A stretch of DNA of 64,000 nucleotides from Afipia sp. (GTDB lineage Bacteria; Pseudomonadota; Alphaproteobacteria; Rhizobiales; Xanthobacteraceae). The DNA lies in contig JACQDM010000007.1 in the NCBI GenBank assembly GCA_016201045.1, positions 310,001 through 374,000 on the forward strand, written 5' to 3'. The translations under genes and the position numbers were made by a program. The notes beneath the pieces are model-generated. The model was not told the DNA's origin. It made no database searches and worked only from the letters and a program-made list of their open reading frames with translations. Numbering within the stretch: the first letter of the stretch is position 1; each line of letters opens with the position of its first letter. This document shows, piece by piece, positions 1 through 64,000 of this stretch.

Positions 1-2
1 CG

Positions 3-101
3 AGCCGCATCACGGCCGTCTCCGCTCTCAAGCAGCGTGAACTCGCCCGCGCCATCAAGCGCTCGCGTTTTCTCGGATTGCTGCCTTACGTTATTCGCTA
101 A
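3..101 (+). CDS. rpsR: 30S ribosomal protein S18, C-terminal part (5' truncated by window edge)
   Basis: Manual translation of frame 3 gives [32 protein letters not shown], the S18 C-terminus; followed by DUF2232 and rplI as in alphaproteobacterial operons. Confidence 0.93.
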
Positions 102-214
102 AAATCCCGGGGCGCCGGAATCGTCCGGCGCTCCGTTTCATAACACCCGGCGTCGTGCCGTTGTGGATGGTTGGGGCCCAAGCCTCTAACCGCTCGAAGG
201 GGGCGGGACAGCTG

Positions 215-1180
215 ATGATTGCAGTCGTTCTCACCGCATTTGCAGCGGGCGTCGCAGCGGCGCTGATGTTCGCGTCCATTGTTTCGGGCGCGCTTGCATC
301 GCTCTTCCTGTTCTATCTCGCCCCCTTGCCGCTGATGGTTGCCGCGATGGGATGGGGTCCGATCGCGGCACTGCTCGGTGGCGTGTTCGCCATCGTCGGT
401 CTCGGCGCGACTTTCAGTTCTTCGTACATGGCCGCCTTCGCGCTGACGATTGCGCTTCCTGCCTGGTGGCTCGGCCACCTCGCGTTGCTTGCCCGTCCGG
501 CTTCCAACGATCCGCAGCTTGCCGCCATTGCACCATCGCTCGACTGGTATCCGGTCGGCCGCATCCTGATCTGGACGGCGCTGTTCGCATCGATCACGAC
601 ATTCGGAGCGCTACTCACGCTCGGCAGCGATGCCGCTGGAATCGAATCCGGTTTGCGTCGCGGGCTTGAGATCGTGATCGGCGGACGCATGTCGGGGTCG
701 GTTCAGGGCGAGCGGGCGCGGGTTCTCGATCTTCTGGTATCGATCGCGCCGGGCGCCGCGACCGTCATTGCGATGGTGACGCTGACGCTCAATCTGTGGC
801 TCGCTGCCAAAATCACCGCGATGTCCGGGCGGCTTCGCCGCCCTTGGCCTGACCTGCGCGCGACGGTACTGCCACCTACAGCACTCGCCGCGCTGGCTGC
901 CATGCTCGCATTGTGTTTCGCCGGCGGACTGATCGCCATCGCAGCACAGGTCGCAGCCTCCGCACTGATGATGGCCTACGCGATGACAGGCTTCGCGACT
1001 CTGCACACCGTCATGCAATCCTTCGCAGGCCGCAGTTTCGTGCTTGGCTCGGTCTATGCCGCGACCATCTTTATCGGCTGGCCGCTGATCGGAATGATCG
1101 GCCTTGGCCTTGCCGATGCAATTTTCGGAATTCGTCAGACCTACTGGACACGGCGCGGCCCACCCGCCCCCGTCTCCTGA
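215..1180 (+). CDS. DUF2232 family multi-pass membrane protein
   Basis: ORF 155..1180; hydrophobic, lies between rpsR and rplI. ATG at 215 with a purine-rich upstream stretch is a likely start. Confidence 0.8.
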   Translation: MIAVVLTAFAAGVAAALMFASIVSGALASLFLFYLAPLPLMVAAMGWGPIAALLGGVFAIVGLGATFSSSYMAAFALTIALPAWWLGHLALLARPASNDPQLAAIAPSLDWYPVGRILIWTALFASITTFGALLTLGSDAAGIESGLRRGLEIVIGGRMSGSVQGERARVLDLLVSIAPGAATVIAMVTLTLNLWLAAKITAMSGRLRRPWPDLRATVLPPTALAALAAMLALCFAGGLIAIAAQVAASALMMAYAMTGFATLHTVMQSFAGRSFVLGSVYAATIFIGWPLIGMIGLGLADAIFGIRQTYWTRRGPPAPVS

Positions 1181-1222
1181 TCTCACACTCATTTCAAACA
1201 ACAACTCGAACGGAGACCTAAA

Positions 1223-1837
1223 ATGGAAGTCATTCTTTTGGAACGCGTCGGCAAGCTCGGCCAGATGGGCGATGTCGTCAAAGTGAAGGATGGTTACGCG
1301 CGTAATTTCCTGCTCAAGCGCAACAAGGCGCTGCGCGCCACCACCGAGAACCGCGCCAAGTACGACGGCATGAAGGCAGAGCTTCAGGCCAAGAACATTC
1401 AGGCCAAGGGCGAGGCGACCAAGGTCGCCGAGAAGATCGAAGGCCGCAACGTCATTGTCATTCGCCAGGCTTCGGAAACAGGGCAGCTTTACGGTTCGGT
1501 GTCGGTGCGCGACATCATGGCGGCACTGGAGAAGGACGGCGTCTCGCTCAATCGCCAGCAGGTGCTTCTCGATGCGCCGATCAAGACCATTGGCAAGCAC
1601 AACATCCACATTGCTGTGCATCCGGAAGTCGAAATCCACGTGACCGCCACGGTAGCGCGTTCGGAAGCCGAAGCCGATCGCATCAATCGCGGCGAAGACG
1701 TCAACACCCGCAAGGAAGATCAAGACGCTGCCGCCGAAGCCATCGCAGCAGCCGGCGAGTTTTTCGACCCCGAAGCGCTCGACAATCAGGCCGCGCAACG
1801 CGCGGAAGAAACGCCTGCCCCGACGGAAGAGAAGTAA
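1223..1837 (+). CDS. rplI: 50S ribosomal protein L9
   Basis: [37 protein letters not shown] is the L9 signature. Confidence 0.97.
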
Positions 1838-1876
1838 CGCTTCGGCGCAAGCCGCTGTGTCATCTCATAAAGAAAG

Positions 1877-1900
1877 GCCCGGTCTCGTGACCGGGCTTTT
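1877..1900 (+). terminator. Rho-independent terminator after rplI
   Basis: gcccggtc-tcgt-gaccgggc followed by tttt. Confidence 0.9.
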
Positions 1901-1923
1901 CGACTCTCAGAATTGCTAAGCGC

Positions 1924-2700
1924 TTATTGCGAAATCGGAACGCGCGGCGGTCCGGCTGGTTGAACGGCCGCGACCGAAGGTGTCGGCGCGCCGAGGTCGA
2001 TCGTCAAAGGTCCGGTCGGAAGATCTGCGACCGACTTCGGTCCTTGGGGGACCGGCGGCGTCTGATTGTCCTGCGGCGCCGGAGTGACGGCGGGCACGGG
2101 ATCGGGACGCGAGACTTCTTCTTTCGGCGGCACGCTTGCGACCTCGGGCTTCGGCGGTTTGCCCTTTGCGCCTTTCTGCTTGGGATTCAGCTTCGGGTTT
2201 TCAGGCGGCTTGCCCTGCTCATCCGGACTTGGCTCCGGCGCGCCCGGAATATTCTCTAGCCCATCGACATCGGGACGCGACGCTTCGCGGGTCGGCTTGC
2301 GTCCCTTGGCGCCTTCGCGCTGACCGTCCTTCGCTTCATCGCGTGACGCAACGTCAGGCTTGGAGTCGGGTTTCGGTGTCCTCTTGGACTCCTCGCCCTG
2401 CTTGGTGAGGTTGCCGCCCGGCAAAGCAGCGTTGGCCGCGCCGTTCGACAAAACGTAAGCCGACATGGCGGCAGCCATGTCCGTGCTGGTGGTGTAGTGC
2501 TGGCGCAAAAAGCCCGGAAGCGAACCTGGCGCGACTGTTTTCAGCAATCCGCGCGAACTTTTGTGACACAGCGAACAAGTCGAAGAGAAGATCGCCGAGG
2601 GCGGCTTACCGGCTTCGAGATTTTCAGCTCCGGCGGGAGCAGAAGCCAACCCGCAAAGCATAAAAATCACCGCCGCCAAATTGAGCGCTCGGCTCACCAT
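1924..2700 (-). CDS. Secreted cytochrome c-like protein with long Pro/Lys-rich C-terminal tail
   Basis: Signal peptide from MVSRALN; CSLCHK (CxxCH) haem-binding motif; low-complexity Pro-rich tail. Upstream part of the 312-aa ORF is probably not translated. Confidence 0.7.
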   Translation of the reverse strand: MVSRALNLAAVIFMLCGLASAPAGAENLEAGKPPSAIFSSTCSLCHKSSRGLLKTVAPGSLPGFLRQHYTTSTDMAAAMSAYVLSNGAANAALPGGNLTKQGEESKRTPKPDSKPDVASRDEAKDGQREGAKGRKPTREASRPDVDGLENIPGAPEPSPDEQGKPPENPKLNPKQKGAKGKPPKPEVASVPPKEEVSRPDPVPAVTPAPQDNQTPPVPQGPKSVADLPTGPLTIDLGAPTPSVAAVQPAGPPRVPISQ

Positions 2701-2985
2701 TCCAATGTCTCCAGATATAAGGCGTCCGGGCGGACTAACCACGCGCGAACCGGCTGCCAATCTCACGTCACCTTTAGCGGATTGCGCCGCGAATGGAAGG
2801 CCCATGCTTTCGCATCTTTGTGAGGCGAAAAATGGGGCCCTGAACCAGTTTGTGAGAGTCATTTCAGCCTCTTGGCACGGAAACGAGCCGGCTATAAATT
2901 ACCGTTGTTCTGAGATACCCGCGACGGCTCGGGAACGCATCGGTCAAAAAAGCGTTCTGACGGCTGTGTTTTCTGGATTACTCCG

Positions 2986-4236
2986 ATGGACCGTTTGTTA
3001 CGGTTTCTTCTGAGCCAGTTTATCCGCAAAGGCTCAGTGACATTCACGACGCCAACCGGAGCCCGCTTCACCTGCGGGGACGGCACCGGCCAACCAGTCA
3101 GCGTCAGAATTCTCGACCACGCCTCGGAGCGTCATCTTCTGTTTGATCCGGAACTTGCTCTCGGCGAAATCTATACCGATGGCACACTCGTGATGGAGCA
3201 AGGCTCCATTGCCGATCTGCTTGCGGTTGCGATGGATCAGCCAGACATGATGCCGCGATGGAGCGGCCTGATGTGGTGGGCGCGCTATCTTGTCCGGCAC
3301 CTTCAGCAGTTCAATTCGCAGTGGCGATCGAAGCGCAACGTCGCGAGGCACTACGATCTCGACGCGCGGCTGTATCGCCTCTTCCTCGACGCGGACATGC
3401 AATACAGCTGCGCCTATTTCGACACGCCGGACACGTCGCTCGACGATGCACAACTGGCAAAGAAGCGGCACATCGCAGCCAAGCTGTTGGTAAAACCCAA
3501 TCAGCGCATTCTCGATATCGGATGCGGCTGGGGCGGCCTTGGTCTTTACCTCGCCGGCGTCGCCGGAGCGAACGTCACCGGCGTCACGTTGTCCAAAGAA
3601 CAGCTTGGCGTCGCCAACGCGCGCGCAAGCGAAATGGGGCTGAGCGACCGTGCGAAATTCCTGCTGCAGGATTATCGCGCTGTGCCGGGCCCATTCGATC
3701 GGATCGTTTCGGTGGGCATGTTCGAACATGTCGGTGTCGATTTCTACGACACCTACTTCAGGCACTGCGCGGACGTGCTGGCAGATGACGGCGTGATGCT
3801 GCTCCATGCCATCGGCCGCCCGGAAGGGCCCGGCATCACCAACCCTTGGGTCGCAAAATACATCTTCCCCGGTGGCTATATCCCTGCACTGTCGGAGGTT
3901 CTGCCCGCCATCGAACGCTCCGGGCTTCTCGTCGACGACATCGAAATTCTGCGCATACACTACGCTTACACGCTGAAAGCCTGGCGCGAACGGTTCTTGG
4001 CCCATCGCGCGGAAGCGGCGAGACTTTTCGACGAACGCTTTGTGCGGATGTGGGAATTCTATCTCGCGGCGTCCGAAATGGCGTTCAGCAAGCAGGCCAC
4101 GATGGTATTCCAGATTCAGCTGAGCAAAAAACAGGGTGCCGTTCCGATCACACGGGACTACCTTGTCCGCGAGGAAGCCCGCTTGCGTGCCGCCGAGGCG
4201 GCGAACGGCCCGCCGCTACGGCTCGCGGGCGAATAA
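2986..4236 (+). CDS. cfa: Cyclopropane-fatty-acyl-phospholipid synthase family methyltransferase
   Basis: QYSCAYFD, LDIGCGWGG, VSVGMFEHVG motifs. Confidence 0.93.
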   Translation: MDRLLRFLLSQFIRKGSVTFTTPTGARFTCGDGTGQPVSVRILDHASERHLLFDPELALGEIYTDGTLVMEQGSIADLLAVAMDQPDMMPRWSGLMWWARYLVRHLQQFNSQWRSKRNVARHYDLDARLYRLFLDADMQYSCAYFDTPDTSLDDAQLAKKRHIAAKLLVKPNQRILDIGCGWGGLGLYLAGVAGANVTGVTLSKEQLGVANARASEMGLSDRAKFLLQDYRAVPGPFDRIVSVGMFEHVGVDFYDTYFRHCADVLADDGVMLLHAIGRPEGPGITNPWVAKYIFPGGYIPALSEVLPAIERSGLLVDDIEILRIHYAYTLKAWRERFLAHRAEAARLFDERFVRMWEFYLAASEMAFSKQATMVFQIQLSKKQGAVPITRDYLVREEARLRAAEAANGPPLRLAGE

Positions 4237-4447
4237 TCCAGATTTTCCAATGGTGCGGCTCCGGCTGCCGCCAAGTCTCAAGAGACGCTGCAAATCAAGC
4301 GTTTCTTGAATGTTTCTTTTTCAGTTGTGATCAGATGTGGACAGACCGTTTACGACTTTCATCCGCGACTCGCTGAGTATTAGGTGGTCGCCCGTATCGA
4401 GTGCCATCCGCCCTGCTTTCGTCCGAATAAAAGACCATTGAACCTTC

Positions 4448-5947
4448 ATGGCCAATCTCGATTCGAACATCGTCAAACTCGCGCCCGAAGCCGGAACGCC
4501 GGCATTCCGTAGCGCGCCGCATAATATCGAGGCCGAACAGGCGCTTCTCGGCGCGATCCTCGTCAACAACGATGCCTTCGACCGCGTTTCGAACTTTCTC
4601 GAGCCCAAGCACTTCTTCGAGCCCATTCACCAGATGGTGTATGAAACGGCTGCAAGTCTCATCCGCGCCGGGAAAATTGCCACGCCCGTCACGCTGAAGA
4701 CCTTCCTGCCCGCCGATACCGATCTCGGTGGGATGACGGTTGCGCAATATCTCGCTCGCCTTGCCGCCGAAGCGACCACCATCATCAACGCACAGGACTA
4801 CGGCCGCACGGTCTACGATCTGTCGATCCGGCGCGATCTCATTCGTGTCGGCGAGGACATGGTCAACGTAGCCTTCGACGCGCCGGTGGATTTCGCGCCG
4901 CGCGCGCAGATCGAGGATGCCGAACGCAAGCTCTACGACCTTGCCGAAACCGGCCGCTATGAAGGCGGCTTCCAGAAATTCACGATGGCGGCCACCACCG
5001 CCATCGACATGGCTGCGAACGCCTATATGCGCGACGGAAAATTGTCGGGCATCGCCACCGGACTGCGCAGCCTCGACGCCAAGATGGGCGGCTTGCAGAA
5101 GTCGGACTTGGTAATCGTGGCCGGACGCCCCGGCATGGGCAAGACGGCGCTTGCCACCAACATCGCCTACAACATCGCACGCGCGCATCGCGACGAGCAG
5201 CAAGCGGACGGCACTAAGAAAACCACCAATGGCGGCATCGTCGGATTCTTCTCCTGCGAAATGTCGGCTGAGCAGCTGGCGACGCGCGTTCTCGCCGAGC
5301 AGACCGGAATTCCGTCAAGCACGATCCGCCGTGGCGGCATTACGCAGGACGAATTCGAAACGATCAAAAACCACGCTATCGAACTTGAGCAGTTGCCGTT
5401 GTTCATCGACGAAACGGGCGGCCTGTCGATTTCGCAACTCACAGCGCGCGCGCGGCGACTGAAGCGGCAAAAAGGTCTCGACGTCATTGTAGTGGACTAC
5501 ATCCAGCTCCTTCAAGGCACAGGCCGCCGCGCCGACAATCGCGTGCAGGAAGTCACCGAGATCACCACGAGCCTGAAGGCGCTGGCGAAAGAACTGAACG
5601 TGCCGGTCGTCGCGCTCTCGCAGCTGTCGCGTCAGGTGGAAAGCCGCGACGACAAGCGGCCTCAGTTGTCGGACCTGCGTGAATCCGGTTCCATCGAACA
5701 GGACGCCGACGTGGTGCTGTTCGTTTATCGTGAGGAATACTATCTCCAGAATAAGGAGCCGCGGCCGGGCACCGACGACTACATCAAATGGCAGACCGAG
5801 ATGGCCGCCGTCCACGGCAAGGCTGAGGTCATCATCGGCAAACAGCGCCACGGCCCGACCGGGACCGTGCCGCTTCAATTCGAAGCAATGGTGACCCGCT
5901 TTGCCGATCTCGAAGACGAAAACCGGATGCCTGCGCAGATCAAATAA
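4448..5947 (+). CDS. dnaB: Replicative DNA helicase DnaB
   Basis: PHNIEAEQALLGAIL, Walker A GRPGMGKTA, DYIQLL, RESGSIEQDADVV. Confidence 0.97.
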   Translation: MANLDSNIVKLAPEAGTPAFRSAPHNIEAEQALLGAILVNNDAFDRVSNFLEPKHFFEPIHQMVYETAASLIRAGKIATPVTLKTFLPADTDLGGMTVAQYLARLAAEATTIINAQDYGRTVYDLSIRRDLIRVGEDMVNVAFDAPVDFAPRAQIEDAERKLYDLAETGRYEGGFQKFTMAATTAIDMAANAYMRDGKLSGIATGLRSLDAKMGGLQKSDLVIVAGRPGMGKTALATNIAYNIARAHRDEQQADGTKKTTNGGIVGFFSCEMSAEQLATRVLAEQTGIPSSTIRRGGITQDEFETIKNHAIELEQLPLFIDETGGLSISQLTARARRLKRQKGLDVIVVDYIQLLQGTGRRADNRVQEVTEITTSLKALAKELNVPVVALSQLSRQVESRDDKRPQLSDLRESGSIEQDADVVLFVYREEYYLQNKEPRPGTDDYIKWQTEMAAVHGKAEVIIGKQRHGPTGTVPLQFEAMVTRFADLEDENRMPAQIK

Positions 5948-6038
5948 GGCTGCTTTTCCGGCCGGCCTGAGACCGATTATCCCGCCAAATCCGCCCTTTA
6001 CGCTCGGCCGATTGTGCTAAGACGGGCTCAAATCCGCA

Positions 6039-7247
6039 TTGGCACCGATTGAGATTCAGCCGTTGAACCGCGCCTCCGATCCAAAATCCATGACCGCCGA
6101 TAGCGCCCCGATGGCGAGCCCGGACGACGCGGCAGCGCTCGCGGCTGCGACCGGCGTTCTGACCATCGACCTCGATGCACTGACTGCGAACTGGAACAAG
6201 CTCGACAGCGCAGGCGTGCCGGCCGAATGCGCGGCCGTCGTGAAGGCCGATGCCTACGGCTGCGGATTGGTGCCGGTGACCAAGGCGCTGTCGAAGGCCG
6301 GATGCAAAACGTTCTTTGTCGCGACTTTGGACGAAGCCAAATCCGTGCGCGAGACTGCGCCGAATTCCGTCATCTATGTGCTCGACGGCTTCTTCTCCGG
6401 TACAGGCGATGCTTTCGCAAAACTCAATTGCCGTCCGGTGATCGGCGATCCGAGCGAACTCGCGGAATGGGATGTCTTCCGCTTGCAGACTGGTTGGCGC
6501 GGCGACTGCGCGATCCATATCGATACCGGCATGAACCGTCTCGGTTTTGCGATGGCCGAGGCGCAGAGTCTTCTTCCGCGCATCCGGCGCGGCGAGCACG
6601 GAATCTCGCTGGTGATGAGCCATCTCATCAGCGCCGAATTGCTGAACGAAACTTCGAACGGGCGTCAGGTCGGCGCGTTTCGCGAGATCGCCTCGCAGTT
6701 CACAGGCGTGCCCGCATCGCTGTCGAATTCATCGGGCATCTTTCTCGGATCGCAATTTCACTTCGACATGGTGCGGCCGGGTGCAGCGCTCTACGGCGTC
6801 AACCCAACACCGGAAGCCGACACGCCGATGCATCCAGTGGTTGAACTCAAGGCCCGCATCGCGCAGATCCGCCGCGTTCAGGAAGGCGAGACCGTCGGTT
6901 ACGGCGGAATATGGACGGCGCGACGCCCGACACGATTGGCCATTGTCGCTGCGGGTTATGCCGACGGCTATTTCCGGGTCGCAGGCGGCATCGACGGCAT
7001 GCGGAGTGCCGAGATCGTTGTTGCGGGCGTGCGCTGTCCCATCGCAGGCCGCATCTCGATGGACCTGATGGCTGTCGACATCACCGATTTGCCACCCAAC
7101 GCTGTGAAACGCGGCGGCATGGTGACGCTGATCGGCGACGGGATCACCGTGGATGAGTTGGCTCACCATTTCGGCACAATCGGCTATGAGGTGCTGACCA
7201 GCCTCGGCAGGCGCTACGCGCGGATCTACAAGGGCGCTGTCGATTAA
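6039..7247 (+). CDS. alr: Alanine racemase
   Basis: AAVVKADAYGCG PLP-lysine motif; GRISMDLMAVDITD. Confidence 0.95.
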   Translation: MAPIEIQPLNRASDPKSMTADSAPMASPDDAAALAAATGVLTIDLDALTANWNKLDSAGVPAECAAVVKADAYGCGLVPVTKALSKAGCKTFFVATLDEAKSVRETAPNSVIYVLDGFFSGTGDAFAKLNCRPVIGDPSELAEWDVFRLQTGWRGDCAIHIDTGMNRLGFAMAEAQSLLPRIRRGEHGISLVMSHLISAELLNETSNGRQVGAFREIASQFTGVPASLSNSSGIFLGSQFHFDMVRPGAALYGVNPTPEADTPMHPVVELKARIAQIRRVQEGETVGYGGIWTARRPTRLAIVAAGYADGYFRVAGGIDGMRSAEIVVAGVRCPIAGRISMDLMAVDITDLPPNAVKRGGMVTLIGDGITVDELAHHFGTIGYEVLTSLGRRYARIYKGAVD

Positions 7248-7348
7248 GGCCTGTGGAAGGCCCAGAACGGCCTTGACTTTTGGCCGAAAATATAGAACAA
7301 ACAAAGAACAAATTTCGGGCTGGATTCTGGCTTTTGAGGCTGACCACA

Positions 7349-8800
7349 ATGGCGCGCGCGGCCGTTCTTTCGTTTGTCTGCCAGAATTGCGGTGCCGCCT
7401 ACAATAAGTGGCAGGGCAAGTGCGAGTCCTGCAACGAATGGAATTCGCTCTCCGAGGAAGGCTCGGAGGCGACTTCTGTCCCCGCCAACCTTCGCGCCAA
7501 GCGCAAGGGCCGCCTCATCAAGCTCGAAACCCTGACCGGCGCATCTGAAGACGCGCCGCGTTTGCCTTCGGGAATGGCTGAACTCGATCGCGTCACCGGC
7601 GGCGGATTGGTGCGCGGATCGGTAATCCTGATGGCGGGCGATCCCGGCATCGGCAAATCCACTCTGCTCACGCAAGCAACAAGCCTGATGGCGCGCGCGG
7701 GACATCGCGCGGTTTATATTTCCGGCGAAGAAGCCATCGGTCAGGTGCGGCTGCGAGCCGAGCGTCTCGGCCTGTCCGATGCGGCCGTGCAACTCGCCGC
7801 CGAAACCTCCGTAGAAGACATCATCGCCACGCTCTCGGAAGGCACGCCCCCTCGCCTCGTCGTCATCGATTCCATCCAGACGATGTGGACCGATACGGTT
7901 GAGTCGGCGCCCGGAACGGTAACGCAGGTTCGCGCCTCCGCGCAGGCACTGATCCGTTTCGCCAAGCGAAGCGGCGCGGCGCTCATTCTTGTCGGTCACG
8001 TCACGAAGGACGGACAAATCGCAGGCCCTCGCGTCGTTGAACACATGGTCGATGCCGTGTTGAGCTTCGAGGGCGAAGGCTCGCAGCAATTCCGCGTGTT
8101 GCGCGCGGTGAAAAACCGCTTCGGCCCCACCGATGAAATCGGCGTGTTCGAGATGACGGGCCTGGGCCTGCGCGAAGTCTCCAATCCGTCCGAGCTGTTT
8201 TTGTCGGAGCGCGATCTTGGATCGCCGGGTACCGCCGTGTTCGCCGGAATCGAAGGCACACGCCCTGTGCTGGTCGAATTGCAGGCCCTCGTTGCACCGA
8301 CGTCGTTGGGCACGCCGCGCCGCGCGGTCGTGGGCTGGGATCCCTCGAGGCTGTCGATGGTGCTGGCTGTGCTGGAGGCGCATTGCGGCGTCAAACTTGG
8401 CGGGCACGACGTGTACCTAAACGTCGCGGGCGGCCTTCGCATCAATGAACCCGCAGCCGATATGGCTGCTGCCGCCGCCCTTGTCTCGTCGCTCGTGAAC
8501 GCGCCGCTGCCGGTGGACGCGGTCTATTTCGGCGAGATATCGCTGTCGGGTGCCGTGCGCCCGGTCGCACAGACCTCCGCGCGCTTGAAGGAAGCCGCCA
8601 AACTCGGATTTGCGCGCGCCGTTGTGCCTGAAACCGCCCGTGGCGATAGCGGAAGCGACGCGGGACTTTCTCTTACCTCCGTGGGATCGCTGACCTCGCT
8701 TGTGGCCGATATCGCGGCCAATGGACAAAACATCGGGCGAAAAGCCACAGCAGGCGAAAAAGCCCAGCAGACACCGAAATTGGTGCGGCGGGAGGGCTGA
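7349..8800 (+). CDS. radA: DNA repair protein RadA
   Basis: N-terminal zinc finger CQNCGAAYNKWQGKCESC, Walker A GDPGIGKST, KNRFG motif; ATG at 7349. Confidence 0.96.
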   Translation: MARAAVLSFVCQNCGAAYNKWQGKCESCNEWNSLSEEGSEATSVPANLRAKRKGRLIKLETLTGASEDAPRLPSGMAELDRVTGGGLVRGSVILMAGDPGIGKSTLLTQATSLMARAGHRAVYISGEEAIGQVRLRAERLGLSDAAVQLAAETSVEDIIATLSEGTPPRLVVIDSIQTMWTDTVESAPGTVTQVRASAQALIRFAKRSGAALILVGHVTKDGQIAGPRVVEHMVDAVLSFEGEGSQQFRVLRAVKNRFGPTDEIGVFEMTGLGLREVSNPSELFLSERDLGSPGTAVFAGIEGTRPVLVELQALVAPTSLGTPRRAVVGWDPSRLSMVLAVLEAHCGVKLGGHDVYLNVAGGLRINEPAADMAAAAALVSSLVNAPLPVDAVYFGEISLSGAVRPVAQTSARLKEAAKLGFARAVVPETARGDSGSDAGLSLTSVGSLTSLVADIAANGQNIGRKATAGEKAQQTPKLVRREG

Positions 8801-8999
8801 CGCGGCAGGTCGCGCAGGCTAGATAACCGGCGCGTCCGGGACCATTGAGCTTCGAATCCACAGGGACAACCCTTCGTTGACTCTGCAAACGGATTTACGG
8901 GTTTTCTGGCCTTGCGGGACGTGCGATATGGCCCTCACCTAAAAGGCCAGCGACCACGCCGATTCGTGGTTTTCAGCGACGGGCGGACCAGACGGACCA

Positions 9000-9644
9000 A
9001 TGCCGATAACGCTTCTCGACATTATTGTTCTCGCCGTGATGCTGCTGTCGGGCCTTCTGGCGATGATCCGCGGCTTCATGCGCGAGATCCTCTCCATAGC
9101 TGCGTGGGGCGCTGCGGCCCTCACCACTCTTTACGCTTATCAGAAGCTGGTCCCGACCGCGAAGACCTACATCGCAAACGATACGGCAGCGACTTTGGCC
9201 GTTGTCGCCGGTGTATTCATCGTCACGCTGATCCTCGTCTCCATCGTCACGGTACGCATCTCCGACATGATCCTCGACTCGCGGATCGTCGCGCTCGACC
9301 GCACCCTCGGCTTTCTGTTCGGCCTCGCGCGCGGCCTGCTCATCATGGTGGTGGCGTTTTTGTTCTTCGCCTGGCTCGTGACGGACAAACAACAGCCCGA
9401 TTGGGTGCGTAATGCGAAGTCACGGACTGTGCTTCAGGGAACCGGCGATTGGCTGATGTCGCTCTTGCCGGATGACCCCGAGAACACCATCTTGAAGAGG
9501 TTCAAGAAAAAGGGCGACGACGAGCAGACCGATGCTGCTCCGGATTTGCGCACCACCGGGTCAATCGGTGGCAATGAGGGCGGATATCCCAAGGCTTCGC
9601 GCGATGGGCTCAGGCAGTTGATCGACGGTACGGCGGGACGCTGA
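9000..9644 (+). CDS. CvpA family membrane protein
   Basis: MPITLLDIIVLAVMLLSGLLAMIRGFMREILSI; upstream of purF as in other bacteria. Confidence 0.88.
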   Translation: MPITLLDIIVLAVMLLSGLLAMIRGFMREILSIAAWGAAALTTLYAYQKLVPTAKTYIANDTAATLAVVAGVFIVTLILVSIVTVRISDMILDSRIVALDRTLGFLFGLARGLLIMVVAFLFFAWLVTDKQQPDWVRNAKSRTVLQGTGDWLMSLLPDDPENTILKRFKKKGDDEQTDAAPDLRTTGSIGGNEGGYPKASRDGLRQLIDGTAGR

Positions 9645-9675
9645 TCCCGTGAGCAATAGAGGCGTGGTGAACCAC

Positions 9676-11220
9676 ATGAAACCTTCTGTTGATCCGAGCC
9701 ATATACCGCCCGACTCCGGCTACGACCTCGACTTGAATCTCGAAAAAGATTTGGACCTCGACAAGGATCTGAACGGTGACACGCTGCGCGAGGAGTGCGG
9801 CGTGTTCGGCATTTTCGGCCACCCCGATGCCGCCGCCATCACAGCGCTCGGCCTGCACGCGCTTCAGCATCGCGGCCAGGAAGCCGCCGGCATCGTCGCG
9901 TTCGACGGCCACCGCTTTCACTCCGAGCGCCGCCTTGGTCTCGTCGGAGACACATTCTCCCGCGCCGATGTCATTGCCCGCCTCCCCGGCAATTCCGCCG
10001 TCGGCCATGTGCGCTATTCCACCACCGGCGAAACCATCCTGCGCAATGTGCAGCCGCTGTTCGCTGAGCTGAATGCCGGCGGTTTCGCGGTTGGCCATAA
10101 CGGCAATCTCACCAACGGTCTCACATTGCGGCGCGCGCTGGTGCGCGACGGCGCGATGATGCAGTCCACCACCGACACCGAAGTGATCCTGCATCTGGTG
10201 GCGCATTCCAAGCGCGGCCGATTCATCGAGCGTTTCATCGAAGCGCTGCGCGCCATAGAGGGCGCCTATGCGCTAGTCTCGCTGACCAACAAGAAACTGA
10301 TCGGCGCACGCGATCCTCTCGGCATTCGTCCCCTTGTCTACGGCGAACTCGACGGTTGCCCGATCCTCGCCTCGGAAACCTGTGCGCTCGACATCATCGG
10401 CGCGAAATATATCCGCGATGTCGAACCCGGCGAAGTCATCGTGTTCGACTACAAGGGCGAAGTCATCGAAACCGAAATTCACAAGCCGTTCCCGCCGCAG
10501 CCGCCGCGTCCCTGCATCTTCGAGTACATTTATTTCGCCCGGCCCGACTCCATTGTCGGCGGACGCTCGGTCTATGAAGTGCGAAAAGCCTTCGGCGCGC
10601 AGCTTGCGCGCGAAAGCCATGCCGACGTGGATGTCGTGGTGCCGGTGCCGGATTCCGGCGTACCCGCCGCCGTCGGCTACAGCCAGTTTTCCGGCGTGCC
10701 GTTCGAGCTTGGCATCATCCGCAATCACTATGTCGGCCGCACCTTCATTCAGCCGACCCAGAGCGTGCGCGAACTCGGCGTGCGCATGAAGCACGCGCCC
10801 AACCGCGCGGCCATCGAAGGCAAGCGCATCATCCTGATCGACGATTCGCTTGTGCGCGGCACCACCTCGAAAAAGATTGTGCGCATGATGCGCGACGCGG
10901 GTGCGAAAGAAGTTCACTTCCGCCTCGCCTCGCCGCCGATCATAAACCCGGATTATTACGGCATCGATCTGCCGGACCGTGGCGGACTTCTCGCGGCCAC
11001 CCACTCCATCGAAGAAATGCGCGACATTATCGGCGCGGATTCGCTGGCGTTCCTCTCCATCGACGGCATGTATCGCGCGATGGGCGAACCGGGCCGCGAT
11101 CCCGCGCATCCGAAATTCGCCGATCATTGCTTTACCGGCGCTTACCCGACCAATCTCACCGATCACAATCAGGTCGAGCCGCAGCCGCGGCAATTGTCAT
11201 TGCTGGCGGAAGCGAGTTAG
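9676..11220 (+). CDS. purF: Amidophosphoribosyltransferase
   Basis: EECGVFGIFGH nucleophile-Cys region, HNGNLTNG, VPVPDSGVPAAVGYS, DDSLVRGTT. Alternative GTG start at 9649. Confidence 0.96.
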   Translation: MKPSVDPSHIPPDSGYDLDLNLEKDLDLDKDLNGDTLREECGVFGIFGHPDAAAITALGLHALQHRGQEAAGIVAFDGHRFHSERRLGLVGDTFSRADVIARLPGNSAVGHVRYSTTGETILRNVQPLFAELNAGGFAVGHNGNLTNGLTLRRALVRDGAMMQSTTDTEVILHLVAHSKRGRFIERFIEALRAIEGAYALVSLTNKKLIGARDPLGIRPLVYGELDGCPILASETCALDIIGAKYIRDVEPGEVIVFDYKGEVIETEIHKPFPPQPPRPCIFEYIYFARPDSIVGGRSVYEVRKAFGAQLARESHADVDVVVPVPDSGVPAAVGYSQFSGVPFELGIIRNHYVGRTFIQPTQSVRELGVRMKHAPNRAAIEGKRIILIDDSLVRGTTSKKIVRMMRDAGAKEVHFRLASPPIINPDYYGIDLPDRGGLLAATHSIEEMRDIIGADSLAFLSIDGMYRAMGEPGRDPAHPKFADHCFTGAYPTNLTDHNQVEPQPRQLSLLAEAS

Positions 11221-11254
11221 TTCATAGCGCTGTAAATTAAATTCGGAGCGGCGC

Positions 11255-11560
11255 GTGAAGCACATCATATTTTGGGTTGCTATAATCGCCGTTCCATTTC
11301 TCATATTTTTCTCAGACAACTCCCTCGTAGAGATGTTGCGCAAACAAAAGCCGATCACCGAAGAACAAAAAAGCGAACTACTGCAGAAATTCGATGTTGA
11401 ATCGCAGAAAACGCTAGCCTCGCCTCCGCATTGCTGGGGCTATAAAGGCCCGCGCCGAGCCTCTACAAGCATTGAAGAAATGCAGAAAAAAACGAAGCTC
11501 TGGCTCGATTCGATCGGCAAGACCCCACCGCTGACTTGTGAGGAATACGAAAATAACTAG
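11255..11560 (+). CDS. Hypothetical small single-TM protein
   Basis: 101-aa ORF with hydrophobic N-terminus; locally lower GC than its neighbours. Confidence 0.55.
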   Translation: MKHIIFWVAIIAVPFLIFFSDNSLVEMLRKQKPITEEQKSELLQKFDVESQKTLASPPHCWGYKGPRRASTSIEEMQKKTKLWLDSIGKTPPLTCEEYENN

Positions 11561-11590
11561 CTCGATCCTCGTCAATAAAGTCGTCTTGCA

Positions 11591-12334
11591 TTGACCAAAC
11601 CCCTCCACTCCCGCATCGCTCTCGTTACAGGCGCATCGCGCGGCATCGGCTATGCGACTGCGCTGGCGCTGGCAAAAGCCGGCGCGCATGTGATCGCAGT
11701 GGCGCGAACCCAAGGCGGCCTCGAAGAGCTGGACGACGCGATCCGCGCCGAGGGCGGCACCGCAACGCTGGTCCCGCTCGATCTCACCGACTTCGACGGC
11801 ATCGCGCGGCTCGGCGCTGCGCTGAACGAGCGCCACGGCAAGCTCGATATTCTGGTCGGCAATGCCGGAATGGCGGGCACGTCGTCGCCGCTCGGTCACA
11901 CCGATCCGAAATTCTGGGACAACGCGATGGCAATCAACGTCACCGCGAATTTCCAGTTGATCCGCTGCATGGAACCGCTGCTGCAAAAATCCGACGCCGG
12001 GCGCGCGGTGTTCATCACCTCGGGCATCGCCAGCAAGGCCACCGCCTACATGGGACCTTATGCGGCATCTAAGGCCGCGCTCGACGCACTGGTGCGAGTG
12101 TGGGCGCATGAAACGCAGAACACGGCAATTCGCGTCAATCTGTTCAGCCCCGGGCCGATCAGAACGCGCATGCGCGCCACCGTGATGCCCGGCGAAGATC
12201 CGATGATTCTCGACACGCCTGCGCAGGCCGCCGAATACATCGTGCCGTTGTGCGATCCGTTGTGGAGCGAGACCGGAAAGCTCTACGATTATCCGTCGAA
12301 GACTGTGATGAGCTTTCGTCCACCATCAGCGTGA
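11591..12334 (+). CDS. SDR family NAD(P)-dependent oxidoreductase
   Basis: ALVTGASRGIGYATA, NAGMAG, YAASKAALDALVR. TTG start. Confidence 0.9.
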   Translation: MTKPLHSRIALVTGASRGIGYATALALAKAGAHVIAVARTQGGLEELDDAIRAEGGTATLVPLDLTDFDGIARLGAALNERHGKLDILVGNAGMAGTSSPLGHTDPKFWDNAMAINVTANFQLIRCMEPLLQKSDAGRAVFITSGIASKATAYMGPYAASKAALDALVRVWAHETQNTAIRVNLFSPGPIRTRMRATVMPGEDPMILDTPAQAAEYIVPLCDPLWSETGKLYDYPSKTVMSFRPPSA

Positions 12335-12451
12335 GAAACTGCGGCGGAGCGCCGCGCCGCCGATTCCGCCGATGCGTTGACTTCGCATCGCGAACGCGTT
12401 CCAATTTGCGCAAGCGGGCACAGATGACGCCACGCATCCGGGAGCATTCAC

Positions 12452-12835
12452 ATGACATCGAAGATTCTGTTCACCCTTGCCGCAGCCGGCTTCGCGCTCG
12501 CCGCGACTCACGCTACCGCCGGCGACGTCAACGGAACGTGGCTGCGCGACACTGGTTTGTCGAAAGTGAAATTCGCGCCATGCGGAGGCGGCGCGCTCTG
12601 CGGTACCCTCGCCTGGATCAAGCCGGACGCCGACACCAAAGGTAAGGTCGGTCAAAAGGTGTTCTATGACATGAAGCCTGATGGTGCAGACGCGTGGAAA
12701 GGCTCGGCATTCAATCCGGAGGACGGCAACACCTATACCGGAAAGATGTCACTTTCGGGCGGCACACTCACGACGCAGGGCTGCGCCATGGGCGGCATGA
12801 TCTGCAAATCGACGACATGGACGCGGTCGAACTGA
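12452..12835 (+). CDS. DUF2147 family secreted protein
   Basis: Signal peptide, then GTWLRDTGLSKVKFAPCGGGALCGTLAWIK...NPEDGNTYTGKMSL. Confidence 0.82.
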   Translation: MTSKILFTLAAAGFALAATHATAGDVNGTWLRDTGLSKVKFAPCGGGALCGTLAWIKPDADTKGKVGQKVFYDMKPDGADAWKGSAFNPEDGNTYTGKMSLSGGTLTTQGCAMGGMICKSTTWTRSN

Positions 12836-14263
12836 TTACGACGGCTTCTTGCGCTTATGCGCCAGCGGATTGCGCTTGTGCGCGAAGGGGTTTTCCTTCT
12901 CGCGCAGCGTGATCCGGATCGGCGTGCCGGGCAGATCGAAATAGCTGCGGATGCTGTTGATCAAATAACGCAGATAGGATTCCGGCAGCGAGTCGGCGCG
13001 CGTACAAAACATGACGAAGCTCGGCGGGCGCGCCTTCACCTGCGTGGCGTAATTCAGCTTCATCCGCACGCCGGATTTTGCCGGCGGCGGATTTGCCGTC
13101 ACCGCCTGCTCGAACCAACGATTGAGCTGGCTAGTCGAAACCCGGCGGTTCCATACGGCGTAAGCATCTTGAATCGCGACCATCAGTCGATCGACGCCCT
13201 CACCCATCAATCCTGACACCGCAACCACCGGCATACCTTTCACCTGCGGCAACCAGTGATCGGCTTCTTCTCTTAGTTTTGTCATCTGGTTCGGCGCGCG
13301 CTCCATCAGATCCCACTTGTTGACGGCGATGACGATGGCGCGGCCTTCGCGCTCGACGAGGTCGGCGAGCCGCAAATCCTGTTCCTCGAATTTATTCTGC
13401 GCGTCCATCACCAGCACGACGACTTCGGCAAATCGGACAGCGCGCAACGCATCCGACACCGACAGCCTCTCAAGCTTGTCGTCTATACGCGAACGGCGGC
13501 GCAATCCGGCGGTATCGAACACGCGGAAATCGCGGCTCTTCCATCTCACTTCAACAGAAATGGAATCGCGCGTCGTCCCTGCTTCAGGGCTCGTAAGAAG
13601 CCGCTCTTCGCCGAGAAGAAAATTGATCAGCGTCGACTTGCCCGCATTCGGCCTGCCGAGCACGGCCACGCGAATTGGCCGCGTCGCAATCTCCTCGTCG
13701 GAAAGTTCGACATCGGCGAATTCGTCGCTGCTGTCCTCATCGTCGGCGGCCTCGCCCTCAGGCGCAGGCACCGGCATCAGATCGCGCAGCGCGTCGTAGA
13801 GATCGCTCATCCCCTCACCGTGCTCGGCGGATATGGGTATCGGTTGCCCGAGTCCCAGCGCATAGGATTCGAGCGCACCGGCATCGCCATGCGTGCCTTC
13901 GCTTTTGTTGGCGACGAGGACGACCGGCTTGTCGGCGCGGCGGGCGAAATCGGCGAACTCGCGGTCCGATGGCGTCAATCCCATGCGCGCATCGATGACG
14001 AACATCAGCGCGTCTGCGGCGGCAATTGCGATTTCCGTCTGCTCCTGCATACGCGCTGTGAGCGAGCCGCGCGCGCCCTTGTCGAGACCTGCGGTATCTA
14101 TGAGCCTGAATTCGAGATCGCCGAGACGCCCATTCCCCTCGCGCCGGTCGCGCGTCACACCCGGCTGGTCGTCAACCAGCGCCAGTTTCTGTCCGACCAG
14201 ACGGTTGAACAGCGTCGACTTGCCGACGTTGGGGCGGCCGATGATGGCAATGGTGAAGGGCAT
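12836..14263 (-). CDS. der: Ribosome biogenesis GTPase Der (EngA)
   Basis: Two GTPase domains ([18 protein letters not shown]) and KH-like C-terminus. Confidence 0.97.
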
Positions 14264-14342
14264 GATCGATCCGTTCGCCCCAAAAAGGCATCAAGTCAAG
14301 GACAGCGGGACGGTATCCATCCGCTGTGCAGCTAACGCTGTC

Positions 14343-14831
14343 TCAGCGCGGCGTGGGAAATGGATTTGCCGTCTGCTGCGGCTGATCGGAATCTGGCGCG
14401 GTGATGCTGCGGCGCTTCGGCTTTTTCATCTTAGGCGAGGGAGGTGCTGCAGGCGCATTGTCGGTCGCTGCTGCTGAATCGTCTTGCTGCGCTTCAGGTG
14501 CGGGCTGATCGGCAGATGGTGCAACCGAAGGTCGGACGGACGCGGGTTTTGCGCCGCGTTTGGCTGGCGCAGGCTCGACGGCCGCGACCGGCGGAATGTC
14601 TTGCTGCTGTTGCTGCTGCGCTCCCTTGTAGAGTTCCTTCGGCACGCCCTGCTCGACGCCCGGAACGCCGCCCGGAAAGACTGGCTTGCGCTCGCCTGGA
14701 AGTTTCTTTTTCGTGTCGAGGAAGTCGAGCATGTCGGTCGGATCGAAGCTGCCGTTGGTGCCGCAGCCCGCGAGCGCGAGCGACAGCGCAGCGAGCACGG
14801 AAGCGGCGATCAATCGTTGGCTGACACGCAT
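14343..14831 (-). CDS. Putative lipoprotein, hypothetical
   Basis: Lipobox-like LALAGCGTN; Pro/Ala-rich C-terminus; downstream of the TPR-like gene. Confidence 0.65.
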   Translation of the reverse strand: MRVSQRLIAASVLAALSLALAGCGTNGSFDPTDMLDFLDTKKKLPGERKPVFPGGVPGVEQGVPKELYKGAQQQQQQDIPPVAAVEPAPAKRGAKPASVRPSVAPSADQPAPEAQQDDSAAATDNAPAAPPSPKMKKPKRRSITAPDSDQPQQTANPFPTPR

Positions 14832-14851
14832 CTATCCCGTCCAGAAATCGA

Positions 14852-15505
14852 CTAGCTCTTGGCGGCCGGCGGCAGCAACGCTTGCAGCGCCTCCGCACGG
14901 CTACGCATGCTGGACGGCGTGAGCGGATCGTTGCCGATCATGTCGAGCCATTGCCGCGCTGAGGTCGTGTCATTGGCGCGCCATGCTGACAGCGCCAAAA
15001 ATTCACGCGCGCTATGGCGGTAAGTGCGGTCGGGGCCGGTTGCCGGCTCGAGCCGCTGACGCATCGCGTCGTAGGGCGTTGTTTCCATCGAAAGACTGGC
15101 TGCACGGATGCGCGCCAGATCCTGATCTGCAGGGCCGACGCTGCCGTCGGCTGCGATGCCGTCATACAGCTTCACGGCGGTCTGCGGATCGCGGGCGGCG
15201 ACTTCATTGGCTGCGCGCAGACGAGCAAGCGTCCGATAGGCCGGTGCGCCTTCAGCCGCAATCTTGTTAAATGCTGCTTCGGCCTCTGCATGCTTGTTGT
15301 CGTCGGCGAGTGTGGAGGCAGCTACAAAGGCGGAGCCCGCTTCGGCAGCCTTTTTGGACTCGAAATACTGATAACCGCGCCAGCCGCCGACGCCGGCGAT
15401 AATCAGAAGGGCAACCCCGACAATGAGATAGGAGTAGCGATCCCAGATCTTCTTGATCTGCTCGCGGCGCAGTTCTTCGTCAACTTCGTCAAATAATTCA
15501 GACAC
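14852..15505 (-). CDS. Tetratricopeptide-like membrane protein (YfgM/ancillary SecYEG translocon subunit-like)
   Basis: MSELFDEVDEELRREQIKKIWDRYSYLIVGVALLIIAG; TPR-like helical repeats; upstream of the lipoprotein and der. Confidence 0.8.
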   Translation of the reverse strand: MSELFDEVDEELRREQIKKIWDRYSYLIVGVALLIIAGVGGWRGYQYFESKKAAEAGSAFVAASTLADDNKHAEAEAAFNKIAAEGAPAYRTLARLRAANEVAARDPQTAVKLYDGIAADGSVGPADQDLARIRAASLSMETTPYDAMRQRLEPATGPDRTYRHSAREFLALSAWRANDTTSARQWLDMIGNDPLTPSSMRSRAEALQALLPPAAKS

Positions 15506-15661
15506 TTAACCGCTTCCCCGCCGAATGTCAGAAAACCCGGCTCCCCTGCGCTGAAAGCGCGTTCCCGGTCTGGCGCGGCGGTACCCTATCGGTATGGCGG
15601 CTGCAAGGCAAAGCCAGCCGGATCAGAGCGTTAATGACGTTTCGACGCGGGGCGGCACCGA

Positions 15662-16483
15662 TCAGGTCTTTTTCATGCCATAGACATGGTCGGGACCGGG
15701 AAAGGCGCGCGAACGCACTTCCTTCGCATAGTCCTGGATTGCAGCCTCTATACCCGGTCCGAGATTGCCGTAGCGCTTGACGAATTTCGGTGCCCACGGC
15801 GACAGACCAAGCATGTCTTCCAGCACCAGCACCTGACCGTCGCACGCAGCGCTTGCGCCGATGCCGATGGTCGGTGCCTTCACGATTTCGGTGATGCGCT
15901 TGCCGAGCGGTTCGGCAACAGCTTCGACCACCATCGAAAACGCGCCGGCCTGATCGACGGCGCGCGCGTCGTTCTCGATCGGGCCCCAATCGGATTCGCT
16001 GCGGCCCTGCGCCTTGAACGAGCCCAGCGTGTTGATCGATTGCGGTGTCAGCCCGACGTGACCCATCACCGGAATGCCGCGCGTCGTCAGAAATTCGATC
16101 GTCTCTGCCATGCGTGCGCCGCCTTCCATTTTAACGGCGCCGCACATCGTCTCCTTCATAATGCGGGCGGCGGAATGGAACGCCTGCTCTTTCGAGGCTT
16201 CATACGACCCGAACGGCATGTCGACGACCACAAGCGACTGCTTCGACCCGCGTATCACGGCGTGGCCCTGAAGGATCATCATTTCGAGCGTGACCGGCAC
16301 CGTCGTCTCGAAGCCGTGCATCACGTTGCCGAGCGAGTCGCCGACGAGAATAATGTCGCAATATTTGTCGACCAGTGCTGCGGTATGCGCGTGGTACGAT
16401 GTGAGCATCACGAGCGGATCGCCGCCCTTGCGTGCAAAAATATCCGGCGCGGTCTTGCGCTTGATCGCGGATTGAACCGACAT
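15662..16483 (-). CDS. panB: 3-methyl-2-oxobutanoate hydroxymethyltransferase
   Basis: [43 protein letters not shown]. Confidence 0.96.
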
Positions 16484-17071
16484 TTAGGTAGCTCCGACCA
16501 GAGACACGCCGATAATCAGCGGATGGAACGCAAATACGATGGCGACATAAACCACGACGCCGACTCCGACCGCGATGAGATCGTTCGTCACCCCGCCAAC
16601 CGGAATGGGCGGCGCGCCGGGATCGCTGCGGTGCTTCAACGAAATGCGGTCGTAGACCGCCCACGCCAGGACCGACCCGAACAATACGATCGAACCAAGA
16701 TCGCCATTGGCGATCAGATGGAGCACCGCCCACAATTTCACGGCGGCGAGCATCGGGTGTTTCAGAGCAGTGAAAATGCGTCCGCGAATATAGGATGCGA
16801 CGAACAGAATGACGGCAGGCAGCATGAGCCCGAGCGCCAGATGCCGCGTCCACGCTGGAGGAAACCAGATATTGATCCACTCGAACTGCCGATACAGGCT
16901 GAAGCCCCACGCGATCAGCGCGATGCCGACAATCGAGACAATCGTATAGAGAATTTTATAACCGCCCTCGCCCAGTCGCGCGATCACACGCGCACGCGCG
17001 CTGCGCATCGTGGTGAGTGTATGGATACCGAGGAACAGCACCAGCCCGGCGATCATGATGCTTAAGCCCAT
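16484..17071 (-). CDS. NnrU family membrane protein
   Basis: Multi-TM; LFLGIHTLTTMRSARARVIARLGEGGYKILYT typical of NnrU. Confidence 0.85.
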   Translation of the reverse strand: MGLSIMIAGLVLFLGIHTLTTMRSARARVIARLGEGGYKILYTIVSIVGIALIAWGFSLYRQFEWINIWFPPAWTRHLALGLMLPAVILFVASYIRGRIFTALKHPMLAAVKLWAVLHLIANGDLGSIVLFGSVLAWAVYDRISLKHRSDPGAPPIPVGGVTNDLIAVGVGVVVYVAIVFAFHPLIIGVSLVGAT

Positions 17072-17154
17072 CGCTCCCCCGCTTTCGCAGTCCCGCGGTC
17101 CCGGCTAGGATCAAGGACACCAGCCCCGGTATCATTTTTCGGGGGTGTGTTGCA

Positions 17155-17658
17155 ATGGCCGCCAACCACTGCGCCAGCATGGGAGCATCCCGCACGATGA
17201 CCGCCGCCGCCCTTTCGACTGTGGCCTTCGAGCGTAGCCACAGCATTGAGATCGACGCGCCCGCCGAAGCGGTGTTCGACTATGTGACCAATCCGCAAAG
17301 CTGGCCGGAGTGGCTCGCCGCATCACATGCCATCGACAGCGCCAATCGTCCCATCGCGACCGGCGAGACATTCTCCGAAAAATGGCATATCCGCTCGGGC
17401 GAAGTATCGCTGAACTGGGTGGTCCGCGCGGCTATTCGCCCGAAATTATGGATTGCGCAGGCCGATACGGATTTTATCGGCCCCATCGTTATTCAATATG
17501 TGTGCGAAGAGAAGGACGGCGGCACTCTTTTCACTCGCACCGCGCGCAATCCCGCAAGGCCCAAACCGCCGACGCAGGAGCAGTTCGCGCGGATGGACGA
17601 GGAGGCGCGGATCGGATTGGGCAATATCAAATCACGCGTCGAGAGGCGTGCGCTCTGA
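17155..17658 (+). CDS. SRPBCC family protein
   Basis: FERSHSIEIDAPAEAVFDYVTNPQSWPEW START-like fold signature. Confidence 0.8.
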   Translation: MAANHCASMGASRTMTAAALSTVAFERSHSIEIDAPAEAVFDYVTNPQSWPEWLAASHAIDSANRPIATGETFSEKWHIRSGEVSLNWVVRAAIRPKLWIAQADTDFIGPIVIQYVCEEKDGGTLFTRTARNPARPKPPTQEQFARMDEEARIGLGNIKSRVERRAL

Positions 17659-18042
17659 TTATTTCTTCTCAGGCCTGTCATACAGCGGCGCGTCGAACCA
17701 CGCGACAATCCGTGCAAAGAATTTCCTGACAGACTTCCACAAGCCGCCCTCCGGACGCCCGTAGATCGCGCCCGCGCAAAGCTGCTCGAAATGCTCCAGG
17801 AATGCGAGATCGTTCGCCTTGGTGACAGTGAAGGATTCGCCGTTGATGAAGACGGTGTAGTTGTAGCCGTCGCCGCCGGGCCGGACGAAAAATGGCAGCG
17901 ACGTGAATTGCGGACGATCTTTCGAGATTACATAGACGGAAGGATCGAGCCCCTGTTGCTTCATCACGATCTCGAACTTCCGAAGCGCGCTGACGAAGCT
18001 CCCATCGAAGCCGCCGACAGAGGATTGAAGCTGGATGTGCAT
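17659..18042 (-). CDS. Conserved hypothetical protein
   Basis: ORF 17659..18081; likely start MHIQLQSS at 18042. Confidence 0.6.
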   Translation of the reverse strand: MHIQLQSSVGGFDGSFVSALRKFEIVMKQQGLDPSVYVISKDRPQFTSLPFFVRPGGDGYNYTVFINGESFTVTKANDLAFLEHFEQLCAGAIYGRPEGGLWKSVRKFFARIVAWFDAPLYDRPEKK

Positions 18043-18095
18043 GATGCCGCCCTGCCACAGCAGTCTCGCTTCGGCGCACAAATTTGCAAGCCGGT

Positions 18096-19733
18096 TTATA
18101 CGCGCTTTTTGACGTCTTTGACATTCGAGAAGACGATCCCTTCGGATCGCTCTTTCGTATAGCCCAGATAAAATTCGTTCTTGGCCAGAAAAACCGGATC
18201 GCCATCGACGTCATCGGCAACACCGGACCCGTTGGCCGCGATGAATGCATCAAGCGTCTTGGGATTGTCCGCAGAAATCCAGCGCGCAAGCTGGAATTCG
18301 CTGATCTCGAAATCGACCGGCAACTGGTACTCAGCGTCGAGCCGCGCCTTAAGCACATCGAGCTGCAGCGAACCGACAACGCCGACCAAGGCCGGCGCGC
18401 CGTCGCGGGGACGGAATACCTGCACAACGCCCTCCTCCGACATCTGCTGCAAGGCTTCTTTCAGCTTCTTCGCCTTCATCGCATCGGTCAGCCGCACGCG
18501 GCGCAGGATTTCCGGCGCGAAGGATGGCACGCCGACGAATGTAATGTCTTCGCCCTCGGTCAACGTGTCGCCGATGCGCAGCGTTCCGTGGTTCGGGATG
18601 CCGACGACATCGCCCGCAAAGGCTTCGTCGGCAATCGCACGGTCCTGCGCAAAGAAAAACTGCGGCGACGACAGCGACATATTCTTGCCGGTCCGCACGA
18701 GCTTTGCCTTCATGCCGCGGTCGAGCTTTCCCGAACACAGCCGTGCGAACGCGATGCGGTCGCGGTGGTTGGGATCCATGTTCGCCTGAATCTTGAAGAC
18801 AAACGCGCTCATTTTCGGCTCGGCCGCTTCCACCCTGCGCTTGTCCGATTCTTGCGCGCGCGGCGGTGGGGCATATTTGCCGAGTCCTTCCAGAAGATCG
18901 CCGACGCCGAAGTTGCGCAGCGCGCTTCCGAAGAACACCGGCGTCAGATGGCCCTCGCGAAACGCCTCAAGTTCGAACGGCTTGCAGGCTTCCGACACCA
19001 GAGCGAGTTCTTCTTCGATCGCGGCGGCATCGAGATTGGCGTTGCGCGAAGCCAAATCCGCGATCGCAATTTTCTCCGCCTGCCCGGTCTTGGCGCCGCC
19101 GCCTTCGAGCAGCCGCACGCCGCCGGTTACGATATCGTAGGTGCCGAGAAAATCCCGGCCGCGTCCAACCGGCCACGTCATCGGCGTGGTGTCGAGCGCC
19201 AGCGTCTTTTCGATCTCATCCATCAGATCGAACGGGTCGCGGCTCTCGCGATCCATTTTATTGATGAAGGTGATGATCGGAATATCGCGCAGCCGACAAA
19301 CCTCGAAGAGCTTGCGGGTGCGCGCTTCGATGCCCTTGGCGGCGTCGATCACCATCACCGCCGAGTCGACCGCGGTGAGCGTGCGATAGGTGTCTTCGGA
19401 AAAATCCTCGTGGCCCGGCGTGTCGAGAAGATTGAATACCAAATTCTCGAACTCGAACGTCATCACTGAGGTCACGACCGAGATACCGCGCTCTCGCTCG
19501 ATCTTCATCCAGTCCGAGCGTGTATTGCGCCGCTCGCCCTTCGCCTTGACCTGACCGGCTAGATTGATCGCGCCGCCGAACAGCAACAGCTTTTCGGTCA
19601 GCGTGGTCTTGCCGGCGTCCGGATGCGAGATGATCGCGAAAGTCCTGCGCCGAGCCACTTCATTGGCGATCGGCGAGCGCGGCTGCTCAAGGGAAACTGC
19701 GGTCTCTGACATGGTGCGTGGCTGTGGCAGCAA
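18096..19733 (-). CDS. prfC: Peptide chain release factor 3
   Basis: RRTFAIISHPDAGKTTLTEKLLLFGGAI, RGISVVTSVMTFE, DTPGHEDFSEDTYRTL. Confidence 0.96.
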   Translation of the reverse strand: MLPQPRTMSETAVSLEQPRSPIANEVARRRTFAIISHPDAGKTTLTEKLLLFGGAINLAGQVKAKGERRNTRSDWMKIERERGISVVTSVMTFEFENLVFNLLDTPGHEDFSEDTYRTLTAVDSAVMVIDAAKGIEARTRKLFEVCRLRDIPIITFINKMDRESRDPFDLMDEIEKTLALDTTPMTWPVGRGRDFLGTYDIVTGGVRLLEGGGAKTGQAEKIAIADLASRNANLDAAAIEEELALVSEACKPFELEAFREGHLTPVFFGSALRNFGVGDLLEGLGKYAPPPRAQESDKRRVEAAEPKMSAFVFKIQANMDPNHRDRIAFARLCSGKLDRGMKAKLVRTGKNMSLSSPQFFFAQDRAIADEAFAGDVVGIPNHGTLRIGDTLTEGEDITFVGVPSFAPEILRRVRLTDAMKAKKLKEALQQMSEEGVVQVFRPRDGAPALVGVVGSLQLDVLKARLDAEYQLPVDFEISEFQLARWISADNPKTLDAFIAANGSGVADDVDGDPVFLAKNEFYLGYTKERSEGIVFSNVKDVKKRV

Positions 19734-19762
19734 AAAGCGCCAGGATCAAGGGATTTTGACCC

Positions 19763-20773
19763 TCAGCGGGTGACGAAAAACGACACCGCAAAATATGTGA
19801 TCGCCGCGACCAGAGCTGAGGCCGGAATCGTAAAAATCCACGCGACGACGATGGAGCTTGCCACGTTCCAGCGCACCGCCGAGACCCGCCGCGCCGCGCC
19901 AACACCGACGATGGCACCCGTGATGGTGTGAGTCGTCGACACCGGGACGCCGAGATAGGTCGCCATAAACAGTGTCGCCGCTCCTCCCGTCTCGGCGCAG
20001 AATCCCTGCATCGGCGTGAGCTTGGTGATGCGAAGGCCCATCGTGCGCACGATTCGCCAGCCCCCGAGCAGCGTGCCAAGCGCCATCGCCGCCTGACACG
20101 ACAGCACGACCCAGAACGGCACGCTGAACTCAGTTCCGAGATGTCCTTGAGAATAAAGCAGCACGGCGATGATGCCCATCGTCTTTTGCGCATCGTTGCC
20201 ACCGTGACCCAGCGAATAGAGCGATGCGGATACAAACTGAAGGATCCGGAATGCGCGATCCACGGCAAACGGCGTCGACTGCACCGCTGCCCATGACACG
20301 ATCGCCATCAGGACGAGAGCGAGCACAAATCCGACGAGGGGCGACAGCACGATGGCGAGCAGCGTCTTCGAAAGCCCGCTCCAGACCATGACATGAAATC
20401 CGGCTTTGGAGACGCCTGCGCCAAGGAGGCCGCCGATCAGCGCATGCGAACTGCTCGACGGCATGCCGAGGCCCCACGTGATCAAATTCCAGACGATTGC
20501 GCCCATCAGCGCCGCAAAAATGACCTGCGCGTCGATAATGCCGGGATCGATAATGCCGGTACCGATGGTTTGAGCGACATGGAGGCCGAACACGGCGAAC
20601 GCGATGAAATTGAAAAATGCCGCCCAGGCGACGGCGTATTGCGGGCGCAACACTCTCGTCGAGACGATTGTCGCAATCGAGTTTGCTGCGTCGTGCAGAC
20701 CGTTGAGGAAATCGAACAGCAGCGCGACGGCGATCAATCCGACGAGGATTGGGAAAGCAAGCGAAGCGTCCAC
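19763..20773 (-). CDS. pit: Inorganic phosphate transporter, Pit family
   Basis: FDFLNGLHDAANSIAT, GGNDAQKTMG, PVSTTHTITGAI. Confidence 0.94.
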   Translation of the reverse strand: MDASLAFPILVGLIAVALLFDFLNGLHDAANSIATIVSTRVLRPQYAVAWAAFFNFIAFAVFGLHVAQTIGTGIIDPGIIDAQVIFAALMGAIVWNLITWGLGMPSSSSHALIGGLLGAGVSKAGFHVMVWSGLSKTLLAIVLSPLVGFVLALVLMAIVSWAAVQSTPFAVDRAFRILQFVSASLYSLGHGGNDAQKTMGIIAVLLYSQGHLGTEFSVPFWVVLSCQAAMALGTLLGGWRIVRTMGLRITKLTPMQGFCAETGGAATLFMATYLGVPVSTTHTITGAIVGVGAARRVSAVRWNVASSIVVAWIFTIPASALVAAITYFAVSFFVTR

Positions 20774-20787
20774 GGCGCGTTCCTGAC

Positions 20788-21432
20788 CTAGACTTGCTCA
20801 ATCACGATGCTGTTGATCTCGTTTGCGACGTCATCGAAGCGGTCAGCGACTTTTTCAAGATGCTTGTAGATTTCAGCGCCGACGACGAAGTCCATCGCGT
20901 TACCGCTACGGTGTTTGAGAAACAGCTCCTTCATGCCGATATCGTCGAGGTCGTCGACGCGGCCTTCGAGGCGTGTGATCTCCTCGGTCAGCGCAGTCAG
21001 CGTCGTGACGTTCTCACCCATCGACTGCATCAGCGGAAGCGCGCGTCCGACAAGAGTTGCACACTGAACGAGTATGGATCCGATTTCCCGCATCGGGGGT
21101 TCGAACGCCCTCACCTCGAACAGCATGACCGCCTTGGCGGTCTGCTGCATCTGGTCGATGGCATCGTCCATGGAGGTAATGAGATTCTTGATGTCGCCGC
21201 GATCGAATGGAGTGATGAAGGTGCGGCGAACAGCTGTAAGCACTTCGCGCGTGATCTGGTCGGCTTCATTCTCGAACTGGTTCACGCGCTGGCAGAACAC
21301 CGGCACCTCATCGCCGCCGCGCAGCATGCCCTCAAGCGCCTGCGCGCCTTGTACGACCGTTTGGGAATGGCGGGCAAAAAGGTCGAAGAACCTTTCCTCG
21401 CGGGGCAACAAAGCCCGAAACCATCGATTCAT
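20788..21432 (-). CDS. DUF47 (PhoU-like) protein, partner of Pit
   Basis: MNRWFRALLPREERFFDLFARHSQTVVQGA...; directly upstream of pit. ORF starts at 21453; internal ATG at 21432 has a GGAAG upstream. Confidence 0.9.
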   Translation of the reverse strand: MNRWFRALLPREERFFDLFARHSQTVVQGAQALEGMLRGGDEVPVFCQRVNQFENEADQITREVLTAVRRTFITPFDRGDIKNLITSMDDAIDQMQQTAKAVMLFEVRAFEPPMREIGSILVQCATLVGRALPLMQSMGENVTTLTALTEEITRLEGRVDDLDDIGMKELFLKHRSGNAMDFVVGAEIYKHLEKVADRFDDVANEINSIVIEQV

Positions 21433-21457
21433 AAGCGTCTTCCGGCGTGACATTGAA

Positions 21458-21475
21458 CTGTCATGCGCCTGTCAT
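21458..21475 (+). promoter_or_regulatory. PHO box (PhoB binding site candidate)
   Basis: ctgtcat-gcgc-ctgtcat: two perfect 7-mers with 4-nt spacer, reverse orientation relative to DUF47-pit. Confidence 0.85.
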
Positions 21476-21493
21476 AAACCGAATTTCAGCGCC

Positions 21494-21530
21494 GTGGATA
21501 GCCCTGCCCGCCGATACCGGCGGTATCCAC
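21494..21530. other. Stem-loop between liv operon end and DUF47-pit
   Basis: gtggata-(gccctgc)-ccgccg-atac-cggcgg-tatccac; outer 7 bp and inner 6 bp stems with a one-sided 7-nt bulge; no T-run. Confidence 0.7.
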
Positions 21531-21557
21531 CGATTTGTCAGCAGCTGGAAAGCTCGT

Positions 21558-22526
21558 TTAGAGCGAGCGCTTGAAATAATGGGCGATCTCGCCGACCACA
21601 CCGCGGCGGAAGGTCAGGACGCAGATCACGAAGATGGCGCCCTGTATCACCGTAACCCACTGCCCGAATCCGGCGAGATACTGCTGCATCGCCACGATCA
21701 CGAATGCGCCCACAACCGGCCCGAACACGGTGCCAAGGCCCCCGACCAGCGTCATCAGCACGACTTCGCCGGACATCGACCAGTGCACGTCGGTCAGCGA
21801 CGCATTCTGCGCGACGAACACTTTCATGGAGCCGGCGAGGCCCGCCAGCGTACCGGACAGAATGAACGCCATCAGCTTGTATTGGTCGGTCTTGTAGCCG
21901 AGCGAAATGGCGCGTTGCTCGTTTTCGCGGATCGATTTTAGCACCTCGCCGAATGGCGAATTGATCGTGCGGTAGATTAGCAGGAAGCCCAGGATAAAGA
22001 CCGCGAGCACTACATAATAGAGCGTTGTTGCGTTCGACAAATCGAGCACCCCCAACATCATGCCTTGCGGAATGCCTTGAATACCGTCTTCACCGTGCGT
22101 GAACGGAGTCTGCAGATATATGAAATACAAGAGCTGCGACAGCGCCAACGTGATCATCGAAAAGTAGATGCCTTGACGGCGGATCGCGACGATGCCTGCA
22201 ACCACACCCAACGCTGCAGCTGCAAGCACTCCGAACAGAATCGCAAGTTCGGGCGAAAAGCCCCAGACTTTTGCGGCGTGCGCCGACGCATAACCGGCGG
22301 TCCCCAAGAACATCGAATGGCCGAATGACAGCAAGCCGCCATAACCGATCAAAAGGTTGAACGCGCAAGCGAATAGCGCGAAGCACAATGCCTGCATCAC
22401 AAAGAATGGATACAGGCCGGTGTGCGGGACGATTACGAGCACCGCCGCCATCAGCACGAAGGCGACCATCTCGTCTGTGGTCGAGCGGCCGGATTCCGGA
22501 ATTGCGTTTTCTGTGATGGAAGTCAT
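21558..22526 (-). CDS. livM: Branched-chain amino acid ABC transporter permease (LivM type)
   Basis: FNLLIGYGGLLSFGHSMFLG, GPVVGAFV; cluster context. Confidence 0.92.
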   Translation of the reverse strand: MTSITENAIPESGRSTTDEMVAFVLMAAVLVIVPHTGLYPFFVMQALCFALFACAFNLLIGYGGLLSFGHSMFLGTAGYASAHAAKVWGFSPELAILFGVLAAAALGVVAGIVAIRRQGIYFSMITLALSQLLYFIYLQTPFTHGEDGIQGIPQGMMLGVLDLSNATTLYYVVLAVFILGFLLIYRTINSPFGEVLKSIRENEQRAISLGYKTDQYKLMAFILSGTLAGLAGSMKVFVAQNASLTDVHWSMSGEVVLMTLVGGLGTVFGPVVGAFVIVAMQQYLAGFGQWVTVIQGAIFVICVLTFRRGVVGEIAHYFKRSL

Positions 22527-22527
22527 G

Positions 22528-22693
22528 CTGGTGTCCTGAATCCGAAGTTCGCCTCGTTTCGCAGCGTGTCCCTGAACGAACTTCGGATTCGAAAGGACAC
22601 CAGATCAATAACAATTCTAGTGCGGCTTCGGTTCGCAAGTCCGCAAATGGATTTGCCGAGCAGTCGTTGCGGGCTTGCGAACCGCCGCACTAG
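22528..22693. repeat. Composite two-hairpin intergenic repeat, copy A (22528-22603; 13-nt AT-rich spacer; 22617-22693)
   Basis: ctggtgtcct gaatccgaagttcg...cgaacttcggattc gaa aggacaccag, then ctagtgcggcttcggttcgcaagtccgc...gcgggcttgcgaaccgccgcactag. Same architecture as 55449-55611. Confidence 0.92.
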
Positions 22694-23691
22694 GCCGCCT
22701 TTCCGGTCAGTCCGGTCGGTTTCACCAGCAGCACCAGCACCATCAAGACAAACACGACTGTGTTGGACGCTTCAGGATAAAAATATTTGGTCAAGCCTTC
22801 GATCACACCCAGCGTAAAGCCTGTGATGATCGACCCCATGATCGATCCCATTCCGCCGATGACGACTACCGCGAACACCACGATAATGAGATCGGCACCC
22901 ATTAGCGGTCTGACCTGATTGATCGGAGCGGACAACACGCCGGCCAGCGCGGCCAATCCAACACCCAATCCGTAAGTCAGCGTAATCATGCGCGGCACAT
23001 TGATGCCGAATGCTCGGACCAGCGCGGGATTTTCAGTCGCCGCGCGAAGATTCGCACCAAGCCGTGTCTTCTCAATCAGGAACCACGTCGCAAGGCAGAT
23101 GACGAGCGAGAAGATAACGACCCATCCGCGATAGATCGGCAGATACATGAAACCGAGATTCATGCCGCCCTGTAAAAGGCTGGGAATGGCATAAGGCATG
23201 CCGGATGAGCCGAAAGAATTCTGGAACAAGCCCTGAATAACCAGCGCGAGGCCAAACGTGAGCAGCAGGCCGTACAAGTGATCTAGGCCGGTGAGTTTGT
23301 TCAACATCGTGCGTTCAAGAAACATGCCGACGGCACCGACGATGATCGGCGCAAGAAAAAGCGCAAACCAATAGTTCAAACCGATATCGATGTGAAACGT
23401 TTGAATCGGAATGATCGCTGCCGGAGCACTCGATGCACTGAACATCGAAATGATCGAGCTAAAAACATACGACACGGTCGATATCACGTTCGCTATGAGC
23501 GAACCGGCAGTCGGTAAGTCTATTCCGTTCAGCAGAAAGAACGCGGCAAACGCGCCCATCATATAAAGCGCGCCATGCGCAAAATTGATGATGTTGAGCA
23601 TGCCGAAGATCACGGCGAGCCCGAGACTGAGCAGCGCGTAGAACGAGCCGTTGATCAATCCAACCAGAAGCTGGGCATACAGGGCTTGCAT
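22690..23691 (-). CDS. livH: Branched-chain amino acid ABC transporter permease (LivH type)
   Basis: LLVGLINGSFYALLSLGLAVIFGMLNIINFAHGALYM. Confidence 0.93.
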   Translation of the reverse strand: MQALYAQLLVGLINGSFYALLSLGLAVIFGMLNIINFAHGALYMMGAFAAFFLLNGIDLPTAGSLIANVISTVSYVFSSIISMFSASSAPAAIIPIQTFHIDIGLNYWFALFLAPIIVGAVGMFLERTMLNKLTGLDHLYGLLLTFGLALVIQGLFQNSFGSSGMPYAIPSLLQGGMNLGFMYLPIYRGWVVIFSLVICLATWFLIEKTRLGANLRAATENPALVRAFGINVPRMITLTYGLGVGLAALAGVLSAPINQVRPLMGADLIIVVFAVVVIGGMGSIMGSIITGFTLGVIEGLTKYFYPEASNTVVFVLMVLVLLVKPTGLTGKAA

Positions 23692-23732
23692 CGGATCAGT
23701 CTCTCGCTCTTGGTATTGGAACTCAACTTAAG

Positions 23733-23760
23733 AAAAGCCCGGCGGCACGAGGCCGCCGGG
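23733..23760 (-). terminator. Rho-independent terminator/attenuator between the SBP gene and livH
   Basis: Minus strand: cccggcggc-ctcgt-gccgccggg followed by cttttctt. Confidence 0.85.
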
Positions 23761-23769
23761 GATCGGTCA

Positions 23770-24990
23770 TTACTTCTTGATAAGCGGACAGGCGCTTTCA
23801 GAAAGCGGACGGAAGGCCTGGTCCGCCGGAGTGGTGCCAACCAGCTTGTAGTAATCCCACGGGCCTTTGGACTCGGCCGGCGATTTCACTTCGAACAGAT
23901 AAGCCGGTGTGATCTTGCGGCCCGTGATCTGGATTTCGCCAGGTCCGAACAGCTTGTCGTCCGTCTTCATTTCCTTCATCTTCGCAACGACCTTGGCGCC
24001 GTCATGCGGATTGCCGCCCATCGCTTCAAGTGCCTTGAAGTAATGGATGAGACCCGAATAGACGCCCGCCTGCACCATCGTCGGCATCGCCTTGTTCTTC
24101 ATCTTTTCCGAGAAACGCTTGGAGAACGCACGCGTCCCGTCGTTCATGTCCCAGTAGAACGTCTCGGTGAAGTTCAGGCCCTGCGCGATGTTCAGACCCA
24201 GCGAGTTGACGTCGGTGACAAACATCAGAAGACCCGCGAGCTTCTGCCCGCCCTTGACGATTCCGAATTCGGCCGCCTGCTTGATCGAATTCGTGGTGTC
24301 GCCACCCGCATTCGCCAGACCGACGATCTTGGCCTTCGACGCCTGTGCCTGCAGCAGGAACGAGGAGAAGTCCGAAGAATTCAGCGGATGCTTGACGCCA
24401 CCGAGAATCTTGCCGCCGGCTTTGGTGACGGCCGCAGTCGTATCCTTCTCAAGCGCCGCGCCGAACGCGTAGTCGGCAGTCAGGAAGAACCAGCTATCGC
24501 CGCCAGCCTTCACCAGCGCGGTGCCGGTGCTGTTGGCCAGCATATAAGTATCGTAGACCCAGTGAATGACGTTGGGCGAACACTGCGAGTTGGTCAGTTC
24601 CGAGGACGCCGCCCCGGTGTTGATCATAATAGCGTTCTTTTCCGTCACAACGTTCTTGACGGCAAGAGCCACGCCCGAGTTAAGCACGTCGACGAGCACA
24701 TCGACCTTCTCAACGTCGATCCATTGCCGCGCAATCGTGGTGCCGACGTCAGGCTTGTTCTGGTGATCGGCAGCGACCACGTCGATCTTCCACCCCTTCG
24801 CGGCGAGACCGGAATCTTCGATCGCCATTTGCGCGGCGATCGTCGAGCCCGGCCCGCCGACGTCTGCATAGAGACCCGACATATCAGTCAGGTTGCCGAT
24901 CTTGATGACTTTATCCTGCGCGATGGCGCCGGCACTAAACCCGACCGCGAGCGCCGCGCCGAGCATGAGCGATGACAATCCGTTCTTCAT
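23770..24990 (-). CDS. ABC transporter substrate-binding protein (LivK/periplasmic binding protein type)
   Basis: Signal peptide; KIGNLTDMSGLYADVGGPGSTIAAQMAIED; within liv cluster. Confidence 0.93.
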   Translation of the reverse strand: MKNGLSSLMLGAALAVGFSAGAIAQDKVIKIGNLTDMSGLYADVGGPGSTIAAQMAIEDSGLAAKGWKIDVVAADHQNKPDVGTTIARQWIDVEKVDVLVDVLNSGVALAVKNVVTEKNAIMINTGAASSELTNSQCSPNVIHWVYDTYMLANSTGTALVKAGGDSWFFLTADYAFGAALEKDTTAAVTKAGGKILGGVKHPLNSSDFSSFLLQAQASKAKIVGLANAGGDTTNSIKQAAEFGIVKGGQKLAGLLMFVTDVNSLGLNIAQGLNFTETFYWDMNDGTRAFSKRFSEKMKNKAMPTMVQAGVYSGLIHYFKALEAMGGNPHDGAKVVAKMKEMKTDDKLFGPGEIQITGRKITPAYLFEVKSPAESKGPWDYYKLVGTTPADQAFRPLSESACPLIKK

Positions 24991-25034
24991 GAGTAACCCC
25001 TCTCCAAAACTTCCTTAAAGCGTCGAAACCCGGC

Positions 25035-25748
25035 TTATACGCCGAGATAGGTATGCAGCTTCTCCATGTTTGCCTGGAGTTCCGAGTTGGCGAAAGCATC
25101 GATGATGTTGCCGTGTTCGACAACGTAAAAACGATCGGCGACCGTCGATGCAAAGCGGAAGTTCTGCTCGACCAGCAAAATTGTGAAGCCTTCCGACTTT
25201 AAACGCGCAATGGTGCGCCCGATCTGCTGGATAATGACGGGAGCCAGACCTTCGGTCGGCTCGTCCAGCATCAGGAAGCGTGCGCCAGTGCGCAGGATGC
25301 GTGCGATCGCGAGCATCTGCTGCTCACCGCCCGACAGTTTTGTACCCTGACTACCGAGGCGCTCCTTGATGTTCGGGAACAGTTCGAAAATCTGATCGAG
25401 CGTCATGCCGCCGCTGCGGATGATTGGCGGCAGCAGCAGGTTTTCCTTCACGTCGAGGCTTGCAAAAATTCCGCGCTCCTCGGGACAAAAGGCAACGCCG
25501 AGGCGCGCGATCTTGTCGGACGGCAGCCGGATAATTTCCTTGCCCTCGAACACAACCGAGCCGGTCCGCTTGGTCATGATCCCCATGATCGATTTCAGTG
25601 TGGAGGTTTTGCCTGCGCCGTTGCGGCCGAGCAGCGTCACGACCTCGCCTTGTCGGACATCGAAATCGATGCCGTGCAGGATGTGGGACTCGCCGTACCA
25701 CGCTTCGAGATTCTTGACCGACAGAACCGGGGTCGCCGCGTTACTCAT
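25035..25748 (-). CDS. livF: Branched-chain amino acid ABC transporter ATP-binding protein (LivF type)
   Basis: LGRNGAGKTSTLKSIMG, LSGGEQQMLAIAR, LMLDEPTEGLAP. Confidence 0.95.
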   Translation of the reverse strand: MSNAATPVLSVKNLEAWYGESHILHGIDFDVRQGEVVTLLGRNGAGKTSTLKSIMGIMTKRTGSVVFEGKEIIRLPSDKIARLGVAFCPEERGIFASLDVKENLLLPPIIRSGGMTLDQIFELFPNIKERLGSQGTKLSGGEQQMLAIARILRTGARFLMLDEPTEGLAPVIIQQIGRTIARLKSEGFTILLVEQNFRFASTVADRFYVVEHGNIIDAFANSELQANMEKLHTYLGV

Positions 25749-26496
25749 GACCGGCTCCCAGATACGCTTCCTTGACTCGTTCGTCTTTCGACAGCGTCGC
25801 GTAAGTCCCCTCCGCGAGCACGCGTCCGCGCGTCAGCACAGTAATCGTGTCGGACAAGTTTGAGACAACGCTCAGGTTGTGCTCGACCATCAGGATCGTG
25901 TACTTCGCGGAAATGCGCTTGATGAGCGCCGCGATCTTGTCGATGTCTTCATGACCCATGCCGGCCATCGGCTCGTCGAGCAGCATCATTTCCGGATCGA
26001 GCGCGAGAGTCGTTGCGATTTCCAGCGCGCGCTTGCGGCCATACGGCATTTCGACGGCTGTGGTCTTTGCGAATTCGCTCAGTCCCACGTCGTCGAGCAA
26101 TTGACGGGCACGCTTGTTGTATTGATTGAGGATCGATTTCGACCGCCAGAAATCGAACGAATTGCCGTGCTGGCGCTGCAAGGCCACGCGCACGTTTTCG
26201 AGCGCTGTCAGATGCGGAAACACCGCCGAAATCTGAAACGATCTGACGAGCCCAAGCCGCGCGACATCTGCGGGCGCGAGCGAAGTAATGTCGCGTCCGT
26301 TGTAGAGTATCTGGCCGCGGGAAGGCTTCAGAAACTTGGTGAGAAGATTGAAGCATGTCGTCTTGCCGGCACCGTTCGGACCGATCAAGGCATGAATGCT
26401 TCCACGTTTGACCTGCAGATTGACGTCGCTGACGGCAACAAAGCCGGCGAATTCCTTCGTCAATCCATGTGTTTCAAGGATGTACTCGCTCGACAA
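25741..26496 (-). CDS. livG: Branched-chain amino acid ABC transporter ATP-binding protein (LivG type)
   Basis: IGPNGAGKTTCFNLLTKFLKPSRG, MLLDEPMAGMGHED; overlaps livF by 8 bp. Confidence 0.95.
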   Translation of the reverse strand: MSSEYILETHGLTKEFAGFVAVSDVNLQVKRGSIHALIGPNGAGKTTCFNLLTKFLKPSRGQILYNGRDITSLAPADVARLGLVRSFQISAVFPHLTALENVRVALQRQHGNSFDFWRSKSILNQYNKRARQLLDDVGLSEFAKTTAVEMPYGRKRALEIATTLALDPEMMLLDEPMAGMGHEDIDKIAALIKRISAKYTILMVEHNLSVVSNLSDTITVLTRGRVLAEGTYATLSKDERVKEAYLGAGHE

Positions 26497-26860
26497 TCAA
26501 TTTCCCCCATCGGCCTTCGCACAACGCGTGGCCGAATTTTTCTCCTGCTCGTCCCCGGCATGAAACCTTGGAATTTCACCCGGACCGGCAAGCTCCGGCA
26601 CGAATATGCAGTGAATTCCAAGTCCCGCGCAAGGTGCAATGCTGGGCAGCGAATGTGACAGATCGGCCAAATATCGGTTTGGCTGCAAATACTTGATTGA
26701 CCTGCATGGAGGTCCTTCGACCATCGTCGGGGAGGCGTTCGGTAACGGCAAATTAAGCCTGTTTCGTCCTCGCGGCAGCCATTCATCGAAAATTTCGGGT
26801 TTCGGCGCGACCATCGGCGGAATTTCATTTCCATTCCATTTTTATTCCGGGACGACGACG

Positions 26861-27499
26861 ATGGGCGCGCCAAGCGTAGTGGGACTGGATCCGGCCGCGC
26901 CCTTTGAGAGCGCCAATCCGGCCGTCGTCAAATCGATCAAGCAACGCGACCTGCTCAACACGTGGCTGCGTCTCTACGCCAAGGACGAGCGGTTGCCCAA
27001 ATTCGACGATTACCAACCAGAGCGCATGTCGGAGGAATTACCCGACATTGTCTATTACACTGTCGATGGTACCGGACCGGAACCGCGTTTCATCATCGAC
27101 AGCGACGGCACGCGGATGTCGAATGCATATGGGACCACCGGCAAGGGCCGCTTCCTTGTCGACTATCTCGGCCCCAAGCTCGCCCCGATCGTGATTCCGA
27201 TCTATCAGGAATGCGTGCGCCGCCGCCTGCCGATTTACACGACATCGAAAGTCGACGATCTCTACGGCCGCAAGGTCGATTACGAGCGGCTGCTGATGCC
27301 GTTCTCGGAAGGCGCGGGCGTCAACCGCATCATCGCCTCACTCAAGACGATCAGCGACGAGGGCGGATTCGAGATCCGCAACCTGATGCGCGCCAACGAC
27401 GTGTTGCCGATCTACACCTTCAAATCGGTGATTGACCGCGACCTGTACCACAAGCGGCCCGGCAAGATCGCACCGGGCGACGTGATCGAGTTCGGCTAG
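26861..27499 (+). CDS. PAS-domain-like protein
   Basis: MGAPSVVGLDPAAPF...LPDIVYYTVDGTGPEPRFIIDSDGTRMSNAYG; ATG at 26861; resembles PAS_5-type alphaproteobacterial proteins. Confidence 0.6.
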   Translation: MGAPSVVGLDPAAPFESANPAVVKSIKQRDLLNTWLRLYAKDERLPKFDDYQPERMSEELPDIVYYTVDGTGPEPRFIIDSDGTRMSNAYGTTGKGRFLVDYLGPKLAPIVIPIYQECVRRRLPIYTTSKVDDLYGRKVDYERLLMPFSEGAGVNRIIASLKTISDEGGFEIRNLMRANDVLPIYTFKSVIDRDLYHKRPGKIAPGDVIEFG

Positions 27500-27500
27500 C

Positions 27501-28853
27501 TTAAGCCTTCGCCGGCATCCGCTCCATCGCCTCGCCGAGTTCGATGGGGTGAGCCATCGCCTCATGCAGCTTGTCCTTGTCGAGCTCGCCTTCCCAGCGC
27601 GACAGCACCACTGTCGCGACGCCGTTGCCGACGAGATTGGTCAGCGCGCGGCACTCGCTCATGAACTTGTCGATGCCGACGAGAATGGCGAGCGAGGCAA
27701 TCGGAATATCCGGCACGATTGCGAGCGTCGCGGCGAGCGTGATGAAGCCGGCACCCGTAACGCCGGACGCGCCCTTCGAGGTGATGATGGCGACGCCGAG
27801 AATTCCCAATTCCTGCCAGATTGTGAGATGCGTGTTGGTGGCCTGCGCGAGAAACAGTGTCGCCAGCGTCATGTAGATATTGGTGCCGTCGAGGTTGAAG
27901 CTGTAGCCGGTCGGGATCACGAGACCGACGACGCCGCGCGAGGCACCGAGGCGCTCCATCTTCTGGATCATCTGCGGCAGCACGGTTTCGGACGACGAGG
28001 TGCCGAGCACGATCAGCAATTCATCCTTGATGTAGCCGATGAATCGCATAATCGAGAATCCCGAGAAGCGCGCGATTGCGCCAAGCACGAACAGCACGAA
28101 CAGCAGGCTTGTGAGATAGAACGTGCCGATCAATGCCGCGAGATTCCACAACGACCCGAGCCCGTAGGCGCCCACTGTAAATGCCATCGCGCCGAACGCG
28201 CCGATGGGAGCGGCGCGCACGATGATGCGGATCACGCCGAAGAACACTTTGGCCGCCATGTCGATGGCGTGCGCGATGGGTTCTCCCGCAGGGCCGAGAT
28301 AGGCGATGGCGAAACCTGACAGGATCGAAACCAGCAACACTTGCAGCAGATCGCCGTTGGCCAGCGCGCCGATGAAGCTGTTGGGAATGATCGCCATCAG
28401 ATGCGCGACGATTCCGTCCTCCTTCGCCTTGGTGACGTAAGTCGCGACCGCCTTGGTATCGAGCGACGCCGGATCGATGTTGAATCCGCTGCCGGGCTGG
28501 ATCAATTCGCCGACGACGAGGCCGACGATCAGCGCGATGGTCGAGACGATTTCAAAGTAGAGCAGCGCCTTCAGTCCGACGCGGCCGACGCGCTTGAGAT
28601 CGCCCATCGAGGAAATGCCGTGGACGACGGTGCAGAAAATCACCGGCGCGATCATCATCTTGATCAGCGCGATGAAGCCGTCGCCAAGCGGTTTCAGCGC
28701 CTTGCCGGTATTCGGATAGAAGTGACCGATCGCGATGCCGATGGCGATTGCGATCAGCACCTGCACGTAAAGGATGGTGTACCAGGGCCCGCTTGGTGCC
28801 GGAGTCGGCAGTTTTGTCAGTGCGCGTTTGGACGAAGAAGCAGCCTTGGCCAT
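27501..28853 (-). CDS. dctA: C4-dicarboxylate/cation symporter DctA
   Basis: [56 protein letters not shown] at 28853. Confidence 0.95.
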
Positions 28854-28960
28854 GAAAATAATCCTGAATGCGGATGGGAATACCGGCAAATCGACCCTGC
28901 GCCAGAACGCCGCAGCGCTCAAGCGCATTTTCAAAACGCGCACAGCCGTGATTGTTCTCG

Positions 28961-29300
28961 CGGTGCAAAAGCACCCGAGGTGTAAATAACGTCGTCGCCC
29001 CCGAACCATGAGGGCGCGCGGAACGCCGGATGCGCGCGCGCATCCGCAGCCTCGCGTGCAAAAGTGAGAAGCACACGAGCGTAGTCGCCACGGTCACGCC
29101 GCTTCATCCGGCGTTCCGCACGCGATGACTTCAATTGGCTTGCTCCGCGAACAGGACCCCCGGAGGCCGATCCATGTGTCGTGCCCCCGTTCATGGCGCA
29201 AGGCGAAGCGCCGGGACCTCGCGGTTTGGGCCAATTCGCACGCGGCGTGGTCGTCATGCATGGCGGAATAAAAAAGGCCCGGTGCTTTTGGCACCGCGCC
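28961..29300. repeat. Structured non-coding intergenic block, probable dispersed family in Bradyrhizobiaceae
   Basis: Ends carry related hairpins in inverted orientation (cgcggtgcaaaagcaccc at left; ggcccggtgcttttggcaccgcgcc at right). Internal perfect 20-bp palindrome 29027-29046 and 15-bp inverted repeat 29018-29032/29105-29119. No convincing CDS. Confidence 0.55.
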
Positions 29301-29301
29301 T
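29268..29301 (-). terminator. Rho-independent terminator, minus strand
   Basis: Minus strand: ggcgcggtgc-caaaa-gcaccgggcc-tttttta. Confidence 0.8.
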
Positions 29302-29484
29302 CAATCAAACCGCCGCGCATCGAACACCGCGCGCAGCCACCGCATCCCGCCCCGCGTATCGTGACGATCGCGAGCCGCCCCTCAAAGTGAGGCGGGACAG
29401 GTGTGAAGATAAATGCGGTTCAGTGAGCGGGGATAGTAATGTTTGTCACGAAATGTTGCAGGCGGTCGCGCCGCGCGATTTGCA

Positions 29485-29829
29485 TCAAAACACTTTCGCG
29501 TAGTCTTCCGGCTTGAAGCCGACCAGCAGCTTCTTGCCCGCTTCCAGCACCGGCCGCTTGATCATCGAGGGCTGCGCGAGCATCAGCGCCAGCGCCTTCT
29601 TCTCGGTGATGTTCTCTTTGTCCTTGTCCGGCAATTTGCGGAACGTGGTGCCGGCGCGATTGAGCAGCGTTTCCCAACCGACATGTTTGGCCCATGCCTC
29701 AAGATGCGCCTTGTCGATGCCCTGCGTCTTGTAATCGTGAAACGCATAGTCGACGCCGCGCTTGTCGAGCCACGCGCGCGCCTTCTTCATCGTGTCGCAG
29801 TTCTTGATGCCGTAGATGGTGATGGGCAC
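29485..29829 (-). CDS. ArsC family reductase (Spx/YffB-like)
   Basis: ITIYGIKNCDTMKKARAWLDKRGVDYAFHDYK; IKRPVLE. Confidence 0.9.
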   Translation of the reverse strand: MPITIYGIKNCDTMKKARAWLDKRGVDYAFHDYKTQGIDKAHLEAWAKHVGWETLLNRAGTTFRKLPDKDKENITEKKALALMLAQPSMIKRPVLEAGKKLLVGFKPEDYAKVF

Positions 29830-29953
29830 GACGTACTCCCGCTCATTTCGCTATTTCTTATAGAGTACGAATGCGGTTTTGGCCTGTCCCGCCTCACCTA
29901 TCCCCATCTCTGCAAAATCAATCAGAAACCCCATTGACATGGGCCTCCTTTGT

Positions 29954-29973
29954 ATTTAAGTACTTACTTAAAT
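29954..29973. promoter_or_regulatory. Probable ArsR-family operator
   Basis: Perfect dyad atttaagt-actt-acttaaat 12 nt upstream of the ArsR-family start codon. Confidence 0.8.
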
Positions 29974-29985
29974 AAAGATCGGTTC

Positions 29986-30309
29986 ATGGATCATCTCTCC
30001 ACCACCTTCAAAGCCCTCGCCGATCCCACGCGGCGCGCGATTCTGGCGCGGCTGGCGCGCGGTGAAACGTCGGTGATGGAATTGGCGAAGCCGTTCGACA
30101 TGAGCCTGCCGGCGGTGTCGCAGCATCTGAAGGTTCTGGAGGGCGCGGGCCTCATCAGGCGCGGGCGCGACGCGCAGTGGCGCCCCTGCACGCTCGACGC
30201 GCGCGGCATCAAAGACGCGACGCAGTGGCTCGATCAATACCGCAAGTTCTGGGACGAGAGCTTCGGCAAGCTCGACACATATCTCAAGGATGTTCAGTCA
30301 AAAGGGTGA
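29986..30309 (+). CDS. ArsR family (HTH) transcriptional regulator
   Basis: LADPTRRAILARLARGETSVMELAKPFDMSLPAVSQHLKVLEGAGLI; ATG at 29986. Confidence 0.93.
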   Translation: MDHLSTTFKALADPTRRAILARLARGETSVMELAKPFDMSLPAVSQHLKVLEGAGLIRRGRDAQWRPCTLDARGIKDATQWLDQYRKFWDESFGKLDTYLKDVQSKG

Positions 30310-30313
30310 TGCG

Positions 30314-30793
30314 ATGACGACGATGAAGGTGACGGCGAGCGTACCGGACGATCAGCCGGTGATTACGATGGAGCGCGAATTCGCCGCTCCGCCATCCGTG
30401 CTGTTTCGCGCCTTCACCGATCCCGATGCGATGAAAGTCTGGTATGGGCCGAACGGATTCACCATCACGGTGATCGCAATGGACTTTCGTGTCGGCGGAC
30501 AGTTCCGATTCACGATGCACGGACCCGACGGCACCGATTATCCCAACCGGATGATCTATCGCGAGATCGTGCCCTCAACGCGCCTCGCCTATCTGCATGG
30601 CTCCGACATCGACAACGACCCCCGGGCATTCGATGTCGTCAACACGTTCAGGGCAATCGAAGCCGGCCGCACCTTGTTGACGCGCGTTTCGACCTTCTCC
30701 TCCATCGAGGCGCGCAACGCCGTGATGAAGTTCGGCGCGGTCGAACTCGGCAAGCAGACGTTGGAGAAACTGGCGGTGTATCTGAAAGTGTAG
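30314..30793 (+). CDS. SRPBCC/AHSA1 family protein
   Basis: ITMEREFAAPPSVLFRAFTDPDAMKVWYGPNGF; co-transcribed with the ArsR gene. Confidence 0.9.
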   Translation: MTTMKVTASVPDDQPVITMEREFAAPPSVLFRAFTDPDAMKVWYGPNGFTITVIAMDFRVGGQFRFTMHGPDGTDYPNRMIYREIVPSTRLAYLHGSDIDNDPRAFDVVNTFRAIEAGRTLLTRVSTFSSIEARNAVMKFGAVELGKQTLEKLAVYLKV

Positions 30794-30798
30794 GCGCG

Positions 30799-32223
30799 TT
30801 ACTTGAGGCGGAAGCCCATGCGGAACGCGCCCCAGTGGCGGCCGCGCACGAAGATCGGCGATGACAGGTCTTTCATCAGCACGAAATTGCCGCCGCCCAT
30901 GTCGCGGCGGTAGGTCTGCAGCATGAAGGGCTTGGTGTTGGCACCGACCTTCTTCACCGCGCGGTCGTTGAACAGGCGGCGGTTGCGGCAGTTGGCGTTG
31001 TTCCAGACCGGGTCCTTGCCCTGCGGCTGGCGATAGTTCGGATTGTGCGTCGGCAGATACCCGCCCTTCGCCCAGGCCACGCTGAACACGACCCGCGGAT
31101 CGACGGTCTGGATCGGATCCTGAATCGGCGGCAGCACGCGATCGGTGAACGCGACATAGTCGGTCAGATATTGTTTCGGATCGGTGCCCGGAATTTCGCG
31201 GTAGTTCTCGTCGAACAGCTGCTCGAGCTTGATCTCGCCCTTGGCGGCCGCATCCTCGAACACCTGCGTGATGCGCCTGGCTGCATCCATCACAACCGGC
31301 ACCAGCGCGCCGTCGGCCGTCTCCATGCCGCTGTCGGCAATCGACTGGATCAGCAGTTCGGACGATTCAAGCACGGCTTCGACGCGATCGTCGGCAGTCT
31401 TCAGATCCTTCGACGACAATTCCACGCCCTTGGCGAGCTCGCTCAATTCCGCAATCACGGTGTCGCACTGACCGAGATTGGCACCCGCGGCGCTTGCGAT
31501 GGCATCGACGTCGCGTCCGACGACGGCAAAATCCTGATGCACCGGGCCGATGACGTCGCGAATCTTGTCGGCCCCCTCGCCCGCATCCTTGGCGTGACGG
31601 GTCGCGGCCAAACTCTCTTCGATCAAGCGCGCGACTTCCGCGTCGAGATTGCGCACGGTGTCGCCGATCTGCAATGTCGCGGTGCGCGTCGCGTCCGCAA
31701 GACTTTTGACTTCAGCCGCGACGACGGCGAAGCCCTTGCCGGCAGTGCCCGCGCGCGCCGCTTCGATGGTAGCGTTGAGCGCAAGAAGATTGGTCTGCTT
31801 GGCGATGGTTTCGATCACGGCGGAAACCTTCGCGACTTCCGACAGCACCGCGCTGACCGAGCCGAGCCGCTCTTCCATGCGCGTGACCGAGCCGATGAGA
31901 TCGGTTGTATGCTTGGCGGAGGAATCGACGGCTTGGCGCGCATCGCCGATTTCGTTCACCGCGCTCGATGTCGCGGTCTGCACGGCGCGTGCGGCCTCGT
32001 CGATGCTGCGGTTGGCTTCGACCATCGAGGTCGCCGCTTCCGTCAGATGGCCGAACTGCGCCGACTGATGCGACACGCGGTCAGCGACGAAATTGAGATT
32101 GCCGAGCACGTCCGCGAGTTCGACGCCGAGCTGGCCGATACCATTGGACAAATCGTCGAGCAGCGCCGTGCTGTTCGGCGGCGGATTGTCGGCGGCGGGC
32201 TTGAGGGCGGGAGCGCTGGTCAT
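30799..32223 (-). CDS. Soluble methyl-accepting chemotaxis protein with C-terminal sensory-like domain
   Basis: Signalling hairpin [40 protein letters not shown]; no TM segment; C-terminal [23 protein letters not shown]...[10 protein letters not shown]. Confidence 0.88.
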
Positions 32224-32348
32224 CCGGCGGCGGTAACCATTCGTTAATACAGAGCGCGAATTTACAGCCGAAAGATGAATAACTTATTCCGAAGCGCCGA
32301 TTCGGGGAGCGAATTGCTTACGAAATAGCCGGAATGCGAGGAGCTATC

Positions 32349-32696
32349 TCATGCCTTGCCATCGTCCATCGTGACGATCACAGCCGCGTTTGCAATCACA
32401 ATGGAGTCGCCGCCGCTTTGCGCGGGGATTTCGAGGCCGCCCTTCACGGCCTTCACCGTCACGGTGCCGTAGGGCAATTCCTTCGCCACGGCCGCCGTAT
32501 CGACGCCCTCGGGATTCGGAACCCCGACGGTCACGTCGACGAACATGTCGTCGCGCGTTTTCCCGATCAGCGGAAAGAAACTGATGCTGGAATGGCGGAT
32601 CGCATCGGACACCGCGCGCCGCGCGGCTTTCGTGGCGTCCTTGCCGTGAACGTCGACGCCCATGCCCATCTCGGTGATACAGCGAACGCGTGCCAT
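32349..32696 (-). CDS. Lin0512 family protein
   Basis: EMGMGVDVHGKDATKAARRAVSDAIRHSSISF. Confidence 0.8.
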   Translation of the reverse strand: MARVRCITEMGMGVDVHGKDATKAARRAVSDAIRHSSISFFPLIGKTRDDMFVDVTVGVPNPEGVDTAAVAKELPYGTVTVKAVKGGLEIPAQSGGDSIVIANAAVIVTMDDGKA

Positions 32697-32699
32697 TTT

Positions 32700-34310
32700 T
32701 TACTCCCACTCAATCGTGCCGGGTGGCTTCGAGGTCACGTCGTAAACCACGCGGTTGACGCCCTTCACCTCGTTGATGATGCGCGTTGCGGTCTCGCCGA
32801 GGAACGCCATGTCGAAGTGATAAAAGTCCGCCGTCATGCCGTCGGTCGATGTGACTGCGCGTAAGCCCACGACATATTCGTAAGTACGCCCGTCGCCCAT
32901 GACGCCGACGGTCTTCACCGGCAACAAGACTGCGAACGCCTGCCAGATGGTGTCGTACAAACCCGCTTTGCGGATTTGATCGATGTAAACCGCATCCGCC
33001 TCGCGCAGGATGTCGAGCTTCTCGCGCGTGATCTCGCCCGGGCAGCGGATCGCAAGGCCCGGCCCTGGGAACGGATGACGGCCAACGAAAATATCCGGCA
33101 ACCCCAATTCACGCCCGAGCGCCCGCACCTCATCCTTGAACAGTTCGCGCAAGGGTTCGACGAGCTTCATGTTCATGCGCGCCGGCAATCCGCCGACATT
33201 GTGATGCGACTTGATCGTGACGCTCGGTCCGCCCGTGAACGATACGCTCTCGATCACGTCGGGGTAGAGCGTGCCCTGCGCGAGGAAATTCGCCGGACCT
33301 TTTCCCAAGGCTGCGATCTTCTTCGCCTCATCGTCGAACACGTCGATGAACAGTTTGCCGATGGTCTTGCGCTTCTGTTCGGGATCGGTGACGCCTTCGA
33401 GCGCATCGAGGAAAGTCTTCGACGCATCCACATGCACGAGCGGAATATTGTAGTGATGCCGGAACAGATCGACGACGGTTTTGCCTTCGTCCTTGCGCAG
33501 CATGCCGTGATCGACGAACACGCAGGTGAGCTGATCGCCGATGGCTTCGTGAATCAAAATCGCAGCGACGGATGAATCGACGCCGCCGGACAATCCGCAG
33601 ATCACCTTGCCCTTGCCGACTGTGCTGCGGATTTTTTCGACCGCTTCCTCGCGGAACGCGCGCATGGTCCAGTCGCCCTTGAGGCCTGCGACCTTGCGCA
33701 CGAAATTCTTGATGATCTTCGCACCGTCAGGCGTATGCACGACTTCAAGATGGAATTGCGTTGCGTAGAATTTGCGCTTGTCGTCGGCGATCACCGAAAT
33801 CGGCGAACCGGGCGCCTTCGCGACGGCACGGAATCCATCCGGCAGCTTGGTCACGCGGTCGCCGTGACTCATCCAGACGTAATGTTTTTCGCCGACCTTC
33901 CACACGCCGTCGAACAAAGCGCAGTCGTCCGTCACTTCGATCAGCGCGCGGCCGAACTCGCGGTGATGCCCTGCTTCGACCGTGCCGCCAAGCTGATGCG
34001 CCATCGTCTGCTCGCCGTAGCAGATGCCGAGAATGGGAACGCCCGCGTTCAAAATCGACATGGGCGCCGCCGGCGCGTCCTTGTCGAGCACCGACGCCGG
34101 GCCGCCCGAGAGAATGACCGCCTTCGGCTTCATCTCCTTGAACGCGGCTTCGGCCTTCTGGAACGGGACGATCTCCGAATAGACGCCGTCTTCGCGCACG
34201 CGCCGCGCAATCAGCTGCGTCACCTGCGAGCCGAAATCGACGATCAGAATCTTTTCGTGCGCGCCCGCCACGTCTGGCGTCACGGAGGCTTTCTGGCTTT
34301 GGGCTGTCAT
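32700..34310 (-). CDS. guaA: GMP synthase (glutamine-hydrolysing)
   Basis: [47 protein letters not shown]; start at 34310. Confidence 0.97.
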
Positions 34311-34380
34311 GGAGAGGAAATACGCGACCCATCGTAGAGTCGCAATGGGGCCGCGCGCATGGCGCAACCGCCTTCCACGC

Positions 34381-35679
34381 CTAATTCCGCTTCAAAATCG
34401 AGACGAAAAACCCGTCCGTGCCGGTGCGGCGCGGGGTCATCAGCAGGCCCTGTTCGGATTGCAGCGTAGCGGCGGTGAAGTCGGCTGCCTTGTCGGCGAG
34501 CGCGGCCACGGTCTGCGACGGCGGCACGACTGCGAATTCCGGGTGGCGCTTCACGAAGGCTGCGATCTGCTCGCCGTTTTCGGGCGGCAGCACCGAACAC
34601 GTTATATATGCGATGCGTCCGCCGGGTTTCACCAATGGCGCGGCCCGATCCAGCACCGCGATCTGGTCCTTGATGCGAACCTCCAGCGCGCCGGGCCGCA
34701 TCCGCCATTTCGCATCCGGATTGCGACGCCATGTGCCCGTGCCGGTACACGGCGCGTCGATCACGACGAGATCGGCACTCGCCTTGATGTCGCTCAAAGT
34801 GTCGTCCGGCCCCTTCGGCGTGCGCACATCGGCATTGTGAACGCCCGCGCGCGACAGCCGCTCATGGATCGGCGCGAGTTGCCGCTTGTCGCGGTCCGTC
34901 GCGATCAATCGCCCCTTGCCGCCCATCATGGCAGCCAGCGCCAGCGTCTTGCCGCCCGCGCCCGCGCACATGTCGATGACCTGCTCGCCGGGCTTTGTGC
35001 CCGTCAGCAATGCGGCAAGCTGCGAGCCTTCATCCTGCACTTCGATTGCGCCTTTGATGAAATCTTCTTCCGAATGGATTCCCGGATTGCGCGCACCGGC
35101 ATCGAGTGCGATGCGCAACCCCGTCGGCGACCACGGCGTCGCCGATGCGCCGAGATGTTTCATCGACGCCAGCACTTTTTCGCGCTTGGCTTTCAGCGCG
35201 TTGACGCGCAGGTCGAGCGGCGCGCGGCTCGCCATCGCGGTGGCTTCCGCCACGCGCTCGTCACCGAACACGGCTTTCAGATGCGGATCGAGCCATTCGG
35301 GATAGTCGCCGGCGACATGAGCCGGTGCGCCGTCGAGCGTGCGCGACGTCAGCGCATTTCGTTCGGCGGCGCTCAACGGCGCGGGCGCGTGTCCCTCGCC
35401 GTTGCAGAGTGCCGCAACCGCGTCGGCATTCAGTCCGCGTTCGAGCTTGAGCATGCCAAGCAATCGCGCGCGCGGCGTATCGGCATCCATCAGCCACGCC
35501 GCCGACGAACGCCGACGCAACACATCGAACACAAGCCCCGCAATCGCTGCACGGTCGCCCGAGCCCGCGAAGCGATGCGACCGGCCCCAGTCCTTCAGCG
35601 CGTCGGCTGCTGGAATGCGCTGCGCATCGATAGAGCCGAGAATCTCGATGGCTGCGGACAGCCGCGCGGCAGGTGTCAT
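34381..35679 (-). CDS. RsmB/NOP family class I SAM-dependent RNA methyltransferase
   Basis: [48 protein letters not shown]. Confidence 0.92.
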
Positions 35680-35688
35680 TCTCTTTCT

Positions 35689-36111
35689 TTAAATCGCGAG
35701 GAACAGCTTCAGCGCGAAATACACCCACATCGCCAAGAGCACCATCGCGCTCGCTGCAAAGAAGCCAAAGCGAAAGCGCAGATCGTTCGATGTCGCGTAG
35801 ATGACCGCATGCAGATAGCGGAGCGCGACGTACACCCAAGACAACAGCACGATCACGAGGTCGGCCTGCCGCAGCGGCAGCGCGAAAGCGATCAGCGCGA
35901 AAAACAGCACCGGCATTTCAAACAGGTTGACGTAGGTGTTGCTGATCTGCGTGGCCTGCTTGGGCCAGGCGTCCTGCCCGATCGCGATCTGGGAAACACG
36001 CACTTCCTTGGTCGAGATAGCGCGCGTGCGAACCCGGAACATTCCGAACATCACCGCAAAAATCAGGAAAACCAGCGCAAACACCGGCGCCAAAATCATC
36101 TGAACGCTCAT
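35689..36111 (-). CDS. MAPEG family membrane protein
   Basis: MSVQMILAPVFALVFLIFAVMFGMFRVRTRAI...; ATG at 36111. Confidence 0.82.
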   Translation of the reverse strand: MSVQMILAPVFALVFLIFAVMFGMFRVRTRAISTKEVRVSQIAIGQDAWPKQATQISNTYVNLFEMPVLFFALIAFALPLRQADLVIVLLSWVYVALRYLHAVIYATSNDLRFRFGFFAASAMVLLAMWVYFALKLFLAI

Positions 36112-36263
36112 CGAAAGACCCCCCTCTGCAAAATACGTCTCCGCTATAGCGGGCTGCCTTGCGCCTGACAATCGACAGCCTGTTTGAACCATTTCCCCGG
36201 TCGCTGCGACAAAGGAACGGAAGGCTCGCCCGGGGGCTTTGGGCGCAACAAAGGGAGGCTTTA

Positions 36264-36392
36264 ATGACAAGCATCGCAACGATTTTGGACGGCCTCCTGG
36301 CCGTCATCGACGGCTGGACGGCCGACGTCCTCAACGCAACCGCGGCGGAGATCGAAGCCGCCTCAGGCAAGAACGCGCGCAAAGCGTCTTAA
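36264..36392 (+). CDS. Putative 42-aa microprotein
   Basis: MTSIATILDGLLAVIDGWTADVLNATAAEIEAASGKNARKAS, preceded by gggaggctttaATG. Confidence 0.5.
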   Translation: MTSIATILDGLLAVIDGWTADVLNATAAEIEAASGKNARKAS

Positions 36393-36539
36393 AGCCGCAG
36401 ACGCCGCGCACGAAATTTCATCACGTAACAATTTTCATTTTTCCTTACTCGATGCCGGGCGTTTTCCGGTTCCAAAACCGAGCCGCTTCCAGCTACGCTC
36501 ATGGCGCGCTATGATGCGACATTCCGAAGCGGTCCAGCG

Positions 36540-37370
36540 ATGCTTTCCTCTCGTCAATTTTCGATCCGGCTTTCGATAGCGGCGGCTGTTATCACCGCCT
36601 GTACCGTCGCGGCGCACGCACAATCGGCCGACGCCGTGCTCTGCGACCGCGTTGCCGCTTTCCCCGGCGACCCCGACAAACCGGCGGACATCAGGGGCGT
36701 CGCGAGCATTGCGCCGTCGGATATCGATACCGCGATCAAGTTCTGCAAGCAGGCGAAAGGTTCGCGCCGCTTCGCCTTCCAGCTCGGCCGCGCCTATGAA
36801 GCCAATGGCGACACGCAGTCCGCCGTTGCGGCGTACAAGAATGCAGCCAAACAAGGCAGCGCATCGGCGATGTCGCGCCTCGCCTCGCTCGACAAGGGTG
36901 GAGCGCAGAGCGGCGAGACGCGGAAAATGTTCGAGCGCGCGGCGGAAGGCGGCGATCCGGTCGCGCTCAACAACATGGCGATGACGTATGCGACCGGCGA
37001 CGGCGTGCCGGTCGATTACGTAAAAGCGCGCAGCCTGTTTCAGCAGGCGGCGGACGCCAACAATGCCGACGCGATGTTTCAACTGGGCCTGATGACGGAG
37101 CAAGGCGACGGCGGCCCGAAAGACGATGTGGCGGCGCGCGCACTTTATGAGAAGGCCGCAGCGCGCGACCACATCGGCGGGCTGGAACGCGCGGGCGATT
37201 TCAATCTTGCAGGCCGCGGCGGGCCGAAAAACGAATCCGCCGCCAAGACTTATTATGAGAAGGCGGCAGCACTCGGCAGCGAGGATGCCAAGGCCGCACT
37301 CAACCGGATGAAGTGCCCCTTCACCATCAAGAACAAGACCGGCCAGCGTGTGACCGATCTCTGCTTCTAG
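36540..37370 (+). CDS. Secreted Sel1/TPR-repeat protein
   Basis: Signal peptide (MLSSRQFSIRLSIAAAVITACTVAAHAQ); Sel1-like repeats (A..G.A.AMFQLGLMTEQGDGGPKDDVAARALYEKAA). Confidence 0.85.
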   Translation: MLSSRQFSIRLSIAAAVITACTVAAHAQSADAVLCDRVAAFPGDPDKPADIRGVASIAPSDIDTAIKFCKQAKGSRRFAFQLGRAYEANGDTQSAVAAYKNAAKQGSASAMSRLASLDKGGAQSGETRKMFERAAEGGDPVALNNMAMTYATGDGVPVDYVKARSLFQQAADANNADAMFQLGLMTEQGDGGPKDDVAARALYEKAAARDHIGGLERAGDFNLAGRGGPKNESAAKTYYEKAAALGSEDAKAALNRMKCPFTIKNKTGQRVTDLCF

Positions 37371-37373
37371 AGA

Positions 37374-38408
37374 TTACGCTTTATCCGCGCCGACGCGCAC
37401 GAGCTGCTTGCCGAAATTCGCGCCCTTCAGAAGGCCCATGAACGCGCCGGGCGCGCTTTCCAAGCCTTCCGTCACGAATTCCTTGTGCTTCACTTTTCCG
37501 TCGCGCACCCATCCCGGCATGTCGCGAATGAACTCCGGATACATCGCGTTGAAATCGCTGACGATGAAGCCACGGAAATTCAGCCGCTTCACCAGAATGG
37601 CGCGCATGATCGAATTCGCCCATTTCGGTGCCGGCGTATCCTTGCCGAAGATCGTGTTGTAGTCGGCGATCAGGCCGCACACCGGAATCCGCGCGAACGC
37701 ATTGAGCAGCGGAAACACCGCCTCGAACACCGCGCAGCAGACGTTCTCGAAGTAGACATCGATGCCCTTCGGACATGCCTCCTTTAGCTTTGCCGCCATG
37801 TTCGGATCGCGGTGATCGATGCACTCGTCGAAGCCGAGTTCTTTTTTCACGTAGTCGCATTTGTCCTTGCCGCCGGCGATGCCGACCGCACGGCAGCCCT
37901 TGATCTTCGCGATCTGCCCGACCGCCGAACCCACCGCGCCGGACGCCGCCGCGACCACGACCGTCTCGCCCGCCTTCGGTTTGCCGATCTCCAAAAGTCC
38001 CGTGTAGGCCGTCATGCCCGGCATGCCGAGCACACCCACCGCCGTCGAGATCGGCGCGATCTTCGGATCGACCTTGCGCAGCATCTTGCCGTCGGCGACG
38101 GCGTATTGCTGCCAGCCGGTGTGAGAGAGAACGATGTCGCCCTTCTTCAGGTCGGGGAATTTCGAGTCCATCACCTCGCAAACCGCGCCGCCTTCCATCA
38201 CGCCATCGATCGGAACCGGCGCGGAATACGAGGGTCCGTCGCTCATGCGCCCGCGCATGTAAGGATCGAGCGAGAGCCAGATCGTGCGCAGCAGAACCTG
38301 CCCGTCATTCGGCGTCGGGATCGCGTAGTCTTCCAGGCGAAAATCCGCCGCCTTCGGCTCGCCCACCGGACGGGATGCAAGAACGACACGCTTTGCTGAT
38401 TGGGCCAT
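37374..38408 (-). CDS. NADP-dependent MDR-family oxidoreductase
   Basis: TIWLSLDPYMRGRMSDGPSYS, AASGAVGSAVGQIAKIKGCRAVGIAGG. Confidence 0.93.
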   Translation of the reverse strand: MAQSAKRVVLASRPVGEPKAADFRLEDYAIPTPNDGQVLLRTIWLSLDPYMRGRMSDGPSYSAPVPIDGVMEGGAVCEVMDSKFPDLKKGDIVLSHTGWQQYAVADGKMLRKVDPKIAPISTAVGVLGMPGMTAYTGLLEIGKPKAGETVVVAAASGAVGSAVGQIAKIKGCRAVGIAGGKDKCDYVKKELGFDECIDHRDPNMAAKLKEACPKGIDVYFENVCCAVFEAVFPLLNAFARIPVCGLIADYNTIFGKDTPAPKWANSIMRAILVKRLNFRGFIVSDFNAMYPEFIRDMPGWVRDGKVKHKEFVTEGLESAPGAFMGLLKGANFGKQLVRVGADKA

Positions 38409-38448
38409 GATGTTTCCTCAACTCACTGACTGAAATATTTCTACGAAT

Positions 38449-39072
38449 TTACGCCGTGACTTTCGCCAGCGCCTTGTCGAAGGCAGTCGCAGCGCTCGGC
38501 AAATCCTTGAAAGACAATCCGCTGTCGGCGGGCTGCTTCTGCTTTTCGGTGGCGCTAGGACGAATCTGCGCGACAGGCTTGCCGCCTTCGAGCACAGCGC
38601 TCGGCGCAATTACATGAAATTCGTGGGCCTCGACGTCAGCGCCCTTCGGCAGAAACACGCCGAGATAAACCGTGTCGTTGCCGCGCCGGTAGGAAATGTA
38701 GCGTTCGATGGCGACCGAGCCGTCGCGCTGCATGCCGCCGAGCTTGGCGAAGCCCTTGGAGTCCAGCAGCTTGTGCGACTTGAATCCCTTGACGCCTTCG
38801 GACCTCGCTTTCGCGGTCGCCTCCGACAGATCGTATTTGCCCGCGACATCCTTGCCGATCTGCGCGATCTGCTCGGAGACCTGAAACTCGAACTCCTTCA
38901 GTTCGGAGCGCGGCTTGGCTTCGCGCTTCGGCTTGAGCGCGTTGCGGCGGCTGAGTTCAGCGGTGCACTTCTCGAGAAGATCGGCGACGCCCTTGCGTTC
39001 GGCGTTCTCCCGCAGGTTTTTGACCTGCTGGTCCGTCAGCGCGGCCAATTTCTCTTCCGTCCAGTCAACCAT
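38449..39072 (-). CDS. Conserved hypothetical protein
   Basis: MVDWTEEKLAALTDQQVKNLRENAERKGVADLLEKC...; no confident family assignment. Confidence 0.6.
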   Translation of the reverse strand: MVDWTEEKLAALTDQQVKNLRENAERKGVADLLEKCTAELSRRNALKPKREAKPRSELKEFEFQVSEQIAQIGKDVAGKYDLSEATAKARSEGVKGFKSHKLLDSKGFAKLGGMQRDGSVAIERYISYRRGNDTVYLGVFLPKGADVEAHEFHVIAPSAVLEGGKPVAQIRPSATEKQKQPADSGLSFKDLPSAATAFDKALAKVTA

Positions 39073-39180
39073 GACGTCCCCGGCATTTTGTTGTTGGCCG
39101 TTGTGCACGGCAATAAAGATTCACGACGCGAGTTTAGCGCGTTTCCACGCCTGTGTGTGGCGAATAGAGATGAAGACGGA

Positions 39181-40719
<1,539 letters not shown>

Positions 40720-41002
40720 TCAGGATGTGCGGGATTGAGCGGTCGCGCTGTGCGTCGCTCGAATCGAAGCCCATCGGTGGGGTTGGCGGTGGTCCATAGC
40801 ATGAAGGGAACGCGATTCAAAGCATTTCGCCTGTAAACCAAGGGTTTTTGCGCATGGGACATCTGCAGCGGCACCGCTGGCAAATCCGCCTTGCGGAACG
40901 CATGCCATCACGGCGAGTTTATTGACGCAGGCGCGCCGAATTATCCTAAGCCTGCCGACCCTCCTCCTCGCCTCCCGTTAGTCCAGCCAGCAAGATCGGA
41001 CG

Positions 41003-42469
41003 ATGCAGAAAGAGCGCCTGATACCCCTGATCGTGGCCTGCGCGCTGTTCATGGAAAACATGGACTCCACGGTGATCGCGACATCCCTTCCCGCAATCGC
41101 CGCCGATATCGGCACCAGCCCGCTGACGCTCAAACTCGCAATCACTTCGTACCTGCTATCACTGGCGGTCTTTATTCCCGCGAGCGGCTGGACGGCGGAT
41201 CGGTTCGGCGCGCGCGCGGTTTTCAGCGCCGCCATTCTCGTTTTCATGATCGGCTCGATCGGATGCGCAATCTCGAACTCCGTCACCGACTTCGTAGTCG
41301 CACGCATCCTGCAAGGCATCGGCGGCGCGATGATGACGCCGGTCGGACGATTGGTGCTGCTGCGCTCCATCGACAAGAGCGCGCTTGTGAACGCGATGGC
41401 GTGGGTGACTGTGCCCGCGCTGATCGGCCCGGTAATCGGCCCGCCGCTCGGCGGCTTCATCACCACGTATTTTTCGTGGCACTGGATTTTCCTCATCAAC
41501 ATTCCCATCGGCGTCATCGGCATCTGGATGGCGCTGACATATATCGATCCGATCAAGGCCGAAGATCCTGAGCGCTTCGATGTCGTAGGCCTCGTACTCG
41601 CGGGCATCGGCGTCGCCGGCATTGCCTTCGGGTTGTCGGTGGCAGGTCTTGGGTTGCTGCCCTGGCCTGTCGTCGCCGGGCTGATCGGGGGCGGGTTCGT
41701 CGCGATGTATTTCTACGTGCTCCATGCGAAGCGCACCGCTTCGCCTGTGCTCGATTTTTCGCTGCTGAAACATCAAACGCTGCGCGCGAGTCTGACCGGC
41801 GGCTTCCTGTATCGCCTCGGAATCGGCGCGCTACCTTTTCTGCTGCCGTTGTTGATGCAGCTTGGTTTCGGCCTGTCGCCTTTCAAATCGGGCCTTGTGA
41901 CATTCGCATCCGCCGTCGGGGCGCTCGGTATGAAAACGCTGGCAGCGCGGATCATCCGTGCATTCGGATTCAGGAAGATCATCGTCATCAACGCGGTCGT
42001 GAGTTCGTTCTTCCTCGCCGCCTGCGGGCTGTTCACGCCGGCGACGCCGCTTCTGCTCATCATGATCGTGCTGATCGTCGGCGGATTCTTCCGCTCGCTG
42101 CAGTTCACGGCCGTCAACACGCTTGCTTATGCGGAAGTCACGCCGCCGGAAATGAGCCGCGCCACGACACTTGCCAGCGTCAACCAGCAGCTCGCAATTT
42201 CAGCGGGCGTCGCGGTCGGCGCGTTCGCGGTCGAAGCAACGATGATGACGCGGCATGCGACCGAACTCAACGCAGGCGACTTTTGGCCGGCCTTCGTGAT
42301 CGTCGCGATCATTTCGGCCGCCTCGTCCTATGCGTTCTGGAAATTGCCGGAAGACGCGGGCCACGAAATTTCCGGTCACAAGATACCGGCCGAGCTTGAA
42401 GGGCCGCGGGCGCCCGAAGCCGTCACGGCCGAATCCACACATGACGCGCGGGACCAGAAACTCAATTAA
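41003..42469 (+). CDS. MFS (DHA2/EmrB-QacA type) drug transporter
   Basis: [58 protein letters not shown]. Confidence 0.9.
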
Positions 42470-43152
42470 GTTTTCGCGCCGCTCCGAAATCCGGTCGCCA
42501 GCACATAACGCTCCGAGGAATCCTGCCGGCTCGCGGCAGGCTTCACATGCTTGACGCTCGCGAAGTCGCGCTTGAGCTGCGCCAGCAGATCGGCGTCCGC
42601 GCCGCTCTGAAACACTTTCGCGACGAATGTGCCGCCGGGATTGAGCACGTCGCAGGCGAACGCAGCGGCATCCTCGACGAGACCGATGATGCGCAGTTGG
42701 TCCGTCTTGCGATGCCCCGTGGTGTTCGCAGCCATGTCGGACATCACGACGTCCGCGCCGCCGCCGATCATCTCGCGCAGTTTGCCGGGAGCCTTTTCGT
42801 CGAGAAAATCCATCTGCGCGAAAGTCACGCCCGGCAATTCGCCCATCTCAAGAAGATCGATGGCAACGACCTTGCCTTTGCCCTCCGGTGAGCCGACGCG
42901 CTTGGCCGCAATCTGGCTCCAGCCGCCGGGCGCTGCACCGAGGTCGACAACGATCTGACCCTTTTTCAGGAAGCGGTGCTTGTCGTCGATTTCCTGCAGC
43001 TTGTAGGCCGCGCGCGAACGAAAACCATCGCGCTTCGCCTTCGCGACGTATGGATCGTTGAGCTGACGTTCCAGCCACAGTTTCGACGACAGCTTGCGCT
43101 TGCCGCCGCTCTTCACTGTAACATGGAGTCGTCCGGTGGTGTCCTTGGCCAT
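42466..43152 (-). CDS. rlmE: 23S rRNA (uridine2552-2'-O)-methyltransferase RlmE/RrmJ
   Basis: [36 protein letters not shown]. Confidence 0.94.
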
Positions 43153-43183
43153 GCGTTACGGATACGACGATTCAGAGCGCGCG

Positions 43184-44245
43184 TCACGCGCTCTGCAGAA
43201 CGCCGTCTGCGCGCATCATTTCAACCAGCATGCCCTCGCGCAGGCCGCGATCCGCCACCCGCAATTTCGGCAGCGGGAATGCCTTTCGGATCGCGTCGAG
43301 AATGGCGCAGCCCGCGAGAACGAGATCGGCACGTTCGGTTCCGATGCACGCATTGTCGGCACGCTGCTGATAGCTCATCGCCATCAGTTGCGCGATCGCA
43401 CGATCTGTCTCGCCATCGCTCATCCAGAGACCGTCCACCTTGCGGCGGTCATAACGCGGCAGGCCAAGATGAATTCCGGCAACCGTCGTGACGGTGCCCG
43501 ACGTTCCCAACAGATGCATGCGCGACAGATCGTTGCCATGCTCGGCGGCGAACGGCGCAAGATGACCGGACACTTCGTCCATCATCGCTCCGTAACTCTG
43601 CTGTGTGACGTCATGCCCGCCGAAACGCTCCGCCAGCGTGACGACGCCAAGCGGCAGCGAAATCCACGGCCCTTTCACCGGCGGCGCATACGGCTTGCCG
43701 GCCGGGCGTTCGATCCGCACAACCTCCGTCGATCCGCCGCCGATGTCGAACAGGATCGCGCCATTCGCCTTCGGATCGAGCAGCGGCGAGCAACCGATCA
43801 CGGCGAATGTCGATTCGGTTTCGCGGTCGATGATCTCCAGGCGAATGCCGGTTTCGCGTTCGATCAGTTGGAGAAACGCATCGGAATTATCGGCGGCGCG
43901 GCAGGCTTCGGTCGCGATGGTGCGCAGACGCCTGGCGCCCTTGGCCCGGATTTTGTCGCTGCATACCGTCAGCGCGCCGACCGCGCGTTCGATGGCTGCC
44001 TCACTGATATGGCGCGTCGTGGCGATCCCCTCGCCGAGTCGGATGATGCGCGAAAATGAATCGATGACGCGAAATCCATCGTGCGACGGGCGCGCGACGA
44101 GAAGCCGGCAGTTGTTGGTGCCGAGATCGAGCGCCGCGTAAGTCGCATGCGGCTCGGCAGCACGGCCATGCGCGAGCGAGTCAGCCGTTGCGGCAAGGTT
44201 CGCGCGCGGCTCCAAGCCGTCGCGCAACCGCACTTCGTCCGCCAT
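43184..44245 (-). CDS. Ppx/GppA family phosphatase
   Basis: YAALDLGTNNCRLLVA, ILFDIGGGSTEVV, GTSGTVTTVAGIHLGL. Confidence 0.93.
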   Translation of the reverse strand: MADEVRLRDGLEPRANLAATADSLAHGRAAEPHATYAALDLGTNNCRLLVARPSHDGFRVIDSFSRIIRLGEGIATTRHISEAAIERAVGALTVCSDKIRAKGARRLRTIATEACRAADNSDAFLQLIERETGIRLEIIDRETESTFAVIGCSPLLDPKANGAILFDIGGGSTEVVRIERPAGKPYAPPVKGPWISLPLGVVTLAERFGGHDVTQQSYGAMMDEVSGHLAPFAAEHGNDLSRMHLLGTSGTVTTVAGIHLGLPRYDRRKVDGLWMSDGETDRAIAQLMAMSYQQRADNACIGTERADLVLAGCAILDAIRKAFPLPKLRVADRGLREGMLVEMMRADGVLQSA

Positions 44246-44377
44246 AAAAATCCGTTCCGCGCGACCGTTGCCAGCCTGCGCTTCGATCTCTGTTCACGGA
44301 GGAGTCTATCAGTGCCTCAAACGCGTGCAACTGGCGCGTTTGCGGGCGCAATGCCGATTTCGCAGTGCAAAATCCTG

Positions 44378-45166
44378 TTACGCCGCCATGCTTTCGCGCG
44401 GCTGATAGATGGAGATGTGCTGAACATGCGCGACGGGCTTCGATCCGTTGGCGACGATCAGCCCGTCGAGATCGACGAACTTGTGGCCCTTGCGCTCGTA
44501 ATTGCCGGTGACTTTCGCACGCAACGTCAGCACATCGTCGACGCCCGCCGCGCCGAGATAGCGGATGGTCGAGCCGACGTGAATCCACGGACCGAGGATG
44601 GCGTTTTCCATCAACGCCCAGTTCAGCATTCGCAGAAGATTGCCGGTGTGAACCAGTCCATCGCGCAGATAGAGCGGATCGGTCTCCCCGATGTCGCGCA
44701 GATAATCCGGCGCGGCGGCCTTACCGAGCGTGTAAGGCGGAATGCCGAGCCACGCGCCTTCTTTGTATGAATTCTCATCGACCGGCGCGCGCGCAGCGAC
44801 CGGCGGTACGCTCTTGAAATCGTCCAGCGAGATTTGTTCGGATTGCAATGACATCGAGGCGTGCCCCGTCGCGCAGAGTTCACCACGGCTCTCCACCTTG
44901 ATGGCGATTCCGTCACTCGTTTCATCGGCGGTCACGATGGCTGTCTCGCCGTCATAGACAGGCTTCAGGAATCGGCCATCCATCAGCCCGCGTTCCAAAA
45001 ATACGCGGCCCCATTTCGCCACCGGCATGTGGCTCATATAGGCGAACACATCGACGCCAGGCACGAGGCCGCCTTTGAAACCGAACTTCTTCGCCACGGT
45101 ATCGTCGTGCATCCGGTTTTCGGAATTTCTGGCGAGATTGATCGCCGCGACGCGATGGGGCTGCAT
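44378..45166 (-). CDS. MaoC/hotdog-like protein, hypothetical
   Basis: HDDTVAKKFGFKGGLVPGVDVFAYMSH resembles hotdog dehydratase/thioesterase motifs. Confidence 0.55.
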   Translation of the reverse strand: MQPHRVAAINLARNSENRMHDDTVAKKFGFKGGLVPGVDVFAYMSHMPVAKWGRVFLERGLMDGRFLKPVYDGETAIVTADETSDGIAIKVESRGELCATGHASMSLQSEQISLDDFKSVPPVAARAPVDENSYKEGAWLGIPPYTLGKAAAPDYLRDIGETDPLYLRDGLVHTGNLLRMLNWALMENAILGPWIHVGSTIRYLGAAGVDDVLTLRAKVTGNYERKGHKFVDLDGLIVANGSKPVAHVQHISIYQPRESMAA

Positions 45167-45288
45167 GGTTTCCTCGGTGTCTAGTTGTCGCGGATGCTAC
45201 GCAAAGCGGCGATGAAGGCAAGATGTCTCGCCATTTTCTCGTTATTGGGCTAGGAGCCTTGCAACCGCACACTTAAATAAGCAACGCC

Positions 45289-45756
45289 TTGACCCATCAG
45301 ACCCGCATTTATGTCGACGCCGATGCCTGCCCGGTGAAAGACGAAATTTATCGCGTCGCCGAGCGGCACAAGTTGCCGGTGAGCGTGGTCGCGGGCAATT
45401 TCATTCGCGTGCCGAACGATCCGACGATCGAGCGTATCGCGGCAGGCAGCGGCATGGATGCGGCAGACGACTGGATTGCGGAGCGCGCGGTCAAGGGTGA
45501 CATCGTCGTCACCGCCGACATTCCGCTCGCCGCTCGGTGCGTCAAGAATGGCGCGGATGTCATCGCGCCGAACGGCAAACCATTCAGCGAAGAGTCCATC
45601 GGCATGACGCTCGCAGTTCGCAACCTGATGACCGATCTGCGCTCGTCGGGCGAAGTCACCGGCGGGCCGAAATCGTTTTCGCCGCGCGACCGCTCGACAT
45701 TTCTTTCCGCGCTCGATCAGACCATCCGCCGCATACAGCGCGCGCAAAACAAATAA
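45289..45756 (+). CDS. YaiI/YqxD family (DUF188) protein
   Basis: [36 protein letters not shown]. Confidence 0.92.
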
Positions 45757-45764
45757 GAAAGCTC

Positions 45765-47585
45765 ATGGCGCCTCCCCTCATCCAGCTCAAAGATGTCACG
45801 CTGACCTTCGGCGGCACGCCGTTGCTTGCGGGCGTCGAGCTTGCGGTATCCGAAGGCGAGCGCGTGTGCCTGATCGGTCGCAACGGCTCGGGCAAATCGA
45901 CGTTGTTGAAAATCGTTGCAGGACTCGTGGAAGCGGACAGCGGCACGCGCTTTGTGCAGCCGGGTGCCACGATCCGCTATCTGCCGCAGGAGCCGGATTT
46001 TTCCGGATACGCGACGACGCTCGCCTATGTCGAAGCGGGACTCAATCCCGGCGACGATCACTATCAGGCACAATATCTGCTCGAACAGCTTGGCCTCACC
46101 GGCAGGGAGGACCCTGCAAATTTGTCCGGCGGTGAAGCGCGCCGCGCGGCGCTGGCGCGCGTGCTCGCACCCTCGCCCGATATTCTCTTGCTGGACGAGC
46201 CGACCAACCATCTCGATCTGACAACCATCGAATGGCTCGAGGGCGAACTCGCAAGCCGCAGGTGCGCGCTCGTCATGATCAGCCACGATCGCCGCTTTCT
46301 CTCCAACCTGTCCCGCGCCACTGTCTGGCTCGATCGCGGCGAAACCCGCCGCATCGAAAAGGGATTCGGCGCGTTCGAGGAGTGGCGCGACGAGGTGCTC
46401 GCCGAAGAAGAGCGCGATCAGCACAAGCTCGACCGCAAGATCGTGATGGAAGAACACTGGCTGCGCTACGGCGTCTCGGGACGGCGCAAGCGCAACGTCA
46501 AGCGGCTCGGCAATCTGCACGCGCTGCGCGACCAGCGCCGCACCTATCGCGGTGCGACCGGCAAGGCCAGTCTTGCAGCAGCGGAGGCCGAACAGTCCGG
46601 CAAGATGGTGATCGAAGCCAAGCGCATTGCCAAATCCTTCGGCGAACGCAAGATCGTCGATGATTTTTCAATCCGCATCGCGCGTGGCGACCGCATCGGT
46701 ATCATAGGGCCGAACGGTGCGGGCAAGACCACGCTCATCAATATCCTGACCGGCGGCATGCCACCGGACAGCGGCACACTCCGCCTCGGCGCGAATATCG
46801 AGATGGCCACGCTCGACCAGCACCGCGAGAGCCTCGACCCGAAGACGACATTGGCCGATGCGCTGACCGGCGGACGCGGCGACAGCATCATGGTCGGCGG
46901 CACGCCGAAGCATGTCATCGGCTACATGAAGGACTTCCTGTTTCAACAGGAGCAGGCGCGCACGCCGCTCGAAGTGTTGTCCGGCGGCGAACGCGGACGC
47001 CTGATGCTGGCGCGTGCGCTGGCGAAGCCGTCGAATCTGCTCGTGCTCGACGAGCCGACCAACGATCTCGATCTGGAAACACTCGACGTGCTGGAAGAAA
47101 TGCTCGGCGATTATGACGGCACCGTCATTCTCATCAGCCATGACCGCGATTTTCTGGACCGCGTTGTGACATCGGTGATCGCACCGGATGGCAACGGCAA
47201 GTGGACGGAATATGCCGGCGGCTATTCCGACATGCTGGCGCAGCGCGGCGCGGATTTGCAATGGCGTCCCGAAAAGATTGTAACTGCAACGGCCAAGCCT
47301 GAAACGCCAACAGCCGCTAGCGCGAAACCGTCATCACCCAAGCGCAAACTCACCTTCAACGACCAGCACGCGCTGGACACCCTGCCCGCGGCCATCGCCA
47401 AGCTCCATGCGGAAATTGCGTCACATCAAAGACGCCTCGACGATCCTGAGCTTTTCTCAAAAGACCGCAAAGCGTTCGACGCGGCATCCTCCGCCATTGC
47501 CAAAGCGCAGGCCGAATTGGGCGCGGCAGAGGAAAAATGGCTGGCGCTGGAAATGCTGCGCGAGGAGATCGAAAGCGGCACTTGA
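45765..47585 (+). CDS. ABC-F family ATPase (Uup-like)
   Basis: Two ABC domains (IGRNGSGKSTLLK, IGPNGAGKTTLIN), two LSGGE motifs; ATG at 45765. Confidence 0.92.
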   Translation: MAPPLIQLKDVTLTFGGTPLLAGVELAVSEGERVCLIGRNGSGKSTLLKIVAGLVEADSGTRFVQPGATIRYLPQEPDFSGYATTLAYVEAGLNPGDDHYQAQYLLEQLGLTGREDPANLSGGEARRAALARVLAPSPDILLLDEPTNHLDLTTIEWLEGELASRRCALVMISHDRRFLSNLSRATVWLDRGETRRIEKGFGAFEEWRDEVLAEEERDQHKLDRKIVMEEHWLRYGVSGRRKRNVKRLGNLHALRDQRRTYRGATGKASLAAAEAEQSGKMVIEAKRIAKSFGERKIVDDFSIRIARGDRIGIIGPNGAGKTTLINILTGGMPPDSGTLRLGANIEMATLDQHRESLDPKTTLADALTGGRGDSIMVGGTPKHVIGYMKDFLFQQEQARTPLEVLSGGERGRLMLARALAKPSNLLVLDEPTNDLDLETLDVLEEMLGDYDGTVILISHDRDFLDRVVTSVIAPDGNGKWTEYAGGYSDMLAQRGADLQWRPEKIVTATAKPETPTAASAKPSSPKRKLTFNDQHALDTLPAAIAKLHAEIASHQRRLDDPELFSKDRKAFDAASSAIAKAQAELGAAEEKWLALEMLREEIESGT

Positions 47586-47660
47586 CGGGATGGAACGCCC
47601 GTAATCGTCGGCTATTATCTTACCGGCTTGCGAGCCCAGCGCTCATAAGGAAACATTTAA

Positions 47661-47864
47661 ATGACCAGCCCGCTTTCAATTCCCGAACTCGAGGACCGCA
47701 TTGCCATTCTGCGCGACAATATCCGTCAACTGATGGAGCAAGCCGCAGCCCTCTCGGGCGGTGCGGACGAGGATCGCGCGTCGGAGCGGATCGCATCCCA
47801 GTCCGAAGAGCTGGAAAAACTCACGAAGGAACGCGACGAGCGCCTGAAAAAGAGGAAGGGCTAG
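47661..47864 (+). CDS. Small coiled-coil protein, hypothetical
   Basis: 67-aa charged heptad-like ORF with aagga upstream. Confidence 0.65.
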   Translation: MTSPLSIPELEDRIAILRDNIRQLMEQAAALSGGADEDRASERIASQSEELEKLTKERDERLKKRKG

Positions 47865-49079
47865 TTATTTGCGCGCGAGATAGTCCAGCACGCCCCGCCC
47901 CGCTGCAGCTCCCGTCGCGAAACTTGCCTGCAACAGATAGCCGCCGGTCGGCGCTTCCCAATCCAGCATTTCGCCCGCGACGAACACACCCGGCATTTTC
48001 CGCAACATGAACTGCGCGTCGATCTCGTCGAACGAAATACCACCGGCTGTCGAGATTGCGCGCGCGATGGGCGCAATGCCTGTCAGTTTGACCGGAACGG
48101 CGTTGATAAAGGACGACAGTTCATCTGGCGTCATCTGCGCAAGTTTTTTGCCCGATGCGATAGCTGCCTCCTGAACCAAGCCGATGGCCACAGGCGAGAG
48201 TCCAGTCGCCTTTCGCAGAAAATTCGTGAACGATTGTTTGCCGCGCGGCGCGGCGAGACGCGCGCCAAGTTTGTCCGGCGCAGCATCAGGCAATAGAGCG
48301 ACGCAAAGGATCGCCTCGCCTTTCCTGAGAACTTCTTCGCGCAGCGGCGCGGACAGCGCATAGACCGCGCCGCCCTCGATACCGTCACGTGAAATCATCG
48401 CTTCGCCCCGCGTCGAATGTTTGCCGAACGAGAGTGCGATATTTTTCAGCGGCTGGCCTGCGAACCTGTCGCGAAACACATCCGACCATGCAACGGCGAA
48501 TCCGCAATTCGCCGGACGCAGGGGAAAAATTGAAATCCCTTTGGCTTTCAGGATCTCGGACCAGCCGCCGTCCGAACCGAGTTTCGGCCAGCTTGCACCG
48601 CCGAGCGCGAGAACGATTGCATCCGCCTGCACGGAAATCTTGCCTTCGCCGGTTTCGAACGTCGGGTTCTCTCCGTTCCATCCGGTCCAGCGATGCCGCA
48701 GCTTGAACGCGACGCCAGCCGCGTCGAGCCGCCTCAGCCACGCGCGCAGCAGCGGCGACGCCTTGAACGATTTCGGAAACACGCGCCCGCTCGATCCGAT
48801 GAAGGTCGGCTCGCCAAGCTGGCCGCTCCATGCGCGCAAGGCTTCGGGCGGAAAAGCATCGATCGCCGCGCGCAGATGCGGCTCAGCATCGGCATAGCGC
48901 GTCAGAAATTTTCCGAGCGGTTCGCTGTGCGTCAGATTGAGCCCGCCGCGCCCCGCCATCAGGAACTTGCGGCCCACCGACGGCATGCGGTCATAGACGA
49001 TAGCATGCGCACTGCCCTTCGCGAGGATCTCAGCCGCCATCAATCCCGCCGGGCCCGCCCCGATGACGGCGACGTTCAA
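47865..49079 (-). CDS. HI0933/TIGR03862-like flavoprotein
   Basis: MNVAVIGAGPAGLMAAEIL, AGRGGLNLTHSE, GEMLDWEAPTGGYLLQASFATG. Confidence 0.9.
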   Translation of the reverse strand: MNVAVIGAGPAGLMAAEILAKGSAHAIVYDRMPSVGRKFLMAGRGGLNLTHSEPLGKFLTRYADAEPHLRAAIDAFPPEALRAWSGQLGEPTFIGSSGRVFPKSFKASPLLRAWLRRLDAAGVAFKLRHRWTGWNGENPTFETGEGKISVQADAIVLALGGASWPKLGSDGGWSEILKAKGISIFPLRPANCGFAVAWSDVFRDRFAGQPLKNIALSFGKHSTRGEAMISRDGIEGGAVYALSAPLREEVLRKGEAILCVALLPDAAPDKLGARLAAPRGKQSFTNFLRKATGLSPVAIGLVQEAAIASGKKLAQMTPDELSSFINAVPVKLTGIAPIARAISTAGGISFDEIDAQFMLRKMPGVFVAGEMLDWEAPTGGYLLQASFATGAAAGRGVLDYLARK

Positions 49080-49082
49080 GCG

Positions 49083-50015
49083 TTACCCGCCCATCGGCGG
49101 CAGCGTGATGCCGTTCGCCTTCGCAGCCTGCTCGATATATTTGAAGGTCTGGAAAAACGCGCCGCCGAGATCGCGTGCGGTGGACATGTCGCCGATCTTT
49201 GCAAAATTCGCAGCGATAGCATCCGGCGTCCATTCGGACTGGGGCAGGTTCAGCCCTTGCGTCTCGACAACCTTGATAACCGCGAACGACCCTGCGCCCG
49301 CGCCCATGATCGTGCGGGTCGGCGCATCTTCGCTCAGAAGATAAAGCACGGCCGGCGTGATCGCTTCCGGCTTCATGAGTGCCAGCGCATCCGGCGGGAT
49401 CAAACCTTCGGTCATGCGCGTCGCAGCCGTCGGCGAAATCGTGTTGACCTTGATGTTGGTCTTGCGGCCTTCCTCGGCCAAGACATTCATCAGCCCGACG
49501 ATGCCCATTTTCGCCGCCGCGTAATTCGCCTGACCGAAATTTCCGAACAGACCGGAAGACGATGTCGTCACGACGATGCGGCCGTAGTTGCGCTCGCGCA
49601 TACCTTCCCACACCGCGCGGCAGCAGTTGAATGTGCCGGTCAGATGCACGGCGATGACTTTCGCAAAGTCATCCGCTTCCATCTTCGCAAACGACTTGTC
49701 GCGCAGGATGCCGGCGTTGGCGACCATCAGATCGACGCTGCCCCACTTCATCGTGGCGCGCGCAACCATTTCCTTGACCTGTGCGAAATCGGAAACGTCC
49801 GCCGGATCGACGATGGCTTCGCCGCCCGCCTTGACGATCTCATCGACGACGCCCTGCGCCGGACTCGCCGAGCCGCCGCTGCCATCGCGCGCCGCACCCA
49901 TATCGTTGACGACGACACGAGCGCCGAGCTTTGCCAATCCCAATGCATGCGCGCGGCCGAGACCCGCGCCCGCCCCGGTGACGATCGCAACTTTTCCATC
50001 GAAACGAATTGCCAT
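49083..50015 (-). CDS. SDR family oxidoreductase (17-beta-HSD4/MFE-2-like)
   Basis: VAIVTGAGAGLGRAHALGLAKLGARVVVND, NAGILRD, NYAAAKMG. Confidence 0.92.
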   Translation of the reverse strand: MAIRFDGKVAIVTGAGAGLGRAHALGLAKLGARVVVNDMGAARDGSGGSASPAQGVVDEIVKAGGEAIVDPADVSDFAQVKEMVARATMKWGSVDLMVANAGILRDKSFAKMEADDFAKVIAVHLTGTFNCCRAVWEGMRERNYGRIVVTTSSSGLFGNFGQANYAAAKMGIVGLMNVLAEEGRKTNIKVNTISPTAATRMTEGLIPPDALALMKPEAITPAVLYLLSEDAPTRTIMGAGAGSFAVIKVVETQGLNLPQSEWTPDAIAANFAKIGDMSTARDLGGAFFQTFKYIEQAAKANGITLPPMGG

Positions 50016-50029
50016 GATTGCGATCCCCC

Positions 50030-50494
50030 TTAGTTAAAGAAATGCATGCCGAGCCAGTCGGCAACCAAGGCAGGCTTCGGCTCGCCCTCGATTTCGAGGG
50101 TCGTTGCCGTGCGCGCCAATAACTCCTTCGGCGATTTCATCGTCACTTCGCTCAGCACGAACCGCGCGCGCACGCGCTTGCCCGCGCGCACCGGCGTCAG
50201 AAACCGAATCTTGTCGAAGCCGTAGTTGATCGACATCGCAGCACCTTTGAGCGTCGGCATGGTCGCATAGGCCATCGCGGGAAGCACCGACAGCGACAGA
50301 AACCCGTGCGCGATGGTGCCGCCGAACGGCGTCTCGCGCTTGGCGCGCTCAGGATCGACATGGATGAACTGGTGATCGTTGGTCGCGTGTGCGAAGGCGT
50401 CAATCTGTTTCTGATCGACCGTATGCCACTCGGACACGCCAAGCTCGGTGCCCACCAGCTTCACAAAGTCTTCGCGATCCATCGCCACGCCCAC
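50030..50494 (-). CDS. MaoC family dehydratase
   Basis: DAFAHATNDHQFIHVDPERAKRETPFGGTIAHGFLSLS. Confidence 0.93.
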   Translation of the reverse strand: MGVAMDREDFVKLVGTELGVSEWHTVDQKQIDAFAHATNDHQFIHVDPERAKRETPFGGTIAHGFLSLSVLPAMAYATMPTLKGAAMSINYGFDKIRFLTPVRAGKRVRARFVLSEVTMKSPKELLARTATTLEIEGEPKPALVADWLGMHFFN

Positions 50495-50571
50495 GGCAAT
50501 TCCCCCGTCTTAAAATAGAACTGGGTGGCACATTCCACAGAACGGCGTTTGCGCCAAGCGGAATTTCGCCC

Positions 50572-52296
50572 TCAGCGTGGCCCGGCTTCGCTTTTCAACT
50601 CCGGGAAATCCTCTTCGCGGAATTCCTGGCCGCGCAGGGCGTCCTTGCGATCGTTGTCGTGCTCCAGCCGCCGCAACTGGACACGGCGGATCTTGCCGGA
50701 AATCGTCTTGGGCAATTCCCTCACAAGTTCGATACGGCGGATGCGCTTGAACGGCGCAAGGCGCGAATGGACATATTTGAAGATGGAGAACGCCGTGTCG
50801 CGGTTGATCTCCGTGCCGGGCACCAGCGCGATATAGGCTTTCGGCAGCGCAAGCCGTATTGGGTCCGGCGTCGGCACGACGGCTGCTTCGGCGACCGCAT
50901 CGTGCTCCAGAAGCACACTCTCCAGCTCGAACGGGCTGATGCGATAGTCCGACGATTTGAACACATCGTCCGAGCGGCCGACGAAGGTAAGATAACCGTC
51001 TTCATCCAGAAACACGACGTCGCCGGTCTGGTACAGCTTGCCGTCCGCGCCCTGTGGCTTGCCGTCGTCGCCCTGATAGCCGAGCATCAGACCGGCAGGC
51101 CGATCCGCGCCGAGCACCAATCGCACCTCGCCTTCTTTCGACAGGTTGCCGTCGGCGTCGGCAACTTCGACCTTGTAGCCGGGCAGCGGCCGGCCCATCG
51201 AACCGATTTTGACTTTCTGTCCCGGCGAGTTTCCGGCAAGCGCGGTGGTTTCCGTCTGACCGTAACCGTCGCGGATGGTGAGTCCCCACGCCGCCTTCAC
51301 CTGATCGATCACTTCGGGATTGAGCGGCTCGCCTGCACCGCAGACTTCGCGCACCGAAACCTTGTAGTCGGCGAGCTTTTCCTGAATGAACAGCCGCCAC
51401 ACCGTCGGCGGCGCGCACAATGTCGTCACGCCGCAGCGCGCCACCGTCGCGAGCAGACCCTTGGCGTCGAAGCGCGGCTGATTGCAGATGAAGATCGTCG
51501 CGCCTGCATTCCACGGCGAATAGAAACAACTCCACGCATGCTTCGCCCAGCCGGGCGATGAAATGTTCAGATGAACGTCGCCGGGTTGCAACCCGAGCCA
51601 ATACATCGTTGAGAGAGCGCCGACCGGATAGCTGCGATGGCTGTGCAGAACGAGTTTCGGCTTGGCCGTGGTGCCCGATGTGAAATAGAGCAGCATGGGG
51701 TCATGTGCGCCGGTCGACCCAATCGGCGTGAATGTCTCCGGGTATTTTTCGGAATCTTCGTAGCGTCGCCAGCCTTTGTGATCGGCCTTTGCGCTGACGA
51801 CGATTTTGGTAAAACCCTCGCCTCCAAGTCCCTCGAACTTCGCGACCTGATCTTCTGTCGCGACCACTACCCTTGCCTTGCCGCGATCGAGCCGGTCGCG
51901 CAGTTCGCCGCCGGTCAAAAGTGTTGTCGCAGGAATCGTGATCACGCCGAGCTTCATCGCCGCCAGCATGGTTTCCCACAACGGCACGACATTGCCGAGC
52001 AGAAGCAGCAGATGATCGCCGCGCTTCAGGCCGAGATCGCGAAGAAAATTTGCCGTCCGGTTCGAGCGGCGTGACATCTCCGCGAACGTGACCTTGATTT
52101 CCGCGCTCGCTGCCGCATCGACGATCCAAAGCGCCGCGCGATCCTTGCTGTCGGAATTTTTGGCAAGCTCGGCATCGAACCAGTCGAGCGCCCAGTTGAA
52201 GGGCACGGCGTCCGGCCAACGGAATTCTTTCACCGCCTTGTCGTAGTCAGTGCGATGCTTGAGCAGAAACGCGCGCGCATCCTTGAACGTCGTCAT
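50572..52296 (-). CDS. Acyl-CoA synthetase (AMP-dependent; benzoate/acetate-CoA ligase-like)
   Basis: LYFTSGTTAKPKLVLHSH, IRDGYGQTET, KTISGKIRRVQLR. Confidence 0.93.
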   Translation of the reverse strand: MTTFKDARAFLLKHRTDYDKAVKEFRWPDAVPFNWALDWFDAELAKNSDSKDRAALWIVDAAASAEIKVTFAEMSRRSNRTANFLRDLGLKRGDHLLLLLGNVVPLWETMLAAMKLGVITIPATTLLTGGELRDRLDRGKARVVVATEDQVAKFEGLGGEGFTKIVVSAKADHKGWRRYEDSEKYPETFTPIGSTGAHDPMLLYFTSGTTAKPKLVLHSHRSYPVGALSTMYWLGLQPGDVHLNISSPGWAKHAWSCFYSPWNAGATIFICNQPRFDAKGLLATVARCGVTTLCAPPTVWRLFIQEKLADYKVSVREVCGAGEPLNPEVIDQVKAAWGLTIRDGYGQTETTALAGNSPGQKVKIGSMGRPLPGYKVEVADADGNLSKEGEVRLVLGADRPAGLMLGYQGDDGKPQGADGKLYQTGDVVFLDEDGYLTFVGRSDDVFKSSDYRISPFELESVLLEHDAVAEAAVVPTPDPIRLALPKAYIALVPGTEINRDTAFSIFKYVHSRLAPFKRIRRIELVRELPKTISGKIRRVQLRRLEHDNDRKDALRGQEFREEDFPELKSEAGPR

Positions 52297-52308
52297 GTCC
52301 GCGCTCCG

Positions 52309-53196
52309 CTATTTGTGCGTGAGATGCCGCAGATGATTGATGATGCCGGAAAAATCAACACCGCCGTGACCGGCCTTGTCGAAGGCTTCGTAGATCGACT
52401 CCGCGTGCCCGCCGAGCGGCGTGGTCGCGCCTGCGGCTTTTGCAGCCTCTTGCGACAGTTTCAGATCCTTCAGCATCAGCGCCGCCGCGAATCCCGGCTT
52501 GTAGTCGTTGTTCGCCGGCGACGTCGGCACCGGGCCCGGCACCGGGCAATACGTCGTCAGCGACCAGCATTGGCCGGATGAAGTCGATGCCACATCGAAC
52601 AAAGCCTTATGAGAAAGTCCGAGCTTTTCCGCGAGCACGAACGCCTCGCCGACGCCGATCATCGAAATGCCGAGGATCATGTTGTTGCAGATTTTCGCCG
52701 CCTGCCCTGCGCCCGCCTCGCCGCAGTGAACGATCTTCTTGCCCATCGCCTCAAGAATGGGTTTGGCCTTCGCGAAAGCCGCCTCAGATCCGCCAGCCAT
52801 GAAAGTGAGCGTCGCAGCCTTCGCGCCGCCCGTGCCGCCCGACACCGGCGCATCGACCGAAAGCAAATTATGCTCCTTCGCGCTGGAATGCGCGTTACGT
52901 GCGCTTTCGACATCGATGGTGGAGCAATCGATCATCAGCGCGCTTTTGCCGACGACCGGCACAAGCTCCTTCCACACGCTCAGCACATGCTTGCCCGCCG
53001 GCAGCATGGTGATGACGATCTCCGCGCCTTTGACAGCTTCCACCGCGGACGCCGCGATGCTCACGCCATCCTTCTTAGCCGCATCCTTCGACGCCTGCAC
53101 GAGATCGAAGCCCGATACCTTGTGACCGGCTTTCACGAGATTGGCCGCCATTGGACCGCCCATGTTGCCGAGGCCGATGAATGCGATGTTTGCCAT
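52309..53196 (-). CDS. mmsB: 3-hydroxyisobutyrate dehydrogenase
   Basis: IAFIGLGNMGGPMAANLVKAGHKVSGFDL, DAPVSGGTGGAKAATLTFM. Confidence 0.93.
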   Translation of the reverse strand: MANIAFIGLGNMGGPMAANLVKAGHKVSGFDLVQASKDAAKKDGVSIAASAVEAVKGAEIVITMLPAGKHVLSVWKELVPVVGKSALMIDCSTIDVESARNAHSSAKEHNLLSVDAPVSGGTGGAKAATLTFMAGGSEAAFAKAKPILEAMGKKIVHCGEAGAGQAAKICNNMILGISMIGVGEAFVLAEKLGLSHKALFDVASTSSGQCWSLTTYCPVPGPVPTSPANNDYKPGFAAALMLKDLKLSQEAAKAAGATTPLGGHAESIYEAFDKAGHGGVDFSGIINHLRHLTHK

Positions 53197-53227
53197 TGCC
53201 GTTCTCCCGGAATTTTTCTCTCAAACG

Positions 53228-54301
53228 TCAGCGATCGAATGCCAGTTCGTTTGCACCGATATTCGCAAAGTATGGCGCAAGCATTTCGGGTGTAACATCC
53301 TCAATATGCGGCGGCGACCATTTTGGATTGCGATCCTTGTCGATCACAGCCGCACGCACACCTTCGCGAAAATCCTCGCTGACGAACACTTCAAGCGCCG
53401 CGCGATATTCACGCTTTAGACATTCCTCCAGCGACGAGGATTGCCGTGCCAGCCGGAGCAATTTCAGCGTCACTGCAAGTCCGCGCGGAGACTTCTCGCC
53501 GAGCGTCTTGAGCGTTGCCTGCGCCCTTTCGGCGGGGTCTGCTTTCAACGCGGCCAAGATGTCCTGCATCCGGTCAAATGCGAACCATCTGTCGATTTGC
53601 GGCTGCATCGCCGCGACGGGCCCCGCTTTTTCTCCCGCCGCGAAACGTGCGATGACTTTGTCGATATCGGAATTGTTCGCGCCGCGTTGAACGCCCGACA
53701 GCGCGCGGCGCAAATCCGGCAACTTCGCCTGCGGCACCACCGTATCGGCGAACCCGGCGTGAACGGCATCCGGCCCGTTCATGACGCTTCCTGTCAAACC
53801 AAAATAGGTGCCGATCTCGCCCGGCGCACGCGAAAGCAGCCACGTTCCGCCGACGTCGGGAAAGAAGCCGAGTCCGGCTTCCGGCATCGCCAGTTTGGTT
53901 TTGTCGGTGACGACACGATGACGCGCGTGCGCCGAAAGCCCGACGCCGCCGCCCATGACGATGCCGTCCATAAAGGCGACATATGGTTTCGGAAATTTCG
54001 CGATCCGCGCATTGAGGATGTATTCCTCGCGCCAGAGAATTTTGCCGAGATCGCCCTTGGCGTGCGAGCTTTCCCACAGCGCGCGAATGTCGCCTCCGGC
54101 GCACAATCCCCGCTCGCCCGCGCCTTCCAGAATAACGATGCAGACAGCCGGATCTTTCTCGAATGCATCGAGCGCCTTGTCCGCGTCCCGGAACATCTCC
54201 AGCGTCACGGCATTGATCGCCTTCGGCCGATTGAGGCGGATGATCCCCGCGCTTCCCTCACGCAGCGCGACGAGGTCACCTTGGATGAATGGTGCGTTCA
54301 T
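53228..54301 (-). CDS. Enoyl-CoA hydratase/isomerase family, 3-hydroxyisobutyryl-CoA hydrolase-like
   Basis: MNAPFIQGDLVALREGSAGIIRLNRPKAINAVTLEMF; AFMDGIVMGGGVGLSAHARHRVVT; 4-bp overlap with the acyl-CoA dehydrogenase gene. Confidence 0.9.
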   Translation of the reverse strand: MNAPFIQGDLVALREGSAGIIRLNRPKAINAVTLEMFRDADKALDAFEKDPAVCIVILEGAGERGLCAGGDIRALWESSHAKGDLGKILWREEYILNARIAKFPKPYVAFMDGIVMGGGVGLSAHARHRVVTDKTKLAMPEAGLGFFPDVGGTWLLSRAPGEIGTYFGLTGSVMNGPDAVHAGFADTVVPQAKLPDLRRALSGVQRGANNSDIDKVIARFAAGEKAGPVAAMQPQIDRWFAFDRMQDILAALKADPAERAQATLKTLGEKSPRGLAVTLKLLRLARQSSSLEECLKREYRAALEVFVSEDFREGVRAAVIDKDRNPKWSPPHIEDVTPEMLAPYFANIGANELAFDR

Positions 54302-55443
54302 CGTGCATCCTCGATCAATTTGCGCGACACGATCAGACGCATGATCTCGTTGGTGCCTTCGAGAATCTGATGTACGCGCAGATCGCGCACGATCTTCTCG
54401 ATGCCGTATTCGGCGAGATAGCCGTAACCGCCGTGAAGTTGCAGCGCCTGATTGGCGACGTTGAATCCTACATCGGTCCCGAAACGTTTCGCCATCGCGC
54501 ACAACGTCGTCGCGTTCGCATCTTTGCGGTCGAGCGCGGCAGCGGCGCGCCAGAGAAACGTGCGAGCGGCTTCGAGTTCGGTCGCCATGTCGGCGAGACG
54601 AAATTGAAGTGCCTGAAATTCGTCGAGGCGTTTGCCGAATGCTTTTCGCTCGCGCATATAGGCCAGCGACTTGTCGAGCGCGGACTGTGCGCCGCCGAGC
54701 GAACAAGCCGCGATGTTGAGCCGTCCGCCGTCGAGACCGGCCATCGCGATCTTGAAGCCGATACCCTCCTCGCCAAGACGATTGGCGACCGGCACGCGCG
54801 CGTTCTCGAAAATCACCGCACCCGTCGGCTGCGCGTTCCAGCCCATCTTGCGCTCCATCGCGCCGAACGAAAGACCTTTGGTATCGCCTTCAACCACGAG
54901 CGTCGAAATCCCGCCCGGCCCTTTATCGCCGGTGCGCACCATCACGACATAAAGCCCGCTGCCACCCGCGCCGGAGATGAACTGCTTCTGGCCATTGAGA
55001 ACGTAGTGGTCGCCGTCGCGCACCGCGCGCGTGGACAAAGCCGCCGCATCCGAACCCGCGCCCGGCTCGGTGAGGCAATAGCTCGCCAGCGTTTCCATCG
55101 TGCAGATTTTCGGCAGCCATTTCTTGCGCTGCGCGTCCGACCCGTAATTGTCGATCATCCACGCCGACATGTTGTGGATGGAAATGAAGGCTGATGTCGT
55201 CGGACATCCGGTCGCCAGCGCCTCGAAGATCAGCGCGGCATCGAACCGCGTCAGCGCCGAGCCGCCGACATCGTCCTTGATATAGACGCCACCCATGCCG
55301 AGTGCCGCCGCAGCGCGCATTGCTTCAACGGGGAAGAATTTCTCCTCGTCCCATTTCAGCGCGAATGGCGCGATTTTCTCCGCCGCGAATTCACGCGCCA
55401 TGTCGCGAACCGCGATCTGGTCTTCGTTAAGCGCGAACTGCAT
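54298..55443 (-). CDS. Acyl-CoA dehydrogenase (isobutyryl-CoA dehydrogenase-like)
   Basis: YCLTEPGAGSDAAAL, LHGGYGYLAEYGIEKIVRDLRVHQILEGTNEIMRLIVSR. Confidence 0.93.
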   Translation of the reverse strand: MQFALNEDQIAVRDMAREFAAEKIAPFALKWDEEKFFPVEAMRAAAALGMGGVYIKDDVGGSALTRFDAALIFEALATGCPTTSAFISIHNMSAWMIDNYGSDAQRKKWLPKICTMETLASYCLTEPGAGSDAAALSTRAVRDGDHYVLNGQKQFISGAGGSGLYVVMVRTGDKGPGGISTLVVEGDTKGLSFGAMERKMGWNAQPTGAVIFENARVPVANRLGEEGIGFKIAMAGLDGGRLNIAACSLGGAQSALDKSLAYMRERKAFGKRLDEFQALQFRLADMATELEAARTFLWRAAAALDRKDANATTLCAMAKRFGTDVGFNVANQALQLHGGYGYLAEYGIEKIVRDLRVHQILEGTNEIMRLIVSRKLIEDAR

Positions 55444-55448
55444 CGCCG

Positions 55449-55611
55449 CTAGTGTCCCGTATCCGACGTTCGCTTCTATCCGCAGCGCCCTCCGAGCGAA
55501 CGTCGGATACGAAAGGACACTAGCAAATTATTATTCTAGTGATCCTTTGGTTCCGACATTCGTAAAGTGCCCGCGAAAGATACGATACGAATGTCAGAAC
55601 CGGATCACTAG
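55449..55611. repeat. Composite two-hairpin intergenic repeat, copy B (55449-55523; 12-nt AT-rich spacer; 55536-55611)
   Basis: ctagtgtcccgtatccgacgttcgct...agcgaacgtcggatacgaaaggacactag, then ctagtgatcctttggttccgacattcgta...tacgaatgtcagaaccggatcactag. Confidence 0.93.
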
Positions 55612-55615
55612 GTAC

Positions 55616-57112
55616 TCAGTTCATCGTCGGGATAACGAATTCCGCGCCGTCCTTCACGCCGGAGGGCCAGCGCGATGTCACGGTCTTGGTCTTGGTGTAG
55701 AAGCGCACCGAGTCCGGGCCGTGCTGGTTGAGGTCGCCGAAGCCGGATTTTTTCCAGCCACCAAAGGTGTAATACGCAATCGGCACCGGGATCGGCACGT
55801 TGATACCGACCATGCCGACATTCACCTTCGCGGCGAAATCGCGCGCGGCGTCGCCGTCGCGGGTGAAGATCGCAACGCCGTTGCCGTAGTCATGCCCGGA
55901 CGGCAGCGCGAGCGCTTCATTGTAATCGTTGGCACGCACCACCGAGAGCACAGGGCCGAAGATTTCTTCCTTGTAGATGCGCATGTTCTTGGTGACGTTA
56001 TCGAACAGGCAGCCGCCCATGTAGAAGCCGTTCTCATAGCCCTGCATCTTGAAGCCACGTCCATCGACGGCGAGTTTTGCACCTTCCTTGATGCCGACTT
56101 CGACGTAATCCTTCACGCGATCGAGCGCGGCTTTTGTCACCAGCGGGCCGAAATCCGCAGATGGATCGGTCGAAGGACCGATCTTGAGGCTCTCCACGCG
56201 CGGAATGAGTTTTTCCATCAGGCGGTCGGCGGTCGTCTTGCCGACCGGCACCGCGACCGAAATCGCCATGCAGCGTTCGCCTGCCGAGCCGTAGCCCGCC
56301 CCGATCAGCGCATCGACGGTCTGATCCATATCGGCGTCCGGCATGACGATGGCGTGGTTCTTCGCGCCGCCGAAACATTGCGCGCGCTTGTTGGTCGCTG
56401 CCGCACGCTCATAGATATATTGCGCAATCGGCGAGGAGCCGACGAAACCGACGGCGCGAATATCCGGATCGTCGAGGATCGCGTCCACCGCTTCCTTGTC
56501 GCCGTTGACGACGTTGAGCACGCCCGGCGGCAATCCGGCTTCGATCATCAAGGCGGCCAGTGCCATCGGCACGCCTGGATCGCGCTCGGAGGGCTTGAGA
56601 ATGAACGCATTGCCGCAAGCAATCGCAGGCGCGAACTTCCACATCGGGATCATCGCGGGAAAATTGAACGGCGTAATGCCTGCAACAACACCAAGCGGCT
56701 GGCGCATCGAGTAGATGTCGATGCCCGGACCGGCGCCTTCGGTATATTCGCCCTTCATCAGGTGCGGAATGCCGCAGGCAAACTCGACGACTTCAAGCCC
56801 GCGCTGGATGTCACCCTTGGCGTCGGGAACAGTCTTGCCGTGTTCACGCGCCAGCAGATCGGCGAGCTTGTCGTAGTCGCGCTGCACAAGCTCGAGAAAT
56901 TTCATCATCACACGGGCGCGGCGCTGCGGATTGGTCGAACCCCACTCGGTCTGCGCGGCCTTGGCGTTTTCGATGGCCGCGCGCATCTCGGCCCTGGATG
57001 CCAGCGCGACCTTGGCCTGCACTTCGCCGGTCATCGGTTCGAACACGTCCGCCGTGCGGCCCGACGTACCTTTGACTTCCTTGCCGCCGATGAAATGGCC
57101 GATGGAACGCAT
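55616..57112 (-). CDS. mmsA: CoA-acylating methylmalonate-semialdehyde dehydrogenase
   Basis: IGHFIGGKEVKGTSGRTADVFEPMTGEVQAKV, GERCMAISVAVPVG. Confidence 0.95.
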   Translation of the reverse strand: MRSIGHFIGGKEVKGTSGRTADVFEPMTGEVQAKVALASRAEMRAAIENAKAAQTEWGSTNPQRRARVMMKFLELVQRDYDKLADLLAREHGKTVPDAKGDIQRGLEVVEFACGIPHLMKGEYTEGAGPGIDIYSMRQPLGVVAGITPFNFPAMIPMWKFAPAIACGNAFILKPSERDPGVPMALAALMIEAGLPPGVLNVVNGDKEAVDAILDDPDIRAVGFVGSSPIAQYIYERAAATNKRAQCFGGAKNHAIVMPDADMDQTVDALIGAGYGSAGERCMAISVAVPVGKTTADRLMEKLIPRVESLKIGPSTDPSADFGPLVTKAALDRVKDYVEVGIKEGAKLAVDGRGFKMQGYENGFYMGGCLFDNVTKNMRIYKEEIFGPVLSVVRANDYNEALALPSGHDYGNGVAIFTRDGDAARDFAAKVNVGMVGINVPIPVPIAYYTFGGWKKSGFGDLNQHGPDSVRFYTKTKTVTSRWPSGVKDGAEFVIPTMN

Positions 57113-57215
57113 GCTTGTCCTCCCGAGGTCGCCGATGTTTTTTAGTCGCCAAGATTTTTAGCCACCAAGGCTTCTTTACAAGACCTTTTGACCTGCATTT
57201 TATAAGATTCAATTG

Positions 57216-57229
57216 CCTGAAATTACAGG
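57216..57229. promoter_or_regulatory. Candidate LysR-family operator in mmsA/lysR divergent region
   Basis: cctgaaattacagg, a near-palindrome CCTG-N-AATT-N-CAGG. Confidence 0.4.
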
Positions 57230-57243
57230 ATAGATGTGCATAA

Positions 57244-58155
57244 ATGTCGGATCAGGTTGCCGGCCTGGATTGGGACGATTTTCGCTTCGTGCTCGCCATC
57301 GTGCGAGGCGGCACGGTCTCCGCCGCAGCAAAGCAGCTTGGCGTCGATCATACCACCGTCATTCGCCGCGTAGACCGGCTGGAACGTCACCTTTCGGCCA
57401 AGCTGTTTGACCGGCGCAAGACCGGCTACGTCCTGACCGAAGCCGGACATCGCGTCGCCGTCAGCGCCGAAGAGATCGAATCCACGATTGTCGCCAATCA
57501 GGACATCATCGGCGGGTCGAAATCCCATCTCACCGGCACCGTTCGCATCGGCGCGCCGGACGGCTTCGGCAGCCATTACCTCGCATCGCGGCTTGTCGGT
57601 TTTGCCGATCTCTATCCCGATCTGGATCTGCAGCTTGTCGCCACTGCACGGCTATTCAGTCTGTCGAAAAGAGAGGCCGACATCGCAATCAGCCTGTCGA
57701 TGCCGAAGGAAGGACGCACGGTCGGACGCAAGCTGATCGACTACAGTCTTGGGCTTTACGCGTCACCGGCCTACCTCGCAGCGTCTCCCGCGATTAAAAT
57801 GAGGGACGATCTGAAGGCCCATCGGTTTGTCGGCTATATCGAAGAGCTGCTGTACACGCCTGAACTGGACTATCTGCCGCAGGTTTCGCCGAAAATCTCC
57901 GCGAAATTCCGCAGCGCCAACCTCATCGCGCAACTTAACGCGACATTGTCTGGCTTTGGAATTGCGGTGCTGCCGCATTTTATGGCGGCAACGTACCCGC
58001 AGCTTCAGCCGGTATTGCCCGAGAAGATAACTATCCTGCGAAGTTTCTGGCTGCTGATGCATGCCGACAGCAAGGACCTTGCCCGCATTCGTGCAGTCGC
58101 GGATTACATCTATGCGGTCGTCGAACGGGATCGCGCTTTGTTCAATCCGCGTTGA
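57244..58155 (+). CDS. LysR family transcriptional regulator
   Basis: N-terminal HTH DFRFVLAIVRGGTVSAAAKQLGVDHTTVIRRVDRLERHLSAKLFDRRKTGYVLTEAG; divergent from mmsA. Confidence 0.94.
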   Translation: MSDQVAGLDWDDFRFVLAIVRGGTVSAAAKQLGVDHTTVIRRVDRLERHLSAKLFDRRKTGYVLTEAGHRVAVSAEEIESTIVANQDIIGGSKSHLTGTVRIGAPDGFGSHYLASRLVGFADLYPDLDLQLVATARLFSLSKREADIAISLSMPKEGRTVGRKLIDYSLGLYASPAYLAASPAIKMRDDLKAHRFVGYIEELLYTPELDYLPQVSPKISAKFRSANLIAQLNATLSGFGIAVLPHFMAATYPQLQPVLPEKITILRSFWLLMHADSKDLARIRAVADYIYAVVERDRALFNPR

Positions 58156-58745
58156 GGTGCTTTTCGCTGCTCGACGGGGCGGACCGCCGCCGAGCGCCCC
58201 GTTTCCAATATCTCGGACGAGAACGTGCCGGTGCCCGCCATGCGCGCCAGCATCAGCGAGCCAAGCATCGTTGCGAGCGTCGCAATCGCGTCACGGCGCG
58301 CTGCTTTCGTGCCGGGCGACGGCATCTGGTCCGAAACCATCTCGATCATCTCTTCGAGTTTGAGCGCAGCGGCCTTCCGCGTCTTCGGATTGGCGCGCAG
58401 CACTTCAGCGCCGAGCGCGGGCAACGCACAGCCATTGCCGACATCGTCACGATGGGCGGGCGTCAGATAACCGTTCACGACCGATGCGAGTTTTTGACCT
58501 TCCGGGGCCTGTTCGGCGCGCTTGCGCCAGCGATGCGTGGTCTGATCCATCGCATGCGCGAACGCTTCGCCGATCAGCGCGTCGCGCGAGTTGAAATGCG
58601 CGTAGAAGCCGCCATGCGTCAAACCAGCTTCCTTCATCAGATCCGCGACGCCGATGCCGTCAGCGCCCTTCTCGCGCAGCAGGACGGAAGCGTTCTTCAC
58701 GATCCGCGCGTGGGTTTCGCTCTTGTGATCTTTCGAATAACGCAT
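58110..58745 (-). CDS. TetR/AcrR family transcriptional regulator
   Basis: ARIVKNASVLLREKGADGIGVADLMKEAGLTHGGFYAHFNSRDALIGEAF. Confidence 0.94.
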   Translation of the reverse strand: MRYSKDHKSETHARIVKNASVLLREKGADGIGVADLMKEAGLTHGGFYAHFNSRDALIGEAFAHAMDQTTHRWRKRAEQAPEGQKLASVVNGYLTPAHRDDVGNGCALPALGAEVLRANPKTRKAAALKLEEMIEMVSDQMPSPGTKAARRDAIATLATMLGSLMLARMAGTGTFSSEILETGRSAAVRPVEQRKAPQRGLNKARSRSTTA

Positions 58746-58892
58746 CGCTGAGCCTTCAGATGTTAAGAGTCATATAATAACAGGCGGCACACCTTCGCAG
58801 TTGCACATTCGATGCCAAAATGGCTGCCATGCGCGCCGATTGACGGCGCAGTGCCGGTCACGCAACATTCGCGCCATACCACCGGAGCACTC

Positions 58893-59663
58893 ATGCAGAC
58901 CATCAACGAGCATTGCGAGATCGAGCGCGGCGATCATGGCATCGTGCGGATGGTCATTCGCAATGCCGGATCGCTGAATATCCTCAATTCCCAAGTCAAT
59001 CGCGCGCTCTGCGATGCGTTCGCCTCACTTGCAAAAGACGATAGCATCCGTGTGCTGATCCTTGCAGGTAGCGGAACCAAGGCGATGATCGGCGGAGCCG
59101 ACATCAAGGAGATGGCGACGCTCGATCAATCGTCGGCGAAGACTTTCATCAAGAGTCTGCGCGACGTGTGCGAGGCCATTCGCGCGTTTCCCGTGCCGGT
59201 GATCGCGCGCATTCAAGGCTGGTGCCTCGGCGGCGGGCTTGAGGTTGCCGCCGCCTGCGATCTGCGGATTGCGTCGAACGATTCAAAATATGCGATGCCG
59301 GAGGTGAAGGTTGGAATTCCCTCGGTCATTCACGCGGCGTTGTTGCCGCGACTGATCGGCTGGGGCCGCGCGCGATGGCTCATTCTCACCGCCGCCACCA
59401 TCGACGCGCCGACCGCGCTCAGCTGGGGCCTCGTCGAGCAGGTCGTGCCAGCCGCCGAACTGGATTCGGCGATAGCGTCCGCCGCCAAGGCGATTGCGGA
59501 ATGTGGAGCCGAGGCGATGCGCAATCAGAAGGCACTGCTCAAACAATGGGAGGAGCTGCCGTTGTCGCAATCGGTTGAAGTCAGCATCGAAGCGTTCGGC
59601 AGGGCATATCTGACTGGCGAACCGCAGAAACTGATGCAGGCTTTCATCGACAGACGAAAATAG
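58893..59663 (+). CDS. Enoyl-CoA hydratase/isomerase family protein
   Basis: SGTKAMIGGADIKEM, ARIQGWCLGGGLEVAAACDLRIAS; likely start 58893. Confidence 0.92.
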   Translation: MQTINEHCEIERGDHGIVRMVIRNAGSLNILNSQVNRALCDAFASLAKDDSIRVLILAGSGTKAMIGGADIKEMATLDQSSAKTFIKSLRDVCEAIRAFPVPVIARIQGWCLGGGLEVAAACDLRIASNDSKYAMPEVKVGIPSVIHAALLPRLIGWGRARWLILTAATIDAPTALSWGLVEQVVPAAELDSAIASAAKAIAECGAEAMRNQKALLKQWEELPLSQSVEVSIEAFGRAYLTGEPQKLMQAFIDRRK

Positions 59664-59786
59664 CTCATGGCTGGCGCGATAAAATCTCATGCGGCCGGGC
59701 CGCCGTTTCAAACAGCGCCACGCTTGCGCCGCGCAATTTCTTGCGCATACCGTCCGCGACCGATTGCAATCCTTGTCAGTTTTAAT

Positions 59787-59800
59787 ATGATACTTATCAT
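59787..59800. promoter_or_regulatory. Candidate operator upstream of thiolase gene
   Basis: Perfect inverted repeat atgata-ct-tatcat, 36 nt upstream of the thiolase start. Confidence 0.4.
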
Positions 59801-59835
59801 CTAACGGCCCTGCCCGCCGGTAACAGGAGATGCTT

Positions 59836-61029
59836 ATGTCCGAATCAGATCCCGTCGTCATCGTCTCCGCAGTCCGCACGCCACTCGGCCGCTTCCAGGG
59901 CGATTTGTCATCCTTCAGCGCGCATACACTCGGTTCGCACGCCATCGGCGCAGCACTCGAGCGCGCGAAAATCTCCCCCGACAAGGTCGACGAAGTTTTC
60001 ATGGGTTGCGTGCTCCCGGCAGGACAGGGTCAGGCTCCGGCGCGGCAGGCTGCGCGCGGCGCGAAATTGCCGGACGCAACCGGCGCAACCACAATCAATA
60101 AGGTCTGCGGCTCGGGCATGAAAGCCACGATGCTCGCTCACGACATCATCAATGCAGGCTCGGCGCAGATCGTCGTCTCCGGCGGCATGGAGAGCATGAG
60201 CAACGCGCCGTATTTGTTGCTGAAAGCCCGCGCCGGTTATCGCGTCGGGCATGACCGCGTGATGGACCACATGCTGCTGGACGGTCTCGAAGACGCCTAT
60301 GAGACCGGCCGCTCGATGGGTGACTTTGGCGAAGCCGCCGCGGAAGCGTATCAATTCTCGCGCAAGGATCAGGATGACTATGCCGTCGAAACGCTGACCC
60401 GTGCGCGCAAGGCCGTACAGGACGGTTCGTTCAAGAAGGAAATCGCGCCGCTTAAAGTGAAGGAAAAAGCCGGCGAGCGCGTGATCGAAAACGACGAGCA
60501 TCCGCTCAAGGTTGACCCTGCGAAAATTCCGAATCTCAAACCGGCGTTTCGCGCCAACGGCACGATCACGCCGGCCGCCTCGTCCGCCAACGCGGATGGC
60601 GCTGCTGCGCTTGTCTTGACGCGCCGTTCGACCGCCGAACGCGAAGGTCTGCCGATTCTGGCTGAGATCAAGGGACATACGACGCATAGCCAGGCGCCGG
60701 ACTGGTTCACCACTGCACCGATCCCGGCGATCCGCAAATTGCTGGAGAAAGTCGGCTGGAAAGCATCCGACGTCGACCTCTACGAGATCAACGAAGCCTT
60801 TGCCGTCGTTCCGATGGCGGCGGCGAAGGACCTCGGCATTCCGCGCGACAAGCTCAACGTCAATGGCGGTGCCTGCGCACTCGGTCATCCGATCGGCGCG
60901 ACCGGCGCACGCATCATTGTGACGCTGCTGCATGCGATGGAAAAGAACAACGTCAAGCGCGGGATCGCCTCGCTTTGCATCGGCGGAGGCGAAGCGACGG
61001 CGATTGCCGTCGAACGCAAACTTCATTGA
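59836..61029 (+). CDS. Acetyl-CoA C-acyltransferase (thiolase)
   Basis: VCGSGMKATMLAHD, GGMESMSNAPYLL, NVNGGACALGHPIGATGARI. Confidence 0.95.
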   Translation: MSESDPVVIVSAVRTPLGRFQGDLSSFSAHTLGSHAIGAALERAKISPDKVDEVFMGCVLPAGQGQAPARQAARGAKLPDATGATTINKVCGSGMKATMLAHDIINAGSAQIVVSGGMESMSNAPYLLLKARAGYRVGHDRVMDHMLLDGLEDAYETGRSMGDFGEAAAEAYQFSRKDQDDYAVETLTRARKAVQDGSFKKEIAPLKVKEKAGERVIENDEHPLKVDPAKIPNLKPAFRANGTITPAASSANADGAAALVLTRRSTAEREGLPILAEIKGHTTHSQAPDWFTTAPIPAIRKLLEKVGWKASDVDLYEINEAFAVVPMAAAKDLGIPRDKLNVNGGACALGHPIGATGARIIVTLLHAMEKNNVKRGIASLCIGGGEATAIAVERKLH

Positions 61030-61068
61030 CGCTAACCCGCGCGGCTTTGTCGCGCCGATGGTGACGAC

Positions 61069-62358
61069 ATGAACAACGTCAAGCGTACATCTTCAACGCG
61101 GCGCATTGTCGTTACCGGCATGGGCGCAGTGTCCCCGCTCGGCTGCGGCGTCGAGGCCAACTGGTCGCGGCTGCTCGCGGGACAATCGGGCCTGCGCGCG
61201 TTGTCCGACAACATCCTCGGCGATCTTCCGGCGAAAGTATGCGGCGTTGTGCCGGATGCTGCGGAAGATCCCGAAGCAGGATTCGATCCGGATCGTGCCG
61301 TCCCGCGCAAGGATCAAAAGAAGATGGATCGCTTCATCCAGTTCGCGATGATGGCGGCGGACGAAGCAGTCGCCCAGTCCGGCTGGAAAGCCGAGAGTGA
61401 GCGCGATAAAGAGCGCACGGCAACCATCATCGCGTCGGGCATCGGCGGATTTCCGACGATTGTCGATGCCGTCCGCACCACCGACGAGCGCGGTGTGCGG
61501 CGTCTCTCTCCTTTCACCGTGCCCTCGTTCCTCGTCAATCTTGCGGCCGGACAAGTCGCGATCCGCCACGGCTTCAAGGGACCGCTTGGCGCGCCCGTCA
61601 CCGCGTGCGCGGCCGGCGTTCAGGCCATTGGCGATGCGGCACGGATGATTCATGCCGGTGAAGCGGATGTCGCAATCTGCGGTGGGGCGGAAGCCTGCAT
61701 CGACCGCGTCAGTCTCGGCGGGTTTGCAGCGGCGCGTGCGCTGTCCACCGCATTCAACGATCAGCCGACCAAGGCCTCGCGACCCTTCGACAAAGATCGC
61801 GACGGATTCGTGATGGGCGAAGGTGCAGGAATCGTCGTCATCGAGACGCTCGACCACGCACTGAGCCGGGGCGCGACGCCGATTGCCGAACTCGTCGGCT
61901 ACGGCACGACGTCGGACGCCTACCACATGACCGCAGGCCCCGAAGACGGCGGTGGCGCGCGGCGCGCCATCGAGATCGCGTTGCGGCAGGCGGGCATCTC
62001 GCCGATCGAAGTTCAGCATCTCAACGCGCACGCGACATCGACGCCGGTCGGCGACAATGGCGAACTGGCTGCGATCAAATCCGTATTCGGCAGCGATGGC
62101 GGTATCGCGGTGACGTCGACGAAATCGGCGACAGGTCACCTGCTCGGCGCGGCAGGCGGGCTTGAGGCGATCTATTCCGTGTTGGCATTGCGAGACCAGA
62201 TCGCGCCCGCAACGCTCAATCTCGATCACCCGGATGCGGCGGCCGAAGGCATCGATCTCGTTCGCGGCGCGGCGCGGCCGATGCCGATAGAACACGTTTT
62301 GTCGAACGGTTTCGGTTTCGGCGGCGTCAATGCGAGTGTATTGTTCCGCGCGTGGTAA
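61069..62358 (+). CDS. Beta-ketoacyl-ACP synthase II (FabF family)
   Basis: RIVVTGMGAVSPLGCGVEANWSRLLAGQSG, ACAAGVQAIGDAARMI, NAHATSTPVGDNGEL, TKSATGHLLGAAGG. Confidence 0.94.
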   Translation: MNNVKRTSSTRRIVVTGMGAVSPLGCGVEANWSRLLAGQSGLRALSDNILGDLPAKVCGVVPDAAEDPEAGFDPDRAVPRKDQKKMDRFIQFAMMAADEAVAQSGWKAESERDKERTATIIASGIGGFPTIVDAVRTTDERGVRRLSPFTVPSFLVNLAAGQVAIRHGFKGPLGAPVTACAAGVQAIGDAARMIHAGEADVAICGGAEACIDRVSLGGFAAARALSTAFNDQPTKASRPFDKDRDGFVMGEGAGIVVIETLDHALSRGATPIAELVGYGTTSDAYHMTAGPEDGGGARRAIEIALRQAGISPIEVQHLNAHATSTPVGDNGELAAIKSVFGSDGGIAVTSTKSATGHLLGAAGGLEAIYSVLALRDQIAPATLNLDHPDAAAEGIDLVRGAARPMPIEHVLSNGFGFGGVNASVLFRAW

Positions 62359-62374
62359 CACGCGAGGCCGACAC

Positions 62375-63238
62375 ATGACACTCCCCGCCATCGACAACCG
62401 CAATGCCGATCAGGCCGAATACTGGAATGGCCAAGGCGGGCAGCACTGGACCCAGCAGCAAAAGGTTCAGGACCTTGTGCTGGAGCCGGTGCTGGACATC
62501 CTGATCGAGCGCGCCAAAATCAAACCTGGTGAACGGGTTCTCGATATCGGCTGCGGCTGCGGCGCATCGACCTTCGTCCTCGCGCAAAAGACCGGCTCGT
62601 CGGGACACGTCACCGGCCTCGATATTTCTGAACCAATGCTCGGCCGCGCGCGCGAACTCACGCCGCAAGGCGCGCCGATAGACTTCGTACTGGCGGACGC
62701 GACGGTTTACGATTTCAAACCTGCCAGCGTTGACATGCTTTTCTCGCGCTTCGGCGTAATGTTCTTCGCGGACCCGACCGCCTCATTCAAAAACATGCGG
62801 AAGGCTCTCCGCCCGAACGGCCGCATGATCTTCGCCTGCTGGCGCACCCCGCGCGAAAACCCGATGCTGATCATGCCGCTTCAGGAAGCCTATAAGCATG
62901 TGCCGAAACTTCCCGAAGTGAAGCCGGAAGACCCCGGCCCGTTCGCATTCGCAGATGACCAGCGCTTGAAGTCGATTCTCTCAGCCGCCGGATTCGCATC
63001 CGTTGAGATCGATCGCGCCGATCTCAAATTCGACATCGCAACCGGCAAGGGTCTCGACGCTGCACTTGAGACCGCGACCTCGATTGGACCCGCAAGCCGC
63101 GCCATCGCCGGACAACCGCCTGCCCTCGCCAAGGCTGCTGTCGAATCGATCCGCTCGGCGCTGGCGAAGCATCAGAGCGGCAATCGCGTGCTGCTGGACG
63201 GCTCGATCTGGATTGTCACAGCCGCGAACGGCAGCTGA
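62375..63238 (+). CDS. Class I SAM-dependent methyltransferase
   Basis: VLDIGCGCGASTFVLAQKTGSSGHVTGLDISEPML. Confidence 0.92.
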   Translation: MTLPAIDNRNADQAEYWNGQGGQHWTQQQKVQDLVLEPVLDILIERAKIKPGERVLDIGCGCGASTFVLAQKTGSSGHVTGLDISEPMLGRARELTPQGAPIDFVLADATVYDFKPASVDMLFSRFGVMFFADPTASFKNMRKALRPNGRMIFACWRTPRENPMLIMPLQEAYKHVPKLPEVKPEDPGPFAFADDQRLKSILSAAGFASVEIDRADLKFDIATGKGLDAALETATSIGPASRAIAGQPPALAKAAVESIRSALAKHQSGNRVLLDGSIWIVTAANGS

Positions 63239-63377
63239 GAGATACAATTCACAACATTACAGATGCGTCATATCGCGCAATGTGTCGGCGCGGCGGTAAT
63301 CTCTAGATTGCGGACGAGATGGCGGAACCCGCCGTTTTGTTGCCACTTGTCAAAAGGCAAACAACGGAGGAATTCGC

Positions 63378-63608
63378 ATGGTTCGCAAATATTCAAAAGG
63401 CGCATCGAAGAAAGTCGAGCGCGCTATGAAAGAACTCAATAAAGGCACATTGAGAAGCGGAAGATCGGGTAAGAAGGTCACGAGTCGCAAGCAAGCCATC
63501 GCCATCGGCCTTTCCGAAGCGCGCCGGGAAGGAAAGAAAGTGCCAGCCAAGAAAACCAAAAGGCGCTCGACCAAACGAGCTACGAAGCGCAAGACCCGCA
63601 AATCCTGA
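63378..63608 (+). CDS. Small highly basic protein (DUF6496-like, histone H1-like tail)
   Basis: MVRKYSKGASKKVERAMKELNKGTLRSGRSGKKVTSRKQAIAIGLSEARREGKKVPAKKTKRRSTKRATKRKTRKS; aacggagg SD. Confidence 0.85.
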   Translation: MVRKYSKGASKKVERAMKELNKGTLRSGRSGKKVTSRKQAIAIGLSEARREGKKVPAKKTKRRSTKRATKRKTRKS

Positions 63609-63635
63609 AATTTGAGAAACAGGACATTTCGATAA

Positions 63636-64000
63636 GTGCAAGTTCACCGCCGGCGCGTTTTCTTTATCGAAGGCTATGAACCAAAGGGCGCCGGCGGATT
63701 CTATCGCCTGTTCAAGCGCGAATGGTTTCGTTTCCGCAAGAATTGGGGCGTGGACAGCACGCTGAGCGACGTTCGCTACGATTCCGATGACATCGCAGTA
63801 TGGGACATCGAAACCATCGGGCCCAATTGGCGCGCGTCGACACGCTACGAATTTCTGCGGCTCGAACATCAGATCAGAGACAATCTCGCGCAACCGCTTT
63901 GGCTTCAGCTTGCGCGCACGCTCCGCTGGATGGCCGGCGATTTGTCGACGGGTTCGCTATGGCGCGTGTATCGCGCATCGTGGCGAATGGGCGTGTTGCT
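63636..64000 (+). CDS. Conserved hypothetical protein, 3' truncated by window edge (absent from the supplied ORF track)
   Basis: GTG start, open to window end: MQVHRRRVFFIEGYEPKGAGGFYRLFKREWFRFRKNWGVDSTLSDVRYDSDDIAVWDIETIGPNWRASTRYEFLRLEHQIRDNLAQPLWLQLARTLRWMAGDLSTGSLWRVYRASWRMGVL. Confidence 0.75.
   Translation, partial: MQVHRRRVFFIEGYEPKGAGGFYRLFKREWFRFRKNWGVDSTLSDVRYDSDDIAVWDIETIGPNWRASTRYEFLRLEHQIRDNLAQPLWLQLARTLRWMAGDLSTGSLWRVYRASWRMGVL

What the first reader, a model, noticed from the sequence alone, without database searches (positions are those of the whole stretch)
22528..22693. Composite two-hairpin intergenic repeat with covarying stems (copy A, livH-livM)
Two ~76-nt hairpins are separated by a 13-nt AT-rich spacer. 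Every arm fits a common pattern, CTRGTG..CC(TTT/TTC)..G(T/A)..CCG...TTCG. The extra 3 nt (unpaired bulge) sit in the 3' arm of hairpin 1 and the 5' arm of hairpin 2, so the element is two inverted copies of one bulged-hairpin unit (REP/BIME-like). Compared with copy B (55449-55611), the stems differ at several positions, but changes on one arm are matched on the other: ctggtg/caccag versus ctagtg/cactag, and gaatccgaagttcg/cgaacttcggattc versus gtatccgacgttcg/cgaacgtcggatac. Structure, bulge position and the cgcagcg loop core are retained while sequence drifts, which suggests selection on folded RNA/DNA or a hairpin-recognising transposase.
Basis: seen in the sequence. Interest (0 to 1): 0.8.

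Follow-up and report, generated by a model that had tools for sequence, protein, structure and literature searches.

The report
Operon-hopping paired-hairpin mobile DNA element
The repeat is one of eight copies in this Afipia genome of a short, gene-free jumping DNA made of two long hairpins; it inserts at four-letter CTAG-like sites, often exactly between two genes of an operon, where it can supply the stop signal of one gene and a ribosome-binding motif for the next, and no enzyme that moves it could be found.

Summary
In detail: window 22528-22693 holds two long bulged hairpins, with a second copy at 55449-55611. The genome (genus Afipia) has exactly eight such pairs and no solo hairpin. 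All 29 genus genomes carry it, up to about 80 copies in one, and it is patchy across Alphaproteobacteria. In 203 distinct stems 95% of pairs are Watson-Crick (63% if arms are re-dealt).

It is a mobile DNA element. Orthologous sites are filled in some species and empty in others; the commonest difference is an empty site with exactly 4 nt where the filled one has two 4-nt feet. Two nested insertions show direct 4-bp duplication, CTAG in one and CTGG in the other. Insertions favour operon junctions: in 65 of 154 elements the upstream stop codon is the TAG of the element's own CTAG, and the arm carrying AGGA/GGGA preferentially faces the next start codon.

RAYT is not the mover: Y1_Tnp is absent here and in 26 of 29 genus genomes. 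G·U and A·C mismatches are equally common on the inferred transcribed strand, against RNA-level selection. The mobilising enzyme is unknown. New variant of the REP/MITE kind.

The parts
22528..22603 (.). Copy A hairpin X (76 nt): foot CTGG/CCAG, 10 bp, 3-nt bulge GAA in the 3' arm (22591-22593), about 15 bp, apical loop
22604..22616 (.). Copy A spacer, 13 nt (spacers in 156 composites are 75% A+T)
22617..22693 (.). Copy A hairpin Y (77 nt): foot CTAG/CTAG, 3-nt bulge in the 5' arm (about 22627-22629)
22690..22693 (-). Outer CTAG foot of Y; on the - strand its TAG (22690-22692) is the stop codon of the livH-like gene 22690-23691
22534..22537 (-). AGGA (Shine-Dalgarno-like) in the outer arm of X, 7 nt upstream of the ATG (22524-22526) of the livM-like gene 21558-22526
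22690..23691 (-). Flanking gene: LivH/UrtB-type ABC transporter permease (best NCBIfam matches below the curated cut-off)
21558..22526 (-). Flanking gene: LivM/UrtC-type ABC transporter permease (best NCBIfam matches below the curated cut-off)
55449..55523 (.). Copy B hairpin X (75 nt)
55524..55535 (.). Copy B spacer, 12 nt, AT-rich
55536..55611 (.). Copy B hairpin Y (76 nt)
54298..55443 (-). Gene downstream of copy B: acyl-CoA dehydrogenase-like; its ATG lies 5 nt from the X end of the element
55616..57112 (-). Gene upstream of copy B: methylmalonate-semialdehyde dehydrogenase (TIGR01722, above cut-off); its stop lies just outside the Y end

Best explanation
It is a non-autonomous mobile DNA element, about 165 bp, working like a MITE or REPIN. 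The moving unit reads TG...CA and consists of two inverted bulged hairpins joined by a short AT-rich spacer. SHOWN: it inserts into a 4-bp site, CTAG by preference but also CCAG, CTGG, TTAG and others; in the cleanest cases the 4 bp are duplicated and become the outer feet of the two hairpins. SHOWN: persisting copies concentrate at operon junctions, where the foot's TAG often serves as the upstream stop codon and the AGGA/GGGA-bearing end preferentially faces the downstream start codon. INFERRED: an unidentified trans-acting enzyme binds the hairpins as folded DNA (cruciform or single strand) and moves the element; this keeps stems complementary in active lineages. INFERRED: mismatches between a new target-derived foot and the inner foot are repaired using the hairpin itself as template, so the two sides change together. 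INFERRED: the stop codon and ribosome-binding motif let copies survive between operon genes.
For: Eight complete pairs and no solo hairpin in the genome. In G007 all 59 strict pairs have bulges inward and a 10-13 nt spacer. Filled versus empty orthologous sites: the commonest gap is exactly 4 nt, e.g. CTAG, CCAG, CAAG. Nested insertions: L421 has CTAG and L166 CTGG on both sides of an element inserted into another copy's inner foot. 203 distinct stems: 95.0% Watson-Crick, 2.0% G-U, 1.2% A-C; 63% if arms are re-dealt. Non-CTAG outer feet match their own inner foot in 51 of 69 cases, 2.3 expected. G-U equals A-C on the inferred transcribed strand, 27 vs 26. Stop codon supplied by the element's TAG in 65 of 154 elements. 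Among elements with both a stop before and a start after, 26 read Y then X and 6 X then Y, p = 0.0005. Patchy spread over many alphaproteobacterial families.
Against: No autonomous relative or transposase was found: no cargo between hairpins and no arm pair flanking a gene in about 3.6 Mb held, and phage, plasmid and viral-contig searches gave nothing autonomous. 4-bp duplication is clear in only a few cases; most elements with one deviating foot have CTAG on the other side, so a one-sided target cannot be excluded. Several empty sites do not contain CTAG (AACG, CCCT). Hairpin-templated repair is inferred only; two-sided foot changes could also come from selection at insertion.
Confidence: 0.66

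Rival explanations
1. It is a REPIN/BIME mobilised by a RAYT (Y1 tyrosine transposase).
For: Inverted pairs of bulged hairpins in intergenic DNA with a conserved tetranucleotide at the foot, and nested copies, as in REPINs.
Against: Y1_Tnp is absent from the own genome, from 26 of 29 genus genomes including high-copy ones, and from 13 of 19 element-bearing genomes in the class. Unit length is 76 nt and CTAG sits at both feet; known REPs are 20-40 nt with a GTAG or CGTC tag (PMC3733652). Direct 4-bp duplication does not fit Y1 transposition, which makes none (own knowledge).
Confidence: 0.07
2. It is a MITE derived from, and moved by, a classical DDE insertion sequence with a 4-bp CTAG-type target (for example an IS5- or IS481-like element); the hairpins are incidental to transposition.
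For: TG...CA ends, imperfect outer inverted repeats (mean 66% identity), a 4-bp duplication at CTAG/CTGG, patchy distribution. Several DDE families use such short CTAG-like targets (own knowledge).
Against: No IS with these ends was seen in about 3.6 Mb. Full-length stem complementarity on both arms, the inward bulge and near-complete pairing are far more than terminal repeats need.
Confidence: 0.2
3. It is a structured RNA element of mRNAs (intercistronic stabiliser, attenuator or ribosome-binding switch) kept by selection on RNA folding.
For: Very stable folds; position between operon genes; orientation bias with an AGGA/GGGA motif before start codons; more two-sided Watson-Crick changes than expected in orthologous copies, 14 observed against about 2.
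Against: G-U and A-C mismatches are equally frequent on the inferred transcribed strand. The livH-livM copy is absent or decayed in most congeners. Uncompensated mismatches accumulate in situ. No Rfam match reaches gathering score; best sub-threshold hits are eukaryotic families.
Confidence: 0.07

Closest known systems
REP / BIME / REPIN elements (RAYT-associated)
   Same: Intergenic palindromes in inverted pairs with a short spacer, a conserved tetranucleotide at the hairpin foot, non-coding, many copies, mobile.
   Different: Hairpins 72-79 nt instead of 20-40; CTAG at both feet, no GTAG/CGTC tag; strict heterodimer, essentially never solo; no RAYT in most carriers; 4-bp target with direct duplication in nested cases.
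MITEs (bacterial, including RUP/ERIC-type)
   Same: Short, gene-free, imperfect terminal inverted repeats, short target duplication, precise empty sites.
   Different: Each terminal repeat is itself half of a complete hairpin; stems covary along their whole length; no autonomous partner found.
CGTC-REPs of Alphaproteobacteria (PMC3733652) and Br-REP1/Br-REP2 of Bradyrhizobium (PMC5082802)
   Same: Palindromic repeats in the same bacterial group; CGTC-REPs also lack an associated transposase.
   Different: Different consensus sequences and sizes; Br-REP2 is said to be part of a larger repeat in Nitrobacter, Oligotropha and Afipia, but its printed consensus does not resemble this one.
IS200/IS605-type ends
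   Same: Hairpins at both ends; a tetranucleotide at the foot serves as target and is complementary to an element-borne sequence.
   Different: No Y1 transposase; direct 4-bp duplication in nested insertions; complete symmetric hairpins at both ends.

Membership tests
REP/REPIN (RAYT-linked) | RAYT (Y1_Tnp) gene in the genome | tested here: not met
   Absent in own genome and 26 of 29 genus genomes; control genomes such as E. coli ring
REP/REPIN (RAYT-linked) | 20-40 nt palindrome tagged GTAG or CGTC at one end | tested here: not met
   Hairpins 72-79 nt, CTAG at both feet; definition from PMC3733652
REP/REPIN (RAYT-linked) | Two palindromes in inverted orientation with a short spacer | tested here: met
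MITE | Short, non-coding, multi-copy, with precise empty sites | tested here: met
MITE | Terminal inverted repeats | tested here: met
   Outer arms of X and Y average 66% identity over 25 nt; imperfect
MITE | Fixed-length target-site duplication | tested here: inconclusive
   4-nt empty sites are the commonest gap; clear duplication in nested L421 and L166 and in L333; many elements have different outer feet
MITE | Related autonomous transposon with the same ends | tested here: not met
   None in about 3.6 Mb of held loci nor in viral contigs; whole genomes could not be screened for this
Known Rfam RNA family | Score at or above gathering threshold | tested here: not met
IS200/IS605 derivative | Insertion without target duplication by a Y1 enzyme | tested here: not met
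   Nested insertions show direct duplication; no Y1_Tnp

The most novel reading that the evidence does not exclude
An undescribed, RAYT-independent transposition system of Alphaproteobacteria in which an enzyme recognises paired, bulged DNA hairpins and uses pairing between the inner foot and the 4-nt target, with hairpin-templated repair then rewriting either side so that structure persists while sequence drifts; the element carries its own stop codon and ribosome-binding motif and is thereby adapted to operon junctions.
Probability: 0.27. Interest if true: 0.82.

Novelty: new variant of a known kind. Interest (0 to 1): 0.6.

Why it matters
It appears to be a widespread but uncatalogued mobile element (no Rfam family at gathering score, no paper found in the open library searched) that enters operons without breaking either gene and can replace their stop codon and ribosome-binding site. 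It shows that covarying stems need not mean functional RNA: here they behave as DNA-level structure. It also poses a concrete question: which enzyme moves long paired hairpins in genomes that lack a RAYT.

Tried and rejected
RAYT/Y1_Tnp: searched in own genome, genus and class carriers; rejected. Functional RNA: no Rfam family at gathering score and no wobble asymmetry. Phage or plasmid spread: no phage hit, seven plasmids for one subfamily, none for copy B. Three arm patterns gave no viral-contig hit; the composite pattern gave three small contigs with terminase-like genes in which ordinary composites lie between genes. Autonomous copy with cargo: solo arms and solo hairpins were searched in the held loci; those inspected were partial composites, decayed copies or deletion derivatives. 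Simple TSD-only model: fits L166, L333 and L421 but not most asymmetric feet. Orthologue comparison with a loose threshold was noisy and was replaced. Sequence-string literature search returned unrelated hits.

Full report
OBSERVATION. Window 22528-22693 contains hairpin X (76 nt), a 13-nt spacer and hairpin Y (77 nt); a second copy lies at 55449-55611. Both fold far better than shuffles as RNA (z = -8.4 with short flanks, -13.3) and copy A as DNA (z = -11.2). In both hairpins a 3-nt bulge sits on the arm facing the spacer, so the element is two inverted copies of one unit. Oriented alike, eight hairpins of the own genome show 99.5% paired cells and 13 of 25 pairs with changes on both sides; no shuffle and no slid register comes near.

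COPY NUMBER AND DISTRIBUTION. A covariance model (R1) finds exactly eight composites and no solo hairpin in the own genome (3.61 Mb, 99.86% complete). All 29 genomes of the genus carry it. The genus is Afipia: locus L057 from G010 is identical over 3,075 bases to NZ_LMDP01000003.1 of Afipia sp. Root123D2. In G007, 59 strict pairs all have the same inward-bulge arrangement with 10-13 nt spacers; apparent solos proved to be pairs with a weak partner, one shrunken and one probably truncated. An exact composite pattern hits 99 stretches in many alphaproteobacterial lineages (Hyphomonadaceae, Hyphomicrobiaceae, Acidiphilium, Afipia, Nitrobacter, Mesorhizobium, Phyllobacterium and others). In an even class sample 20 of 385 genomes, own included, have it under strict filters. 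The pattern is patchy, as for a mobile element.

MOBILITY AND TARGET. The livH-livM junction of copy A is filled in G014, G011 and G025, holds a collapsed remnant in G022 and G016, and is empty in about 20 congeners. Copy B is shared only with G025 among 24 genomes with the gene. Across 190 unique composites, the commonest precise empty-site difference is exactly 4 nt: CTAG, CCAG, CAAG (flanks 98% identical), CGAG, TTAG/TCAG, AACG, CCCT. The mobile unit therefore reads TG...CA and the 4-nt feet occupy the target. Nested insertions are the cleanest cases: in L421 an element sits in the inner foot CTAG of another copy with CTAG on both sides; in L166 the duplicated foot is CTGG. Deletion derivatives that join the two outer arms also exist. 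Outer feet other than CTAG match their own inner foot in 51 of 69 cases, against 2.3 expected, while the other hairpin's inner foot matches in only 2.

DNA OR RNA LEVEL. In 203 distinct stems from 156 composites 95.0% of pairs are Watson-Crick, 2.0% G-U and 1.2% A-C; re-dealing arms gives 63%. The TG/CA step at pairs 5-6 was used as an anchor, so its invariance there is by construction. In tandem gene contexts the inferred transcribed strand carries 27 G-U and 26 A-C, no RNA-type asymmetry (gene direction was inferred from codon-position G+C, and 83 cases were left out as unclear). Between 13 orthologous filled copies there are 14 two-sided Watson-Crick changes, where independence gives about 2, but also 31 one-sided changes. 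So stems decay in place, yet two-sided changes are in excess, many of them in the feet. Repair using the hairpin as template, plus renewal by active copies, explains this without selection on RNA; that step is inference.

OPERON FIT. At copy A the livH-like stop codon is the TAG of the element's CTAG, the livM-like ATG lies one base beyond the other end, and AGGA in the X arm stands at ribosome-binding distance. In 65 of 154 elements an upstream coding frame ends at the element's own TAG. Frame choice exceeds that of ordinary CTAG sites (72 of 107 against 199 of 444, p = 4e-5). Start codons within 5 nt follow the X end more often than the Y end (25 of 128 vs 8 of 180, p = 5e-5), and the order Y then X prevails when both a stop and a start are found (26 vs 6, p = 0.0005). 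Some orthologous copies are counted more than once. Target preference for CTAG and purging of intragenic insertions both contribute.

THE MOVER. Y1_Tnp (RAYT) is absent from the own genome and from 26 of 29 genus genomes, including high-copy ones, and from 13 of 19 carriers elsewhere in the class. No autonomous version was seen in about 3.6 Mb of held loci, in plasmids or phages, or in viral contigs. The mover is unknown; a DDE-type insertion sequence with a 4-bp CTAG target is the main conventional candidate.

KNOWN RELATIVES. The element resembles REPINs and MITEs in behaviour but fails the RAYT and size/tag criteria of REPs (PMC3733652) and lacks an autonomous partner for a MITE. Br-REP1 and Br-REP2 (PMC5082802) have different consensus sequences. 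Rfam has no match at gathering score. Subscription literature and ISfinder could not be searched, so an earlier description under another name is possible.

Noticed in passing
L241:455-830 (G007:C1, near 2247 kb): A different palindromic repeat (arms around CGTCCCCGCGCAGGCGGGGACCCAT, many copies in G025, G010 and G009) surrounds a short reading frame that by eye resembles a GIY-YIG endonuclease; possibly an autonomous form of another palindrome family.
   Followed up: no
L204, intergenic region upstream of the fadE-like gene: Another palindrome, GCATGATCCGGAAAAGTGG...AAGATCATGC, occupies in G021 the same gene junction that copy B occupies here.
   Followed up: no
L421:3841-4180 and L166:4040-4390: Nested composites: one element inserted exactly into the inner foot of another copy, with the 4-bp foot on both sides.
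   Followed up: yes
L260:666-703; empty sites listed against L374 and L070; L174 and L179: Recurrent collapsed forms: a shrunken Y hairpin, or outer arms joined with the middle lost, suggesting that hairpin deletion is the usual route of decay.
   Followed up: partly
Subfamilies across G000-G028: Several subfamilies with distinct stem cores coexist in one genome (for example GAATCCGAAGTTCG, GTATCCGACGTTCG, GATTCTAACATTCG), each pairing a characteristic X with a characteristic Y.
   Followed up: partly
L072:2935-3311: Two composites of the family lie about 45 bases apart in a Hyphomicrobiaceae MAG.
   Followed up: no
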